Below, piece after piece: positions 1-64,000 of a stretch of DNA of 64,000 nt (positions within the stretch are counted from its first letter, which is position 1; every line of letters begins with the position of its first letter). The notes below the pieces were generated by a model. The model was given only the letters and a program-made list of their open reading frames with translations, was not told where the DNA came from and did not search any database. Position numbers and translations under genes: made by a program. Origin of the DNA: Phenylobacterium sp. J367 (lineage in GTDB: Bacteria > Pseudomonadota > Alphaproteobacteria > Caulobacterales > Caulobacteraceae); assembly GCF_024699985.1 (NCBI RefSeq), contig NZ_JAJONA010000002.1, forward strand, positions 1 through 64,000, in the 5' to 3' direction.

Positions 1-890
1 GGTCGTCGCGCTGGCGCTCGCAGCCGTGGAGCGACGGAGCATCGGGCGTCGGTCGTTAAGCCGTCCTCGGCCTACGCAGCTTCCGGAGCGCGCCGTTCGC
101 GCTTTGGCCGATGGCGGTAGCCCGCCGCGGTGTTCTGCTGGAGCGTCACCGGCCTGTCGATCACGCTGCCCCTCGCGCTCGGGTGGCGCAAGGGGTTGCG
201 CGGTTTCGGCTGACTCATGTCGGGATTGGCGGTGCCGGTCTGGAATGTTCTCAGTCCCGGCGGCCTGGGCCGCCTCGGCCATCGTGGCCCTGGGCGTCGT
301 GCTCGGCCTGCTGCTGAGCCGCAGAGATCGTGCGGCGACCCGCCTCGACCTCGTCGCACTACTGGCCTTCGTGGCTACCCGCGCGCTGCTGGGCGTCGGC
401 TTGGCGGCGATCTGGAACCAGCCGGAAACGGTCTGGGTGTATCAGACGTCCATCATCGCTAAGCTTGTCGGCTTCGCTACGCCCGTCGTCGGCGTGTGCG
501 GACCCTCGCCGTCGCATGCACGCAGACGCCCGCGCAGATCGAGGACGCCGCCTGGCCTTCGGTGCAGGCTATCTGCGGACGTTGGCGGTTATCGTGGTCC
601 TGCCCACTGGCGGGCCATTCCTGCCTTCCGGGTGTTCGCCATGGTGTTTTGCCTGCGCGACCTGGAGACGGCCGTCCTCTACTATCCGCTCCGGCCGAGC
701 GCCGCTGGCGGTCCGCGTTTCACCCTCGAGGCCAACGGCCCCGAACTCCGTCGTCGCGGCGCTCGCCAGCGTGCAGGTCCTTCCTCACGCTGGCGCTGCT
801 CGGCTTTGCCTCGGGAGCGGCGGCGATGCGGCCAAGGCTTCCATGACGACACCCGGTCTGACAACGTCAGCCTGAGTTTCGGGAGCACGC
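1..890 (+). pseudogene. Degraded ABC transporter permease (iron/thiamine type), runs off the left edge
   Basis: Fragments in shifting frames read like the inner-membrane permease of a ferric-iron or thiamine ABC importer. Near 121-214 there is VTGLSITLPLALGWRKG; near 245-480 two hydrophobic segments surround LLLSRRDRAATRLD; near 640-750 the pieces RDLETAVLYYP and TLEANGPE are typical of the permease C-terminus. No single frame covers the domain and at least four frame changes are needed. An ABC ATPase remnant follows directly, as in an importer operon. The start lies outside the window. The family call rests on motif resemblance only; the gene is almost certainly non-functional. Confidence 0.5.
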
Positions 891-903
891 CGGCGCTTCT
901 CTG

Positions 904-1578
904 ACCTCTCGCTGGTCGTGGAGTCCGGAGAGGTCGTGGCCGTCCTGGGACCCTCCGGCCGCGGCAAGACCAGCCTCTTCGCGTGGCGCTCGGACTGGAT
1001 GCGCCGACGCGAGGGACGGCCGGCGCGACGCGCCTGAGCGCGGACGGACAGGTCCTCGTGCCCCCTGAGCGCCGGCGCTCGGCGATGGTGTTCCAGGACC
1101 TCGCGCTATGGCTGCACCTGTCGGTCGAAGCCCACCTGCGCTTCGTGCTGAGCTCGGTAGGCGTGCCCAAGCGGGATCAGAGGGAGCGGATCATCCGGAT
1201 GCTCGAGCAGGTGGAGCTCCAGGAGCCGCGCCGCGGCGCACCCGGGCGAGCTCTCCGGCGGGGAACGCCAGCGGGGTTGCGATCGCGCGCGCGCTCGTCA
1301 CGGAACCGGCCGCGGTGCTGCTGGATGAACCGCCACCGAACCTCGACCTCCGCCTCAGGCGAGAGCTGCTGGGCCTGTTGAAGGGTCTGTTCGCCCAACG
1401 CCGGATGACGGCGGTCTACGTGACCTATGACATCCGCGAGGGCGGTGGTCCCATGTGGACCGCATCGCGGTGATGAACCGGAGGCGTAGTGGCGGTAGCG
1501 GCAATTGATGCATTGCGAGGTTCGCCTGAGCCGCTCGTTCGGGAGTTGCTGGAAGGGCTTACGTGGTCAGGTCTGTGA
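904..1578 (+). pseudogene. Degraded ABC transporter ATP-binding subunit
   Basis: The ATPase of the importer whose permease lies upstream. Walker A reads GPSGRGKT near 948-971 and Walker B reads AAVLLDEPPPNLD near 1312-1350; a signature-like region sits around 1230-1280 after a frame change. The C-terminal phrase SPEPLVRELLEGLTW (to about 1570) is typical of this family and runs into a stop at 1578. At least three frameshifts break the frame. The next 380 bases hold no clear gene; one frame has RPEDM near 1660-1690, possibly the remains of a TOBE substrate-sensing domain. Confidence 0.6.
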
Positions 1579-1959
1579 GATCTGCCGCCCCTGCCGCTGC
1601 GGGAGGCCACGCCTCTGGGTCGGGAATGGCCGAGCGGCCCCCTACTCGGTCAAGGCATGGAGCCCAGGCCGGAGGACATGCGTGGCAAGATTCAATCGGA
1701 CCGCTCCGCGATGATACACCTCCGCGTTGGCCATGCGGGCGCCCGCCCATAGACGGATGTCCGTCCAAGACCCGCTCCCCCAGGCCTCGTGCCCGGGCGT
1801 TTGGAGCGTGCGCGGATGGTCGGACAGTCTTTTACCTATTCTTTCGAGCCGGGCGGACCGCCCGTCAGAATCCCAGCCGTTTTCGCAGGGGCGGGCGCAT
1901 GACTGCGACAGGGGTGAGTCGACGCCCTGTCGGCGGCCGAGCCGGCAGCCGCCGGCGCT

Positions 1960-3142
1960 GACCTATTCTCAGCTTTTTCTGCGCTTCCTGCGTTTCGGCC
2001 TGATGGCCTGGGCGGCCCTGTCGCCCAGATCGCGATGTTGCGGAAGGAACTGGTCGAAGAGGAGCGCTGGATCTCCAGCGATCGGTTCAACCGGCTGCTC
2101 GCGGTGATCGGGGCCTTGCCGGGACCAGAGGCGCACGAGCTGTGCGTCCATCTCGGCATGCGCGCCAAGGGCCGGCTCGGCGGCATGCTGGCAGGGCTCG
2201 GCTTGACGCTGCCTGTTGGCTTCCTGCTCATGCTGGCGCTGTCGTGGCTTTACTCGGCCATCGACCTCGCCGGGTCCGGGCTCGCGGCTGCCTTCCTCGG
2301 CGTGCAGGTAGCCGTGATCGCCCTGATCGTCCGGCGCTGTCCATCGCATCGGCGAGCACATCCTCGCCGACCGTTGGTTATGGGCCCTGGCTATCGGCTG
2401 CAATTTCCTCGCTGCCCTTCTTGGCGCGAGCTTCTGGATCACTCCCGCCCGCAGCTGGCGTCATCTATGCCCTGGCCGCTCTGCCGCCGGCGGGCTGGGG
2501 GTCATCGTCGCTGGCGTCGCCATCGCGGCCGCAGCCGCCGTCGTGGTGTGGGCTCCCGCGGCCCAGCCCGGCGCGACAGTTGCGGGACTCGCAGACCAGG
2601 CGCGCGCCGGGCCGCTGCTTCTGTTCCTGTCGGGGCTGAAGGCCGGCTTGCTGACCTTCGGCGGCTGCCTCTATACGGCGATCCTGTCTCTGCGCAACGA
2701 TGCGGTCGGGCGCGGCTGGATGAGCGACGGCCTGTTCCTCGGACGGCTGGGCTGGCGCTTCTCGGGCGTGCTTCCGGCGCCGCTGATCACTTTCTCCATC
2801 TCGCGGGCTACGTGGCCGGAGGCCCTCGGGGCCGTCGCGATGACCGTCGGCATCTTCCTTCCTGCCTTCGCCTTTCCCTCGTGCTGTACGATCGGCCTGA
2901 AGCCGTGCTCGAGGCGAAGGCGCTGCACGCTCTCTTGGAAGGGGTGGCTGCCGGCGTCGTGGGGCTTATCGCGGCCACGACGCTGCAACTGGCGCAAGCG
3001 ACGGCCGGGCGCGTTCCTTCGCTCTGGCCGGCCGCGGCGATCTTCGCCGGCGCCTTTGGCCGTCCTCTATTTGTGGAAGAGCAAGCTCAACGTTGTGGTG
3101 ATCGTTCTGGTGGCGGGTCTGGCGGGTTGGATCAGCTACTAG
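1960..3142 (+). pseudogene. chrA: Chromate transporter ChrA, frameshifted
   Basis: ChrA exports chromate with the proton-motive force and consists of two homologous membrane halves. The N-terminal half is clear: FLRFLRFG near 1980, then RKELVEEERWISSDRF near 2040 and ALPGPEAHELCVHLG. The C-terminal half repeats the motif as LTFGGCLYTAI near 2650 with RNDAVGRGW, followed by hydrophobic helices ending KSKLNVVVIVLVAGLAG. Frame changes occur near 2025, 2330, 2750 and 2880. With the superoxide dismutase remnant downstream it resembles a chrBAC chromate-resistance cluster. Confidence 0.75.
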
Positions 3143-3179
3143 CGCCTTCTGCCGTAATGCTGGCGGCGCCTGCCCGAGC

Positions 3180-3930
3180 GTGTGGGGGGTGTCAGCGCAT
3201 GACGAGCCCAACCTCGGTCCTTCTTGTGCGGGCGTGCGTCGCGCTCTTGGCGATTTGCCGTCGCCGGCGCGCCCGCGAACGCGTACGCGTTCCTGCCGTA
3301 CCGCTTCGACGGACGCCGGAACGGCTGATCCGCACGAGGTTGAGCTGCGCCTGTCCCGGCGAGGTCGAACGCGACCCGGTCGCACTGAGGTGCTCAGTCC
3401 GCTGCTCAGAGGAAGACCCGCCTACTGAATGGGTTCGAGCTGACTCCGAGCTTGAGTACCCGCCACGCGGCGAGGGGCTGAAGGACGGAGCGCGTGGGGC
3501 GAAATGGGCGGCGCCGGTGTCTGCCAGGCTCAGCATCGGCGTGGAGATCCCGGCGCTGGCGCCGGTCAGCCGCTCGAATTCAGCGGCGTGGGCGTGGAGA
3601 CCACGCTGCTCGCGACGTTGCGGATGGATGGCTACGAGCTGCACCTCAATGCGGGCAGTTTCCACGACTCCGCGCGCCGGCCCGGCGGAGTCGGGATGGC
3701 GGGCGAGCGCGCTGAGCGAGTTTCCTCACGGTGATCAGCGGCTCGGAGTCGAGCTGTTCGGGCAAGTGATTCCAATCGCGGTCGGCCCGACGTGAGGGCC
3801 GGCGCAGGCTTGATCTACGACCTGGGAGGTTTCGGACCTTCGGACCGGCGTCCACGTCGGCCTGACTCCCGGCCGCTCCAGACGTCGGCCTGAACCTGTG
3901 GCTGACCACCAGTTTCCCCTCCGGCAGTAA
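3180..3930 (+). pseudogene. Degraded exported or outer-membrane protein-like remnant
   Basis: A hydrophobic leader-like start near 3200 is followed by short stretches in all three frames: GVGVETTLLATLRMDGYELH near 3585-3645, GAGLIYDLGGF near 3800-3830 and LNLWLTTSFPSG near 3890-3925. Alternating strand-like segments and glycine turns suggest an outer-membrane beta-barrel such as the transporter-like proteins of metal or phenol clusters. The family is not securely recognised. Multiple frame changes make it a pseudogene. It lies between chrA and a superoxide dismutase remnant. Confidence 0.25.
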
Positions 3931-3995
3931 ACAGGAGGCCCTACGCATGAGAACCCCAACACTCTCCATTAATCCATCGAGGAGGAATTCAGGGG

Positions 3996-4390
3996 ATGTC
4001 GGATATCACCTGACCGCCGCGCCCTTACTGGGCGCTGGCGCCTTTCGGGCGGCGGGCATGAGCGCCGCCAGCGCCGCGGCTGCGCCGCCCGCCGCAGCCC
4101 AAACCCTCGTATTCGATCCGACCGCGTGCCCGGGCTTCCGGAGAAGTTGCCCGCAGCCATTACGACAACAACTACACAGGCGCCGCGACCCGTCTGTCCG
4201 CGATCGCCGCCGAGTTCGCGAGCCTGGATCCGGGCGACGGCGCCGGGTTTCCGGGTTAACGGGCTGAAGCGTGAGGAGCTGATCGCCTGGAACTCCATGA
4301 TTCTGGCACGAGGTCTATTTCGCGGCTTCGGGCCGGCGGAGCGGCCGCTGAACGCAAAGCTCGCGCAGGCTATTGAAAGCGATCGCGTCG
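3996..4390 (+). pseudogene. Superoxide dismutase (Fe/Mn, ChrC-like), truncated
   Basis: Iron superoxide dismutases detoxify superoxide; ChrC-type members accompany chrA in chromate resistance. An ATG at 3996 sits behind GGAGG and begins what looks like a twin-arginine leader (MSDIT, then RRALLGAGAF after a frame change). The family motif HYDNNYTGA is read near 4158-4185 and GLKREELIAWNSMIL near 4263-4307. Homology stops after KLAQAIESD near 4383, so the metal-binding C-terminal half is missing. This is a real truncation, not only a frameshift. Confidence 0.65.
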
Positions 4391-4839
4391 CCATCAAACA
4401 CATGTTGAGCTCTGGCGTGGTCGTGAGGTATCGTCCGGCGCAGCTGGTTCTTGCTTCGAACAGCCACGTTTTGAGTCGCCGCTCGATTGGTGGTCGAAAG
4501 CCTGAAGATCGTCACTGAACATCATCAGCTTGGCGAGCGTCGCGCCGACGGCTTTCCCCGCTGTTGCACGCTTGACAAACGGCATGAAGCACGCCTTATC
4601 ATAGCCATCAGTGGCGCCAAGGCCGCGGCCTACGTGGAGGCGTTCATGAAGGGTGTTCTCCTGGCGGAACGCCAACGAGGCCTTCCGTCGGGCATCGCTA
4701 TGCAAGCGGGGCCTGGGCGTGACATTCCGCGCCCTCCCGCTGAGCGGCTGGGCGCGGCAGAGCGAATCCCGTGATGGCCAGGAGCCGACTGCTCCGGTCT
4801 CCCTCTTGGCGGCCGTGTGGCGTCGGGTTCGGCTAACCC
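4391..4839. other. No recognisable gene
   Basis: About 450 bases between the truncated dismutase and the end of the histidine kinase. Short open frames exist on both strands but none shows a family motif or a convincing ribosome-binding site. Confidence 0.4.
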
Positions 4840-5906
4840 TGAGCTTTGGCGTTCTCCGGCGGCGCGATGGGCTGGCAGGCAGAGCCGGAAAAGCGCGCCG
4901 CCTCCGCAAGCTCCGCTCACGGTGATCGAGCCGTCGTGCGCTCGCGCGATCTCCGCCACGATCGCCAGCCCCAGCCCCGCGCCGGAGCTGCCCGCGCGTT
5001 GCGAGGGTGCGCGCCAGAAGCGGTCAAACACCATCTCGCGGTGCTCTGGCTACCACGCCCCGGCCCGGCGTCCGCGACCGGTAAACGGCGCTGTCGGTTT
5101 CGACGCGGACGACGACCTCCGTATCGGGCGGAGTGTGACCGATGGCGATCTGGACGAGGTTGCGCAGGGCGTCGGCGAGGGCGTCGTGGTTCCCCTGACC
5201 CAGACAGGCTCGTCGGGCGCCTCGAAGGCCAGGCTGCGGCCGGCCGCAGAGGCCCAGGGCGCCAGGTGCTCGACCACATGCGCGGCGGTCCCCCGCAGGT
5301 CCAGGGGTCGGCGAACCATTGGCGGGCCGTCCATGAGCGATGCCGAGAAGCTGCGCCACGATCCGGTTCATGCGGGGGCTGGGCGTCAGAGCCGCAGCCG
5401 CGCGACCCTGTAAGCGTCCCGCATTCGTCCAGGGCGGCGGTGAGGATGGCAAGCGGCGTGCGAAGCTCATGGGGCGGCGTCGGGCCAGAACTGGGCGCTT
5501 GACCTGGGGGCCGTGTCTCAAGCCGCTCCAGGGCGCTGTTGATCGCCGCGACTAGCGGCGCGAGCTCGAGAGGAAGATCGTCCGTCGGAAGGCGCACGCC
5601 ATTCACCCCCGGAGCGATCGACGCCGTTGTTCGGACGCGGCGTGGACCGGCTTCAACGCAGTCCGAATGGTCCAGGCCGCCACCGCAAGCACCAAGACCG
5701 CGAAGACTGGAAGAACTAGGCGCTGTCGCCAAGACCTCGGCGACGAATCCCGTGAGCTAGGGCCTCGTTCCTCGAGAGTTCCTCCGCCGCCTTATAGCTG
5801 GCGATAAATCACGGGCTAGAAGGCCGACGGCGAGGGTCGCAAGCAGCACGGCGGCCTGTGCGAAGGACCAGACGCCCTCGAGCGACTTACGCCAGGATGC
5901 GCGCAT
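4840..5906 (-). pseudogene. Sensor histidine kinase, frameshifted
   Basis: Partner of the response regulator encoded just upstream on the same strand. From ATG 5906 an N-terminal membrane helix (AQAAVLLATLAVGLLA) follows within 30 residues. The dimerisation and phosphoacceptor box reads HELRTPLAIL near 5460, and the ATP-binding G-box reads AGLGLAIVAEIARAHDG near 4925-4985. HAMP-like and N-box regions between are spread over three frames. At least four frame changes are needed. The regulator stop and the kinase start are one base apart, so the two were one operon. Signal unknown; a metal is plausible from context. Confidence 0.65.
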
Positions 5907-5907
5907 G

Positions 5908-6586
5908 TCAGGCGCCTTCCTGCAGGAAGTAGCCGATCCCACGGACTGTATGGATCGCAATAGGTCGCGCTGGCGTCCGCCAGCTTGCGGCGGATTGGTG
6001 CACGTGCACGGGGATGGCGTTCGAGCCGGAGCTCCTCGCCCATGCCGTACAGCTTCTCTTCGAGAACCACCTTCGGGACTACCCGGCCGAGGCGCCGCAT
6101 CAGGTGCTCAAGAATGGCGAGCTCCTGCCGCGGCAAGGGAAGCACATGCTCGCCGACGCGAACATCGCGGCCGATGGTGTCGAGCGGGAGGTTGCCAGCC
6201 TCTAGCCGGACGCCGAGGGTCTCTGCCGGGGCGGCGCAGCAGCGCCTTGAGCCGCGCCACCAGCTCGGCCATGGCGAACGGTCTTGACCAGATAGTCGTC
6301 GGCGCCGGCGTCGAGGCCGTTCACCTGGTCTTCGACGCTGTCCCGCGCCGTCAGCACGAGGACCGGCGGCCGCTCGGGCCGCTGCCTTAACGTCTCCAGC
6401 AGGGCGAGGCCGTCCTCGTCCGGCAGTCCGGAGGTCGAGCACGGCGGCGTCATAGGGCGTCGCCCGCAGCAGGGGCCTCGGCGTCGCCGAGCGTTGGCAC
6501 AGTGTCGACGACGAAGCCGGCGCGCTCAAGGCCGCCGGCGATCAGCCTCGCATGCGGGGCTCGTCCTCGATCACCAGCAGGCGCAT
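5908..6586 (-). pseudogene. OmpR-family response regulator, frameshifted
   Basis: Begins MRLLVIEDEPRMRG at 6586, with the acidic pocket of a receiver domain; a phosphoacceptor segment near 6450-6410 is followed by [20 protein letters not shown] near 6290-6350. The C-terminal winged-helix domain is visible as LPRQELAILEHLMRR near 6090-6140 and an RRKLAD recognition helix near 5985. Three or more frameshifts interrupt it. The length of about 225 residues matches the family. It lies upstream of and abuts the sensor kinase. Confidence 0.65.
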
Positions 6587-6913
6587 GCCGCCTTGTTCCC
6601 GGCTCCCCGCGTCCGCCGCCATCCTGCGGCTGCATCTTTAGGGGCGAATTAAGAGCCCCGCCGCCCGGTTCTAAAACTGCCTTAAAGCTTGGCGTTCACC
6701 CACGCGCCGACGAGGGTGAAGGCACTTGGCCGCGGGCGTTCGAGCAATCCCCCGAAACGCATTATGGAAGTGGGCCTGACGCGCGGCGCGTGGTCCTCCG
6801 GCGTTGCACTGGCCGTCAGGGGTGATCGCCTGCGCGGCCGTGAGCGCGTTCCAGAACGAGTGTCGCGGTCGGTCTAACTGAGCAATACATCAGGTGATCG
6901 AACGGGACGCGCT
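6587..6913. other. No recognisable gene
   Basis: Intergenic DNA between the regulator start and a chrA fragment. Short overlapping frames show no conserved motif; the promoter of the regulator-kinase pair would be expected at its left side. Confidence 0.35.
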
Positions 6914-7130
6914 GTGCGCCTGTTCCGGGCCGCCAGACCGGCGCTCCGGGGAGCCAACGCGGCAGTCGTCGGGATCCTGACAGGGGCGCTCTACGATCCC
7001 GTGTTCACCAGCGCCGTCACCGGCCCTGCGGATTTCGTGATCGCGGCGGCGGGTTTCGTCGCGCTCATCGCCTGGAAGGTGCCGCCGTGGCTCGTGGTCG
7101 TGGGAGTCACTGGCCGCCGCTGTGATCACT
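6914..7130 (+). pseudogene. C-terminal fragment of a chromate transporter
   Basis: Residues LRGANAAVVGILTGALYDP, then FTSAVTGPADFVIAAAGFVA and AWKVPPWLVVV, are the last two membrane helices of a ChrA protein. No N-terminal part precedes it. The copy near 2-3 kb has a different C-terminus, so this is the tail of a second chrA. Confidence 0.6.
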
Positions 7131-7144
7131 TCCCATGCTCAACT

Positions 7145-7330
7145 AGGCGCTCTGATCGCACGGAGGCGAAGAGAATCTGGGTGTTGGGCCAGCGCTCGAG
7201 AACGAGGCGTGCAAGGCCCAGCCCATCAGGTCGCGTGCTCGCGTCGGTGAACAGCACCGCGATCACGGGTCTTGGTCACTATGCAGTCGAGAGCTTGGGC
7301 GGTCGCTGTAGTGAGAATTCCCAGCGTCGG
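7145..7330 (-). pseudogene. Receiver-domain-like fragment
   Basis: One minus-strand frame reads TRPDGLGLARLVLERWP followed by NTQILFASVRSE, which resembles the middle of a response-regulator receiver domain. The flanking sequence shifts frame and nothing else of the domain can be followed. Weak call based on a short match. Confidence 0.22.
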
Positions 7331-7596
7331 AGATATAGAGAGTGAGCAAAACCAACGCTCTGGAATCTCAGCAGTCCAGCGCACCGACAATAAGCGCGGT
7401 TGGTCTGCCAGAGCGGTGACGGCGCATGCCGCTAGATCCAACCTGGGCGCAAAGCCCTGAGCTGGACTTTGAGCGTCGGCTGCTGCCCACCAAGATGCCG
7501 CGAACGATCTTCACGAGGCTTTCTTCGCGTTCCATCGGATCGTCAGCGAGCTGAGAGGGAAGAATCTGTGGTGCGGCGCTGGTCGAGAGCCGAACA

Positions 7597-7737
7597 TTAT
7601 GGATCGTCTTCCCGGCTGCCCGGGCTTTGGGCCACTAGGAAATAGTGGCTATCGACGACATCGATCTCGAAGGTCTGGCCGTTCACCTCAGCGACGGCGC
7701 GGGCGAGTAGTCTCAGCTTAGGACGTTCTTGGCGCAT
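7597..7737 (-). CDS. Small hypothetical protein, 46 residues
   Basis: A minus-strand frame from ATG 7737 to TAA 7597 encodes a short protein containing VNGQTFEIDVVDSHYFL. The composition is protein-like, unlike its shadow frames. No family is recognised, and no strong ribosome-binding site is seen. It overlaps the start of the trkH fragment on the other strand by two bases. It may be another remnant in this decayed region. Confidence 0.25.
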   Translation of the reverse strand: MRQERPKLRLLARAVAEVNGQTFEIDVVDSHYFLVAQSPGSREDDP

Positions 7738-7889
7738 GGGCCACGATACTACAGGAGCGCGAGCCACAAAGGTGCGGTGGAAGCAGGTCGTTCTCCATCC
7801 GACGCGGGCGGTCCCGCTGGCGTTCCTGGCGGCGATCCTCGCCGGGACGGCGCTGTTGATGCTGCCGTTGGCGACCGCCGCGCCTGGCG
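7736..7889 (+). pseudogene. N-terminal fragment of a TrkH-type potassium transporter
   Basis: The reading frame from ATG 7736 has HPTRAVPLAFLAAILAGTAL, the first membrane helix of TrkH/KtrB potassium uptake proteins. After about 50 residues homology ends abruptly at a join to the 3' part of a copper ATPase gene. Only the first helix survives. Confidence 0.5.
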
Positions 7890-8114
7890 GCGATCACCCT
7901 GAGCCGGGCGGTCCTACGCAACATCCGCGAGAACCTCGTCTGGGCGTTTGACTCTACAACATCGTGCTGATCCCGGTCGCGGCGGGGCTGCTCTATTCGG
8001 TGTTCGGCCTTCTGCCGTCGCCGATGATTTGTCGCAGGCGCCATGGCGCTGTCCAGCGTCAGCGTGCTCACTAACGCTTTTCGCCCGTGGCGCTTCTGCG
8101 CCGCGGCGGTCTAG
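7890..8114 (+). pseudogene. copA: C-terminal fragment of copper-exporting P-type ATPase CopA
   Basis: The frame beginning AITLSRAVLRNIRENL, then after a frame change YNIVLIPVAAGLLY and AMALSSVSVLTNA, matches the last cytoplasmic segment and final two membrane helices of CopA. Catalytic domains are absent. It ends at TAG 8114, ten bases before cueR, the usual arrangement of a copper-export operon with its regulator. Confidence 0.65.
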
Positions 8115-8123
8115 GAGGCTTCC

Positions 8124-8505
8124 ATGAACATCGGTCAGGCGTCGAAGGCCTCAGGCGTCACCACCAAGATGATCCGTTACTACGACTTTGAGATCGGTCT
8201 GGTCTCAGCCGGCGAGCCGGACGGATGCCAACTACCGGGAGTACGGCGAGCGGCAGATCAACGAGCTGTGGTTCAAAGCGCGCCCGCAGCCTGGGCTTTC
8301 GATGGAAGAGATCACCCAGCCCCTGTCCTTGTGGCGCGACCGAGGCCGCCCGAGCCGCGAGGTCGAGGTCATCGCCGATCAGCACGTGGCCGATCTCGAC
8401 GCGCGCATCGCCGAGATGTAGGCGATGGCCGACACCCTGCGGCACCTCTCCCATCGCTGCGCGGGCGACGATCGGCCCGACTGCCCGAGTCCTGACGGAT
8501 CTGAC
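8124..8505 (+). pseudogene. cueR: CueR-like MerR-family copper regulator, frameshifted
   Basis: From ATG 8124, behind a good AGGAGG, the MerR helix-turn-helix reads MNIGQASKASGVTTKMIRYY. After frame changes the dimerisation region continues as REYGERQINELWFKAR, LSMEEITQ and VIADQHVADLDARIAEM, and the end shows the metal-site segment CAGDDRPDCP. CueR activates copA when it binds Cu(I). At least three frameshifts and one in-frame stop are present. Confidence 0.65.
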
Positions 8506-8950
8506 CGGAGGCAAGGAGCCCAGGGCCTGCGCTTGCCAAGCGTGCGCTTCGCCGTCACTAGCGAAGGGGATTTTAAACGCACGCATGCTTGAGGGTCGCG
8601 TGCTTCACCTTGAAGTCCCGCAAGAGCGTCGCGCCCCTAGTGGCCAAGGCGGCTTCTGCGCCATAGGCGCGAATCAACAGCCCACAGAACCTCGGGCGTT
8701 TGCCCCAAAGTCGCCCTTCTCGGGCCGAAACCTTACCGGCTTTCGGGGGGAATGCGCGCGCATGCCCGCTTGAATCAGGGCCGCTCCTAAGTGCGACTAG
8801 AAGCTCGCCCAATAGGCGCGTAGCTTTATTTATAGGAAAAAGAACGAATCGCACTTTTTATCCAATAATGCCCTTGACCTCGCCCTTATCGGCGACTCAG
8901 GGTTGTGATGCCCGGTGAAGGCGGGCGGACGCAATCAAGGGTCAGCTGTG
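8506..8950. other. Spacer upstream of the trb operon
   Basis: About 445 bases without a recognisable gene. A minus-strand frame at 8573-8854 has no family resemblance. The stretch 8820-8880 is locally AT-richer than its surroundings and is the likeliest place for the trbC promoter, though no consensus boxes can be assigned with confidence. Confidence 0.35.
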
Positions 8951-9302
8951 ATGAAAAAATGCCGGTTCAAGCCATGTTCGGGGCGCGCATCGACCGCCCT
9001 GGCCCTCGTCGCCGGCGCAGCCTTCTTCCTCGCGGTTAGCCCGGCGTGGGCGGCCGGCGCCGGCATCGCCATGCCGTGGGAAGGTCCGCCCGACACGATC
9101 ATGCAGTCCCCTGCCGGGGGCCCGGCCGCCATGGCGGTCGGCATCATCGCCATCGTCCTGACAGGGCTCGGCTTCGCCTTTGCGGGAAGGCGGCTCGGCT
9201 ATGCGCAAGGGGATCGGCATCGTCTTCGGTCTGGCGATCGCTTTCACCGCCACGACCTTCATCTCGACCTTCTTCAACATGACCGCCGGGGCGGCGTTCT
9301 GA
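8951..9302 (+). CDS. trbC: Conjugative pilin TrbC (VirB2 family), one frameshift
   Basis: The major pilin of P-type (RP4/Ti) mating systems. From ATG 8951 a basic start is followed by a signal-peptide helix ending SPAWAAG near residue 35, then two hydrophobic segments: MAVGIIAIVLTGLGFAFA and, after a frame change near 9190, GIVFGLAIAFTATTFISTFF. Length of about 116 residues fits TrbC. It begins the trbC-D-E-J-K-L-F-G-I order. The TraF-like protease at 44.7 kb may process it, as in RP4. Confidence 0.85.
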
Positions 9303-9303
9303 G

Positions 9304-9572
9304 ATGGCCCGGTCCGACGTCGAAGGCTTCGAGATCGCCTTTCACAGCTCGCTGTCGGAGCCGGACACCATCGCGGGCGTGCCCCGGATGATCGCGGTGC
9401 TCAACGGGACGCTGACAGCCGTCCTGGCGCTGGGCCTGCAGGTCCCCTTGATCGGCATCCTGGTCGGCTTCGGGCCATCCATGGGGCCTGCTACTGGCTG
9501 AACAAGCGCGATCCCTACTTCTTCGACGCGCTCGGTCGACACATCTGCCAGAAGCCCTACCTGGACGCCTGA
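9304..9572 (+). CDS. trbD: TrbD (VirB3 family) mating-pair protein, one frameshift
   Basis: A small inner-membrane protein of the mating channel. ATG 9304 follows the trbC stop by one base. The sequence EGFEIAFHSSLSEPDTIAGV is typical of TrbD, with a hydrophobic hairpin from LNGTLTAVLALGL onward. A frame change near 9475 leads to CYWLNKRDPYFFDALGRH and a stop at 9572, giving about 89 residues as expected. Confidence 0.82.
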
Positions 9573-9626
9573 CGTGCGCGCGCCGGCTTCACCCTTCCCC
9601 TTTTCCGGTCCTTACAGAGGTCCGCC

Positions 9627-12103
9627 GTGCTGTATTTGCGTGAGTACCGGCCGAGGGCTGATCGCCTGTTCGATCATCTCCCCTGGGTCGCCCTGATCGG
9701 GCCCGGCCTGGTGCTCAATAAGGACGGCAGCTTTCAAAAGACCCTGGCGTTTCGGGGCCCGGACCTGGCCAGCGCCACAGACGCCAGGCTTGGTCGCCAC
9801 CCGCGCCCAGTTGAACAACGCGCTTCGGCGGCTCGGTTCACGCTGGTGCTTTCACATCGAGGCCGTCCGATCCCCGTCGCAGACCTACCCCACGAGCCAA
9901 TTTCCCGACCCGGTCTCGGACCTTGTCGATGAGGAACGCCGCGAGGGCTTCGAGGCGCAGGAGCGTCACTTCGAGAGCCGCTACTTCCTCACTTTCACCT
10001 ATCTGCCGCCCGAGGAGGCGATCTCGATTGGCTGAAAGCCTTCTGCTCGAAAACGCCCCGTCGGGTCAGCGCTGAGGCATGTACCGGGCCGCCCTGAGCG
10101 ACTTTCTGAGCACCGTCCACCAGATCGCCGACATCCTGACCGCGATCATGCCCGAGGTCAGCGAACTGACCGACGACGAGACCCCTCACCTATCTGCATA
10201 GCTGCATCTCGACGAAGCGGCACCCGGTCGCCACGCCCGAGACGCCGGCTTATCTCGACGCCTTCCTGACCGACGACGATTTCCAGGGCGGCCTGCTGCC
10301 CCGGCTCGGTGGGCAATACCTGCGCACCATTTCGGTGAGGGCCTACCCGACCACCTCGTGTCCCGGCCTGCTCGACCGGCTCAATGAGCTGGGCATTAGC
10401 TATCGCTGGGTCTGCCGGTATCTGCCGCTGGACAAGGAAGATGCTCGCAAGGCGGTGACCACGGTCCGAAAGCGCTGGTTCGCCAAGCGCAAGGGCGTGA
10501 TGGCGCTCCTGAAGGAGGCCATCACCCGCGAGCCCTCGCTCCTGGAGGATCCGGACGCGGCGGCCAAGGCAGTCGACGCCGATGCAGCCCTGGCGATCCT
10601 GGGCGGCGACTACGCCTCCATCGGCTACTTCACGCCGACCGTCACCCTGATGGACGCCGACCCCGACCGACTCGCCAACCGGGTCCGCGAGGTCGAGGGC
10701 GCCATCAATCGGGCGGGCTTCGTCTGCAAGGTCGAAGACGTCAATGCCGTTGAGGCGTGGATCGGCAGCCTCCCCGGCCAGGCCTACGCCGACCTGCGGC
10801 GGCCATTGGTGTCGTCGCTGAACCCTTGCGACATGATGCCGATGTCGGCCATCTGGCCCGGTCCGACCATCAACGCCCACCTGTCGGCGGAGTGTCAGAA
10901 GCGCGGTTACCCTGGGCTTCAGCCGGCGCTGCTGGTCACCCGCACGGCCGGCACCACGCCCTTTCGGTTTGACCTGCACCAGGGCGATGTCGGCCACACG
11001 ATGATCGTCGGGCCGACCGGGGCCGGGAAATCGGTCCTGCTCAACACCCTGGCCATGCAGTGGCTGCGCCTACCCCTGAGGCTCAGGTCTTCTATTTCGA
11101 CAAGGGCGCGAGCTCGCGGGCCTCGACGCTGTTGGTCGACGGGCAATTTATGTGCTCGGCGGCGACCAGAGCGAGCTGGCCTTCCAGCCGCTCGCGGCGA
11201 TCGACGCCCCAGATGACCGGGCCTGGGCGCAGGAATGGGTGCAGGACATCGTCGCCGCCGAAGGCGTGCCGATCACCCCGCCGGTCAAGGACGATCTGGA
11301 GTGGCCTGCGCAATCTCGCCGAAGGGCCGCGGGACCAGCGCACCCTCACCCTCCTGGCCGCAACCATCCAGGATCAGGCCGTCAAGGCGGCGCTCGCCCC
11401 CTACACGCTGAGCGGCCCTTACGGCCATCTGCTCGACGCCAGTCAGAACGCCCTGAAGCCGGCCGCCTGGCAGACCTTCGAGATGGCCGGAACTGATGGC
11501 CAGCAAGTCGGCGCTGGCCCCGGTGCTCACCTACATCTTCCGCAGTCTCGAGCGGCGCTTCGATGGCCGGCTGACGTTGTTGGTGCTCGATGAGGCTTGG
11601 CTGTTTCTCGACCAGGGCCGCCTTCGCGGCCAAGATCCGCGAATGGCCCAAGACCCTGCGGAAGTTCAATGTCGCCGTGGTGTTCGCCACCCAGAGCCTG
11701 GCGGACGTCGCGCGCTCGTCGATCGCGCCAGCGCTGATCGAGAGCTGCCCGACCCGCATCTTCCTGCCCAATCCCGACGCCCAGACGCCGCAGATCGCCG
11801 CGCTCTATCAGGACTTCGGCTTGAACCCGCAGCAGGTGCGGATCATCGCCACCGCCACCCCCAAGCGCGAATACTACTACCAGTCCACGTCCGGGGAACC
11901 GGCTCTTCGAGCTGGGCTTGGGTGGTTTGTCCCTCGCGGCCGTGGGTTCGTCCTCGCCCGGCGATCAACAACTCATCAGCCAGCTTCTCGCCGACCATGA
12001 TCGTGGGGAATTTGCCGAGCGGTTCTTCGCCGCCAAAGGCCAGGCCGACGTCGCCCGCTATCTCGGCGACCAGCGGCGCGCCGCCTTCCCGAGGGTGGCG
12101 TGA
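9627..12103 (+). CDS. trbE: TrbE (VirB4 family) conjugation ATPase, several frameshifts
   Basis: The large ATPase that energises pilus assembly and DNA transfer at the inner membrane. It starts at GTG 9627 (LYLREYRPRADRLFDHLPWV) and ends at TGA 12103, about 825 residues, normal for TrbE. Walker A is GPTGAGKSVLLN near 11010-11045; Walker B is LLVLDEAWLF near 11578-11610; the late motif FATQSLADVA is near 11690. Frame changes lie near 9785, 10030, 10190, 11075, 11150, 11300, 11500, 11620 and 11905. With no domain missing, read errors are the simplest explanation, but real decay cannot be excluded. Confidence 0.85.
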
Positions 12104-12441
12104 TGGGGGCGCTCGATGTGTCCTTTGCAGCTTCTCGTCCGGCTATGAGCCCGCGCGACTTCGCGCGTCTGGCTTGGCTGAACCGTCACCTTCCGGGCGT
12201 TTGGACCTCCACCCGCCGTCGCCGTCGAATCCTGTTCCTGGCCTTGGCCGCGCCCGGCTTCCTCGCGGTCTTCGGCACCACCTACCACCACAACTTCTTC
12301 GTCATGCTGGCGGGCTTTGCGTTGTTCGGCGCCGCCGTCGCCTTTCGCGCGGTCTCTGAACCCCTGTTCGTCCAGGCGGCCAGCGACGACCTGCTCCCAT
12401 CTCCCCACTCCGCCAGTCACAAGGACTCTCCAGATGCGTAA
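12103..12441 (+). CDS. Small membrane protein between trbE and trbJ
   Basis: Its ATG at 12103 overlaps the trbE stop (TGATG), and it ends inside the start of trbJ, so it is translationally coupled on both sides. The 113-residue protein has a basic segment (TRRRRRI) followed by two adjacent hydrophobic helices, FLALAAPGFLAVF and FFVMLAGFALFGAAVAF. RP4 and Ti have no gene in this slot. Function unknown; its position suggests a part of the mating channel or an entry-exclusion factor. Confidence 0.6.
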   Translation: MGALDVSFAASRPAMSPRDFARLAWLNRHLPGVWTSTRRRRRILFLALAAPGFLAVFGTTYHHNFFVMLAGFALFGAAVAFRAVSEPLFVQAASDDLLPSPHSASHKDSPDA

Positions 12442-13155
12442 GCAGCTTTGGCCGGGGCGGCGATCGTCGCGATGTCCCTGGGGCTGGGGCCCATGCCGCC
12501 ACAATCGGCAGCCGCTCAGCAGATCGTTTTCGATCCGCGCGCTGTGGCGCAGGCGATCCAGCAAGTGCGACAGGGCGTGGCCCAGATCCAGCAGTTGCAG
12601 GCGCAAGTCACCAACCAGATGGCGATGCTGCAAAGGCTGGGGACGGACGTCACCCAGCCGTTGGCCCAGATCAACGCACAGGCGACCCAGCTCATGCAGC
12701 AGGCCCAGGCGATCGGCTACAACAGCCAGAATATCGCCGGGCAGTTTCAGCAGTTCTATCCGGCCAGCATGTCCGGTCAGAGTTTCGCTCAGATCCAGCA
12801 GCGGCTGGCGAGCTGGGAGGCCAACAGCCGGTTGACCCTTCAGGACTCGATGGCCGTGCAGAACCAGCTGGTGAGATCCCAGGGGACGACAGCCGGCGCG
12901 GTGAACAGCGCAGTGTCCGCATCTCAAGGGGCTGCTGGGCAGACAGCGGCGATCCAGGCGACCAATCAGCTGCTCGCTGCGCTGAGCAGTCAGCTCCAAG
13001 GCCTGCAGACAATTCTGATCGCGCAAGCGCGAACGCAGGAAACGATCCTGGCGCAGCAGCAGGCGGGGGCCATCGCAGCTAGGGCCGAGACGGAGCGGGC
13101 GACCGCCTACACAAAGACCGGCAGCCGGCTGCCTAATATCTCGGACTTCCAATGA
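12434..13155 (+). CDS. trbJ: TrbJ (VirB5-like) mating-pair protein
   Basis: A periplasmic pilus-associated protein. An ATG at 12434 (MRKQL) gives a signal peptide only if one T is restored near 12448; otherwise a TTG at 12448 would start it. The leader is followed by AAQQIVFDPRAVAQAIQQV, typical of TrbJ, and then a long glutamine- and alanine-rich coiled-coil region. It ends SGSRLPNISDF-like at 13155. The next gene overlaps its stop (ATGATG at 13152). Confidence 0.8.
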
Positions 13156-13358
13156 TGCGGTCGTTATTCGCCATCAGCTGCCTCGTCGCAATTGGCCTCG
13201 CCGGCTGCGGAAAACCCGCCTCAGAGCAGAGCCAGACAGACCCTCCGGCCAAGGTGAAACCGTGTCCGGACGTAAACAACCGTGACCGCAACGATCCCTG
13301 CTCACCGCTGTACTTCAAAAAGAAGGGCAGCAGCCTTCCCGACAAAGACAGCCTCTAG
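13152..13358 (+). CDS. trbK: TrbK-like small lipoprotein
   Basis: A 68-residue protein with a signal peptide and lipobox AIGLAGC (cysteine 19), followed by a short hydrophilic tail with a second cysteine pair. In P-type systems a small lipoprotein between trbJ and trbL is TrbK, which blocks entry of identical plasmids. The position matches; sequence identity of such short proteins is low, so the name rests on synteny plus the lipobox. Confidence 0.65.
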   Translation: MMRSLFAISCLVAIGLAGCGKPASEQSQTDPPAKVKPCPDVNNRDRNDPCSPLYFKKKGSSLPDKDSL

Positions 13359-13365
13359 GCTGGCA

Positions 13366-14694
13366 GTGCGCCGAGGATTCCCGTGGCGACCGCAGATCCC
13401 GCTGCTCTTGGATCAATTCATCAGTGCGTTCACTGGCCAAGTTGGCAGTGGGTTCGGTGCTATCGCCGGCCCCGTGCAGGGGCGTACTCGCGACGCTGGT
13501 CGTCATCAGCATCACGATATCGGCCATTCTCTGGGCGATCGATGAGACCCAGAACATCATGGCTGCCCTCGTCAGGAAGATCCTCCTGATCGGGTTTTTC
13601 GCTTGGCTCGTCACAAACTGGCACTCCCTCACACTTACCGTCATCAACGGCTTTGCGAAGCTGGGCCTTCAGGCGAGCGGCGGCGGATCGATTGGTGATT
13701 TCACGCGGGCCCCGACCAAGGCGGTCGAAGCAGGGCTCTCAGTCGTAATCGACCTCATCAAGTACATTGGCGACCTCGCCCAGCAGAACGCCGGCTTCGG
13801 TGCGCTCATGCACATCGACATGATCATCGTCGCGGCGGTTGCCGCGATCGGCATCCTCTTAGCCTTCATCATCCTGGCGATCGAGATCGCTGTCACGATC
13901 ATCGAGTTCTACATAGTCACCCTGATCGCCTTCGTCGTGGTCCCGTTTGGAGTGCTTTCGCAGACCTCCTTCTTGGCTGAGAAGGCCATCGGGTACGTCG
14001 TTTCTGTGGGGTTCAAGTTCATGGCCCTCGCGGTGATCGCGGGGGTCGGGATCAACATCTTTGAGACCTATACCCTGTCGCCCCAGCCGACGGTGGCGGA
14101 GGGAAGCCGGCCTCCTTTTGTCGGCGATTTTTCTCATGATGCTTTCGCTGAAGGTGCCGGCAATTGCAGGCGCGATGATCTCCGGCGGACCGCAACTGAA
14201 CACGGGTGGCGCCCTTATGGGTGCGGCAGGCGTCGCGCTGGCGCGGCCGGTGTGGGTCTCGCTGCCCGCGCTGCCGGTGGCGCTGTGGCGGGTGGCTGGG
14301 CCGCTGGAGGCGAGAAGATCGCCGCCGCCCGCGCAGCCTCGGGAAGCCTCAATTCCGGCGGGTCTCGTCCGACCGGCGGCTCAGGCAGCGCCATGGCGGC
14401 CGACTTCGCCAGAGCTCCAGTCTCGACCATGGCGGCCGAGGGACGCGCCGCCGGGAGCCGTCTGTTCTCATCTCGCAACGCGTCTGACGGCGAGGCACCT
14501 CCCCCACCCCCTCCGCCGCCGCAGGCGTCTCCATCCTCCGGATCGTCCGTCGTGTCGCGGGCTGAGGCGCGCCGGGGGGCGGGCTTTCGGGTGTGGCTCG
14601 GGACAGCGCCGCCGCGGCGACCGCCGGCGGTGACGGTAGTGGCCCTGGCCTCAGCGCCACCCCGACCCGCCGCGATGACGATCCCGAAGAGTGA
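13366..14694 (+). CDS. trbL: TrbL (VirB6-like) polytopic channel protein, frameshifted
   Basis: The inner-membrane channel component. A GTG at 13366 leads into DQFISAFTGQVGSGFGAIAG; after a frame change near 13480 come several helices including VLATLVVISITISAILWAID, with the family loop QNAGFGALMHID near 13790. Near 14100-14250 it leaves and regains frame. The C-terminal third is the glycine, alanine, serine and proline-rich tail usual for TrbL, ending RRDDDPEE at 14694, where it overlaps the alternative trbF start. Confidence 0.8.
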
Positions 14695-14714
14695 GCCCAG
14701 TCGAGAGTGCGCCG

Positions 14715-15398
14715 ATGAACCCCTTCAAACGACCCAATGATCGCTATGGCAGCTCCGCGCCGGTCGAGAGCCCGTACTTGCGCGCCTCGCGGGAGTGGGA
14801 CACGCGGATCGGCTCGGCCGTGGTGCAGGCCAAGAATTGGCGGATGGCGGCCTTTGGTGGGCTTGGCCTCGCGGCGCTGGCGCTCGGCGGTTTCATCTAT
14901 GAGGCCAACAACACCAACATCGCCACCTATGTCGTGCCAATCGACCGCTACGCTCGGCCCGGTCGCATCGAGATGGCCGGCCGGACCTATGAGCCCACGA
15001 CGGCCGAGACCGGCTACTTCCTCGCGGACTGGGTCCGGCGGACCCGCTCGAAGAGCATCGACCCCATCGTCATCCGGGACAACTGGACGGCGGCCTATCA
15101 CTTCGTCTCCGGCCCTGCGATCGGACAGCTGAACGCCTTCGCCAAGGCCAACGACCCCTTCGCCAACGCCGGAACCCAGGCGGTGAACGTCGAGATCGTG
15201 TCGGTCCTGCCGCGCAGCGCGCACACCTACCAGGTCCAATGGCGCGAGACGCAGTTCAACGCCGGGACCTCCGGCGTGACGGAGGCCTGGACCGGCCTGT
15301 TCACGACCAAGGTCGTGGCGCCGAAGAACGAGGCCGAGCTGAGGGCCAACCCGCTGGGGATCTACATCACCGAGTTTCAATGGAGTCGTGAGCTATGA
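14715..15398 (+). CDS. trbF: TrbF (VirB8 family) mating-pair protein
   Basis: Intact. A bitopic inner-membrane protein that nucleates the channel. ATG 14715 gives MNPFKRPNDRYG, the conserved TrbF start; an upstream in-frame GTG at 14691 is possible. One membrane helix (AFGGLGLAALALGGFIY, about residues 46-62) is followed by a VirB8-like periplasmic domain with VQWRETQFNAGT and TEAWTGLFTT. About 227 residues, normal for the family. Its stop overlaps the trbG start (ATGA at 15395). Confidence 0.92.
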   Translation: MNPFKRPNDRYGSSAPVESPYLRASREWDTRIGSAVVQAKNWRMAAFGGLGLAALALGGFIYEANNTNIATYVVPIDRYARPGRIEMAGRTYEPTTAETGYFLADWVRRTRSKSIDPIVIRDNWTAAYHFVSGPAIGQLNAFAKANDPFANAGTQAVNVEIVSVLPRSAHTYQVQWRETQFNAGTSGVTEAWTGLFTTKVVAPKNEAELRANPLGIYITEFQWSREL

Positions 15399-16388
15399 GC
15401 GCCTTGTCCCCTAGACGGCTTTCCATGGGCGCTGCGGCCGGCTTGTTGGTGTTGCTGGCGGCGTCCGCGAGCCCGTCGGCGGCGCAGACCATCGCCCCCG
15501 CTCGGGGACGACAGCGCCTGCCCGGCCCGTGGCTCAAGCGCCGGTCACCCTCGCCGAGTGGGCGCCTCATCGACCGCCCGGCCGGCCCCGCAACGTCGGT
15601 CGCCGCCCCGCACCTATGCGCGGCCAACAGCCCTGACGACGGTCCAGTCGGCCAACAGCAGCGCGCGCGATTACCCGAGGGCAGGCTCCTATGTGAACGC
15701 CGCGCTCTACTACGACTTCGAACCGGGCCGGCTCTACACGGTCAACACCAGCCCGCGATTCCTGACCGCGATCTCGCTGCGCCCGGGGGAAAAGCTCGTT
15801 TCCAAAGCGGCGGGCGACACCGTCCGTTGGGTGCTCGGGGAGACCGTTCAGGGATCCGGCGCGACCCAACAGGTCATCGTGATGGTCAAGCCGATCCGCG
15901 GGTCCTTGCGCACCAACATCATCCTGACGACCGATCAGCGGACCTATCTGCTCGAGGCCGTCAGTCACGAGGGCGATACCTACACCAGCGTCGTCGCCTG
16001 GAACTATCCGCAAGACGAAGCCCGCGAGGCGCAGGCCGCCCAGGCGGCAGAGAGCCGAGGGATCGCCGCGTCGGGCTTGGCCGTGGATTCCCTGCACTTC
16101 GGCTACCGCATCAAGGCCAGTGGTCTTCGGGCCCCGCGCTGGCAGCCGGTTCGCGTCTTCGACGATGGCCTGAAGACCTACATCCAGTTTCCGCGCGACA
16201 TGGCCACGACCGAGGCGCCGCCGCTCTTCCTGATCGGCCCCGACAAGCAGGCCCAGCTCGTCAACTACCGCTACCTCGGCGGCTACTATGTCGTGGACCG
16301 GCTGATCGACGTCGCCGAGCTGAGGCTTGGCGAGCGCAAGCAGACCGTCGTGCGCATCACCCGCACCGGCGAACGGGGTGGATCGTGA
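15395..16388 (+). CDS. trbG: TrbG (VirB9 family) outer-membrane channel component, one frameshift
   Basis: Starts at ATG 15395 with a signal peptide (AAAGLLVLLAASASPSAAQ). A frame change near 15500-15560 separates this leader from the body. The body has YDFEPGRLYTVNTSPRFLTA and the VirB9/CagX signature region LTTDQRTYLLEAVSH, and ends with YRYLGGYYVVDRLIDVAELR. Total about 330 residues, as expected. It overlaps trbI by four bases. Confidence 0.88.
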
Positions 16389-17604
16389 CCCAGCTTCCGC
16401 CTGATCCGGCCTTGGCGCCGCAGCCGCGCAAGGCGGCGCCGGAGAGTGTCCTCGCCGCCCCCGCAACCCGGTGACGCGCTGGAACCGCAAGTACCTGATC
16501 GCCAGCGCCACGGGGCTCGCCGGGATCGTCGCCCTGGGGTTCTATCTTGGCTTTGGCGGCGCCCATGCGCCCCAGGCGCGACCGGAAGCGCTGTCCGACG
16601 CCGCCGATACCGGCCAGGTTCAGACGCCCGCTATCTCCACCAAATATGCGGCGGGCTACGCCGATCCGGCGCTGCAGGCTCAGGCCCTGCCCGGGACCGC
16701 CGCCCTGCCGCCGCCGGAAGGCGCGCCGGGCTCTTTGCCGGCGGGGACGACGCCGCCACCTACGCCGCCTGGCCAGGTCGATCCTGCTGTCCAGGCCGCG
16801 CGAGAACAGGCGCTTGCCGCGCGGTCCTCCAGCCCCTTCTTCGGTGCACCGCCGCCGGCGCCGGCTGGCGATCTTGCCGCGCTCGCTGGCCCGATCGCGA
16901 CGTCCGCTGCGGCCGCGGGAGAGCCGGCGGTCGCCGAGGTGCAGCCCGCCAACGGCCAGGCGGCGAAACGCCAATTCGCCGCCAACGCCCGGACGGACGA
17001 CTACCTGACCAATCCACTGCAGCCGGCGCTCAGCCCCTGGGAAGTGAAGGCCGGCAGCATCATCTCGGCCGCCCTCGTGACGGCGATCAACTCCGATCTA
17101 CCTGGCCAGGTGATCGCCCAGGTCACCGAGCCGGTCTACGACCACAAGACCGGGCGGACCGTGCTGATCCCGCAGGGGTCGAGGCTCATCGGGCAATACG
17201 ACAGCCAGATCGCCTACGGTCAGAACCGGGCCCTGATCGCCTGGAACCGGATCATCATGCCCGACGGCCGCTCGATCAACATCGGGTCGATGGCGGGCGC
17301 GGACCTGTCCGGTGCGGCGGGGGTTCAGGACAAGACCGACGGCCACTTTGGCCAGCTGGCCCGTGGGGTGATCCTCTCGACCCTGTTCAGCGTCGGGGCG
17401 GCCGCCGCCCAGGACGCCAGCAGCCGCAGCTCCGGGGCCATCGTCGTCAACTCGGCCGGCAGCGGCGTTTCCAACGCCGCCCAGCAGGTTGGCCAGCAGA
17501 TCACCGGCCGCGATCTCAATCGTCAGCCCACCTTGCGCGTGCGCGCCGGCTGGCCGGTCCGCGTGCTCGTCAGCAAGGACATGATCCTCGCCCCGTACCC
17601 GTAA
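16385..17604 (+). CDS. trbI: TrbI (VirB10 family) channel scaffold, one frameshift
   Basis: Spans inner and outer membranes and senses ATP use. GTG 16385 begins a proline-rich cytoplasmic start; restoring one C in the C-run near 16460 joins it to RNPVTRWNRKYL and a single membrane helix (SATGLAGIVALGFYLGF). A proline-rich periplasmic linker follows, then the conserved VirB10 domain with AGSIISAALVTAINSDLPG, PQGSRLIGQYDSQ and the end RAGWPVRVLVSKDMIL. About 405 residues. Confidence 0.9.
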
Positions 17605-17610
17605 GCATGA

Positions 17611-17962
17611 GTGTTTCGCGTGACCCCATCTGCAGAAAAACTCGGCCTCTTCCTGCCGGAAGGCCTCCACAAGGCGATGCTCAAAACGGCCGAGCGCCTG
17701 AACACCCGCAAGAACCCACGGGGCAGTGTTCGGCTGATCTACGAACGCGCCTTCCGCGAGCTGGTCGAGGCGCTCGACGGCGGCGAGGTGGTGACCTTCC
17801 CGGCCGTGCGCGGCGCTAAGGACCGCGTCTCGGTGCGGTTGTCCAAGCCCCTGTGCGTGCGGATCCGGCGACAGACCGATGCCCTCAACCTCAAGCTCAC
17901 GGACTTCGCTTTCACAGCGATCGACCGCTTCCTCCAGGCCACTCAAGGAAACGCCCATGACG
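17611..17962 (+). CDS. Tandem ribbon-helix-helix-like protein (VirC2-like), end uncertain
   Basis: From a GTG near 17611 the protein has two similar units: KLGLFLPEGLHKAMLKTAER with SVRLIYERAFRELVEAL, and DRVSVRLSKPLCVRIRRQTD with TDFAFTAIDRFLQA. This is the layout of tandem ribbon-helix-helix proteins such as VirC2, which bind near oriT borders. The frame runs on through the next gene to 18096, but that tail is a shadow of DUF2274, so a frameshift near 17950 probably hides the true stop at about 17959 overlapping the next ATG. A DNA-binding role is inferred. Confidence 0.55.
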
Positions 17963-18202
17963 CGCCCCGCCAAGACCGCCCTCGCCCTGGGCAAGATCGA
18001 TCTCGAGGAGAAGACGACCGATCTGCGCTTGAAGCTGAAGGGCAAGCTCGCCGTGGACCTGGCCGACTATCAGCGGGCCTTCGCCCAAGCCAATGACCAG
18101 ACCCTCGAGCTCGAGCAGCTGGTGCCCCACATCCTCGCGGCCTTCATCGATGCGGACAAAGGCTTCCAGGCTTGGCGCAAGGCGCAGCCTGCCACGTCGT
18201 AA
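17957..18202 (+). CDS. DUF2274-family protein of trb operons
   Basis: An 81-residue protein from ATG 17957. DUF2274 proteins commonly follow trbI in alphaproteobacterial conjugation loci, and this one has the usual layout: KIDLEEKTTDLRLKLKGKLA, then DLADYQRAFAQAN and an acidic end with LVPHILAAFIDADKGFQAW. Function is unknown. It is the last gene of the trbC-I operon. Confidence 0.65.
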   Translation: MTRPAKTALALGKIDLEEKTTDLRLKLKGKLAVDLADYQRAFAQANDQTLELEQLVPHILAAFIDADKGFQAWRKAQPATS

Positions 18203-18665
18203 CCGCGCCTCGTCCGGACCTTCGCTAGGGGTGGCGTGGTTGGGTGCGCGCAACCACAATCCCTAGCAAGCTGAGTCGCAGCTTGGCGGACCTCGTTTCC
18301 CGAACGACGTCAACCGCCCGAATCGGCCCTTTTTGCCCAAAAGGGTGCAATTCCAAGCCTTCAGGATCTCGTCAGACTCACTGAACGCTACCGTCGACTG
18401 AGTCGCGTCGCGGACCCTCCGCGCGCGCTCGGTCGCCCCAGAGGACTTCATCTTGACCTAGACGAGACCCCTAAACGGCGAGAGCCCCCGTTGGCGCGGG
18501 AGGCTCTCGGAAATCGCAGGCGCCGTGTGGTAGCGGCTTGATTTGATCGAGTAAGCCTAAGCGGCGCATTTTGCGTCGTCAAGGCCTCGAACAGAAGACC
18601 TATGGTCTTTTGCCTGCCGGTTTCGCGCCCGTGAATCGGCCTCGTCCCAGCCAGGAAGGGACGGT
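18203..18665. other. Intergenic region between the trb operon and repC
   Basis: About 460 bases with no supported gene. It contains a strong hairpin at 18479-18509. The 100 bases before 18666 should hold the repC promoter; no clear boxes can be assigned. Confidence 0.4.
18479..18509. terminator. GC-rich hairpin, possible terminator
   Basis: CGAGAGCC at 18479 pairs with GGCTCTCG at 18502-18509, extended inward by further C-G pairs around one mismatch. There is no long T-run on either side, so it may be a weak terminator of the trb operon or a processing element. Confidence 0.4.
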
Positions 18666-20057
18666 ATGCGAACGGCCTTATCCGGCGACGACTGGCGACC
18701 AGGTTTCGCCAAGCGCGCCCCTAACTTTGACGCGGTCTGCGCGCAGGCCCGCGCCTGGCGCTGGCAGCCCGGCGTCTCCGTGGCGCGGATCGCCGCGGCG
18801 GTGCTGAAGGGCACGCCCACGCTCACCGTGCAGCAGCGGATGACGCTGTTGCTCTATGTCGAGCACCTCAACCAGGACCGGCTTGAACAGGACGTAGCAA
18901 CCGTGTGGCCTGGGACCAGCCTAATCGCCGACTATCTGGGATGCACCGAGAGCAACGCCCGGGCCCACAGGCGCGCCCTGGAGGCCGCCGGCTTCATGGT
19001 GCGCGACTACACCCGCGCCAATCGGCCGGCCGGCGTCGAGGCCTATGACCTCGCCCCCTCGTGGCGCGGCTGGACGAGCTGGAGGCGGCGGATCTCGCCG
19101 TCCGCGAGGCCGCTCAGGCCCGCAGGGCCGCCTATTCCGAACCCGTCGTCTTCAATCAAAGAAATACCGCCCGGGCGCCAAGATTCACTCACCTAGAACA
19201 GTCCCATCAGAACGCCAGTTCTTCTGTACGAGGAAAGGACGCGCCTTCGGCACGACATCAATCTGGTGAGCGGCGGTCTACGTCCGCCGAGCACGGCCAG
19301 GACACGAAATCCTCGGGCAAACCTCGCAACAGCGGGCAGGCCAGCGCCATTTGCTCTCCGGAGGGAGCAAGCGGTTTCTCCAGCGCCTTTTCGGAGGGGT
19401 CCGCGCCCGCGGAAATGGTCCGCCAGGAGCTTAGGGCCGCCTTCCAGGTCTCTCCGCGCATCGCCGCGCTAGTGGGGCCTGCCTCCGTGGCCGATCCGGC
19501 CAGCGTCACGCCTGCCGACCTCGCCCGCGTGGCGGCGGCCGTCGACGAGCTGTTGCCCGAACGCGAGCGCAACAACGACCAGACCTTCGCCTGGGCCCTC
19601 AAGCGACATGGGGTCCGCGCCATCGCCATGCTGGCGATCGCCATCGAGGATCCCGACGTCCGTAGCCCCTGCAAATACTTCGGCCGGATGGCCTCATACG
19701 AGCCGAACGGGGCGCCGGACCTGCGGCTCAACTTCGCCCGCGTTCTCAAGGCCAAGGGCGACATCCCGCCGGCCGAACCGCCGCCGACCCTCATGGCGGC
19801 CCGGGGTCGATGATCCCATCTGGCGGAAGATTGATGAGCCGCTGCGCCGGCTGGTTCGCGAGGGCGCCTATGGGAGCTGGTTCAGCCGCGTCGGCTTCCA
19901 TGGGATCGACGACGGGGTGATGACCTTATCGACGCTGAGCCAGATCGCCGCCGACCGGATCAAGCGCGACTACGTCGATGCGATCCTGCATGCGGCCGAG
20001 GTCGCCGAGGTCTTCGTCGACCGGGTGATCGTGACCCTGCGCAAGGATCGGCGATGA
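18666..20057 (+). CDS. repC: RepC-like replication protein with a DnaA N-terminal-like C-terminus, frameshifted
   Basis: The first 130 residues are RepC-like: QQRMTLLLYVEHLNQ, then WPGTSLIADYLGCTESNARA as a helix-turn-helix and RALEAAGFMVRDY. After a frame change near 19060, ARLDELEAADLAVREAAQAR and a C-terminal helical domain (ELLPERERNNDQTFAWALKR) continue to about 19800. One missing G near 19803 would join this to VDDPIWRKIDEPLRRLV, SWFSRVGFHGIDDGVMTL and IAADRIKRDYVDAIL, which match the DnaA N-terminal (DnaB/HolB-binding) domain. The fusion is inferred; a separate short gene is possible. It ends overlapping the next gene (ATGA at 20054). Confidence 0.65.
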
Positions 20058-20722
20058 TCCGGCGCTTGGGCGTCATAGTCCTGGCGGCGGGTCTGGCGGC
20101 GGCCTCCCCGGCCGAGTTCACCGGGCCGGCCCGGGTCGTCGATGGTGACACCTTCAGCATCGGCGCCGAGCGGGTCCGGCTGTGGGGCGTTGATGCACCC
20201 GAGGGCCGGCAGGTCTGCCAAAACGCCAAGGGTCAGGGTTATGCCTGCGGTGACGTCGCCCGCGACCAACTCGTCGGCTTGATCGGCGGCCGGATCGTGC
20301 GCTGCGAAATCCGGGACCGTGACCCGTATGGCCGCGCCGTCTCACGCTGCAGCCGGCGCGACCGATCTCGGCGGGGCCATGGTTCGGGCCGGGTGGGCGG
20401 TCGACTACGCCCAGTTCAGCCGCGGCGCCTATGCGTCGACCGAGGCTGAGGCGCGCCGGCGCGGCGCGGCCTTTGGGCCGGCCGCTTCGAGACGCCCTCG
20501 ACCTGGCGGGCCGATGAGCGGCAAGCGCGACCGGCGCTGGCCGCGCCGCCTCAGGCCGGCTGCGTGATCAAGGGCAATATCAACGCCAAGGGTCGGCGGA
20601 TCTTCCACGTCCCAGGTCAGGAGGACTATGCGGCCACCCGCATCGACACGGCCCGGGGCGAGCGCTGGTTCTGTTCCGCGGCGGAGGCGCAAGCCGCAGG
20701 TTGGAGCGCAGCGAAGCGCTGA
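20054..20722 (+). CDS. Exported thermonuclease-like protein (SNase fold), frameshifted
   Basis: Starts at ATG 20054 with a signal peptide (GVIVLAAGLAAASPAEF). The staphylococcal-nuclease core is clear: ARVVDGDTFSIGAERVRLWG followed by VDAPEGRQ, and RDPYGRAV with the second catalytic arginine. After frame changes near 20338 and 20490 it ends with GNINAKGRRIFHVPGQEDY and ERWFCSAAEAQAAGW, a C-terminal domain often attached to such plasmid nucleases. It probably degrades nucleic acid in the periplasm. The role in transfer or defence is unknown. Confidence 0.72.
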
Positions 20723-20855
20723 TACTTGAGAGTATCCTCTAGTTCCCGCTCTTGCGCCAGTTGCCGACGTTGAGATCGTGGCGAGAAGCCGACCTTCGGT
20801 CCGGCTCCCGGGGATGCCTGGCCCCTATATGTAGCGGGTCGAAGATACTCGACCC
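20721..20855 (+). promoter_or_regulatory. Two inverted repeats upstream of the nucleotidyltransferase operon
   Basis: GATACT-TGAG-AGTATC at 20721-20736 and GGGTCGA-AGATAC-TCGACCC at 20836-20855 are perfect inverted repeats. The first overlaps the thermonuclease stop and may end its transcript; the second lies 68 bases before ATG 20923 and may be an operator. Both are read directly; their roles are inferred. Confidence 0.45.
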
Positions 20856-20922
20856 CCGCATCTTGAACTCCGACTGCCGCATCCCATGTCGAGCTAGACG
20901 CCGTGTTGTGGCGGGGGTGAAC

Positions 20923-21879
20923 ATGACGACCAACTACAACCTTCCTTGGTCGGCCCGGGGTGCCAACCTTGGCGGTCTGGCAAACGCGCTGCTGGACAAC
21001 CCGCGGCCACGCAGCACTTTCCTCGGTGATCTCGCGCGCAACGCAATGCTGGAACCGCCTAAGCCGGTGACGCTGGCTGACGCACTGCTCGTCGCACGTA
21101 TGCTCAACCCGCCAGCGAACCAGGCGGACCTCTACTTGCGGGGCATCCTTCGGCGCGAAGCGGTCGACACGTCGCCGACGTCGACGCTGCGACTGGTTCA
21201 GACCACGCTGTGGCCCGTCATCTCGCCCTGGGCCAACGGCCATCTCCTCAGCGTCGTCCCGAGCGGCTCCTTCTCGAAGGGCACGGCGAACGCCAGCGGG
21301 ACGGACATCGACCTCTTCATTTCAGTCTCGTCGACTGCGGTCGAAGGCCTGCGCGAAATCTACAACACCCTCGACCGCGCCCTTCAGACCGCCGGTTACA
21401 AGACGCGCCGGCAGAATGTGTCGATCAACATCAACGTCGCCGGCCAGTCCGTCGACCTCGTGCCCGCGAAGCGCCAGAACTGGCTTGTCGAGGATCACAG
21501 CCTCTACCGGCGCAAGGTTGACAGTTGGACGAAGACGAACGTTGCCGCCCATGCGCTTCACGTCGCACACTCCGGCCGGACCGAAGAAATCCGGATCATG
21601 AAGCTCTGGCGCGATCAGCTGGGCCTGGACTGGCCGTCCTTCTATCTGGAGCTGACGGTCATCCGCGCGTTGGGCGTCTTCTCGACGTATGGCGACCTGG
21701 CGGCGAATGTCTCGAAGGTATTCGAATTCCTCCGCGATGAATTCCTACGGGCGCGCATCGTGGATCCCGCCAACGGAAACAACATCATCTCCGACGATCT
21801 GACCGTCGCGGAGAAGGAGCGGATAAGCGTCGGGGCGCGCGCGCGCGCAACGCACTATTGGAAGCACATCGTCGTATGA
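20923..21879 (+). CDS. CD-NTase/OAS-like nucleotidyltransferase
   Basis: Intact, 318 residues. The catalytic site is textbook for the CD-NTase, OAS and archaeal CCA-enzyme superfamily: PSGSFSKGTANASGTDIDLF (about residues 110-129) supplies the GS helix and the first two aspartates, and SVDLVPAKR about 60 residues later supplies the third. A helical C-terminal domain has IRIMKLWRDQLGLDWPSFYL and DPANGNNIISDDLTVAEKER. In defence systems such enzymes make cyclic oligonucleotide signals. ATG 20923 is preceded by GGGGG. Its stop overlaps the start of the DUF6602 gene (ATGA), so the two are coupled. Signal synthesis is inferred, not shown. Confidence 0.75.
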   Translation: MTTNYNLPWSARGANLGGLANALLDNPRPRSTFLGDLARNAMLEPPKPVTLADALLVARMLNPPANQADLYLRGILRREAVDTSPTSTLRLVQTTLWPVISPWANGHLLSVVPSGSFSKGTANASGTDIDLFISVSSTAVEGLREIYNTLDRALQTAGYKTRRQNVSININVAGQSVDLVPAKRQNWLVEDHSLYRRKVDSWTKTNVAAHALHVAHSGRTEEIRIMKLWRDQLGLDWPSFYLELTVIRALGVFSTYGDLAANVSKVFEFLRDEFLRARIVDPANGNNIISDDLTVAEKERISVGARARATHYWKHIVV

Positions 21880-22592
21880 CGCACTGGTCGCTCCCGACGC
21901 TCTTTGAGGGCGTGCATGAGAAGGTGCATGCCGAACTGGAGTTGGCGCGGCGGGCGTATGCCCATCCGACGACAAAGGGCGACGCCAGCGAGGACGTCTG
22001 GTTGCACCTCTTCAACACCTACCTGCCGCGGCGCTATCGCGCCGCCAAGGCGTTCATTGCGGATAGCAACAACGAGTTCAGCCTGCAGCTCGACGTCGTG
22101 ATCTTCGACGAGCTCTACACGCCTCCGGTGTTCGCGATGGGCGCAGTGACGATCATCCCAGCCGAGAGCGTCTACGCTGTCTTCGAAGCCAAGCAGACGG
22201 CCAACGCCGACAACCTCAGGCAGGCGCACGAGAAGGCGGCTAGCGTGCGCAGGCTGCACCGGACCAGCGCCCCCTTCATCAATGGGAGCGCGCAAACACC
22301 GGGCAAGGTACCCCAGCCGATTCTGGCGGGACTGCTAACGCTCGAGAGCGACTGGAAGCCGGAGTTTGGAGAGCCGTTGAAGAATCTTCTTCTCGCAGCT
22401 GGCGCTGACAGCAGCCTGGACATGGGCTGCTTTGCTTCGAACGGCTTTTTCGTGCGCGACGGCGACGCCATCCTGATTAATGACAAGAGCACGGCAGCGA
22501 CGGCGTTCCTATTCGAGCTCATCGCTCGGCTTCAGGCCCTCGGGACAGTGCCGGCACTTGATGCGCGGGCTTACGCGCGATGGCTCACGTAG
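21876..22592 (+). CDS. DUF6602-like protein with a possible PD-(D/E)XK nuclease core
   Basis: Intact, 238 residues, coupled by ATGA to the nucleotidyltransferase. The N-terminal half follows the DUF6602 pattern: EKVHAELELARRAY, then LFNTYLPRRYRAAKAFIADS, FSLQLDVVIFDELYTPPVF and PAESVYAVFEAKQTANADN. The spaced D...E-x-K in LDVVIFDE and VFEAKQ fits a PD-(D/E)XK fold. The C-terminal half is not recognised. In the context of a CD-NTase it could be an effector or a regulator. The family assignment is moderately sure; nuclease activity is inference. Confidence 0.65.
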   Translation: MTHWSLPTLFEGVHEKVHAELELARRAYAHPTTKGDASEDVWLHLFNTYLPRRYRAAKAFIADSNNEFSLQLDVVIFDELYTPPVFAMGAVTIIPAESVYAVFEAKQTANADNLRQAHEKAASVRRLHRTSAPFINGSAQTPGKVPQPILAGLLTLESDWKPEFGEPLKNLLLAAGADSSLDMGCFASNGFFVRDGDAILINDKSTAATAFLFELIARLQALGTVPALDARAYARWLT

Positions 22593-22607
22593 GGCCAGGG
22601 GCGGCCT

Positions 22608-22970
22608 TTATGCCGAGGCTGGCCCGCGGGGTTCCGCAGCGCCATCAGGCTGTCGGTCCGTCGAGAGCGTGATGGGTCCGAAGTAGCCGAAGTCGTCACG
22701 GCACATGGCGATGGCGCGTGCGACGTCGCGATAGACGCGGGGCTCGTCCGACTTGAACATGGCCAGGCGGTGCTCGCCCGAGCGGCCGGCCAGGCGCAGC
22801 CAGACGCTCCACTCGCCGGTCTCTGATTCTGTGAGCCGGACTTCCTTGATCGAGCCGCCGCGCTCCAGGAACCAATTGACGTTGCGGGCGCGGATCGGGA
22901 AGTCGGGGTTGGTCGCGATGACCCAGGCCTCTTCGCTGCGCGCGTCGATCTCTGTCTCGCGGTCAGCCAT
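22608..22970 (-). CDS. Hypothetical protein, 120 residues
   Basis: ATG 22970 to TGA 22608 on the minus strand, with AGGGGAG about 20 bases upstream. The sequence has a globular look: ARSEEAWVIATNPDFPIRAR, NVNWFLERGGSIKEVRLTES and RLAMFKSDEPRVYRDVARAI. It has no signal peptide or membrane helix. No family is recognised. It is convergent with the DUF6602 gene, 16 bases apart, and divergent from the Toprim gene. Confidence 0.55.
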   Translation of the reverse strand: MADRETEIDARSEEAWVIATNPDFPIRARNVNWFLERGGSIKEVRLTESETGEWSVWLRLAGRSGEHRLAMFKSDEPRVYRDVARAIAMCRDDFGYFGPITLSTDRQPDGAAEPRGPASA

Positions 22971-23343
22971 CGTCTGCTGCGGCAAAGCCTGCTCCCCTTG
23001 AATCGTGCTTAACTTGTCACAAAAGCACTGTTGTGTCGCGGGCCGCTTGGTCGCCAGCCGCAAAGCCCGCCCGGTTTTGCCGGGCAGACGTCGCAATTTT
23101 GAACGTCTTCGTTGAGACCTGTGCAGTGGGCCAACATCGGCGTGTGGGTTTGGCGTGCGCGAGGATGGGGGAGCGCCCTCCCCCTGAGTCGCAAAGGTGA
23201 GCCTTGAGCGCCTACCCCCTCCAGCGGGGGCGGTCCCCCGCAACGCCCCCTGTCAGCGTTGTGGGCCGACCCGCGGTGCGGCCGAAGGGTTGGAGAAAGG
23301 GCGCATCGAGGCGACCCCTTGAGGGCCAAAGGAGGTTCGACCC
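22971..23343 (+). promoter_or_regulatory. Divergent intergenic region with several hairpins
   Basis: Upstream of both the hypothetical protein and the Toprim gene. GGGGGAG-CGCC-CTCCCCC at 23167-23184 is a perfect 7-bp stem; CCCCC/GGGGG around 23215-23230 and CAACGC/GCGTTG at 23241-23261 are further stems. A ribosome-binding site AAAGGAGG precedes ATG 23344. The stems may act as a leader or single-strand element. Confidence 0.4.
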
Positions 23344-24249
23344 ATGTCCTTGAAACCCATCGTCCAGGCCCTGGGCGGCGATCTCTATGATCGCGGCCTG
23401 CGGGCGAATATCCCGGCCCCTGGCCATAGCGCCGCCGACCGTTCGGTCTCGCTGCTGCTGCGGGAGGGCCGGGTGATCGTCCACACCTTCGGTGATGGCG
23501 ACTGGAAGGACGTGCTCGACTACCTGCGCGGCGAGGGCCTGGTCGATGCGCAGAATGCGCCGACCAGTCTTGCCCAATCCCGCCGGGTGCAGGCCGCCGC
23601 CGCGGCGACCGGACTCGAGCGGCGCCAGGCCGCCTTGCGGATCTGGGAGGCCGGCCGGCCGCTGGCGGGCACTTTGTCGGCGCGCCACTGCGCTCAGCGC
23701 GGCGTCAGTCGGCCCCTACCCGGCCCGGATGTGCTGCGCCACGGCGGCCAGACGCCCGTCTCGGCCTATGCGGAGAGCCGGCATCACCGTCCCGCCCTGC
23801 TGGCGGCGATCAGCGACAAGGACGGCGCCTTCACCGCCGTCGAGGTCACCTATCTGGCCCCGAACGCCCGCCGCGCGATCGACCTGCGCCTGAGCCGCAA
23901 GACCGTGGGGCCGTCGCCGGCCAGCTGCGCGGTCCGGATCGATGCGGCCGCGCCGCAGATGCTCGTCGGCGAGGGCCTGTTCACGACGCTCTCGGCCAGC
24001 GCGCGCTTTGGCCTGCCGGCCTGGGCGCTGATGTCGACCCGCAACCTGCGCCGCTGGCGTCCGCCAGCGGGCGTGCGCGAGGTGCTGATCGCCGCCGATC
24101 GCGGGACGGACGGCGAGGCCTCGGCCGAGCAGCTGCGGGCGGGCCTGGCGGCGGCCGGCCTGAAGGCCCGGGTGGCGCTGCCGCCCGACGGGTTTGGGGA
24201 TTGGAACGAGGCGGAGGCCGCCGGCTTGCTCGATCCGGTCAGGGCCTGA
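23344..24249 (+). CDS. Toprim-domain protein, primase-like
   Basis: Intact, 301 residues, behind AAAGGAGG. The N-terminal region ([20 protein letters not shown]) resembles the zinc-less head of plasmid primases and DUF7146 proteins. The C-terminal Toprim fold shows [18 protein letters not shown] with the conserved glutamate, and [20 protein letters not shown] with the acidic pair, then GDWNEA. Such proteins occur in conjugative elements near ParB-like and strawberry-notch genes and may prime replication of the entering strand. The substrate is not known. The ParB-like gene follows after 83 bases. Confidence 0.75.
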
Positions 24250-24332
24250 GGGGTCAAAGAAGGGAGGAAGGGATGGGGCGGGTGCGCCCAAGGGCAGGAT
24301 GTCCCTCGCCCAGGTGCTGGAGCCTGACCCCA

Positions 24333-26360
24333 ATGACCGACACCCAGACCGTCCCGGCCGCGCCGCCGACCCCGATGACCTCCATCAAGGTCCGCCTCGG
24401 CGACCTCGGCCTCGCGCCCGAGAACGTCCGTTTCAAGGAGCCCGCGGACGACGGCGTGCCCCAGCTGGCCGAAACCATCCTGGCCGCCGGCGTGGTGATC
24501 CCGCCGATCGTGCGCCCGGGTCGCAAGGGCGAGCAGCGCTTCATGGCGCTCGACGGCCGCCGCCGGCGCCTGGGCCTCCTGCTGCTGCGCGAGCGCGGCG
24601 ACCTGACCGACGACTATGAGATCGACTGCCTGGTGGCCGAGACCAAGGCCCAGCAGGTGGCCGGCGTCATGCTGCCGGCGACCGAACACGCCCCGGTCCA
24701 TATCGCCGACGTGATCACCGCGATTGGCAAGCTGCGCAAGACCAAGCTGGACACCGGGGCCATCGCTGCCGCCCTGGGCTACGCCGAGCTGGAGATCAAG
24801 CGGCTGGAGGCCCTGGCGGCCGTCCATCCCAACGTCCTGAAGGCCCTGCGGGCGGGCAAGCTGACCTTGAAGCAGGTCCGCCTGTTCGCGCGCATCGGCG
24901 ACAAGAAGCAGCAGGCGGAGATCGCCCAGACCGCGCTCGACGGCTACTTCCAGGACTATCAGCTGAAGGGGCTGGTGACCCGCGGCCGGGTCACGGTCGA
25001 CGACCCGCGCTTCACCCTCGTGGGCATGGACCGCTACGTCGCCGCCGGCGGCCGGGTGAGCTCGGACCTGTTTGCCGAGCTGCCCGACGCCCTCCTTGAT
25101 CCGGAGATCCTGTCGGCGGCCTGGCGCGACCGCGTGCAGCCCATCGTGGCGCACCTGCAGGCCGAGGGCCTGGCCGTCTATCTCGGCGACGACGGCGACT
25201 TCGGGGCGCCGGAAGGCTTCTCCCGCCTGCCCTATGTCTATCGCCCGGACCTGACCGAGGCGCAGACCACGGCGCTGAACGAGGCCAATTACCGGGTCAC
25301 CCAGCTGTCCTCCGCGCTGCAGGACATCGATCCTGAGGCGGACGAGGCGCCCCAGGCGTTCGGCCCCCTGGTCAGCGCCATGGCCGCCGTCGCCGGCGCC
25401 CCACTCAGCCGCTGCAAGATCGGCGCGGTGATCCTGTCGCCGGCGGGGTCCGACTACGGCATCGCGGCGAGCTTCTACTCGGTCCCGCTGCCGGCCAGTG
25501 AGCTGCCGGAGGAGATCGAGGATGAGGCGGACGAGGAGGACGAGGTCGAGGTCGGCGGCCGCTACGGCCGCGCTGTGGCCGACATCGAGGTGCCTCAGGC
25601 CGATGTCGAGGTCGAAGGCTCCAGCCACGTCCTTCACGAGACCCGCACCGATGTCGCCACGCGCGGCTTGATCCGCGACCTGGCGGATGACCCGTCCGCG
25701 GCGCTGACGGTGCTGGTGGCGCAACTGTTCAAGCAGCTGGCCCTGCACTCCTCCGGCGGCCTCGACGCCTCGGCCCTGCAGATCTCGGGCGTGCGCTATA
25801 GCCGGGGCTCCACGCCGCCGATCGCGTCCTTGGACGGCGAGGTGAAGGCCCGTCTCGACGCCAGGCGGGCGGCCTACAAGGCCTCGGGCCTGCGGCCGAT
25901 CACCTGGGTCGAGACCCTGGCGCACGGGGAGAAGATGGCCCTGCTGGCCGAACTGACCGCCATGTCCCTGAACCTGCGCGAGGCCCGCACCTCGATGATC
26001 CGCCACGCGGCCCGCGCCGAGGCCGCTGAGATCGCCGCGCTCTGCGGCGCCGACATCTCCGCCCACTGGACCCCGGACGCGGGCTATCTCGCCGTCCACT
26101 CCAAGAAGCAGCTGCTGGCGCTGCTGGACGAGATGGAGGCCGAGGATGACCGGGCCAGGACGCTGAAGAAGGACGACCTGGTCGCCTTTGTTGGCGAGGC
26201 GGCGGCCGAGCGTCAGTGGGCCCCGGCCGCGCTGGCCTGGGATCGGCCGCTGGAGGTAGAGGCGGCGGAAGACACTGAGACCGAGGCCGATCCCGAGGAG
26301 GACGAGGCCCAGCCGGACGCCGGCGCCGTCTGTGCGCCCGAGGTGTCGATCGCCGCCTAG
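24333..26360 (+). CDS. Large ParB-like protein of conjugative elements
   Basis: Intact, 675 residues from ATG 24333. The N-terminal ParB/Sulfiredoxin domain has [33 protein letters not shown] and [16 protein letters not shown]; a helix-turn-helix follows ([20 protein letters not shown]). The long C-terminal part carries an acidic stretch ([16 protein letters not shown]) and helical segments of unknown role. It is distinct from the partition ParB at 41.7 kb and lacks a neighbouring ParA. Genes of this type sit beside Toprim and strawberry-notch genes in alphaproteobacterial plasmids and ICEs; a regulatory or nuclease function has been suggested for ParB-fold proteins. Confidence 0.8.
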
Positions 26361-26373
26361 CGCCAGCCTGAAA

Positions 26374-26402
26374 CGGCCCTCGTCAGGCTCTGGCGGGGGC
26401 CG
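26374..26402 (+). terminator. Terminator hairpin after the ParB-like gene
   Basis: CGGCCCTCG at 26374-26382 pairs with CGGGGGCCG at 26394-26402 (nine pairs, one G-T). It lies 14 bases after the ParB-like stop and 24 bases before the end of the converging RES gene, so it may serve both directions. Confidence 0.55.
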
Positions 26403-26425
26403 CATTCATGCATGCCAGGCCGCAA

Positions 26426-27726
26426 TCAATAATCCTGATCGACGTCGTGGGGGTCGTAGTCGCCGGCGTCGAGATAGGGCTGTGTCGGAAAGCTCGCGCC
26501 CGACACCTTGTGTTTTACGAGGCTGTCGGCAACCGGGACGATCCTTACCTTGGGCTTGGTTGGGCTCGAAAAGGTCAGGCTCGGCCAGTCGTCGACTCGT
26601 CTACGGGCTCCGGGCCCGCGCCGGGTGCGGAGCCCACGAGCGCAGCCTCGCCCAGCAGGACGATGTTCTTGCCTTCCGGGTGCTGGGCCGACCGGTAGAT
26701 GATCGCGTCGATCGTGCGCTCCCTGGCCGGCGAAGCTGAACCGGTGATGCTTGTTGAGGTATTCGGCGACCGCCTGGGTCGGCAGGTAGTCGAGATGCTC
26801 GTCGCCGGGTGAGATCGGTTGGGCGATCTCCAGCATGAACGACTGCATGAAGTTCCATTGCGCAGCGCGGGCCTGGGCGTTCTTGGCGTAAAGGTCGGCC
26901 TCTTTCGCCTTGGCCTCAAACAAGGTGGTGTCCAAAACGCAGATCGGCTCGGTGATCGCGAACTCCGCCGCCACGACGATGGCCCCTACCGCCGGGCGCA
27001 ATTCGGCGACGCAGGTCTCCAGGTCGAAGGCGCCGTAGAAGCCGATGACGCCTGCCGGGTTCAGCCGTCCGGCCCGGCGCTTGCGCTCGGGCGGCGGGCC
27101 CAGGTCAGCGGCGATGTTGGCCGCGATCTTCTGGCGTTGCTCCACGTCATTCGCGACGCGCGCTCGAAAAACCCACTTTGCGCCTCACCGGGCGCGATGA
27201 GGTACACGGGCCCCTGTTTGTGGTGATCGCGCTGCTGGTGGACGTCCTGGAAAATCTCCACCAGCTGGTCGCGCGCCCCGATGTTGAAGAAGCGCTGGCC
27301 GTGCAGGAGGCTTCGTCGGAAATCGCGCCACAGGCGCGCCGGGGCCTCTAGGGCAGCGGTCCAGATATCCGCGTGGTAGCGATATTCGTCATCGTAAAAC
27401 GCCTCCTCGCCGTCAGGCGGCCAGTAGTTGTCGCCGTCAATCAGAGCGTCCCTGAGCGCTTCGACGATCATCCAGTCGTCTGGCTGGGCGAGATCCTGGA
27501 CGACATCGACCAGCTCATTGCCCGCAGGCCCAATTGAATAGGGGTCGTGAGGTCCGCCGCCATAGTTGTCTCGAAATACCAGGTCGACGATCTCGGCTAC
27601 TGCCTCGATCGAGACGCCCTTCTTCGTCGGGTGGAAGTCGCAGCGACCGACATCTTGCTGCTTGCGAATCTCGATGATCCGCCGCTTCAGGCCTTTGACG
27701 GCGAAACAATCAGGGCAAACGTTCAT
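26426..27726 (-). CDS. RES-domain protein with HEPN/RES N-terminal domain, frameshifted
   Basis: From ATG 27726 the N-terminus MNVCPDCFAVKGLKRRIIEI and FHPTKKGVSIEAVAEIVDLV matches the HEPN/RES N-terminal domain. After a frame change near 27150, the RES domain reads GVIGFYGAFDLETCVAELRP with the conserved arginine and glutamate context, DEHLDYLPTQAVAEYLNKHH, and, after another near 26740, IIYRSAQHPEGKNIVLLGEA. RES proteins of toxin-antitoxin systems break down NAD+. No antitoxin gene is adjacent. This is the only minus-strand gene between 23 and 46 kb. NAD+ degradation is inferred from the domain. Confidence 0.65.
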
Positions 27727-27874
27727 GGCTGCGGCCCAGCTTGGGTGACACGTGCGGCCCTGTCTGCGCCTGCAGGCAGGCGTTCGAGAGCGGAAAAAGG
27801 AAGGGGGCGGACGGGCGAGCCCGTCGGGTCTGGAGGGAGGAGCCCTCCGCGTCGGGTGATCCGGATCCCCGCCC

Positions 27875-30800
27875 ATGAACGCCCTGCTTCCCCTGTTCGC
27901 CGCCGATGTCGGCGACCACAAGGCCGCCAACCTCCTGGCCGCCGCCCGCGCCCTGACGCCCCAGCTCAATCGGTCCCGTCCGCTGGACCGCAAGCTGGTG
28001 GCCAACGTCATGACCATGGCGTTCGGCGCCTCGGATGCGGAGGGCGCCTGGCTCTGGCGCGACGCCTATGACGCCATCGAAGCGGCCCTGGTGCTGCAGA
28101 TCCGCCGCCTCGCCCCGCAGGTCGGCCGCCTGGAGGACGCGCCGGCCGAGATCGTCGCCCTCTTGGCCAACCTCTCCGAGCTCAGCCTCACCCACACCCG
28201 CCGCAGCGAGGAGCAGGTGGCGCTGGACCAGTTCTCCACCCCGCCCCAACTCGGCGCGCTGGCCGTGCTCGCGGCCCAGGTCCGTCCGGGCGACCAGGTG
28301 CTGGAGCCTTCGGCCGGCAGCGGCCTCCTGGCCATCCTAGCCGAGGCCTGCGGCGGCGCCTTGACCCTCAACGAACTGGCCGCCGGCCGCGCGGGTCTCC
28401 TCGAAGGCCTCTTCCCCCTCGCGGTCCGCAGCCAGCAGGACGCCCGCCACCTGCGCGACACCCTGCCGGGGTCGGGCGGGTTCCACGCCGTCCTCGCCAA
28501 CCCGCCCTTCCAGCACCTGGAGGCGCATCTGCACGCGGCCGTGGACTGCCTGGCCGATGGCGGCCGGCTGGCGGCGATCGTGCCGGCGTCTTTGTTCGAG
28601 GACGCGCCGGCGCTGCGCGCCCTGGCCGCCCGGGGGCCGATCCGCCTGCGGCTGGCCTTCCCGGCCCGCGCCTACGCCAAGCACGGGACTTCGGTCGAGA
28701 CGGGCTTGCTGGTCATCGACCGCGCCGCGCCCGTCGCCGCCATCCCCGGGATCATGGTGGCGGACACCCTGGCCGACGCCGCCCAGGCGGCTGCGGCCAT
28801 AGAGGCCCGAGCGACCGCGCAGCCGCGCCAGTTCCGCACGGTCTCCCAGGTCTCGGTTCTGGCGCCCCGCGCCCGGGCCCTGGCCGCGCCGTCGAACCGG
28901 CTGGCCTTCCTCGCAACCTCCGCGCCCTTGGCCTACGAGGCCTGCGCCTGGTCGGGCGAAGGCCACGACGTCGGCCTCTACCAGGCCTATGCTCTCGGCC
29001 GCATCCGCTTCGCCGCCTCGCGGCCGCACCCTCCCCGCTCGTGGAATCCGGTCCCATGGCCTCGGTGGCGCCGCCGGCGCCCGACCTACCGCCCGGTCCT
29101 GCCGGTGCGCATCACCGACGACGCCCTGGTGTCGGACGCCCAGATGGAGACGGTGATCTACGCCGGCGAGGCCCACGCCCAGGTCCTGCCGGGGTCGTGG
29201 ATTCTCGGCGACGCCCCGCACCAGGTGATCCTGGTCAAGGACGACCTTCCCTGCGCGGTCCAATTCCGCAAGGGCTTCTTCCTCGGCGACGGCACCGGCT
29301 GCGGCAAGGGCCGGGAAATCGCCGGCGTCATCGCCGACAACCTGGCCCAGGGCCGATCGCGCGCGGTGTGGCTGTCGAAGAACGATGCTCTGCTGGAAGA
29401 CGCCCGGCGCGACTGGAGCGCCATCGGCGGGGCCAATGGCGACATCACCCCGCAATCGGCGTGGAAGCAGGCCGACGCCATCCGCATGGACCGGGGCATC
29501 CTCTATTCGACTTACGCCACCTTGCGCCAACCGGCGCGGGGCGACCGGCGCTCTCGGCTCGACCAGATCGTCGACTGGCTGGGGGCCGACTTCGATGGGG
29601 TAATCGTATTCGACGAGGCCCACGCCATGGCCAACGCCGCCGGAGGCGGCAAGGGCGCGCGCGGCGCCCAAGAAGGCGTCGCAGCAAGGCATGGCCGGGC
29701 TGGCGCTGCAGAACCGCCTTCCCAATGCGCGGATCCTCTACGTCTCGGCGACCGGGGCGACCACGCCGGAGAACCTGGCCTACGCCGCCCGGCTGGGCCT
29801 CTGGGGCGGGCCGGAAGCGCCCTTCCCTACCCGCGACGCCTTCATGGACGCGGTCGAGACCGGCGGGGTGGCGGTGATGGAGTTGATCGCGCGCGAGCTG
29901 AAGGCCATGGGCCTCTACATCGCCCGCTCGCTGTCGTTCGACGGCGTCGAATATGAGGCGCTGCGTCATCCGCTCACGGAGGATGACATCGCCATCTGGG
30001 ACGCTTGGGCCGACGCCTACCAGCTGATCCACCAGAATCTGCGCGCGGCGCTGGAGGCGGTCGGCGTCACGGAGGACGGCAAGGCCAAGTCCGGCCTGGC
30101 CGCTTCGGCCGTCATGTCGGCCTTCGAAGGCTGCAAGCAGCGCTTCTTCGGTCACCTGCTGTCCGGCCTGAAGTCCCCCTCCCTCGTGGCCTCGATCCGG
30201 CAGGACCTCGCGGCGGGCCGTTGCTCGGTCGTGCAGATTGTCTCGACCAACGAGGCGGTGATGGAACGCCGCCTGGCGGAGATCCCGGCCGAGGAGTGGA
30301 ACAACCTCGCCGTCGACCTGACGCCGAAGGACCAGGTGCTCGACTATCTGATGGGCGCTTTCCGGTGATGGCGATGGACGCCATCGAGGATGAAGAGGGC
30401 GCGGTCACCATGGTCCCGGTGATGGTCGACGGCGTGCCCGTGGTCAGCCAGGAAGCCCTGCGCCTGCGCGACGAGCTGGTCACGCACCTGGCCTGCCTGC
30501 CGGCGGTCCCGGGCGTGCTGGATGCGGTGCTCGACGCGATCGGCACCGAGATCGTGGCCGAGATCACCGGCCGCAGCCGCCGGGTGGTCCGGCGCGACGG
30601 CCGCCGCGTGGTGGAACGGCGCAGCGCCTCGGCCGCCAAGGCCGAGACCGACGCCTTCATGGCCGGCAAGAAGCGGGTGCTGGTGTTCTCCGACGCCGGC
30701 GGCACGGGCCGCAGCTACCACGCCGACCTCGGCGCGGCGAACCAACAGCGCCGGGTCCACTACCTGGTTGAGCCCGGCTGGCGGGCGGACGCGGCGATCC

Positions 30801-32126
30801 AGGGCCTGGGCCGCTCGCACCGGACCAACCAGGCCGTGGCGCCGCTGTTCCGGCCGGTGACCACGGACATCCACGGCGAGAAGCGGTTCACGTCGACCAT
30901 CGCGCGGCGGTTGGACAGCCTGGGCGCCCTGACCCGGGGCGAGCGGCGGACGGCCGGCAACGGCCTGTTCCGCGCCGAGGACAACCTGGAAAGCCCCTGG
31001 GCGCACCGGGCGCTGCAGGCCTTCTACATCGGCCTGCACTTCGGCAACGTCGAGGCGATGGACCGCGAGACCTTCGAGGCCAAGACCGGGCTGCGGCTGC
31101 TCGACCATGAGGGCAACCTGAAGAAGTCCGATGACATGCCGCCGATGAACACCTTCCTGAACCGGCTGCTCGCCTTGCGGATCGCCGACCAGAACAGCCT
31201 GTTCGCCGCCTTCGACGCGATCCTCGGCTCGATCCTGGAGCGGGCCCAGGCGTCCGGTGCGCTGGACCGGGGCATGGAGGACATCGTCGCCGACGACGTG
31301 GTGATCTCGGACGAGGAGGTGATCCGCACCGACGCCGTCACCGGCGCGGAGACCCGGCTCACCCGCTTCCAGGTCCGCACGGTGCGCCAGCTGACCTCGG
31401 CTGAGGACGCCCTGACGGGCCTCGACCGGGACGGTGTGATCTTCGCCGTCAACAGCAAGTCCGGCCGCGCCGCCATCGTGGTCCAGGGGCTGACCACGAC
31501 CAACGACGACGACCGGCTGATCCCCCGCCGTGCGCCTGATCCGCCCGGAGAAGCGCTCGATCGCCTCGCTGAAGGGGTTCGAAGAGTCGGCGTGGGAGGA
31601 CGCCGGCGAAGCGGCCTGGCGCGCGGCGTGGGACGCCGAGATCGCCCAAGCCGACCCATGGGTCTCGCGCGACCTGGTGCTTGTGTCGGGGCTGCTGCTA
31701 CCGATCTGGTCGAGCCTGCCGGACAAGGCGACCTCGGTCCGCCGGCTGAAGGCGCCGGACGGCCGGCGCTGGCTGGGCCGTGTGCTCGACCCGGGTCAGG
31801 TCCCGCAGCTGAAGGTGGCCTTGGGACTGACCGACACCGCCAGCGCCTTCGCCGACGGCGCCGCGACCGCCCCGCTCGTTCTCGAGGAGGGCGCCGCTCT
31901 CTCCCTGGCGGGCGGCCTGTGGCTGCGGCGCGCCAAGGTAATGGATCGCTACCGGATCGAGGTGGTCGGGGCCGCCACTCAGCGCTCGGCGTTCACGGCG
32001 CTCGGCTGCTTCGTCGAGATCATCGCCTACACACCGAGGGTGTTCGTGCCGGTCGACCAACCCGAGGTCCTGACCGCGGTCCTGGCGAAGTGGCCGGTGC
32101 AGACAATGTTGCCGGCTGCGGCGTAG
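27875..32126 (+). CDS. Strawberry-notch-like methyltransferase-helicase, frameshifted
   Basis: About 1415 residues. The N-terminal third is an adenine-methylase-like domain: RRSEEQVALDQFSTPPQLGA, VLEPSAGSGLLA and the catalytic NPPF at 28500. The centre is the Sno-type helicase: GDGTGCGKGREIAGV (Walker A near 29290), VIVFDEAHAMANA (DEAH) and VSATGATTPENLAY. The C-terminal helicase part has VFSDAGGTGRSYHAD and IQGLGRSHRTNQ, then the strawberry-notch C-terminal domain. Frame changes near 29660, 30368 (one C missing in a C-run) and 31530. Such proteins are widespread on large plasmids and phages and are thought to act on incoming DNA; the exact role is unknown. Confidence 0.85.
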
Positions 32127-32156
32127 GTCCGGCCTCGAACGGTTCCGAAGCCGAAA

Positions 32157-32184
32157 AGCCCCGCCCGGTCCGCTGGGCGGGGCT
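32157..32184 (+). terminator. Terminator hairpin after the strawberry-notch gene
   Basis: AGCCCCGCCC at 32157-32166 pairs perfectly with GGGCGGGGCT at 32175-32184 over an 8-base loop, 30 bases after the stop. The same stem sequence, with a T-rich tail, follows ssb at 38229. There is little T-run here. Confidence 0.6.
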
Positions 32185-32277
32185 GTCGCGTGAGACGGGC
32201 TCCACGAGGGCCCGCCCTAGCTGCCAGGCGCATGGGAAAGGGGGAGGAAGGGGGGAGCCGGGCGAGCCGGCCTGGGA

Positions 32278-32679
32278 ATGGGTCCCGGGCCGGCGCTGGA
32301 CCTGGCCATGCTGCACCCCTTTCCTCCGACCGTCGGCTCCTCCTCGCCCTGGGGACCGATCCAACACCTGACCCCCCTGGGGCCGGACGCCGTCGCCGTC
32401 TCGACCGCGTCGCACGGGGGCATCCGCGTCTCCCTGACCGCGCTGTCCCGGATCCCCGAACCGCTACAGGCGACCGCCTACAGCGGCGCCGGCTGGTTCG
32501 AGGAGGATTGCGACTGGGCGATCCCTTACCTCGCCCTGGGCCTCGACGCCTTCGAGCCCGACGCCGCGCGGGCCGCCGAGGTGTGGGCCGCGGCCGTCCA
32601 CACGGTGAAGCGCTATCACCCGCAGCACGCGGCGACGCTGGGCGCGGACAGTGAACCGGGGGGCCGCCCCCATGGCTGA
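32278..32679 (+). CDS. DUF7007-like hypothetical protein
   Basis: A 133-residue frame; the true start may be ATG 32308. The pattern SSPWGPIQHLTPLGPDAVAV, STASHGGIRVS and EEDCDWAIPYLALG fits DUF7007, a family of unknown function carried by alphaproteobacterial plasmids. The acidic-aromatic core and lack of signals suggest a cytoplasmic protein. Its stop overlaps the radC start (ATGGCTGA), so the two are coupled. Confidence 0.6.
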   Translation: MGPGPALDLAMLHPFPPTVGSSSPWGPIQHLTPLGPDAVAVSTASHGGIRVSLTALSRIPEPLQATAYSGAGWFEEDCDWAIPYLALGLDAFEPDAARAAEVWAAAVHTVKRYHPQHAATLGADSEPGGRPHG

Positions 32680-33395
32680 ACAGCGCGATCTGTTCGCGCC
32701 CGGCGTGGCGGAGGCCGCGCCGATCGGCGCCTTCACGGGCGCCGAAGGGCGCGAGGACCTGCAGGCGCGGTTCGCGGCCTTCGGCCTCGCCAGCCTGGAC
32801 GAAGGCGACACTCTTGCGCTTGTGCTCGAGCGTTGCTTAGCGCCGGGCGCCGACACCGTGGCCGCCGCCGACGCGCTGATGGCGCGGTTCGGCGGGATCG
32901 GCCGCGTGGTCGGCGCTGCCGAGGCCGACCTGGCCCGGGTGATCGGCGCGCCAGCGGCCCGCCAGCTGGGCCTGCTCCACGCCCTCCTGCTCCGCGCGCT
33001 GCAACACCCCCTGCGCCAGCGCCCGGTCCTCACCTCGAGCGAGGCAGTGCGGATCTACCTGCGCGCGCGGCTCGCCGCCCTGCCGCGCGAGGTCTTCCAC
33101 GTCCTGTTCCTCGACAAGAAGAACCAGCTGATCGCCGACGAACGGATGGCGGAGGGGACCGTCGACCACGCGCCGGTCTACCCGCGCGAGGTCGTGCGCC
33201 GTGCGCTCGAGCTGTCGGCCAGCGCAATCGTGCTCGCCCATAATCATCCGTCGGGCGACCCGGCGCCGTCCCGCGCCGACATCGACATGACCCAGCAGGT
33301 GGTGGCGGCCGCGCGCGCTGCAGATCGCCGTCCACGACCATGTGGTCGTGGCGGGCGACCAGGTGGCGAGCCTGCGGGGCCTGGGGCTGATGTAG
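32672..33395 (+). CDS. radC: RadC/JAB (MPN) domain protein, one frameshift
   Basis: From ATG 32672 the N-terminal helix-hairpin-helix region (LMARFGGIGRVVGAAEADLA) precedes the MPN+/JAB metalloprotein core: EVFHVLFLDKKNQLIADERM, EGTVDHAPVYPREVVRRALE and the zinc motif AHNHPSGDPAPSRAD. A frame change near 33318 leads to IAVHDHVVVAGDQVASLRG and a stop at 33395. Length of about 240 residues is normal. RadC homologues are common in mobile elements; a repair role is doubtful and the substrate is unknown. Confidence 0.85.
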
Positions 33396-33436
33396 GCGGC
33401 CGGGGTCGTGGGAGGGGGAGGAAGGGCGGGTCCGGG

Positions 33437-33455
33437 TGCGCTCGATGGGAGCGCA
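33437..33455 (+). promoter_or_regulatory. Hairpin in the gcrA leader
   Basis: TGCGCTC at 33437-33443 pairs perfectly with GAGCGCA at 33449-33455. It ends 15 bases before ATG 33471 and abuts the ribosome-binding site CTGGAGG, so it could control translation or act as a single-strand element. Confidence 0.4.
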
Positions 33456-33470
33456 TCTGGAGGAATTCCG

Positions 33471-33977
33471 ATGTCCGAATCCGGCTGGTCCGAGACCCGC
33501 GTCACCACACTGTCCCAGCTCTGGCTCGACGGCCTATCGGCGTCGCAGATCGCCAAGCAGCTGGGCGGGGTCACCCGCAACGCCGTCATCGGCAAGGTCC
33601 ATCGCCTGGGGCTGAGCGGCCGGGCGGCGGCCTCCGCGCCGTCCCGCGCGCCGCGAACCGCGACCCCTCGGCCCAAGCGGCCGCGCCGGGTCGCCGCGGC
33701 GGGCCCTGTCGTCCGCAAGCCGCCCGTCCGACTGGCCGCCCAGGATTGGACGCCGGCGCCAGAGGGCCCGGGGCTGATCGGGGACATGGCCCTGCTGGGC
33801 GCCCACGTCTGCAAGTGGCCGATCGGCGATCCCAAGAGCCCCGATTTCAGCTTCTGCGGACGCCAGGCCGACGGCCGCTATTGCGCCGCGCATGAACAGA
33901 CGGGCGTGCGACCCGGGACGGCTTGGCGCGCCGATCGTGATCCGATCGTCAGGCGCGCCCTGGCCGGCCTGCTCTGA
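33471..33977 (+). CDS. gcrA: GcrA-family cell-cycle regulator
   Basis: Intact, 168 residues, behind CTGGAGG. GcrA binds methylated GANTC promoters with the housekeeping sigma factor in Alphaproteobacteria. The N-terminal DNA-binding domain is nearly canonical: GWSETRVTTLSQLWLDGLSA, SQIAKQLGGVTRNAVIGKVH and RLGLSGR. A basic proline-rich linker leads to the C-terminal sigma-binding domain with HVCKWPIGDPKSPDFSFCGR and YCAAHE. As a plasmid-borne paralogue it may tune host cell-cycle genes or plasmid promoters during establishment. Confidence 0.9.
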   Translation: MSESGWSETRVTTLSQLWLDGLSASQIAKQLGGVTRNAVIGKVHRLGLSGRAAASAPSRAPRTATPRPKRPRRVAAAGPVVRKPPVRLAAQDWTPAPEGPGLIGDMALLGAHVCKWPIGDPKSPDFSFCGRQADGRYCAAHEQTGVRPGTAWRADRDPIVRRALAGLL

Positions 33978-34000
33978 CCCTCCGGACACGGAGCAAGGCC

Positions 34001-34546
34001 ATGATGCCCTCCCCTCTTCTGTGCTACGCGCGGATGGACACCGAGGTCCCGACGCCTGCCCAGCGCTTCAACGGCGGCGGGATGAAGGTCCCGCCGTTCG
34101 GCGACATCGCCGCCTGGCTGGCCGAAATCGACCGCCAAGCGGGCCTCATGCGGCCCAGCCGACGTCTCTACGAGCGGTTTGACCGCACCGCTCGGGCGCT
34201 CACGCCCGACCGCATCCGCAGGTGCGACGACGGCGTTTCGGTCGCCGACCTTGTCGTTCGGCTGCGGGCGGCGCGCCACCCGGGCGGCCAAGACCTCCAC
34301 GGCCTGGACCGTGTCTGGTCGCGAGCTGAGCTCGGGGTGCTGATCACCGAGGCGGTCAACCGGCAGCGGCAGCTGGCGATGGGCCGGCTTGAGGCCAGGC
34401 CCAAAGGGCCGCGCCTGGATCCTCGCCGGCTCCCCGACGCGCGGTTGGAGCACCTGATCCAGCATCACCGTGACCTGGGGCTGGTGGAGGCGCTGCGCGC
34501 TGAACGGCGCCGGCGTGACCTGGCGGGAGGCGGCCATGCGGCCTGA
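34001..34546 (+). CDS. Hypothetical protein, 181 residues
   Basis: Intact frame from ATG 34001 behind GGAG, 23 bases after gcrA. It has FGDIAAWLAEIDRQAGLMRP, LVVRLRAARHPGGQDLHGLD and an arginine-rich C-terminus (EALRAERRRRDLAGG). No family is recognised. Its stop overlaps the start of the DpdA-like gene by eleven bases, so it is probably co-translated with it, and might be a partner in DNA modification. Confidence 0.6.
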   Translation: MMPSPLLCYARMDTEVPTPAQRFNGGGMKVPPFGDIAAWLAEIDRQAGLMRPSRRLYERFDRTARALTPDRIRRCDDGVSVADLVVRLRAARHPGGQDLHGLDRVWSRAELGVLITEAVNRQRQLAMGRLEARPKGPRLDPRRLPDARLEHLIQHHRDLGLVEALRAERRRRDLAGGGHAA

Positions 34547-35412
34547 CGACGCTTCCCGGTGCCTCACGGCCGATGCGGATTTCCGCTTCTACGTCGGCGT
34601 CCACCACCCGCGACTGGCCTGGCCGCTGACCCTGCGGGGATTCCGCGTCTGCGTTTCGGCCAATGTGCTGCGGGACCGACTGGGGGATGTGCCGTTTCTG
34701 GGGTGTGACGCACCCTGGTTCCTGGACTCAGGGGCGTTCACGCAGGTTGCCCTGAGGGGGCGGGTTCGAACAGTCCACGGACGACTACGCCGCGATGATC
34801 CGGCGCTTCGCGGGGACAGGCCTGATCGCGGCCTCGACCCAGGACTACATGTGCGAAGCCGTCGCCCTGCGCGCGACGGGCCTGACGGTGCGAGGCCATC
34901 AGGCGCTCACCATCGCCCGGTTCGACGCCATCCAGGCGGCCGGCACGGCCGGCGTGCATCTCCTCCCCGTGCTGCAGGGACGCACGCCCGATGACTATCG
35001 GCACCACATCGAGGGGTATGGCGCGCGGATCGGTTACGGCGCCTGGGCGGGCGTGGGCTCACTCTGCAAGCGTCAGGGCGATCCGGATGTGATCGCCGCG
35101 ATCCTTGACGCCATCTTGTCCGACCGGCCAGACCTGCGGCTACACGGGTTTGGTTGCAAGCGGACCTCGCTTCTGGAGCCGGCGGTGCGGCGCCGGCTGG
35201 CCACAGCCGACAGCATGGCCTGGTCCTATGCGGCCCGGTTCGAAGGCCGCGATCAAAATGCCTGGGACGAAGCCGGGCGCTTCGCGCTGGGGGTCGGTGG
35301 CTGCCCCGAAGCGGTCGCGTTTCTGGCTGCACGCGCCGGGTGGCGGCGGGCGGTCGAGCGCGAGGGGGTGAGGCCCCAGCGGGGTCTCGGGACGGCCCTT
35401 TGGCTCCAGTGA
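34536..35412 (+). CDS. DpdA-like tRNA-guanine-transglycosylase-fold DNA modification protein, one frameshift
   Basis: DpdA enzymes exchange guanine in DNA for 7-deazaguanine bases. From ATG 34536: FYVGVHHPRLAWPLTLRGF, RVCVSANVLRDR, then WFLDSGAFTQVAL with the aspartate that acts as nucleophile or general base in the family. After a frame change near 34760 (G-run) come STDDYAAMIRRFAGTGL, AASTQDYMCE, LLPVLQGRTPDDYRHHIEGY and LHGFGCKRTSLL, the barrel strands of a TGT fold. About 291 residues. No preQ0 synthesis genes are in the window, so it would rely on the host's queuosine pathway; QatC at 56-57.6 kb is a QueC relative but belongs to a defence system. Confidence 0.72.
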
Positions 35413-35431
35413 CCTCGCCACCATCCGTCGT

Positions 35432-35470
35432 CCCCCACAAGGGACGCTGCGCTCAAAGCCCTTGTGGGGG
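35432..35470 (+). promoter_or_regulatory. Long perfect hairpin upstream of the DUF2493 gene
   Basis: CCCCCACAAGGG at 35432-35443 pairs perfectly with CCCTTGTGGGGG at 35459-35470 over a 15-base loop containing CGCTGCGCT. It lies 75 bases before ATG 35545 and shares the loop motif with the hairpin upstream of ssb. It may be a single-strand promoter or the terminator of the preceding gene. Confidence 0.5.
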
Positions 35471-35544
35471 GCCGCCGCCTGTCGGCGCGGGGCGGTCACG
35501 AGCCGACGGGCTCGACCCTCCAACCCCCACTCAAGGGATACCCC

Positions 35545-36478
35545 ATGCCATTCTCGCCTCTTCCCCCCCACCTCAGAGCGGTTGACGCACTACGAAGCCC
35601 AGACTCTCCTTCTCGAAGATGCTCGCACCCATCCGCCCGAAGACGCCCTGCTTCAGCTCGGCCACGGCCTGATGAACGAAGTGCTCGACCTCGTCAGCGA
35701 CTCCGCCCTGGAGGACTTCCAGACCCTGATCGGGGAGGCCCTGATCGGCGCCTTCCACTCCGCCGCCCAACGCATCGAGCGCGACGCCGACAAGGCCCGC
35801 GACACCCTGAACGGGCTGATCCGGGACTTCGATGGCTCGGAGATCCTCGACGTCGAAATCCAAGAAGCGACCCTGAAGGCCCGCACCGCGGACGTGGCCA
35901 CCCTCGCCCTGGAGATCATCCGCGACGCGGCCGCCGCCAGCTACACGACCTCGACGGGTGACGTCTGGAGCCCCTGGAAGGGCTCGGTGAAGGCGTCCCG
36001 CACCACGGCGGCGCAGATCGAAGCGCGCGACGCGATCCGGGCGAGCAAGGCCCGCAAGCATAGCGCGGCGTTCCCGGGCGCGACGATCGTGGCGTTCCGG
36101 GCGGCCCCACAGGCCGACACGGCGGATGATGCAGGGCGGATCTTCGACGCGCTGAACTGGGCCCAGACCCAATGGCCGGACATGGCGCTGGCGACCTCCG
36201 GCGCCAAGGGCGGCGAGAAGCTGGCCATCAAGTGGGCCAAGCAGAAGGGCGTGACGCTGGTCCTGGCCAAGGCCGATTTCGACCGTAACGGTCGGGCGGC
36301 GCCGTTCAGGGCCAATGACGAGATGCTGGAGCTTGATCCGGTCTGCGTCCTGACCCTGGCCAACTCGATCAATCCGAGCCGAGGCGGCAGCTTGCAGCCC
36401 TTCGGACCGGCCTTGAACCTGGCCCAGAAGGCGGCGGAGAAGGGTATCCGACACCTTCCCGTGAAGGCCCGGGCCTGA
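35545..36478 (+). CDS. DUF2493 (SLOG-fold) protein, one frameshift
   Basis: ATG 35545 behind AAGGGA begins MPFSPLPPH; a run of seven C shifts the frame near 35563, after which the protein continues LTHYEAQTLLLEDARTH. A helical middle is followed by the DUF2493 domain: RIFDALNWAQTQWPDMALAT, SGAKGGEKLAIKWAKQKGV and RAAPFRANDEMLELDPVCVL. The domain has a Rossmann-like SLOG fold predicted to bind a nucleotide-derived ligand. About 311 residues. It is typical of alphaproteobacterial plasmid leading regions; the ligand is unknown. Confidence 0.75.
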
Positions 36479-36487
36479 GGGCCCGAT

Positions 36488-36522
36488 GCGGCGGCCGCGA
36501 GGCCGCCGCTACTCCCGTTTTT
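36488..36522 (+). terminator. Rho-independent terminator after the DUF2493 gene
   Basis: GCGGCGGCC at 36488-36496 pairs perfectly with GGCCGCCGC at 36501-36509 over a GCGA loop; TTTTT follows at 36518-36522. It starts nine bases after the stop codon. Confidence 0.75.
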
Positions 36523-36690
36523 GCAGATCTTGGAGGGGCCGCGAGGGGAAGCCGGCTGGGACCGACAAGGTGGAACCCCCTCCCCTTCCCTTTCAAACCG
36601 CGCGGGCTGACCGCGATCTCGAGGCGAACCTGGTCCGGGTCCGGCCGGGTCCAAGGCGACCTCGCACGCGAGGCGGGGTCGGCGGAGCCT

Positions 36691-36724
36691 CCGGTCTTCC
36701 TCCGCTTCGCTCTGTGCAGACCGG
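36691..36724 (+). promoter_or_regulatory. Hairpin element, copy 1 of a repeated leader
   Basis: CCGGTCT at 36691-36697 pairs perfectly with AGACCGG at 36718-36724 over a 20-base loop. It belongs to a roughly 150-base module (about 36640-36790) that recurs at 37665-37815, where the stem changes to CCGGCCT/AGGCCGG, a compensatory change. It lies about 100 bases upstream of a small gene. Confidence 0.55.
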
Positions 36725-36821
36725 TGTCCACCGCCCCCGGCCCTGGGCCCGTCCGTCTCCCCGTCCCCGCCGGTCGCACGATCGCGGGATGAGCCCGCCG
36801 GTCGAAGCGAGGACGAAGACG

Positions 36822-37037
36822 ATGGCGAACATGGCGATGGCGCAGGCGGTTCTGGAACACGCGCACCAATTCTACGATGTCGGCAGCTGGTACGTGGTGG
36901 CGGAGTGCTGGGACGTCTTCTCGGTGCTCGAAGAGCTGGACCAGCAGGAAGAGCGGACCAACACTCGGTTCGAGCTCGACGACGGGGCGATCTCGCATTT
37001 CGCGCAGATCATCGCGATCGATCCCACCCTTCACTGA
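36822..37037 (+). CDS. Small hypothetical protein, about 71 residues
   Basis: The likeliest start is ATG 36822, behind GAGGACGAAG, the same spacing and style of leader as ssb; ATG 36789 is an alternative. The protein has QAVLEHAHQFYDVGSWYVVA, ECWDVFSVLEELDQQEER and an acidic end. It has no signal or membrane segment. No family is recognised. It is followed by a perfect terminator, so it is a single-gene unit. Confidence 0.6.
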   Translation: MANMAMAQAVLEHAHQFYDVGSWYVVAECWDVFSVLEELDQQEERTNTRFELDDGAISHFAQIIAIDPTLH

Positions 37038-37044
37038 GGCTGAA

Positions 37045-37077
37045 GGGCGCGGGGCCCCTACCCCGCGCCCCGCTTTT
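37045..37077 (+). terminator. Rho-independent terminator
   Basis: GGGCGCGGGG at 37045-37054 pairs perfectly with CCCCGCGCCC at 37061-37070, followed by CGCTTTT, eight bases after the stop of the small gene. Confidence 0.8.
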
Positions 37078-37664
37078 CAGCGTGAACAGGGGTCGAACGG
37101 AATCGCAGGCCTAGCGGTCGGCGACCGGGGCGCCGCTATGACTTGCGGTTGGTGATTCGTTCCGCCGCCCTCGCTCCTCCAGGCCGCCAGGCCTACAAAC
37201 CACGACCGGGGGCGGCGTTGACCGCGGCCTCGTAGTGCCAAGCCCCGATCGGCGAACCTGGACGCGAGGCCGGCTTCAATCGTCCCGAGGCGGGTTGGCC
37301 GGAGAGGCGGCCAGAGGGTCCCGGCGGCCTTCCTGCTCTCCGGCGAAGCGGGCCGCCGACGTCGGAGCGGTCGGGCGTGGCCGGGTCGCTGCTGGAGCGA
37401 CGGCCAGGCGCTGGGCGGCGGCGGGGCAGGCCTGACGCGGCAACGTCCAAGCGCCCGTATTCGGGGTCGTTGCTGTTCTCGCGCCCGGGCGTCGGACGGC
37501 GGCGAACGCGGTGGCGAATTCTGGCCGAGTCTGGGGGGCGATTCGGCTGGCTCCGGTGAGGGTCGGTCCGGAGCAGCATCATCTTCCATCATCCAGCAGG
37601 GGGGCGGCACGGCGGCAGTCGGTCCCGCGCGATCAATCACGCAAACCTAGGCCGGGACGCTCGG
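37078..37664. other. Long untranslated stretch upstream of the ssb leader
   Basis: Nearly 600 bases with overlapping open frames on both strands, none with protein-like composition or a known motif. It carries no obvious repeat. It could be an ssb leader, a structured RNA or a lost gene; nothing decides. Confidence 0.35.
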
Positions 37665-37707
37665 GGTTGAAGCCGACCTCGCCAGCGAGGCGGCGGGCCC
37701 GGACCCT

Positions 37708-37741
37708 CCGGCCTTCCTTCGCTGCGCTGCGTGCAGGCCGG
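37708..37741 (+). promoter_or_regulatory. Hairpin element, copy 2 of a repeated leader
   Basis: CCGGCCT at 37708-37714 pairs perfectly with AGGCCGG at 37735-37741 over a 20-base loop containing CGCTGCGCT. The surrounding module resembles 36640-36790 over about 150 bases. It lies upstream of ssb. Confidence 0.55.
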
Positions 37742-37818
37742 TTTCCAGGCCCGCCGGGCTTCATCCCCTCCCTTGTCCCCGTCCTTCCAGGTCGCGTGAT
37801 CGCGGCAGGGACCGCGAG

Positions 37819-37840
37819 CCGCCCGGGCTCCTCCGGGCGG
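37819..37840 (+). promoter_or_regulatory. Hairpin just upstream of the ssb start
   Basis: CCGCCCGG at 37819-37826 pairs perfectly with CCGGGCGG at 37833-37840 over a GCTCCT loop. It ends 16 bases before ATG 37857, next to the ribosome-binding site ACGGAGAAAG, so translational control is possible. Confidence 0.5.
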
Positions 37841-37856
37841 AAGACGGAGAAAGACG

Positions 37857-38221
37857 ATGCTCAACCAAGTCCAACTGATCGGTTTCACGGGCGCCGAAGC
37901 CGAAATCCGCACCACCCAGGGCGGCAAAAGGTCGCCATCCTGCGGATCGCCACCAGCCGCTACACCAAGAAGGGAAACGAAAAGAAGGACTACACGACCT
38001 GGCACACGGTCGAGATCTGGAACCAGGCCACGGTGAACTGGCTCGCCTCCAAGCCGCTCCCCAAGGGCGCCAAGGTGTTCGTCCAGGGCGAAATCCGCCA
38101 CGACCAGTACACCGACAAGGACGGCGTCGACCGCTACTTCTCGAAGGTGGTGATCGCCGCGCCGGGCCACGAGCTGAAGTCCCTCGACCGGCCGGAGACC
38201 AACCCAGCCGATGAGGGCTAA
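37857..38221 (+). CDS. ssb: Single-stranded DNA-binding protein, one frameshift
   Basis: Protects the entering single strand. ATG 37857 starts MLNQVQLIGFTGAEAEIRTT; one A is missing from the A-run near 37926, after which the OB fold continues KVAILRIATSRYTKKGNEK, TTWHTVEIWNQATVNWL and GAKVFVQGEIRHDQYTDKDG. It ends at 38221 without the usual acidic C-terminal tip DxxPF, giving about 121 residues, typical of short plasmid SSBs. Plasmid ssb genes usually lie in the leading region, as here. Confidence 0.88.
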
Positions 38222-38228
38222 CCGCCCT

Positions 38229-38263
38229 GCCCCGCCCGGTCCGCCGGGCGGGGCTTTGGCTTT
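38229..38263 (+). terminator. Terminator after ssb
   Basis: GCCCCGCCC at 38229-38237 pairs perfectly with GGGCGGGGC at 38246-38254, followed by TTTGGCTTT, seven bases after the ssb stop. Confidence 0.75.
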
Positions 38264-38337
38264 GCCGAAGACGACGCCAGTGGCTGCGACGGCCGCTGGC
38301 GTTTTTCTGCCTTCCTCATGTTGCTTTTGAAAAACGA

Positions 38338-38580
38338 CCGCTGCGCTCAGCAGCGGGATTCTAGATTCCAAGGATTCTAATTCAGGGCGGCATAAGCGCT
38401 GAAACAACAACAGGTTAGGCCGATGTTCCTGACCTCCCGGGGGCGTCTCCCTGACCCGATGGGGGATCGATCCTGACCGGACGGGGGCTTTGACCTGACC
38501 TGGCGGGGTCATCCTGACCGCTTGGGGGAGGCGCCCTCTGGACCTGTTGTATCCTGACTTGAGAATTGATTCGAGGTCAG
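38338..38580 (+). other. Probable vegetative origin (oriV) with iterons
   Basis: Five direct repeats with consensus CCTGACC, four or so bases, then a G-run start at 38428, 38450, 38472, 38494 and 38513 (spacing 22, 22, 22, 19). A sixth degenerate copy CCTGACT is at 38553. Upstream, 38355-38420 is AT-richer than its surroundings and could be the melting region, and CCGCTG/CAGCGG at 38338-38356 forms a hairpin. Helical-turn spacing next to a Rep_3 gene is the hallmark of an iteron origin. Confidence 0.75.
38553..38580 (+). promoter_or_regulatory. Inverted half-iterons, probable rep operator
   Basis: CCTGAC at 38553 faces GTCAGG ending at 38580, an imperfect inverted repeat built from the iteron core and located 55 bases before the rep start. 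Iteron plasmids commonly use such a site for dimer-mediated autorepression. Confidence 0.55.
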
Positions 38581-38634
38581 GAATGCTGGCCTAGATTTGG
38601 AGCACGGAGTCGCGGGCTGGTCGATGCGGCGCAC

Positions 38635-39764
38635 ATGGCGGATCTTGAGGACGGTGTCGAGGAGACGCCGGGCCGCGCCATGCGCGTGGCCCACGCCCTC
38701 CAGGCGCGCGATGGCGACGAGTTCGCCAAGCCCGGCAATCTGGTCGAGGTCCGCTTCGTCAAGGGTCAGTCGCTCAGCCTGACGGCGGCGCGCCTGCTGG
38801 CGCTGATGATCCTGACCGCGGGCGGCGACGCCTGGGAGCCGGTGGCGCACCGGATGCGCAAGGCCGACATCCGCCGCGGCCACAAGGGCAACGAGCGGAT
38901 CTCCGACATGCTGGAGGAACTGCACCGCACCCTCTTCGCCGCCGACGACCTGTCGTGGCGCGGTCGCAAGGCCACCAAACGCTTTTCCCTGATCCAGTCG
39001 TCGCGGGAGGAAGTTGACGAGGAGGGCTCGGAGGCCGGCTGGATCGAATGGGAGTTCACCCCTGACGCCCGGCGACTGATCCGCGAGTCCGAGACCTACG
39101 CGGTGCTGAACCGCCAGGCCGTGCTCGGGTTTCGCTCCAGCTACGCGCTGCGCCTCTACGAGATGGGTGCGCTTCGCCTCTATCGGCGCCAGTCCGTCTG
39201 GCGTGGCGACATGACCGCCATCCGCGCGGCGTTCGGAATCGCACCCGAACTTTACAAAGACTTTGCCCAGCTCCGCCGCAAGGTGCTCGAGAAGGCCAAG
39301 GCCGAGATCGACCATCTCGCCCACTTCACCGTCGACTGGCGCGAGATCCGCCGCGGCCGCACGATCGTCGAGATCGAATTCACCTTCCACCCCAAGAGCG
39401 CGCCGGCGCAGCTCGTGGCGGCCGACGACGATGCGGGGCAGGGCGTCGGATCCGTCGCGCGCCGTGAGCGCGTGCTCAAGCCCGTGGCGGCCCCCCTGCC
39501 CTCCCCGCTCCGGCCCCGGCATCGTCCGCCCGGCCCAAGGCGAACGACACCGCCCTGCGGTTTCCATCCGGGACCTTGCAGTACGGCGCCGAGCCCTTCG
39601 GTGAGATCGCGCGCGTTCATGGCGGCGGCTGGGCCCGCGACCTGATCGCCGACGCCTATCGCGAGCAGATGGACGCGCGCCTGGCGAACCTCACGGGGGC
39701 CAAGCTGTTGAAGTCCTGGACCGGGTTTTGCCAGGCCTTTGCGGCGCGGCGTGGCAGGCCCTAA
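38635..39764 (+). CDS. Rep_3-family plasmid replication initiator, one frameshift
   Basis: Initiators of this family bind iterons and open the origin. ATG 38635 gives MADLEDGVEE. The first winged helix has KGQSLSLTAARLLALMILTA; then ISDMLEELHRTLFAADDLSW, the family block NRQAVLGFRSSYALRLYEMG, and the second winged helix MTAIRAAFGIAPELYKDFAQ with RRKVLEKAKAEIDH and TVEIEFTFHPK-like strands. A frame change near 39500 leads to a C-terminal helix region ending at 39764. About 376 residues, slightly long for the family. It lies immediately downstream of the iterons. Confidence 0.82.
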
Positions 39765-39771
39765 GCGACAG

Positions 39772-39789
39772 AATTGCACCGGTGCAATT
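39772..39789. promoter_or_regulatory. Probable parS palindrome, copy 1
   Basis: The perfect 18-bp palindrome AATTGCACCGGTGCAATT occurs four times in the window, all around parAB. This copy is eight bases after the rep gene. Confidence 0.65.
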
Positions 39790-39964
39790 TCGCCGTCTCG
39801 GCCAAGTCCCTTAAGACGCGCCGGACCGCTTGGCGAGCGACCGGAGCCAGGCGGAGGGGTCGATAGCCCTGTTCTGAGGGCGCCACACAACCGCGCCGCA
39901 GCTCCCCTCGGCGAGTGACCCCTAAGGGCCGTCAGACCGGCGATGGACGGCCGGCGGCAAGCCA

Positions 39965-39982
39965 AATTGCACCGGTGCAATT
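39965..39982. promoter_or_regulatory. Probable parS palindrome, copy 2
   Basis: Identical to copy 1, here extended to 20 bases (A and T flanks), 193 bases from it. Confidence 0.65.
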
Positions 39983-40232
39983 TCGCTCGCGGTCATCTCG
40001 GGCAGCGCGGAACGGCGTGGTCAGGCAGCGATCGGGGAGGGAGAGGGACACTTAGCGCCATGCGACGACACGCTCCGGCCCGCCCCCCATCTGGTCAGGA
40101 TGACCATGGGTCACAGCGCCGTCGCTCATGTCGCTGTCGACCCACCAAGCGCCGGCGGGCCACTTCGGAGCGTCGATCTTGCGATCGTCCCGTACCAGGT
40201 AGCTCGACCGCCGGGGCCTATGGCTATGCGGC

Positions 40233-40250
40233 AATTGCACCGGTGCAATT
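40233..40250. promoter_or_regulatory. Probable parS palindrome, copy 3
   Basis: Identical palindrome about 200 bases upstream of parA. Confidence 0.65.
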
Positions 40251-40455
40251 TCCAGATCGACGGCGTCGGAATGAGGCGAGCAGCCCCCAATCGGTCAGGT
40301 CAGGTCTGGCCGAAAATCTGGAATCGGGATTTAGGTTGGTCACTTAGCGTTAATGCGCCCTTAACAAAGCGCTTATAGCGTCCAGGCGGCTCCACTTTCG
40401 CTTTTTGGGCGGTCGGGGTCGGTTTTTCGAAACCTGCCAGGAGGCTGTGAGGTCC

Positions 40456-41660
40456 ATGTCGAACGTCGCCGAAGCCCCCGCACTCTCGCTCGCCGGGCCC
40501 GTCTCGCAGCTGGCGCGGCGCGCCTCGGCCGTCGTCGAGAACCTGCGTGACAGCGCGCGGGCCGCGCGCTCGGGCGAGCGCCGCGAGCCGATCTTTTTCG
40601 ATTAGCGAAGCCGCCGAACTGGTGGGGCGCACGCCGGCGGCGATCCGTGACGCGGAGAAGGACGGCCGGCTTCCCGAGCCGCCCCGCACCGAAACCAACC
40701 GGCGGGTGGGCTACACCCTGGCCCAGGTGAACGACATGCGCGGCGTGTTCGGCACGCGGCCCTGGCGCAAGCCGGAAGATCCCTGCGCGGTCATCGCCGT
40801 CCAGAACTTCAAGGGTGGGGGTCGGCAAGTCCACCTTGTCGGTCCACCTCGCCCAGTACATGGCGATCCGGGGCTACCGGGTCGCGCTGATCGACTGCGA
40901 CAGCCAGGCCTCGAGTACGACCCTGTTTGGCTACGTGCCCGACCTGGATCTCACCGAGGACCAGACGCTCTACCCGTACCTGCGCGAAGACGACATGCGC
41001 TCGCTCGACTACGCCCTGCTCGACACCCACTTCGACGGGCTGAAGCTGATTCCGGCCAACCTCCGCCTGTTCCAGTCGGAGTATGAGCTGGCGGCGCGGA
41101 TGGCCCGCGGCGGCGGCCGGCTGCTCGACCGGCTCGCCCAGGGCATCGCGTCGATCGCCGACCAGTTCGACATGATCATTCTCGATCCGCCGCCCGCGCT
41201 GGGGGCGATCTCGCTCTCGGTGCTGCGGGCCGCCAATGCGCTGGTGATCCCGGTGCCGCCGACAGTCATGGACTTCTCCTCGACCGCGGCGTTCCTGGCG
41301 ATGCTCGACGAGACACTTACCCAGCTGGCGTCGCGCGACCTCGCGCCCGATCTCAACTTCGTTCGCATCGTCGCCTCCAAGGTCGACGAGAACAAGTCGA
41401 TGCAGAAGGAGCTTCTGGCGCTCATGCGGCAGGTGTTCGGGCTGGCGATGATCCGCACGCCCATGAAGGATTCCGCCGAGATCGACAACGTCACTGCGCG
41501 CCTGATGACCGTCTACGAGGTCAACAGCCCGATGACCAGCAAGGCGGTGCGCGACCGGTGCCTGACCTACCTCAACGGGGTCAACGAGGAGATCCTCCTG
41601 GACGTTCGCCAGACCTGGCCGAGCCACGTCGAGCGGCTCCGCAAGGAGGGCCACGCATGA
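40456..41660 (+). CDS. parA: ParA-family partition ATPase with N-terminal HTH, two frameshifts
   Basis: Moves plasmid copies on the nucleoid. ATG 40456 behind GAGG begins MSNVAEAPALSLAG. An extra T in the T-run near 40603 and an extra G in the G-run near 40817 break the frame; corrected, an HTH (SISEAAELVGRTPAAIRDAE) precedes the deviant Walker A KGGVGKSTLS. Further motifs are VALIDCDSQASSTTLFGY (A') and MIILDPPPALG (Walker B). About 400 residues, the type Ib-like or P1/RepA form with an N-terminal DNA-binding domain that usually represses its own operon. Confidence 0.9.
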
Positions 41661-41674
41661 CCCGCCACGACAGA

Positions 41675-41692
41675 AATTGCACCGGTGCAATT
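41675..41692. promoter_or_regulatory. Probable parS palindrome, copy 4
   Basis: The same 18-bp palindrome lies between the parA stop and the parB start, 20 bases before ATG 41713. Confidence 0.65.
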
Positions 41693-41712
41693 CGGCTAGA
41701 AAGGGTGCGCCC

Positions 41713-42750
41713 ATGAGCTCCAAGAACCGCTCCTTTGCCGCCGGATTGATGGGCGCGCTCGACGAGTCCGCGCCCCAACCGGAGGCTCCGACCCGGATGG
41801 CCATCGGCGTCCTCGCGGGCCGCGAAAACCGCATGGCCGAGCTCGCCAGCGGAGCAGTCGTGGCGCGCGCGATCGAACAGGTCGACCCGGCCCGCTGCCG
41901 GCTTTGGAGCGAGCATAACCGCGACTACGCCAAGCTGGATGAGACCCGCTGCGCGGACCTGATCGAGAGCTTCAAGGCGCAAGGGCGCCAGGAAGTCCCG
42001 GCGATCGTCCGCCGTGTGCGGGGCGACCCCGACGTCGACTTCGAAGTCATCTGCGGCGCGCGCCGGCATTGGACCGTAAGCTGGCTGCGCGGTCATAACT
42101 ACACCGACTTCCGCTTCCTCGTGGAGGTCCGCGACCTCACCGACGAGGAGGCCTTTCGGATCTCCGATCTGGAGAACCGGGCCCGCGAAGATCTCAGCGA
42201 CATCGAGCGCGCGCGGGACTACCTGAAGGCCCTGGGTCGCCACTACGGCGGACGCCAGAAGGACATGGCCGAGCGGCTCAAGGTGTCGGAAGCCTGGCTT
42301 AGCCGTTACCTCGACCTGGCGCGGTTGCCCGCCGATCTCGTGGCCGCGTTCGACGATCCGCACGAACTGAAGATCAAGCACGTCACCCAACTGAAGCCGC
42401 TGCTCAAGCCCGACGACCGCGAGCGGCGGGTGCTGGCGGAAGCCTCCGCCATCGCCAAGGGAAGAGGGGGAGGGGACCCCCTCAAGCCGCAGGACGTCAT
42501 CCGTCGCCTGGCGGCGGCGGCAGATCCCCCCAAGAAGTCAGGATCCCCCAAGAAGTCAGGCCAGGCGTCGGCCGAGGTGGTCTCGTCGCCGACCGGCCAG
42601 CCGCTGTTTCGCGTCGAGCCCAAGGGCAAGAAGGAGGTCAACGTCACCCTCCTCCTGCAGGCGGGTGGGAGCCGGGCGGACGCCGAACGCGCCTTCACTG
42701 AGCTTCTCGCGCGGTTCTGGCTCAACACCGCCGGCGCGGAGCCCGCCTAG
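41713..42750 (+). CDS. parB: ParB-family centromere-binding protein
   Basis: Intact, 345 residues. ATG 41713 follows AGAAAGG; the earlier in-frame TTG would start inside the palindrome. The nuclease-like N-domain has LIESFKAQGRQEVPAIVRRV and the CTP-binding box ICGARRHWTVSWL. The HTH domain reads GRQKDMAERLKVSEAWLSRY. Then come ELKIKHVTQLKPLLKP and a C-terminal dimerisation region. It presumably binds the palindromes around it. It forms an operon with parA. Confidence 0.92.
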   Translation: MSSKNRSFAAGLMGALDESAPQPEAPTRMAIGVLAGRENRMAELASGAVVARAIEQVDPARCRLWSEHNRDYAKLDETRCADLIESFKAQGRQEVPAIVRRVRGDPDVDFEVICGARRHWTVSWLRGHNYTDFRFLVEVRDLTDEEAFRISDLENRAREDLSDIERARDYLKALGRHYGGRQKDMAERLKVSEAWLSRYLDLARLPADLVAAFDDPHELKIKHVTQLKPLLKPDDRERRVLAEASAIAKGRGGGDPLKPQDVIRRLAAAADPPKKSGSPKKSGQASAEVVSSPTGQPLFRVEPKGKKEVNVTLLLQAGGSRADAERAFTELLARFWLNTAGAEPA

Positions 42751-42762
42751 TTCACAGTAGCG

Positions 42763-42795
42763 GAAGAAGGTTACAGGTTATATATAGCTTTCTTC
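42763..42795 (+). promoter_or_regulatory. Promoter-operator of the first AbiE pair
   Basis: GAAGAA at 42763-42768 and TTCTTC at 42790-42795 form an inverted repeat around TTATATATAG, a strong -10-like element. AbiEi antitoxins repress by binding inverted repeats at such a place. It lies 25 bases before ATG 42820. Confidence 0.5.
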
Positions 42796-42819
42796 ACGTT
42801 TGGCGAACTAGAAGCTCTC

Positions 42820-43614
42820 ATGCCACGGCAGCGCTCAGCCCCGTTCTTCAGCGACGCTCCGGTCTTTGACCGCGCCGACTATGCGCGCGCGATCGGCCGG
42901 GCGCCGAGCGACAAGGTGGTGAGCAGTATGCTGGCCCAACACCTGAAGGCCGGCAACATCCGCCGCATCGCCCGCGGCGTGTTCGCCTCCGTTCCCAAGC
43001 ACGCCAACGCCGAGACCTGGTCGGTCGATCGCTTCCTCGCGGCCTCCCGGCTGCGCCCGGGCGGCGTCATCGCCTATCACTCCGCGCTCGAACTCCAGGG
43101 CTACGCCTATTCGGAAAGCTTCGACCTGCAGGTCGTGGCGCCGGGTCAGCCCGCGGTGCTGTCCGCCGAAGGGTTCACCTGCCGATTCATCAAGGCGCCG
43201 GCGCCCTACGGCGAGGCCGACCTGACCACGGTGGATCGCCTCGGCCAGTCGGTCCCGGTGACCACCCTCGAATGCACTGTCGCGGACCTGTTCGACCGGC
43301 CTGATCTCGCCGGCGGAACAGACGAACTGATCAGCTCGCTCGACCTGATTGGCCGGCTCGACCCCGATCGACTTATCAACCGCCTCGTGGGCTTGCGTAA
43401 CGCCACGGCGGCCGGCGCTGCGGGCTGGTGGTTGGAGAGCCGCCGCGACCAGCTCGGTGTGTCCGCTGACGCCTTGGACCGACTGCAGGCCCTGGCGCCC
43501 AAACAGAACCGCTACGCCCTGGGCGCCGTCTCTGGCGCCGGCCGCCTGGCGCCCAGGTGGCGGGTGATCCTTCCTGAAGCCGTGCTCAACCCCGCGTTTG
43601 AAGGTTTGGCGTGA
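42820..43614 (+). CDS. abiEi: AbiEi-family type IV antitoxin
   Basis: Intact, 264 residues. The N-terminal winged helix has SSMLAQHLKAGNIRRIARGV and FASVPKH; the AbiEi body shows FLAASRLRPGGVIAYHSALE and TTLECTVADLFDRPDLAGG. It represses its operon and counteracts the AbiEii nucleotidyltransferase without direct contact. ATG 42820 starts shortly after the palindromic promoter. Its end overlaps the toxin start (43611). Confidence 0.85.
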   Translation: MPRQRSAPFFSDAPVFDRADYARAIGRAPSDKVVSSMLAQHLKAGNIRRIARGVFASVPKHANAETWSVDRFLAASRLRPGGVIAYHSALELQGYAYSESFDLQVVAPGQPAVLSAEGFTCRFIKAPAPYGEADLTTVDRLGQSVPVTTLECTVADLFDRPDLAGGTDELISSLDLIGRLDPDRLINRLVGLRNATAAGAAGWWLESRRDQLGVSADALDRLQALAPKQNRYALGAVSGAGRLAPRWRVILPEAVLNPAFEGLA

Positions 43615-44586
43615 CGGCGCCGTCCGCCCAGACCCTGCAGCGCCTGGCCAACGAGACCGGCATGCAGGCCGGCACGTTGGAAAAGGTCCTCCGTCTCCTG
43701 GATGTCCTACAGGAGATCGCCCGCGATCCCGTCCTGGCGGACCGGTTGGTCCTGAAGGGCGGCACGGCGCTGAACGTCTTTCACCTGGCCTTGGACCGGC
43801 TGTCGGTCGACATCGATCTCAACTATGTCGGCGCCTTGGACCGCGCCGCCATGGAGGTCGATCGCCCTCAGATCGATGCAGCTTTGAACCGTTTGCTGAC
43901 CGCCCAGGGCTACGCCATTCGCCGCCAGCCTGGCGACCATGCCGGCGGAAAGTGGGTCGGCAGGTTTGCCTCCGCGCTCGGCGGCGGCGCCGCTCGAGGT
44001 CGACGTCAACTACATGGCCCGCCAGCCATTGTTCGGCGCGGCGAAGATGGACTCCGTAGATCTGGGCGGGGTTCGCGCGTCCGGCGTCGCGGTGCTGGAC
44101 CTTCACGAGGTCGCCGCCGGCAAGCTGGTCGCGCTTATGGACCGGGAGGCCGCCCGCGACCTGTTCGACGCCCGACGAATTCTCGACATCGACGGCCTGG
44201 ACTGGGCGAACATCAAGGCCGCGATGCTGGCCTACGGCGCCGCGGGCCGGCGCGATTGGCGGCGCGCGTCGGTCGCCGACATCGGCGGCGATCCACGCGA
44301 GCTGCGCCAGAAGCTCGCCATCTGCCTGCCGCAGAACCGGTTCGCCGCCGCCGGCGGACCGGAGGCCTGGATCGCGCAAACCGTCGCCGAATGCCGGGCG
44401 CGCCTAGCGCCGCTCTTCGAGCTCAGCGCGGGGGAGGGGGCGTTTCTCGACGGCATCCTGGATCGCGGCGAAATCGACCCCAGCGGGCTCGCAGTGGCGC
44501 CAGAGATCCAGGCCCGGATCGCGGCTATGCCCATGCTGGCCTGGAAGTCTCAGAATGTGCGGGCCCATCGCGGCAAGCCCGGCTAG
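43611..44586 (+). CDS. abiEii: AbiEii-family nucleotidyltransferase toxin, one frameshift
   Basis: The toxin of the pair, a GTP-binding nucleotidyltransferase. It starts at GTG 43611 (TAPSAQTLQRLANETGM). Motif I is LKGGTALNVF, motif II DRLSVDIDLNYVG; after a frame change near 43985 in a GGC-rich run, VDVNYMARQPL and motif III-IV DLHEVAAGKLVALMDREAAR with DLFDARRIL follow. About 325 residues. It overlaps the antitoxin, the standard order. Acts on phage infection and stabilises the plasmid. Confidence 0.85.
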
Positions 44587-44683
44587 CTCCACCCGCAGGT
44601 CCTGCACTCCTGCCAGTGTGCCGGGGCTCTAGCAGTGACCGACTGACGACACTCGAGCGCTATCCTGCCCACAATCGCCGGGC

Positions 44684-45304
44684 ATGAGCCACACCGTGGC
44701 CGCAAGCCCTGCCGAGCCTTCGGCTCGTTTTGGCTGCGCCGGTTCCGCTTCATGCTCGTTTCTCCTTCAGCCCCGGGTTGGACGCCGTTGGCCTGCGCGC
44801 TGGCGGCGGGCGCCGCACTCATCGGGGGGTCTGTCGTTGGCGACGGCCGGCGGGGCGCGGCCGCTGCTTTTGTGGAACCGCACGGCCAGTGAGCCTGAGG
44901 GGCTTTATCTACGGCACGCCGAACCGGTTTCCGTCGGCGCGCTGGTCGCTTTTCCCGCGCCGTCCGCCGCCTTTCCCTACGCCAACGGGCATATGGCGTA
45001 CCTGCGCCGCGTGCCGATCTTGAAGTCGGTAGCGGCCGTCGCCGGTGACCATGTCTGCGCGGCGAATGACAGGCTGGAGATCAATGGTCGGGTGAGGGCG
45101 CCGATCCTTCGCCAGGACCGTCGAGGTGCGGCCTTGCCGCGTTGGGACGGCTGCCGCCGGCTTCGCGACGGCGAGGTGTTCGTCTTCTCCGACCGCATCC
45201 CCAACAGCTTCGATAGCCGCTACTTCGGGCCCGTGAACCGGGCCGAGATCGTCGGCGTCTTCCGGCCATTGGCCGTTCCCCTTGTCACCCCTGGAGACCG
45301 CTGA
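44684..45304 (+). CDS. traF: TraF-like S26 signal peptidase, frameshifted
   Basis: In RP4, TraF trims and cyclises the TrbC pilin. An N-terminal membrane helix (PLACALAAGAALIGGSVVGD) is read near 44770-44840 in one frame, the rest in another after changes near 44740 and 44850. The catalytic serine region is NRTASEPEGLYLR and the lysine region RRVPILKSVAAVAGDHVCA; the end has NSFDSRYFGPVNRAEIVG, typical of TraF. About 205 residues. Its stop overlaps the next start (ATGA, 45301-45304). Confidence 0.8.
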   Translation: MSHTVAASPAEPSARFGCAGSASCSFLLQPRVGRRWPARWRRAPHSSGGLSLATAGGARPLLLWNRTASEPEGLYLRHAEPVSVGALVAFPAPSAAFPYANGHMAYLRRVPILKSVAAVAGDHVCAANDRLEINGRVRAPILRQDRRGAALPRWDGCRRLRDGEVFVFSDRIPNSFDSRYFGPVNRAEIVGVFRPLAVPLVTPGDR

Positions 45305-46137
45305 TGGACCCGGCCGCCCTGGCGGGACTGTGCCTGCTGCTCGCGCGCGGCCAGACCGCTCAACCCTTACCCTCGGGCGTCAACTGCCCACCGCCGTCGC
45401 CGTCTCAGCCGGCGGCTTCCGTCCCGGCGGTGCGCGGCGGTCTCGCGCCGCTTGTGGCCGGCCAAGACGCGCGCGAGGCCATCACCCGGGTCGCCTTCGC
45501 CGAGGCCGGCAACCAGGGTGACAGCGGGCTGGCGGCGGTCGTCTATACGATCCTGAACCGGGTCCAGGACGGCCGCTGGGGCGGCAGCGTCGAGGCGGTC
45601 GTGAACGCGCGCGGCCAGTTCGAGCCCGTGATGCGCGTCGGCGGCGACTGGCGTCGCCTGCCGGCCTCCACGGTAGCTCAACGGGCGCGGATCGAGACCA
45701 TCCTAAACCTCGCCCTTGAAGGCCGGTTGCCCGATCTCACGAACGGCGCGCGCTTCTTCCAGAACCCGCAGATCGTGGCCGAACGGGCAACGCGCGGGGA
45801 GGTCTCAGAGCGCCTGGTGAACTTCGGCGGAACGGACCCGTCGGCCGTGATCGGCGCGCACAGTTTCTACGTCGATGTGCGATCCGCCGGGGGCCGGGGA
45901 TCGCGCTCAGTGGGTTCGCCTTCGCCCCCTCGCGGACCTTCGCCAGCCGCCGCCTGGGAGGCCGCCGGCGGGGCCATTTTCGTCGGCGATAACCGCGCCG
46001 CGTCGGCAGCTGACACAGCCGCGGCGCCGGTGACGGACGGGGCAGGAGAGGGGGCTATTCGGGCGACAAAAGTGACGGATCCCGGCCGCTCGATCTTCGT
46101 GGTCGGGCCGGGTCTGGCGGCCGGTTCAGACCAATGA
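45304..46137 (+). CDS. SleB-type cell wall hydrolase (VirB1-like role)
   Basis: Intact, 277 residues. After a short hydrophobic start (AALAGLCLLLARG) and a proline-rich linker, the hydrolase domain reads AITRVAFAEAGNQGDSGLAA, VVYTILNRVQDGRW and RFFQNPQIVAERA, ending GAHSFYVDVR, with the glutamate of the FAEA motif as probable catalyst. A disordered C-terminus follows. It probably opens peptidoglycan for the mating channel, taking the place of VirB1. It is coupled to traF and converges with traD. Confidence 0.8.
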   Translation: MDPAALAGLCLLLARGQTAQPLPSGVNCPPPSPSQPAASVPAVRGGLAPLVAGQDAREAITRVAFAEAGNQGDSGLAAVVYTILNRVQDGRWGGSVEAVVNARGQFEPVMRVGGDWRRLPASTVAQRARIETILNLALEGRLPDLTNGARFFQNPQIVAERATRGEVSERLVNFGGTDPSAVIGAHSFYVDVRSAGGRGSRSVGSPSPPRGPSPAAAWEAAGGAIFVGDNRAASAADTAAAPVTDGAGEGAIRATKVTDPGRSIFVVGPGLAAGSDQ

Positions 46138-46821
46138 TCAGGCCGCGCGCCACGCTTGATCGAGGTCGGCGTAGTCGGGGTCGAGTTCGCTCGGAACGAG
46201 CGCGTCGCCGGCTTCCTGAGCGAGGGCTGTTTCGGCCATCAGGTCGAAATCCGGCAGGGACTCGCCGGCGGCTTGCAGCGCCGTTTCGGTGTCTTCATCG
46301 AGGTCGCCACCCGGCCGCAGGGCAAGCGGCACATTGCCCAGAAGTTCGCGCACCGTCAGGCGGTCCTGGACCCGTTCGACACGCCGATCGAGGATGTCGA
46401 CCAGGCGGGCGAGAAGCTCATCGTCGCCGGCGAAATGGGCGTCGCCCGCTTCGGCCAGCAGGGCTCCGCCGATGATGATTTTGCCGCGCGTCTCGCGCCT
46501 GCGCTTGTTGATGGACCACAGGGCCTCGAGGCGTTCGACGCGCGCCTTCAAGACATGGAATCGCTTGGCGTCATCCTCGATGTCATCGAGCGGGGTGACG
46601 TGCCGCTGCTTGTGGATTCCGTCCTGGCCGGCCTCCCGCAGCGCCGTTTCCAGCTCCTCGAGCCGGGCGAGCAAGGCGGCCTCTTCATCCTCGCGCTTGG
46701 CCCTGTCGCGATCAGTGGAGCGGGCCGCCCAGAGCTCGCGTTTGCGGGCCAGTTGGGCGGGCGTCCGGGGCTTGTACTTGGACGGGCGGGTGTTCCTACG
46801 GCGCTTGTCGACCTTCGTCAT
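46138..46821 (-). CDS. traD: TraD-like oriT accessory protein with coiled coil
   Basis: From ATG 46821, a basic start (RRRNTRPSKYKPRTPAQLAR) is followed by a charged coiled coil and SINKRRRETRGKIIIGGALL, the core of the Ti-type TraD family, then LLARLVDILDRRVERV and an acidic tail. 227 residues, much longer than the Ti protein of about 70. It is divergent from the relaxase across oriT, exactly where Ti plasmids place traCD. Probably helps the relaxase assemble. Confidence 0.7.
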   Translation of the reverse strand: MTKVDKRRRNTRPSKYKPRTPAQLARKRELWAARSTDRDRAKREDEEAALLARLEELETALREAGQDGIHKQRHVTPLDDIEDDAKRFHVLKARVERLEALWSINKRRRETRGKIIIGGALLAEAGDAHFAGDDELLARLVDILDRRVERVQDRLTVRELLGNVPLALRPGGDLDEDTETALQAAGESLPDFDLMAETALAQEAGDALVPSELDPDYADLDQAWRAA

Positions 46822-46910
46822 CGCGCGGCCTTTCGCTGATACAAAAGCACGAAAAGGCGTAATACTGCCACTAAAGTGCAAATTGGTCTATGCTGTGGTT
46901 TGTCGTATTT

Positions 46911-46958
46911 CGTCACAAGGGCGCAGTTACGGGTTGGATGTGCTGCGCCCACCAACCC
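46911..46958 (-). other. Origin of transfer (oriT), MobQ type
   Basis: On the minus strand GGGTTGG at 46958-46952 and CCAACCC at 46937-46931 form an inverted repeat, followed at once by GTAACTGCGCCCTTGTG at 46931-46915. This is the layout of RSF1010 and Ti oriT: inverted repeat, then a TAANTGCGCCCT-type nic core. It lies in the only divergent gap between traD and the relaxase. By analogy the cut falls near the CCCT of the core, and DNA toward lower coordinates is transferred first. Confidence 0.8.
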
Positions 46959-47076
46959 TGCGGTCAGGCCTCGCCCGACACCCTCAAGGCCCCTTGTCGA
47001 CTCCCGCCGATAGAAACCTTGAGCCAAGGGCGCTGCCCTTAGCGATCCCGGCAGGGGCCAAGGCAGGGGAGGGCGC

Positions 47077-48573
47077 ATGGCCCAGTACCGACTAGAGGTG
47101 CAAACCATCCAGCGGTCGGCCGGCCGGTCCGCCGTGGCGGCCGCCGCCTATCGCTCTGGCGACCGCCTGATCGACGAGCGCCTGGCCATGGAGTTCGACT
47201 TCGGTTCGAAGGGCGACATCGAGTTCGCCGCCGTCATGGCGCCGGCCGATGCACCGGCGGCTTTCAGCGACCGGCAAACGCTGTGGAATGCGGCCGAAGC
47301 GGCTGAGAAGCGCAGGGACGCCGTGCCCGCGCGTGAGCTGTTGGTGTCGCTGCCGCATGAACTCGATTTCGCCCAGCGGCGGGCGCTGGTTCAGGCCTTT
47401 GTCGCCGAGCAGCTGGTGGCGCGCGGGATGATCGCCGATGTGGCGATGCACCGGCCGGGGCGAGAGGGCGACGAGCGCAATTTCCACGCTCACATCCTGG
47501 TCACCACGCGGTCGGTGACGCCGGAGGGTTTTGGCAAGAAACCTGCCGAATGGTGGAGTCCCAAGGCGCTTCGGGAGTGGCGTTCGGCCTGGGCCGAAAT
47601 CCAAAACGAGCATCTCCGCCGGCACCTTGGACCGGATGCCCCGCAGGTGTCGCATCTGTCGCTGGCCGAGCAGGGGTCTGACCGCGAACCCGGCGTGCAT
47701 CTGGGGCCGACGGCGAGCGCGCTGGAGCGCAAGGATGTCGCCTCGGAACGGGGTCAGCAGAACCGCGACACCGAGGCCCACAACGCCAAGCGCAAAGAGC
47801 TTCGGACCGACTTCCAGGCGACCGCCGACCGGCTCGTTCGGGAAGCGCCTGTGATCGCCGTTCCCGTAGCGAAATTGACGACCGAGGCCGAGCAGATGCG
47901 TTCGCGAATGATCGCGGAACGGGACCGCTGGGCGGCTGAGCGGGCGGCGCTCACCCTGCCGAAGATCGACAGCGTGCGGGCGCTGGAGCGCGAGCTCTTG
48001 CAGCCTGCCCGCACCGGCGTGGCGGCGGCGAAACTTCGGCTGCGGCAGACCGAACAGCGGGTCACCCAGGTGCGCCAGCGACGGCTCGCCCTGGTCCAGT
48101 GGATCCGCAATCCAGCGCGGATGATCTGGGCCAAGCACGCCGAGCTCAACGCCATCGCCAGGGCGCGGGCGGCGATGAAGCGGGCGGAGGTCGCTGTGCA
48201 GGTACGGGCGACCTGGATCGCCTCACCCGCCGGCCAGGCCTACGTCGCCAGCCGGCGCGGCCCGCAGTTGGAGCGGGCGGGCGACGTGGCCCGCCAGCGG
48301 CGGACCCTGGAGCGCAAGATCAAGCGGATCGACAAGCGGATCGAGGGCGCCACGCGGGCCTACAACGACCTACGCGTGGCCCAGGCGCTGGGTCAAAAGG
48401 AGTTGCAGGTTCCGTCCCATCTGCCGGACGAGACCCGGTTCATGCGGGAGGTCGGTGGCCCAGCGCGCGCGGCATTGATGCGCTACCCGGCGCCGGCGCG
48501 CGCCCAGGCCGTCGAACGCCTCAACCGCTCAATGGGCCAGACCATCGGGCGCACCTTCATACCCGGACGGTGA
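47077..48573 (+). CDS. MobA/MobL (MobQ) relaxase
   Basis: Intact, 498 residues, about 95 bases from nic. Motif I region: YRLEVQTIQRSAGRSAVAAA with AYRSGDRL; the nucleophilic tyrosine is probably that in AAYRSG or nearby. Motif III has the metal-binding histidines in ERNFHAHILVTTR. A long basic coiled-coil C-terminus (RKIKRIDKRIEGATRAYNDL) replaces the helicase domain found in Ti TraA, so another helicase must unwind the strand. It cleaves oriT and pilots the strand into the recipient. Confidence 0.9.
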   Translation: MAQYRLEVQTIQRSAGRSAVAAAAYRSGDRLIDERLAMEFDFGSKGDIEFAAVMAPADAPAAFSDRQTLWNAAEAAEKRRDAVPARELLVSLPHELDFAQRRALVQAFVAEQLVARGMIADVAMHRPGREGDERNFHAHILVTTRSVTPEGFGKKPAEWWSPKALREWRSAWAEIQNEHLRRHLGPDAPQVSHLSLAEQGSDREPGVHLGPTASALERKDVASERGQQNRDTEAHNAKRKELRTDFQATADRLVREAPVIAVPVAKLTTEAEQMRSRMIAERDRWAAERAALTLPKIDSVRALERELLQPARTGVAAAKLRLRQTEQRVTQVRQRRLALVQWIRNPARMIWAKHAELNAIARARAAMKRAEVAVQVRATWIASPAGQAYVASRRGPQLERAGDVARQRRTLERKIKRIDKRIEGATRAYNDLRVAQALGQKELQVPSHLPDETRFMREVGGPARAALMRYPAPARAQAVERLNRSMGQTIGRTFIPGR

Positions 48574-48580
48574 GGCGGAC

Positions 48581-50573
48581 ATGAGCACATCTCAACGCCT
48601 GGTATTGGTGCTTCCCGTAGCCGTCCTGGCGATCCTCTTGGGCCTCGCCTGGGCGACCCAGCAGGCCGCGCACGGACTGCACTATGCGGCCCGCGCTGGG
48701 CGCGGGCTGGGCCGATGTAGGGCCCGTTCGCCTCTACCGGCCGTGGGCGTTCGGCGAGTGGTATCTGACCCTTCAGCCGCGCTATCCGCGCCTGTTCGAT
48801 GGCGCGGGCCTGGCAGGTCTCGCCGTGGCCCTCGCGCCGATCCTCTTGGTGGCGCTGGCGACCCGCGGCTCGGCGCGGTCGCCCAAGGCCTTTGGCCGGG
48901 ACGCCTGGGCCGATCTGGCCGATGTCGCGCGGGCGAGACTGTTCGGGGCGGGCGGCCAGATCAGGGGCCGGGTGCTGGGGCGGTTCAAGGGTCGCTACCT
49001 GACCTATGGCGGTCCTGAGCATGCGATCATCGTCGGCGCCTCGCGCAGCGGGAAGGGGGCGGGCCATGTGGTGCCGACCCTGGTCGCCTGGCCGGAGAGC
49101 GCCTTCGTCTACGACCGCAAGGGCGAGCTTTGGCACATCACGGCGGATCACCGGAAGACGTTCAGCCACGTCTTCTACTTCGCGCCGACCGACCCCAACA
49201 CGGTGCGCTGGAACCCGCTGTTCGAGGTTCGCAAGGGGCCGATGGAGATCGCCGACATCCAGAACGTCGTCGGCATCCTGGTCGACCCCTTGGGCCGCAA
49301 AGCCGGGGACCTCAATTTCTGGGACCAGAGCGCCACCGACTTCTTCACGGCGGTCATCTTGCATGTGCTCTACAGCGAGCCCGACGAGCGCAAGAACCTC
49401 GCCCAGGTTCGCCGGCTGCTGATCGACATCGAGCCGACGCTGCACGTCATGCTGCACACCCAGCATCGCCATCGGCCCGACTATCACGCGGCCGATGGGC
49501 TGGCGCGCGACGACGACAACGCGCCGATCCCCGAGATCCATCCCGAAGTGCGTTTGGGGGCCACGGCGCTCGCCGGCATGGACGAGCGGGTGAAGTCGAA
49601 TGTGCTGGCCACCTGCCGGGCGTCGCTGTCGCTGTGGGCCGATCCCCTCGTGGAATACGCCACCAGCTGGTCCGACTTCTCGATCGGCGACCTGGTCTGC
49701 GCCGAGGCGCCAGTGACCTTCTACCTGATCACCCCGCAGGCCCATGCCGACCGCCTGGCGTTCCTGGTGCGGGTGTTCATCCGGCAGAGCGTGAACAGCC
49801 TGATGGAGCATGAGCATTATGACAGCCGTAGGCGGCGCAAGCGCCATCGGTTGCTGCTGCTGCTCGACGAGTTCCCCAAGCTCGGCAGCCTGCCGTTCCT
49901 GGAGAACGCCATGGGCGAAATGGCCGGCTACGGCCTGACCGCCCACCTGATCTGCCAGAGCTTCAACGACGTGTTCTCCAAGTACGGCGAGAAAACGCCG
50001 TTATTCGACAACATGCACATCACGGCGACCTTCGCGACCTCCGAGCCGACCAGCATCGAGAAAGTCACCCGGCGGGCCGGCAAGGCGCTGGAGATGCGGG
50101 AGAGCTACAGCGACCCGCGCAGCCTGTTTGGCCGGGCGCATCGGTCCACCTCGCAGTCGGAACAGCAACGCTACATTCTGTCTGAGGAGGACGTGCGCGG
50201 CCTCGATGACCGCAAGCAGTTCCTGTTCGTCAACAACACCAAACCGATCCTGGCGGACAAGATCCGCTACTACGAAGAGCCGTTCTTCAAGGCGCGCACG
50301 GGCGACTATTTCCACGGTGCGCCGGCGGCCTACGAGCAGCGGCCGGGGGCGGCGGACCTGCCTGGCCCCGCCAGCATCGATTGGCGTGGCGTCAGGGCCG
50401 TCTGTGCGCCGCCAGAGGCCTTCGCCGGCGTCCGTGTGCCCAAGCCCCGCTACAGCGGCGCTGGGGGGCCTGTGGAGGCCCCGGGCGCACCGGAGGCGGT
50501 GTTGGCCGCCGACTACCTCACCATGGCCCCTGTCGCGGCTCTACGGCCCGATGACGACGATGGCAGCCTTTGA
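48581..50573 (+). CDS. traG: TraG/VirD4 type IV coupling protein, one frameshift
   Basis: Brings the relaxosome to the channel. ATG 48581 starts with the first membrane helix (LVLPVAVLAILLGLAWA); a frame change near 48690 leads to GAGWADVGPVRLYRPW and the second helix (LAGLAVALAPILLVAL). Walker A is VGASRSGKGAGHVVPTL; Walker B is HRLLLLLDEFPKLGSLPFLE; then LTAHLICQSFNDVFSKYG. About 660 residues. It lies between relaxase and trbB as in the RP4 and Ti order. Confidence 0.9.
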
Positions 50574-50598
50574 ACCCCTTCATTTCCGTGAGCGCCCC

Positions 50599-51552
50599 AT
50601 GACCGAACGCCATCCTGTTATTCTCGACCGCAAGGTCGCTGCGCTCCGGCAAGCCATGGGACCGGTCATCGCTCAGGCTCTGGCCGACCGCATGGTGGTC
50701 GAGGTGATGGTCAATCCAGACGGCAAGATCTGGATCGACCGGATCGGGGAGGGGCGCTCGTGGACGGGCGAGCATCTGGCGGCCGCCGACTCTGACCGGA
50801 TCCTGCGGCTCCTGGCCGACCACGCAGGCGAAGTGGTCACCCGAGACCGGCCCCGGGTCAGTGCGACCCTGCCTGAGACCGGGGAACGGTTCCAAGGCGC
50901 CTTCATGCCGGTTGTGGCGCGGCCCGCCTTTGCGATCCGCAAGCGGCCCGAGGTGGTGTTCACCCTTGGCGACTATGTGGACGGCGGCATGATGAGCGCC
51001 GGCCAGGCCGAAATCATCCGGGCCTCGGCCGTTGCGCGGGAGAATTTGCTGATCGTGGGCGGCACGGGGTCGGGCAAGACTACGCTGGCCAACGCCATCC
51101 TGGCCGAGCCGGCTTTCGCCGGCGACCGGGTCGTGCTGATCGAGGATACGGCCGAACTGCAGTGCTCGGCGGCCGACCAGGTCCAGATGCTGACCAAGCG
51201 TACCGAGCCCGCGGTGACCATGACCGACCTGGTGCGCGACACCCTGCGTCTGCGGCCTGACCGGATTGTCATCGGCGAGGTCCGGGACGGCTCGGCGCTG
51301 GATCTGCTGAAGGCCTGGAACACCGGCCATCCGGGGGGCTTGGCCACGCTTCACGCCAATAGCGCGGCGGAAGGCCTTAGCCGGCTGGAAGACCTGATCG
51401 GCGAAGTGACCCAGCGCATCCCGCACCGCGCCATCGGTCAGGCGATCGACCTAGTCATCCATATCACCCGCACCCCTGGCGGCCGCCGGGTCACGGAGAT
51501 CATGCGTGTGACCGGGTGGGGGGAGGGCGGCTACGAACTGCAGGCCGCGTAG
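50599..51552 (+). CDS. trbB: TrbB (VirB11 family) secretion ATPase
   Basis: Intact, 317 residues from ATG 50599. It is a hexameric ATPase at the base of the channel. Walker A LIVGGTGSGKTTLANAIL, Asp box VVLIEDTAELQC, Walker B-like LRPDRIVIGEVRDGSALDLL and the His box GGLATLHANSA are all present in order. In related plasmids trbB directly precedes trbC, but here it is followed by a second AbiE pair and defence genes, with trbC at 8.95 kb. Confidence 0.92.
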   Translation: MTERHPVILDRKVAALRQAMGPVIAQALADRMVVEVMVNPDGKIWIDRIGEGRSWTGEHLAAADSDRILRLLADHAGEVVTRDRPRVSATLPETGERFQGAFMPVVARPAFAIRKRPEVVFTLGDYVDGGMMSAGQAEIIRASAVARENLLIVGGTGSGKTTLANAILAEPAFAGDRVVLIEDTAELQCSAADQVQMLTKRTEPAVTMTDLVRDTLRLRPDRIVIGEVRDGSALDLLKAWNTGHPGGLATLHANSAAEGLSRLEDLIGEVTQRIPHRAIGQAIDLVIHITRTPGGRRVTEIMRVTGWGEGGYELQAA

Positions 51553-51568
51553 GCCGGCGTGTGGACGG

Positions 51569-52516
51569 TCAGAGCCGCGGCGCCCACTCTGCGATCTTGG
51601 CCAGGATCTCGTCGAAGTCCGGCTGACCCCGGAAATAGAGAGCGCTTGAGGCCGCATAGGCCTTCTTGAGTTTCTGGCGGACGTCGGGGTCGCTCAGGAC
51701 GAAGGCCTCGTTCTCGGCGATGACGGGGTTATCGGCCCTGGGAAACCGCTTGGCCTTGTGGTCGAGGTAGGCCTGCGTGCCGATGAACGCCTGGACGGCG
51801 GGGTCCTGGAGCAGCGAATAGACGTCGTAGTAGTGGCGCATGAAGTTGGGCGGGAACGCGCCGGTGTCCTGCTGCTGGCGGAATTTGGTCGAGATGGCCT
51901 GCAGCTTTTCGACGAGGGTGTGGCCGGGGTGGTAGCAGGCGACGCCCAGGGCGCGGTTGTCGGTGATCTCGACCCGGCTAGCGGCGTAGTCATAGGCCCA
52001 GGAACTGATGTCTCGCGCCTCGTTGGGCGCGACGTCGTCGAAGCCGACCTCCAGCAAGACCCCGTCCTTCAGGCCCTCGACCGATCCGTTGATGCTGGCA
52101 TAGGCGAGGCGGATTCCGGCGCTGCGATAGTGCCGGGTGTCATCGAACGCCGTATCGCGCTCGACCGCGGTGATTCCGTCGATGACGATGGTTTGCGCGA
52201 GGTGATCGTAGAAGTCCTTGCGGCTCTGGACGTGTGCCGGCTTGTCGTGGTTGCGGCCGGTCATCACCGGCGGGTTGGCCGGCGGTTCGATGCGGATGTC
52301 GATGTCTTCCGAGAACCGGCTGATCAGGCCGTAGCCCTTGGACAGCGAGGTGCCGCCCTTCAGCTCGAAGGTCAGGCCCAGCTGCTGCAGGCCGTAGAGG
52401 CTCTGCATGATCCAATAGTCCTTCTCGACCAGGGCCGGGGCGATGCCCTGGTCGTCGGCGACGATCCGGATCAGGTCGGCGAATTGCGGATGGTGGTGCA
52501 GGAGGTCAGGCGGCAT
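51569..52516 (-). CDS. AbiEii/AbiGii-like nucleotidyltransferase toxin (second pair)
   Basis: Intact, 315 residues. Motif I FELKGGTSLSKGYGLISRFS, motif II EDIDIRIEP and motif III-IV VEKLQAISTKFRQQQ identify the DUF1814 nucleotidyltransferase family of type IV toxins. It lies downstream of and overlaps its presumed antitoxin by eleven bases, and converges on trbB with a 16-base gap. Sequence-wise it is unlike the first AbiEii pair, so this is a separate system, not a duplication. Confidence 0.82.
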   Translation of the reverse strand: MPPDLLHHHPQFADLIRIVADDQGIAPALVEKDYWIMQSLYGLQQLGLTFELKGGTSLSKGYGLISRFSEDIDIRIEPPANPPVMTGRNHDKPAHVQSRKDFYDHLAQTIVIDGITAVERDTAFDDTRHYRSAGIRLAYASINGSVEGLKDGVLLEVGFDDVAPNEARDISSWAYDYAASRVEITDNRALGVACYHPGHTLVEKLQAISTKFRQQQDTGAFPPNFMRHYYDVYSLLQDPAVQAFIGTQAYLDHKAKRFPRADNPVIAENEAFVLSDPDVRQKLKKAYAASSALYFRGQPDFDEILAKIAEWAPRL

Positions 52517-53102
52517 CCTGCATCCCGACCTCGGCCAGAGCGCGGGCGAAGAACTTCTTGGCCCGTTCAGAACCGTAGGTCTGGGCGGCCTTCTTCACGC
52601 GGCCCCGGTCGCCGGCGGCCAAACGCGCCTTGACGCGCTCGAGCACCTCGTACGCGCTTTCCCCAAGCTGGTCGAGGTTGTTGACCAGGTCCACCAGCAG
52701 AAATTCCGGGCTGAGCTTCTTGGGGAAGGCCGGCTTCATGCGGAAGTCATAGGTGCGGCCGCCCAGGGTGAACTTGCCGTGGCGCTTATGGTTGTAGACC
52801 ACAGTCCTATTCTGCAGCTGGGTCGTGCCGACGCCGAGCATGTTGTAGGCGTTCGGCGACGCCAGCAGGAATGGGCCGCCCTTCAGGAAGGTCGACACCA
52901 GGGTGTCGTCCTCGGGCGGCGCCTTGCCGAAGGGGGTCTGCTTGGGCGCATAGTAGAGGCCGCCGGCGAGCTTGGTCAGCACGCCGGCCTGCACGGCTTC
53001 CTTGAGGTGGCGGTCGACCGCCGTCGACCACTGGGCCAAGTCCGCCCGGCGGTAGGTCTGCCCGGGACGGAGCTTGGCCTTGAACTGGTCGAACTTGCTC
53101 AT
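52506..53102 (-). CDS. DUF6088/AbiEi-like antitoxin (second pair)
   Basis: Intact, 198 residues. The N-terminal winged helix (GQTYRRADLAQWSTAVDRHL, then KLAGGLYYAP) and FLKGGPFLLASPNAYNMLG are typical of DUF6088 antitoxin-like regulators paired with AbiEii toxins. The C-terminus is basic (GDRGRVKKAAQTYGSERAKK). It precedes the nucleotidyltransferase, as in type IV systems. Confidence 0.78.
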   Translation of the reverse strand: MSKFDQFKAKLRPGQTYRRADLAQWSTAVDRHLKEAVQAGVLTKLAGGLYYAPKQTPFGKAPPEDDTLVSTFLKGGPFLLASPNAYNMLGVGTTQLQNRTVVYNHKRHGKFTLGGRTYDFRMKPAFPKKLSPEFLLVDLVNNLDQLGESAYEVLERVKARLAAGDRGRVKKAAQTYGSERAKKFFARALAEVGMQDAA

Positions 53103-53474
53103 GGCTGCAATCTAGGCCTCCGGGGTGATTTTGCAAGGAATGTCATTAAAAATCCATGCAATCTGTGACGAGGTGAAGGTCTGGAAAGGGGCGGTTCCCG
53201 ATGGGGGGACGGGAAAGTTTTCCCCTGCGGCTGAGCCCAAGTCTCGTCCGACCCCTTCTGCAGGGACACCCCGCAACGCCCCGGATACGGAGAGTGGCCG
53301 GCGCGCGTCCTGGTCCCGCCGCTGACGCGGCTCCTACGGGGCGGCCCCCTTCGAGCGCCTAGCCGGTCAATCCCGTCTTCTGGACAGTTTCCGCTGCGAA
53401 TGTTTAGGTTTCGTCTTTCGACACAACGCGGGGAAGCGCATCGCCGACCCTTAAGGGACCGGTGAGCTTTCACG
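53103..53474. promoter_or_regulatory. Divergent intergenic region between the AbiE pair and qatA
   Basis: About 370 bases. TGCAATCT occurs at 53106-53113 and 53157-53164, flanking an AT-rich stretch (CATTAAAAATCC), probably the promoter and operator of the antitoxin gene. The other half toward qatA contains GGGAAAGTTTTCCCC near 53208-53224, a palindrome-like site, and no open gene. Confidence 0.45.
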
Positions 53475-55423
53475 ATGACTGCACCGCCGGAAACGCTTTT
53501 TCTCAGCGACCAGGAGACCGCGGTCGATCTCCTCTATTACGAGGCGGTCGCGCGGACCGTTGTGCGACTTATCCGTCAGAGCGCCAGCGTGCCCGTAACC
53601 ATCGGCGTCCACGGCGACTGGGGGGCGGGCAAGTCGAGCGTCCTGAAGATGACGGCCCAGGCCTTCGAGGGCGAGAAGCGGATCGTGACCCTGTGGTTCA
53701 ACGGCTGGGTGTTCGAGGGCTTCGAGGACGCCAAGACCGTCGTCATAGAGACGCTGGTCGCCGAATTGCGGCGGGCGCGTCCGACCTCCACCAAGGTCGC
53801 TGAAGCGGCGAAGAAGGTGTTGAAGCGGGTAGACTGGCTCAAGGTCGCCCAAAAGGCCGGCGGGCTGGCGTTTACGGCGACGACGGGTATCCCGTCGCCC
53901 GACCTCCTGAAGAGCCTCTATGACGGCCTTTCCGGATTGGTCGCCAACCCCGGGCAGATGCTCAACGCGGAGAACCTGAAAGCGGTGACCGAGCAGGCCG
54001 GCGGCCTGCTGAGGGCGGCGGAGTCGTCATCAGAGACGGTCCCGGATCAGATGCATGCCTTCCGCGAGGAATTCGATGCGCTGTTGGACGCCGCCGATAT
54101 CGATCAGCTGGTGGTGCTGATCGACGATCTCGACCGCTGCCTACCCGAAACTGCGATCTCGACGCTCGAAGCGATCCGGCTCTTCCTGTTCGTCCCGCGC
54201 ACCGCCTTCGTCATCGCCGCCGACGAGGCGATGATCGAATATTCCGTGCGCCGCCATTTCCCCGATCTACCGGCCAGTTCCGGGCCAATGACCTATGCGC
54301 GCAACTATCTCGAAAAGCTGATCCAGGTCCCGTTCCGCATTCCCGCGCTCGGCCTGGCCGAGACACGGGCTTACGTCACCTTGCTCCTGACGCAGCGCGC
54401 CCTGGGCGAGGGGGCGGCGCCGTTCCAGGCGCTGTTGGCCGCGGCGCGCGAGGACCTGCGGCGGCCGTGGGCCAGCCGTGGCCTCGACCGCAAGGCGGTC
54501 CAGACGGCGCTCTCCGGCGTCATTCCCCAGCCGGTCGAGGAGGCTTTGCGCATTAGCGCGCAAGTGACGCGGCTGCTGACCGACGGGACGCGTGGCAATC
54601 CGCGTCAGATCAAGCGCTTCCTCAATTCGATGGCGCTGCGCCGGGCGATCGCTGACGAGCGGGGCTTCGGCGAGGAGATCGAACTGCCGGTGCTCGCCAA
54701 GGTCATGCTCGCCGAGCGGTTCGCCCCCGACCTCTACGAGCAGCTCTCTCGCCTGGCGGCGACGGCTGCGAACGGCAAGGTCGCGGCGCTCGCCGTGCTT
54801 GAGGCCTCTTCCCCGGAAAGTGAAGCCGCCACCCCCTCGCGGAACGCGAAGACCAGCACGACGGCGGCGGAGCCTGAGGTTGAAGACTGGCTGAAGAGTG
54901 ATTGGGCCAAGGGCTGGGCGGCGATCGAGCCGGCGCTCGCCGACATCGACCTGCGGCCCTATGTGTTCGTGACCCGCGACAAGCGAAGCTTCTTCGCCGG
55001 CGTGATCGCCGCCGATCACCTGGAAGCCCTGGTGGAGCGTCTGAGCGGCTCTGCCATGGCCGCCCGGTCGGCCGAGGGGAGGTGGCGCGCCTGAACGATG
55101 CGGAGGCCGAACAGGTGTTCGACGCTCTGCAGTCGCGGATCCTATCGGCCGAGAAACTAACCAGCGCGCCAGCGGGCGTGCCGGGACTGGCGCTTCTCGC
55201 GCGTCTGCGCCCGCCCCTGCAGCGGCGGCTTCTCGGCTTCCTGCAGGGCCTTCCCGTCGACAGCGTCGGCGGTTGGGCGGTCACCAGCTGGGGCGGCGCG
55301 TTCGTCGAGCCCGGGATCGTCAGCGAATTCGCCAGCCTGCAGCAGACCTGGGCGACGAGCGCGACCAGCGCCGGCCTCAAAGCGGCGGCGGTGGCCTCTT
55401 CGAAACTCAAACGGGCCACCTGA
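53475..55423 (+). CDS. qatA: QatA, KAP-family P-loop ATPase of the Qat anti-phage system, one frameshift
   Basis: First gene of a complete qatABCD operon. ATG 53475 after GGTGAGC. Walker A reads GVHGDWGAGKSSVLKM, followed by the KAP hallmark VTLWFNGWVFEGFEDAKTV; Walker B is LVVLIDDLDRCLPE with ISTLEAIRLFLF, and NPRQIKRFLNSM is the C-terminal KAP block. The frame stops at 55094, but adding one G in the G-run near 55078 continues it through RLNDAEAEQVFDALQSRIL to 55423, where qatB begins. The extended product of about 650 residues is favoured; a separate 113-residue gene from GTG 55082 is the alternative. Confidence 0.82.
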
Positions 55424-56249
55424 TGGGGACCTCCAGCAGTTATGGCGGGCCTCAAATCGGGTTGATCCCCAGTTGGGTAGACGACCCCGCCACGGGCGTG
55501 GCCGCACCCGAGACGGCTCCCGTCGACCCCGCGGCGGCGTCCGGTCCGCCGCGCATCACGCCGGACCTCAGCGGCGCGGGATCGTTCCGCAGCGCCCGGA
55601 TCGCCTTCAACCAGTTTGCGCGCACGGGCAACCGAGACGCACTCGCCCGGGGCGTCTCCCGTTACGTGCGCGATGGCGTCGGCGGCAGCGGGCGGGCCGC
55701 GCGCCGGATGGGCGAAGCACGCGCGGCCGCCGGCCGGCTCCTCGGGGTCGTTCGCGACGTCGCGCGGGATGGGGCCGCCGAGGCGTTGCGGCGGGTCGAT
55801 CTGGCCGGTCTGGCCGGCCGCCCCGCCGAGGACGTGCTGCTCTCCCTCCTGGAAGTGATCTGCCCGCCGGGAGGCTCGCTCGACGAAGCGATCGCCAGAC
55901 AGGGGATGCTGGAGGCGATCGACAGCTTGGCTGAGGAAGGGCTGGGCGCTTCGATACGCTGACCGCGGGCCAGCTCGAAGAGTTCTTCCTCGATGTGGTC
56001 GCCCGCACCATCGAAGCCCGGATTCTCAACGACATCGGAATTAAGGGCGTGAGTATTCCCGACGATGTCGGGGCGATCGACAGGCTGCAGGCGCAGCTGC
56101 ACGATTTCGTCGCCGGCACAGTGCGTGGCGAACTGGCGGGCCGGCTCAGCGGTGTCGAAAGCCTAAGTGATCGCGCGGTCGTCGGCGCGGCGAACGGCAT
56201 CTACGAGGCGGCGTTCGAGATGTTGGCCATCCTGGGAGACGACGCATGA
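55423..56249 (+). CDS. qatB: QatB of the Qat anti-phage system, one frameshift
   Basis: ATG 55423 overlaps the preceding stop (TGATG). The start MGTSSSYGGP with a following proline-rich stretch is characteristic of QatB. Helical segments FRSARIAFNQFARTGNRDAL and GVSRYVRDGVGGSGRAARRM follow; a frame change near 55945 leads to LTAGQLEEFFLDVVARTIEA and ends at 56249. About 275 residues. The function of QatB is unknown. Its stop overlaps qatC (ATGA at 56246). Confidence 0.8.
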
Positions 56250-57604
56250 GACCCCACAGCGTCGTGTGCCGACTCGGCGACCGGGACCGCGCGCGGATTC
56301 CCGCCGCCGCGGGGGTTCAGCAGACGGAGATCTCTTTCATCGCGGCGGATCGCCGGCTGGATTTCGGCCTGGGCCATGCGCTCGATCAATTGGCGGCGGT
56401 GGGTCTGCGGCCCAGCGAGATCGCCGTTGACCTTGGTGTGCTGGCGGCGACCCTCACCGCCGCCGACACGCGGATCAATCGGCGCTCGGAATCGCAGGAT
56501 GGCTGGACGCGTGAGATCACCCTCGAAGTCCCTGTCTCCGACCCGGCGCTGTGGACATCGGTAGAAGACTTGGTGGTCCGCATGCTCAATTTCCTCACCG
56601 GCGACCGGTGGGGATTGCGTTTCCGCGCGCGGCCGGCGGGGCTGAAACGCCTCGCGCCGGCGCCGACCTCGGCTTGCGATGTATCGCCCGCCGGACGTCT
56701 GCCTGTTTTCGGGCGGCCTCGACAGTTTCATCGGCGCCATCGACCTGCTGGCCGGCGGCCGTGCGCCCCTGTTCGTCAGCCACTACTGGGATGGGGTAAC
56801 GAGCGCCCATCAAACCTATTGCGGCAACCGGCTGGAGAAACATTACCCCAAGGCGGGATTCATGCACCTTCGGGCGCGCGTCGGCTTCCCAACCGACGCC
56901 GTCGCCGGTTCGGGCGTCGAGAACTCGCTTCGCGGCCGCTCCTTCCTATTCTTCGCCCTCGCGGCCCTAGCCGCGGACGCGATCAAGGATGATGTGACGA
57001 TCCACGTGCCCGAGAACGGGCTCATCTCCCTGAACGTACCACTCGACCCCCTGCGGCTTGGATCCCTCAGCACCCGCACGACGCATCCCTTTTACATGGC
57101 GCGATGGAATGAGCTCCTCCGCCGGTTGGGCATCAAGGCAAACCTCAACAACCGCTACCGCCACCAGACCAAGGGCGAGATGGTCGCCGGTTGCGCCGAT
57201 CGCGCCTTCCTCGAACGCACCGCGAAGGGGACGATGTCCTGCAGCTCGCCGGCCAAGGCGCGCTGGTCCGGCGCCCCGCCGCAGCACTGTGGCCATTGCG
57301 TTCCCTGCCTGATCCGTCGCGCTGCCCTGGTCGCCGGACTGGGCACGGATAACACCACCTATACCCTGCAAGATCTGCGCGCCGCCCGCTCGACGCGGCG
57401 AAGGCGGAAGGCGAGCACGTCCGGTCGTTCCAGCTGGCGATCGCCCGGCATAGGGCGCGGCCCGGGTCCGCGCGGTTTCGTATCCATCAGCCCGGCCCGC
57501 TGAACGACGCGCCGGCTGAGCTTGGCGCCTATGAACAGGTCTATGTGAACGGCCTGAACGAAGTGGGGGCACTGCTGGCCGGGGTTGTGGCAAGGCCCCT
57601 CTGA
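56246..57604 (+). CDS. qatC: QatC, QueC-like ATPase of the Qat system, two frameshifts
   Basis: The N-terminal third (MRPHSVVCRLGDRDRARIPA) is specific to QatC; after a frame change near 56676 the QueC-like domain begins with the ATP loop LFSGGLDSFIGAIDLLAGG. Cysteines for a zinc site appear as SCSSPAKARWSG and QHCGHCVPCLIRRAALVAG. A second frame change near 57410 leads to the end at 57604. About 450 residues. QueC relatives make nitriles or modify protein termini; in Qat it probably modifies a partner. Overlaps qatD by TGATG. Confidence 0.85.
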
Positions 57605-58425
57605 TGACGATCGCGACGCCGAAGCTGATCGACCTGCATTGCCACCTCGACCTCTACCCTGATCATGAGGCCCTGATCGCCGAGTGCGACCGGGACCAGG
57701 TGGCGACCCTGGCGGTGACGACTACGCCCAAGGCGTGGCGGCGGAACGTGGAGCTCGCTAGCCGGTCCACCCACGTGCGGGTGGCCTTGGGCCTCCATCC
57801 GCAGGTGGTGGCTGAGCGCAAGTCGGAGATCGCGCTTTGGGAGCAGCTCCTGCCCGAAGCCACTTATGTCGGGGAGGTCGGCCTCGACGCCGGCCCGCGG
57901 TTCTATCGATCCTTCGACGACCAGAAGGCGGTCTTCGAGCGTGTCCTTCGCGCCAGCGCGGAAGCCGGCGGGAAGATCCTCACCGTCCACAGCGTCCGGG
58001 CGGTTGGCCAGGTGCTCGATCACCTTGAGCGGCACCTGCCGCCGGACCGGGGCAGGGTGGTCCTGCACTGGTTCACCGGCTCGAAGTCCGAAGCCCGGCG
58101 CGCGGCCGCTTTCGGTTACTACTTCTCGATCAACGCCCAGATGCTGATCCAACCGCGTCACCGCGAGATCGTGGCGGGCCTGCCGCTGGACCGCTTGCTC
58201 ACGGAGACCGATGGCCCGTTCACCCAGGCCGACGGTCGGCCCTCGCGCCCGTCCGATGTCGCCCTGATGCTGCCTGATCTCGCGCGGCTGCGCGGCGTCA
58301 CGACGGAGACCCTGCATCGCACGCTCGTGGAGAACCTGCGGGGCCTTGTGACCCCGACGATCGCAGACGTTCGGCCATCGACGGGAAGGGGAGGGGATGG
58401 CCGTATTTTCACAGATCGAGGTTGA
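57604..58425 (+). CDS. qatD: QatD, TatD-like metal-dependent nuclease of the Qat system
   Basis: Intact, 273 residues. The amidohydrolase-type metal ligands are visible: LIDLHCHLDLYPDHEALI (HxH near residue 12), GLHPQVVAERK, YVGEVGLDAGPRF (bridging glutamate), LTVHSVRA, LHWFTG and LLTETDGPFT (aspartate). This is the TatD DNase pattern. It is presumed to be the nuclease arm of Qat. Its last 29 bases overlap the start of the HEPN gene. Confidence 0.88.
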   Translation: MTIATPKLIDLHCHLDLYPDHEALIAECDRDQVATLAVTTTPKAWRRNVELASRSTHVRVALGLHPQVVAERKSEIALWEQLLPEATYVGEVGLDAGPRFYRSFDDQKAVFERVLRASAEAGGKILTVHSVRAVGQVLDHLERHLPPDRGRVVLHWFTGSKSEARRAAAFGYYFSINAQMLIQPRHREIVAGLPLDRLLTETDGPFTQADGRPSRPSDVALMLPDLARLRGVTTETLHRTLVENLRGLVTPTIADVRPSTGRGGDGRIFTDRG

Positions 58426-59197
58426 AGGGATCGCGGCCGCAATGGGGGACACGGCCATCGGCCTCAGCGGCAGCGAGATCGGTCACATCCTCAGCACCCT
58501 GAAGATGGCCGATCCCGACCCGACTGCCACGAAGCGACATCGCCTCCTTGCGGCTTTCGCGGCGGATCAGAATCGCCGCCAGAAGCGCACCGGCATCCTG
58601 GAATTCATCCGGCGCGCCATGGCGCCTGCCCGTTGGCTCGGCAAACGCGACGGCTACGAGCCCCTTCGTCTGCGACTGAACGAGGCGCTCGCGTTCATGG
58701 GCTTGGAGGTGGACGCCGCCGGAACGCTATCCACGGCCAAGGTTGCGGCGACCATATCCGAGGCGGAGAAGCGGGCGCGGGATCTCAGAGCTGATCTCCT
58801 TCGGCGAAACATCCATCCAGACGTCCTGGCCTTCTGCCGCCCGGAGTGGCTGGCCGAGAACTACTTCCACGCCGTCTTGGAGGCGGTGAAGAGCGTCGGC
58901 GACAAGCTGCGCACCCGGACGGGGTTGACGGACGATGGCGCCACCCTGGTCAATCGCGCCCTCGGCGGCGACGCGCCGATGCTGGCCATCAACGCTCGCC
59001 GCACCAAGAGCGAGCAGGACGAGCAGCGCGGCTTCGCCAATCTCGTGATCGGGACGTTCGGCATGTTCCGCAATCCGACCGCCCACGAGGCGAGGATCCG
59101 TTGGGACATGAGTCTCGAGGATGCTGAGGACCTGCTCTCGCTGGTGTCGCTGATCCATCGCCGGCTGGACGCGGCGGTAATGCCCCCGCGCCCCTGA
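58397..59197 (+). CDS. TIGR02391/Ymh-like HEPN protein appended to the Qat operon
   Basis: Intact, 266 residues; ATG 58397 lies inside the end of qatD, preceded by AGGGGAGGGG. The C-terminal domain has ENYFHAVLEAVKSVGDKLRT, LVNRALGGDAPMLAIN and FGMFRNPTAHEARIRW. RNPTAH matches the R-x4-H motif of HEPN ribonucleases. The N-terminal half is helical and unrecognised. HEPN toxins cleave RNA in abortive-infection systems; overlap with qatD suggests it is made with Qat. It is not part of the four-gene Qat system as commonly described. Confidence 0.7.
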   Translation: MAVFSQIEVEGIAAAMGDTAIGLSGSEIGHILSTLKMADPDPTATKRHRLLAAFAADQNRRQKRTGILEFIRRAMAPARWLGKRDGYEPLRLRLNEALAFMGLEVDAAGTLSTAKVAATISEAEKRARDLRADLLRRNIHPDVLAFCRPEWLAENYFHAVLEAVKSVGDKLRTRTGLTDDGATLVNRALGGDAPMLAINARRTKSEQDEQRGFANLVIGTFGMFRNPTAHEARIRWDMSLEDAEDLLSLVSLIHRRLDAAVMPPRP

Positions 59198-59358
59198 AGC
59201 CGAGGAGGGACCGCGAGTCCAAGCAAGGGCCGAGCGTTTGGGAAGCGTTTGTCTTCAACCTCGCAAAGACTGGCAGGGGCCGGCGAGATCCCTACGCCGC
59301 CCCATCGGATCTTCATTTTTGGGTGCCGCCGGCCGGCCGTTCGACGGGTTGGCAGCGT

Positions 59359-59470
59359 TGGCGCGCGACGGCGGGACTTGAACCCGCGACCTTCCTGCCC
59401 ATACATCTGGCGTGCGACCGACCAAGTGCATGTCGAAAACAGGAGCTCTATCCGGCTGAGCTACGTCGCG
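59359..59470 (-). tRNA. tRNA-Arg(UCG)-like gene with a hairpin in the anticodon loop, copy A
   Basis: Reads on the minus strand from 59470. Acceptor CGCGACG pairs with CGTCGCG; D arm GCTC/GAGC; T arm GCGGG-TTCAAGT-CCCGC. The anticodon stem TCCTGT/GCAGGA is present, but the loop holds TTTCGA, then a 33-base hairpin (CATGCACTTGG pairing with CCAGATGTATG, one mismatch), then G. Without the hairpin the loop is UUUCGAG, anticodon UCG. GCCA follows one base after the acceptor stem. 112 bases instead of about 77. Whether it is processed or charged is unknown. Confidence 0.6.
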
Positions 59471-59480
59471 ATCTCTTGGA

Positions 59481-59503
59481 GGGGAGGGTGTCCGGCCCTC
59501 CCC
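59481..59503. terminator. Hairpin between the two tRNA-like genes
   Basis: GGGGAGGG pairs perfectly with CCCTCCCC over a 7-base loop. It separates the two tRNA-like genes and may be a processing signal or terminator; there is no T-run. Confidence 0.45.
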
Positions 59504-59517
59504 ATCGACTGTGAATT

Positions 59518-59627
59518 TGGCTCGCGGCGGCGGGACTCGAACCCGCGACCTCCCTGCCCATGACCTGGCGTGCGACCGACCAGTGCATGTCGAAAACAGG
59601 GGCTCTATCCAACTGAGCTACGCCGCG
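59518..59627 (-). tRNA. tRNA-Arg(UCG)-like gene with a hairpin in the anticodon loop, copy B
   Basis: Reads on the minus strand from 59627, eight bases after the stop of the HTH gene. Acceptor CGCGGCG/CGCCGCG, D arm GCTC/GAGC, T arm GCGGG-TTCGAGT-CCCGC. The anticodon stem CCCTGT/GCAGGG encloses TTTCGA, a 31-base hairpin (CATGCACTGG with CCAGGTCATG) and G. Compared with copy A, the acceptor, the anticodon stem and the hairpin all differ by compensating changes, and the 11-base hairpin loop TCGGTCGCACG is identical. 110 bases long. The base pair T(-1)-A(73) would give an 8-bp acceptor before GCCA. Confidence 0.62.
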
Positions 59628-59635
59628 ATGGGGGG

Positions 59636-60127
59636 TTACTCCGACTTGACCAGCTTGAGCTTGGGCTTCGGCGCGCCCTTGCGGGTGGCCTTGATCCTGG
59701 CGATCTCCACCTTCTCGGCGATCTCGGCGATCTTCTCTTCGGCGAACGGCCGAGCCGCCTCGATCAGACCCTCCAGGTGGTAGATGTTGGTCTTGCTGCC
59801 GGTGCTGGTTTCGCGCCGCTCTTCACGGCGGATGTAGCCAGCCCCTTCCATCTTGGCGATCCGCCGTTGGATGGTGCGGGGGTCGACGTCCATCGCCAGG
59901 GCGATCGTGCCCTTCGAGGGGTGCGGCTTGCCTTCCGCCTTCCACCACTTCGACGCAAGGTGAAGGATGATGTTCACATCGATGGCGTCGAGGCCGAGCT
60001 GCTTCTGGTTCTCGATGATGACGCTGGGGAAGACGGTCCAACCGGCGTCCATCAGCGGCTTCGACCATTTCTTCTCGTTCGTGCGCAACTCCGCCTCGGC
60101 GGACTTGCCTTCTTCTTTTGCGCTCAT
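59636..60127 (-). CDS. Winged-helix (MarR/Rep-like) DNA-binding protein upstream of the tRNA-like genes
   Basis: Intact, 163 residues from ATG 60127. The N-terminal part WSKPLMDAGWTVFPSVIIEN and LDAIDVNIILHLASKWWK leads into a winged helix PSKGTIALAMDVDPRTIQRR with KMEGAGYIRREERRETSTGS. A lysine-rich coiled C-terminus follows (EKIAEIAEKVEIARIKATRK). Such proteins occur in plasmid and phage accessory regions as regulators or replication factors. The two tRNA-like genes start eight bases after its stop on the same strand, so it is probably co-transcribed with them. Confidence 0.7.
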   Translation of the reverse strand: MSAKEEGKSAEAELRTNEKKWSKPLMDAGWTVFPSVIIENQKQLGLDAIDVNIILHLASKWWKAEGKPHPSKGTIALAMDVDPRTIQRRIAKMEGAGYIRREERRETSTGSKTNIYHLEGLIEAARPFAEEKIAEIAEKVEIARIKATRKGAPKPKLKLVKSE

Positions 60128-60492
60128 GGCGGCGGCTCCGATCTGTTGAAACCGATATGAGGCGCCGACGGCCCCGCCGCAACTTTGAGGGGGGAGGCAC
60201 GTGGGTCACCCCCCACCATGGGTCTATGAATGGTACGCGGGGAATGCGGGATGCCGGAATACAGTTTGGCCGGACGTCCTGATTCTGTAGGGTGCCCGGG
60301 TCCACCCACTGGGAGACACTAAGGTCGCCGCCTGGGAGACACACCTGCCCCCCTAGGGAGGCCCGTGTGTCCGGCGGAGGGGCCAAGAAAAATGACCGAC
60401 ACCCGGTTTTACTCCGCTCAGGGCGGCAATCCTAGCCCAACTCTTCGGCCTGGCCCCAGACATCTCTCTGGAACTTGTCGCCAACGGCGAGA
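60128..60492. promoter_or_regulatory. Intergenic region with direct repeats upstream of the HTH gene
   Basis: CTGGGAGACAC occurs at 60309-60319 and 60332-60342, 23 bases apart, about 180-215 bases upstream of the HTH start. Two-turn spacing suggests binding sites, possibly for the HTH protein. No gene is seen in these 365 bases. Confidence 0.5.
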
Positions 60493-61714
60493 CTAGCCAT
60501 CCAGGGGCGGCCCATTCCAGACCGACCTGGGGAATTGACCGCGTTCCAGCGCCATATCGAAAAGGTCGTGCAGGGCGTTCAGAAATCTCGCCGGCGTCCG
60601 CAGGTTCTGCGACACCACATGCAGACCGGGGTAGTCGATCAGCATGATCGGCAGCTGCAGTTCGTCGACCATGGCGAGAACCGGTTCGCTGTTGGCGACC
60701 TGGTCGTGGTCGAACATCTCGCGGACCACGATCAGCCCGAGCAGCTGGCGTCCGGCTAACGGAACGCCGATCGGCTCTGGTCGGCCGGCGATGACGACGC
60801 CGTCGGTCTCCCTGGGCATAGACCAAGGCCCGCTTCAGCTGCTTGGTCGCCTTTTTGATCTGGTTTTGGATCGTCAACCGCTTGCGATCCATCGTTCGGC
60901 CGAGCGACACGGCGGTGTTGGGGCTGTCTTTTGCCTCGATGAACAGCATCACCTTGTTGGTGGCGACCATCACATCACTGAGTTCCTTGCCGGTGTCAGC
61001 TCTGAAGGGGTTGAGGTAGATGCTCTCGGCCGGGAAAACTCGACCGAGCATCATGGCGATATCCCGCTCCTGGGGCGGACCAGGATCCTCCCGGACGAGC
61101 TCTGAGATCGCAGGGTGTTGGTGTGCATCCCGGAAGGCGTAGGCCTCTGGCCTGGTGTCATAGAGCACCAGGTCATCGGGATAGAGCCGCTCGCCGAGCG
61201 TCAGCGTGAAGGCCGCCTGGTCGTCAGCGTCGTCCCGAATGGCGAACCGCTGGGCCAGCCTTTCCGCCAGGGCGCCATAGGTCTCCAGGTCGAACGGCCC
61301 GAACGCTGCGGCGGCGACCTCGCGTTGAAACCGACCGGCCGCCGTGTTGCAGACCCGCACACCCATCAGCTCTCGGTCGTGTTCGTCGAAGAAGTAGACG
61401 TCGAATTCGGCTTGGCCCAGCGCAGCCGTGACGTCCGCCAACAGCTCGTCGCCATCGAAGAGGGCGGTGACCACGGTGAGAGGCTCGTCATGGTCGTCGA
61501 AAGACGCGGTCACGATCCCCAGATGGCGGTCCGTCTGATCCGGATCGCTGAACAGATAGACTTTCAGTTCGCCGCGGAGTCGCGCGGCCAGGATCGCTTC
61601 CTTGGTCACCTTGAGGACCAAAGCGACGGAGCCGTCCGGCCACTTCACCGGCATCACGCCGTACCGAAGCTGGCGCAGGTCGGGCAGAAGATTAGGGTGG
61701 TCGGTCGATAACAT
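60493..61714 (-). CDS. PD-(D/E)XK-like nuclease of a restriction-modification-like operon, one frameshift
   Basis: From ATG 61714 about 230 residues of a strand-rich N-terminal region (ARLRGELKVYLFSDPDQTDR) precede FPAESIYLNPFRADTGKELS and DVMVATNKVMLFIEAKDSPN, where D...E-A-K fits a PD-(D/E)XK catalytic core, and NQIKKATKQLKRALVYAQG. A frame change near 60820 leads to a C-terminal region ending at 60493. About 407 residues. Family not recognised. It is the last gene of a minus-strand operon behind a GIY-YIG nuclease and a cytosine methylase, so a defence role is inferred. Confidence 0.6.
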
Positions 61715-61765
61715 GTTTCCACCCCCGGCGCAGACGGCCGCCAGGGCGGCGAGACCCGACGTGCC

Positions 61766-62492
61766 TTAGACCTCTTCGCCTTCGGCTTCCTCAGCCACCG
61801 ACGCAGCTCCGCCCAGGGCCTCGTAGCGCCTGGCGGAAAGCCATTGCAGGCGTTTGGCCTGTGTCAGCAGAACCCGCCGCAAACCGCCCTGGACCTTTCG
61901 TTCAGAAATCACCTGGGCAAGTCGAGAAATGATCAGCGCGCGTCGGGCGATGCGAAAATCGGGATGAGAGCGAAGCTCGAAGACGCGCTCGGAGACGATG
62001 CGGCCTCGAAACGAAGGCGGCGCCTGGACCGCGAGGGGCGCCAGGCGGCGGGTCCTTCTCGTTGAGGATAGCCTTGAACTGTGATCCCTCGACCGCGCGT
62101 TCGGTGATCAGCCGCTCCAGCGCGTCTAGGTGCTGGCGGGCGGCCTGGTCGGCGCGGTTCGAGTCCTGGAACTGGGGGAGGGGCCAAACTTCGATCTCGA
62201 ACACCTCGAAGGGGTCGAGCACCGACATGGCTACGGCGTCGGTCCGTTGGTTGGTCAGATGGCGGCGGATGCGAGTCCGCAGCCGTTCGTTGGTTTGGCC
62301 GACGTAGATCGGCTCGCCGTCATAGTCGAAGAAGGCGTAGACGCCCCAACGGTAGTTGCCGACGAATGGCTGAGCGCCGGACGGATCGTCGAACGGCGTA
62401 TCGAGGAATGTCGTCAGGTTCGTCCGCAGATCCTCGGTCTCGAACGGCGGAAAGTTGACCGCATCGGGGTCGCGTTGGGACAAGTCGGTCAC
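61766..62492 (-). CDS. GIY-YIG nuclease next to a DNA methylase, one frameshift
   Basis: ATG 62492 overlaps the methylase stop (ATGA). The catalytic fold begins WGVYAFFDYDGEPIYVGQTN with ERLRTRIRRHL, containing the two tyrosines and the arginine of GIY-YIG enzymes; the glutamate is probably in HLDALERLITERAVEG. A frame change near 62055 leads into an arginine-rich helix region and a stop at 61766. About 242 residues. GIY-YIG restriction enzymes (Eco29kI type) pair with cytosine methylases, so this is the likely endonuclease. Confidence 0.68.
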
Positions 62493-63630
62493 GCGACCTC
62501 GCGTGCCTCGCGCGCCTCGGCCAGCAGCGGTTCGAACACATGCTTCGCCAGGTGGCGCACGACGTCGACGACGACGCCGTCGCCGGTCAGGTGGTAGGCC
62601 TCGTTGTAGTTCTTGGGCAGCTTGTAGTCGTCGGGCAGGCCCATCAGCCGGGCCGTCTCGCGCGTTGAGATCAGGCGCGAGCGGATCTTCTTGCCGTCGA
62701 TGACCAGAATGACCTGCCGGCTGGACCCGCCGGCCGGAGTCCGCAGGCAGCCGGACACATCGTCGAACCTTACCTCGGCCCGCTGCACCTTCGCGCCACG
62801 CTCATCAAGGCGGGTTCGGTTGTAGACGCCGCCGACCATGCGGCGGCCCGCGCGCACGGCGGCGGCGACCTTGGCTCGGTTCACCGGAGACATCTTTGCC
62901 AACAGGCGGTCGGTCTCGGCTGGCGTGTGCCAAGCGACGCTCGTCGGATTTTCCTCGATCTCGTCGGCGAAGGTCCGAACCCGGTGAACCGGCGTCGGAA
63001 CGTTCCACCAGAGCATTCCGCCTCGTAGCGCCGTCGGAAGCGCTTCGACGGCGCTGCGCAGGCCACGGGTATGGAAGGGGTCCAGCGGCTCGGGCGACAA
63101 CAGCGCCGGGTCGATCGGCACATCGGCGCGCACGCCGATGACAAACAACCGCGGCCGCGACTGAGGAACGAACAGGTCCGCGTTGATCACCAGGGCGCCG
63201 CAGCGGTAGCCCGCCTGGGCGAACGTCCGGCAGATCGCCTCGAAATCCTTGCCGCCGTGTGAGGTCAGCGTCCCGCACACATTCTCCAGGGCGATCAGCT
63301 TCGGCGCCCGGCCTTCGGCCTTGAGCGCCCGGACCACGTCCCAGAAGGGGTAGAAGGTGCCTGACCGCTCCCCTTCAGCCCGGCGCCGATACCGGCAAGC
63401 GACAGGTCTTGGCACGGGAACGAGCCCCACATCAGGTCGGCGACGCCGGGCAGATCGGCGGGGGTGACCTCGCGGATGTCAGCTACCTTCAGCTCGTCCG
63501 AGCCGAAATTGGCCTGGTAGGTGAGGCCCTTCTTGAAGTCGAAGTCGTTGGCGAAAAGGCAGGTCCACTCGGGGCCCAGGCCCTTTCGCGCCATGCCGCC
63601 GCCAGCGAAAAATTCATAGAACTCAGACAT
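62489..63630 (-). CDS. dcm: DNA cytosine-5 methyltransferase, one frameshift
   Basis: ATG 63630 gives MSEFYEFFAGGGMARKGLG (motif I). Motif IV is WGSFPCQDLSLAGIG with the catalytic PCQ; one G is missing from a G-run near 63380, after which motif VI reads LIALENVCGTL and motif VIII VPQSRPRLFVIGV. The target-recognition region includes YNRTRLDERGAK, and motifs IX-X end LMGLPDDYKLP and LTGDGVVVDVVRHLAKH. About 380 residues. It protects host DNA from the linked nuclease. Confidence 0.9.
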
Positions 63631-63838
63631 GGGCGCGGCGCTCAACGTCTTGGAGTAGGGCGCCCTTGCCATCGCGGGCCAGTTTTTCCTCGATCGCTTC
63701 AGCGATCCAGGTGTTGCGGGAGATGTTGCCTGGCCGGCCCGCGCAGGCCGCGTCAATCGCGGTGAACGTCTCGCCGGCCAGGCGCAGATTGATGCGGTCC
63801 AGACTGCGGACCGTCGCGGTTTTCGAATCGGAATTCAT
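63623..63838 (-). CDS. Ribbon-helix-helix regulator of the restriction-modification-like operon
   Basis: Intact, 71 residues from ATG 63838. It has RSLDRINLRLAGETFTAIDA, then ISRNTWIAEAIEEKLARDG, a typical ribbon-helix-helix pattern. Its stop overlaps the methylase start by eight bases. A perfect inverted repeat lies ten bases upstream of its start, so autoregulation is likely; it may play the part of the C protein that delays nuclease expression after transfer. Confidence 0.72.
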   Translation of the reverse strand: MNSDSKTATVRSLDRINLRLAGETFTAIDAACAGRPGNISRNTWIAEAIEEKLARDGKGALLQDVERRAHV

Positions 63839-63847
63839 GGAGCCAGG

Positions 63848-63868
63848 GTGGCGCCTGCGTGGCGCCAC
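63848..63868. promoter_or_regulatory. Operator-like inverted repeat before the RHH gene
   Basis: GTGGCGCC at 63848-63855 pairs perfectly with GGCGCCAC at 63861-63868 around TGCGT. It lies between two divergent starts (63838 on minus, about 63920 on plus) and is the likely binding site of the RHH protein. Confidence 0.55.
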
Positions 63869-63919
63869 GTCGAGCAATGTTTCTCGTTTTGTTCGCGGCG
63901 CGTGATATGCTCTATCGCG

Positions 63920-64000
63920 ATGGCCGGAGAGCTGACTCGCCAGTCGCAAGTTCTTGAACGAGACGCGCGTCAGACAATAAATGAAGGCCGAGGAATACCT
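63920..64000 (+). CDS. Start of a gene cut by the right edge
   Basis: ATG 63920 opens a frame (AGELTRQSQVLERDARQTIN) that stays open to the end. GATATGCTCTAT just before could be its -10 region. Too short to identify; divergent from the RHH gene. An alternative start is ATG 63980. Confidence 0.3.
   Translation, partial: MAGELTRQSQVLERDARQTINEGRGIP

Follow-up and report, generated by a model that had tools for sequence, protein, structure and literature searches.

A conserved family of tRNA-Arg-like RNAs with a hairpin in the anticodon loop on plasmids and other contigs of Proteobacteria

Short introns at position 37/38 of archaeal and eukaryal tRNA genes leave an anticodon loop of seven bases when they are removed. 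Group I introns also interrupt the anticodon loop of tRNA genes in bacteria, where, according to the accessible part of PMC8450103, they are mostly longer than 200 nt. It is further known that tRNA genes occur on bacterial plasmids (PMC5374385, PMC13386836); the accessible parts of these two sources do not mention a hairpin in the anticodon loop. Here we describe tRNA-Arg-like RNAs that share with the archaeal and eukaryal introns the position, the shortness and the seven-base loop left behind, and with the group I introns the interruption of the anticodon loop. With ordinary bacterial tRNA-Arg they share a D-arm with A20, the bases C35 and G/U36, a T-arm and often an encoded CCA. Among the titles and abstracts listed by searches of the open literature, a scope outside which preprints and most subscription papers fall, none describes such hairpin-bearing RNAs, which apparently constitute an undescribed, conserved class of tRNA-like RNA.

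The window, by which we mean the whole stretch of 64,000 nt analysed, is the start of a 144-kb contig of Phenylobacterium sp. J367 that is probably a plasmid, since it carries a gene for a conjugation coupling protein. Two tRNA-like genes are located in it, flanked by a winged-helix gene on one side and by an anti-phage island (AbiE, Qat, PD-Lambda-3_B) on the other, as follows.

51569-53102, minus strand: AbiEi/AbiEii (PADLOC)
53475..58425, plus strand: Qat defence system, genes QatA, QatB, QatC and QatD (PADLOC)
58397..59197, plus strand: PD-Lambda-3_B / Hypoth_Ymh protein, convergent neighbour of the tRNA-like pair (Pfam, PADLOC)
59363..59470, minus strand: tRNA-Arg-like RNA gene, copy 2, 108 nt including the hairpin (Rfam RF00005, 48.0 bits)
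59400..59432, minus strand: hairpin of copy 2, 33 nt, inserted after A37 (sequence; parse and fold)
59434..59436, minus strand: UCG triplet of copy 2, anticodon position (sequence; parse)
59522..59627, minus strand: tRNA-Arg-like RNA gene, copy 1, 106 nt including the hairpin (Rfam RF00005, 49.5 bits; unconstrained fold)
59559..59589, minus strand: hairpin of copy 1, 31 nt, inserted after A37 (sequence; parse and fold)
59591..59593, minus strand: UCG triplet of copy 1, anticodon position (sequence; parse)
59636..60127, minus strand: 163-aa winged-helix protein, DnaD N-terminal / phage O-like (Pfam; homologues; PDB DnaD and PHROG matches)

An earlier note on this DNA had placed two tandem tRNA-like genes here on the minus strand, and both indeed pass the gathering score of 29 bits of the Rfam tRNA model RF00005 (49.5 bits at 59627-59522 and 48.0 bits at 59470-59363), with a spacing of 51 nt between them. 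ARAGORN reported neither copy without its intron option; with this option it found both, labelled as tRNA-Glu(UUC) in a frame shifted by one base from that of the note. Each copy has the four tRNA stems, and A37 is followed by the hairpin (31 or 33 nt), G38 and the rest of the anticodon stem. As the note had stated, deleting the hairpin in silico leaves the loop UUUCGAG in both copies; the open seven-base loop that it envisaged did not hold for copy 1, whose unconstrained minimum-energy fold is a cloverleaf with the anticodon stem prolonged by U31-G39 and U32-G38, followed by a 5-nt bulge, UUCGA, and by the hairpin stacked on top. ViennaRNA gives the two hairpins 10 and 12 pairs, which corrects the arms of 11 and 10 pairs proposed before. 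The changes on both sides of stems noticed earlier were found again: G5-C68 in one copy is A5-U68 in the other, and C-G at the foot of the anticodon stem is U-A. The tandem copies also have a weak Rfam match to YrlA, a Y RNA-like RNA with a tRNA-like module and hence a similar fold; with 35.1 bits, below the gathering score of 69, this match is best explained by the arms of tandem tRNAs. The pair with its anticodon-loop hairpin is a real observation, and chance can be excluded as the origin of its design because homologues exist.

The same design, with a hairpin of varying sequence, is kept in at least 28 parsed members from 26 loci on plasmids, genome contigs and one viral contig, which together cover Alpha-, Beta- and Gammaproteobacteria. 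When 72,556 plasmid records were searched with blastn, six of the ten records matched by the pair carried it, with Caulobacter, Acidisoma, Xanthobacter, Spongiibacter, Methylocaldum and Paraburkholderia terrae as hosts. A search with the upstream protein added two further, divergent members, one in Bradyrhizobium elkanii and one in Paraburkholderia ginsengisoli, as well as members in two genomes of the genus of the window. A DNA pattern that included a CKA rule matched at least 113 stretches of genome contigs and 56 of viral contigs. Because 61 of the 80 titled genome-contig matches, among the matches listed, are archaeal, bacterial members are undercounted. By eye, at least 12 bacterial loci were picked from these matches, one of which the protein search had already yielded, along with one viral contig; bacterial and viral matches that contained different insertions or two adjacent tRNAs joined were set aside. 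A pattern with no rule on the anticodon found matches in 4 of 385 genomes at the level of the class, 5 of 398 at that of the phylum and 3 of 295 in one family, with some genomes recurring, and two of its matches (G865 and G935) were rejected as chance matches at ordinary tRNAs. A looser pattern matched 39 of 329 genomes, by eye all chance joins except three places already known. In a blastn search of a phage collection, which returned 22 records, the 20 best match no more than 19 percent of the query and are mostly T-arm matches to ordinary tRNAs. A later plasmid search added a member from Rhizobium sp. CB3060 (L284), which is counted only in the set of 29 unconstrained folds; its insert has only 19 nt, and those of the 28 parsed members have 24-37 nt.

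Two parses underlie the base counts given below. The first was built on the assumption of one base 3' of the insert, with a reward for NCNA and G38; the second, neutral parse gave no reward for CKA or G38. The search imposed CKA on 12 of the 28 members; the other 16, including the two of the window, were found without this rule and have CKA too. At two loci reached beside the winged-helix gene (L012 and L017) the insertion does not agree with the parse, and both were excluded from the counts. By eye, three inserts (L012, L140 and L213) have GAAATC in common on their 5' side and GAGAGTA on their 3' side, which we take to resemble a loop E (bulged-G) motif at the base of the hairpin. Another short type of insertion, distinct from the hairpin described here, was seen by eye in phage tRNA genes on seven IMG/VR contigs (L157, L166, L168, L175, L196, L197 and L199), some with several such genes per cluster; its approximately 40-45 nt, which include a small hairpin and a common ACAGCAA-like motif, seem to be placed in the 5' strand of the anticodon stem, and those scanned with Rfam score as plain tRNA.

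Arginyl-tRNA synthetase (ArgRS) reads the bases A20, C35 and G/U36, an identity set that the members of the family share. A20 is present in 28 of 28, compared with all five Arg entries and none of the 29 other entries among the host's ordinary tRNAs, a control that comprises 30 of 42 matches and may contain duplicates. C35 and G/U36 are likewise constant in all 28 and base 34 varies; for 12 members this was a condition of the search, and the first parse favoured it, but the neutral one upheld it, with CKA following the stem within 8 nt in all 28. Of the triplets that precede A37, 12 are UCG, eight UCU, three GCU, two GCG, two ACG and one CCU, so that 25 of 28 are of the Arg type. Together with A20, these triplets indicate that the family is derived from tRNA-Arg, the origin that the earlier note had assigned to the pair. 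An encoded CCA lies within 5 nt of nucleotide 72 in 24 of 28 members. Unlike ordinary tRNA-Arg, all 28 have the seven-base anticodon loop interrupted by the hairpin, most have G38 where the five Arg entries of the host have A38, and U33, which is required for decoding, is not always kept: it is present in 23 and lost in five, each of which has a purine at position 34. Bases 32 and 38 can form a standard pair in 26 of the 28 members (U-G in 22), against 14 of the 34 host entries (U-G in one). The neutral parse found at least two standard pairs past the five-pair stem in 26 of 28 members and, in 23, GG immediately preceding the 3' arm.

Several comparisons argue that the pairing of the hairpin is maintained. 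In an alignment of 11 members, two-sided changes occur in every helix but the D stem, which is invariant, and 95.1 percent of the cells are paired (85.4 percent for the hairpin base alone) versus 36.5 to 58.4 percent with slid partners; it should be noted that the structure was drawn on one of the 11 sequences, which favours the paired count. For the four pairs of the hairpin base in all 28 members, 90 of 112 cells are standard pairs, compared with a shuffled mean of 60.8 and with 13 to 63 percent paired when partners are slid (80 percent observed), and none of 10,000 shuffles was as high. With three near-duplicates removed, 78 of 100 cells are paired, a value never reached by shuffles, whose mean was 51.2. 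The shuffles of both sets do not preserve relatedness. The first pair of the hairpin base is C-G in 19 members and G-C in five, and the inserts fold better than their shuffled copies (mean z -2.26, with 25 of 28 below -1). Unconstrained folding of 29 full-length RNAs gave the stem, the hairpin and an unpaired NCKA in 21; the remaining eight folds are without the full design. Judged by these alignments and folds, the pairing of the hairpin is under selection, as had been proposed from the two copies; homologues without conserved base pairs in the hairpin had been named as the finding that would speak against it, and the opposite was found.

The 28-member parse, which assumes one base 3' of the insert, also agrees with the earlier placement of the hairpin at position 37/38, a site that raises the question of whether it is an intron. 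A group I intron, dismissed by the earlier note as well, does not fit: the inserts of 19-37 nt are too short in comparison with the length of mostly over 200 nt given in the accessible part of PMC8450103, and one Rfam scan of window positions 54000-64000 gave no group I match. An archaeal-type intron was ruled out by the scan for its splicing signal and by searches for the enzymes. Unlike the archaeal and eukaryal introns, the family has no full bulge-helix-bulge (0 of 28 members versus 28 of 61 archaeal matches of the same scan under one rule), and the central helix of this motif is found in one of 28 members versus 43 of 61 archaeal matches. The splicing endonuclease (PF01974) was absent from all nine host genomes, two of which are just 83 and 86 percent complete; in a control, the same search found it in exactly the four archaea among 14 genomes. 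RtcB (PF01139), the ligase searched for, was found in one of the nine.

It could still be that the hairpin is a true short tRNA intron, which a novel bacterial enzyme pair cuts out before joining the halves into an ordinary tRNA-Arg(UCG/UCU). The position 37/38, the seven-base loop left by removal, U33 in 23 of 28 members, the Arg-type triplet and the encoded CCA are what such a tRNA would have, and the first three also count against retention of the hairpin. Against this possibility stand the near absence of the splicing motif from the 28 members and of the enzymes from the nine host genomes, as well as G38 and the U32-G38 wobble, which are foreign to the five Arg entries of the host. Moreover, the GCU of three members would misread Ser codons, and the use of Arg codons on the plasmid is close to that of the chromosome (for CGA, a share of 0.092 in 29 open reading frames of the plasmid versus 0.087 in 69 of the chromosome). 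The near equality of these shares also leaves the idea that the genes supply a rare tRNA to plasmid genes unsupported. We consider removal as an intron unlikely. The evidence favours a hairpin that is retained rather than spliced out, because the prolonged stem with G38 belongs to the hairpin form, because the host genomes examined yielded no splicing enzyme save for the single RtcB, and because U33 is not always kept.

The genomic surroundings offer another way of looking at these genes. The stop codon of the winged-helix gene ends 8 nt before copy 1, and a gene of this kind (approximately 165 residues), whose product matches DnaD (PDB) and phage replication-initiation O-like families, is located directly upstream of the tRNA-like gene in 17 of 28 loci, or in 12 of 23 if one sets aside the window and those loci to which that gene had led. 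The two genes are separated by -2 to 12 nt at 16 of these 17 loci and by 59 nt at the other (L140). Such tight linkage would be expected of a cis-acting element, in which the tRNA fold stands at the 3' end of the winged-helix transcript and RNase P sets the end of the mRNA, or binding of ArgRS controls that gene or the next one. However, members are also found after a DndB-like gene (L209), after an XRE-type gene (L077) and next to DUF1489, and at least 13 winged-helix homologues whose downstream sequence was inspected (12 of the 14 printed, and further ones) are not followed by a tRNA-like gene. A cis-acting role is therefore quite improbable in our estimation, and the winged-helix gene was rejected as a required partner, since it occurs without the tRNA-like gene and the DUF1489-adjacent copies occur without it. 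At three of the homologues that have no tRNA-like gene (L014, L015 and L021), a different G+C-rich, hairpin-like stretch was seen by eye to follow in the position that the tRNA-like gene takes elsewhere. RefSeq locus tags skip a number at the position of the tRNA in eight of nine annotated plasmids (the exception is Spongiibacter), which suggests that automatic annotation seemingly already lists an RNA gene there.

The DUF1489 gene adjoins the tRNA-like gene at four loci (L074, L100, L136 and L214), in three of which a ribonucleotide reductase gene lies downstream (checked with Pfam for L214). A tRNA T-arm was absent from 29 of 30 DUF1489 loci fetched from one family (30 of 60 matches), and a genome outside these 30 (G965) has a member. 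Judged by the loci fetched from this family, a vertically inherited chromosomal gene was rejected. Sporadic occurrence of this kind, with one of the 30 fetched loci occupied, would suit tRNA genes that are decaying or parked, such as remnants of the sites at which islands integrated, and tRNA genes are common attachment sites. What speaks against decay is that the acceptor, anticodon and T stems and the hairpin base change in a paired manner, that every member has A20 and that the CCA is kept in 24 of 28, and because of this covariation we regard the explanation as very improbable.

Defence genes are often found next to the tRNA-like genes. The earlier note had pointed to such a neighbourhood, which the AbiE, Qat and PD-Lambda-3_B matches in the window bear out, and confident PADLOC matches lie beside nine of the 15 loci submitted; a tenth has a weaker helicase match and five have none. 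They include Gabija with AbiTii, Hachiman, restriction enzymes, a TIR protein and DpdB/DndB-like proteins. Three control stretches of 11 kb, from three of the plasmids, are annotated without defence genes. Enrichment is suggested and unproved, because 15 of the 28 loci were sampled, the neighbours were picked by hand, some for their defence-like look, and the control stretches are few.

Taken together, the interpretation given in the earlier note is partly supported, and the roles it suggested as decoy, bait or tRNA activated by cleavage stay conjectural. We see about an even chance that these are mostly RNAs of mobile elements that derive from tRNA-Arg, keep the 19-37 nt hairpin after A37 in the working RNA, and act as mimics that are recognised by ArgRS and do not decode. 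Such an RNA would be cut from its transcript like any tRNA and would then receive its CCA end. With the hairpin in place it may be bound, and perhaps charged, by ArgRS, as the conservation of A20, C35 and G/U36 leads us to infer, and it would be expected to decode poorly because its anticodon is held in a bulge inside a long rod. The most likely use of an Arg-tRNA mimic would be to occupy proteins that recognise tRNA-Arg, for instance ArgRS or colicin D-type anticodon nucleases. Colicin D cuts tRNA-Arg at the 38/39 bond, which should be hard to cut here since it lies inside a duplex. This bond, the defence-rich surroundings and the varying base 34 are the grounds for thinking that the RNAs perhaps serve as bait for anticodon nucleases, which is the weakest step of the proposal. 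The fuller version, in which mobile, non-decoding tRNA-Arg mimics with the anticodon in a bulge are uncuttable baits or sensors for tRNA-Arg-specific nucleases and spread within defence islands alongside a DnaD/O-like winged-helix gene, is put forward tentatively, and we are inclined to doubt it.

In summary, the plasmids and other contigs examined here would encode a conserved class of interrupted bacterial tRNA that is neither of the group I nor of the archaeal type. It would represent either a tRNA mimic that retains its hairpin or evidence for a novel way of removing short inserts from tRNA. If the view of these RNAs as bait is true, the conflict of plasmids, phages and hosts over the cleavage of tRNA would gain a further layer made of RNA.
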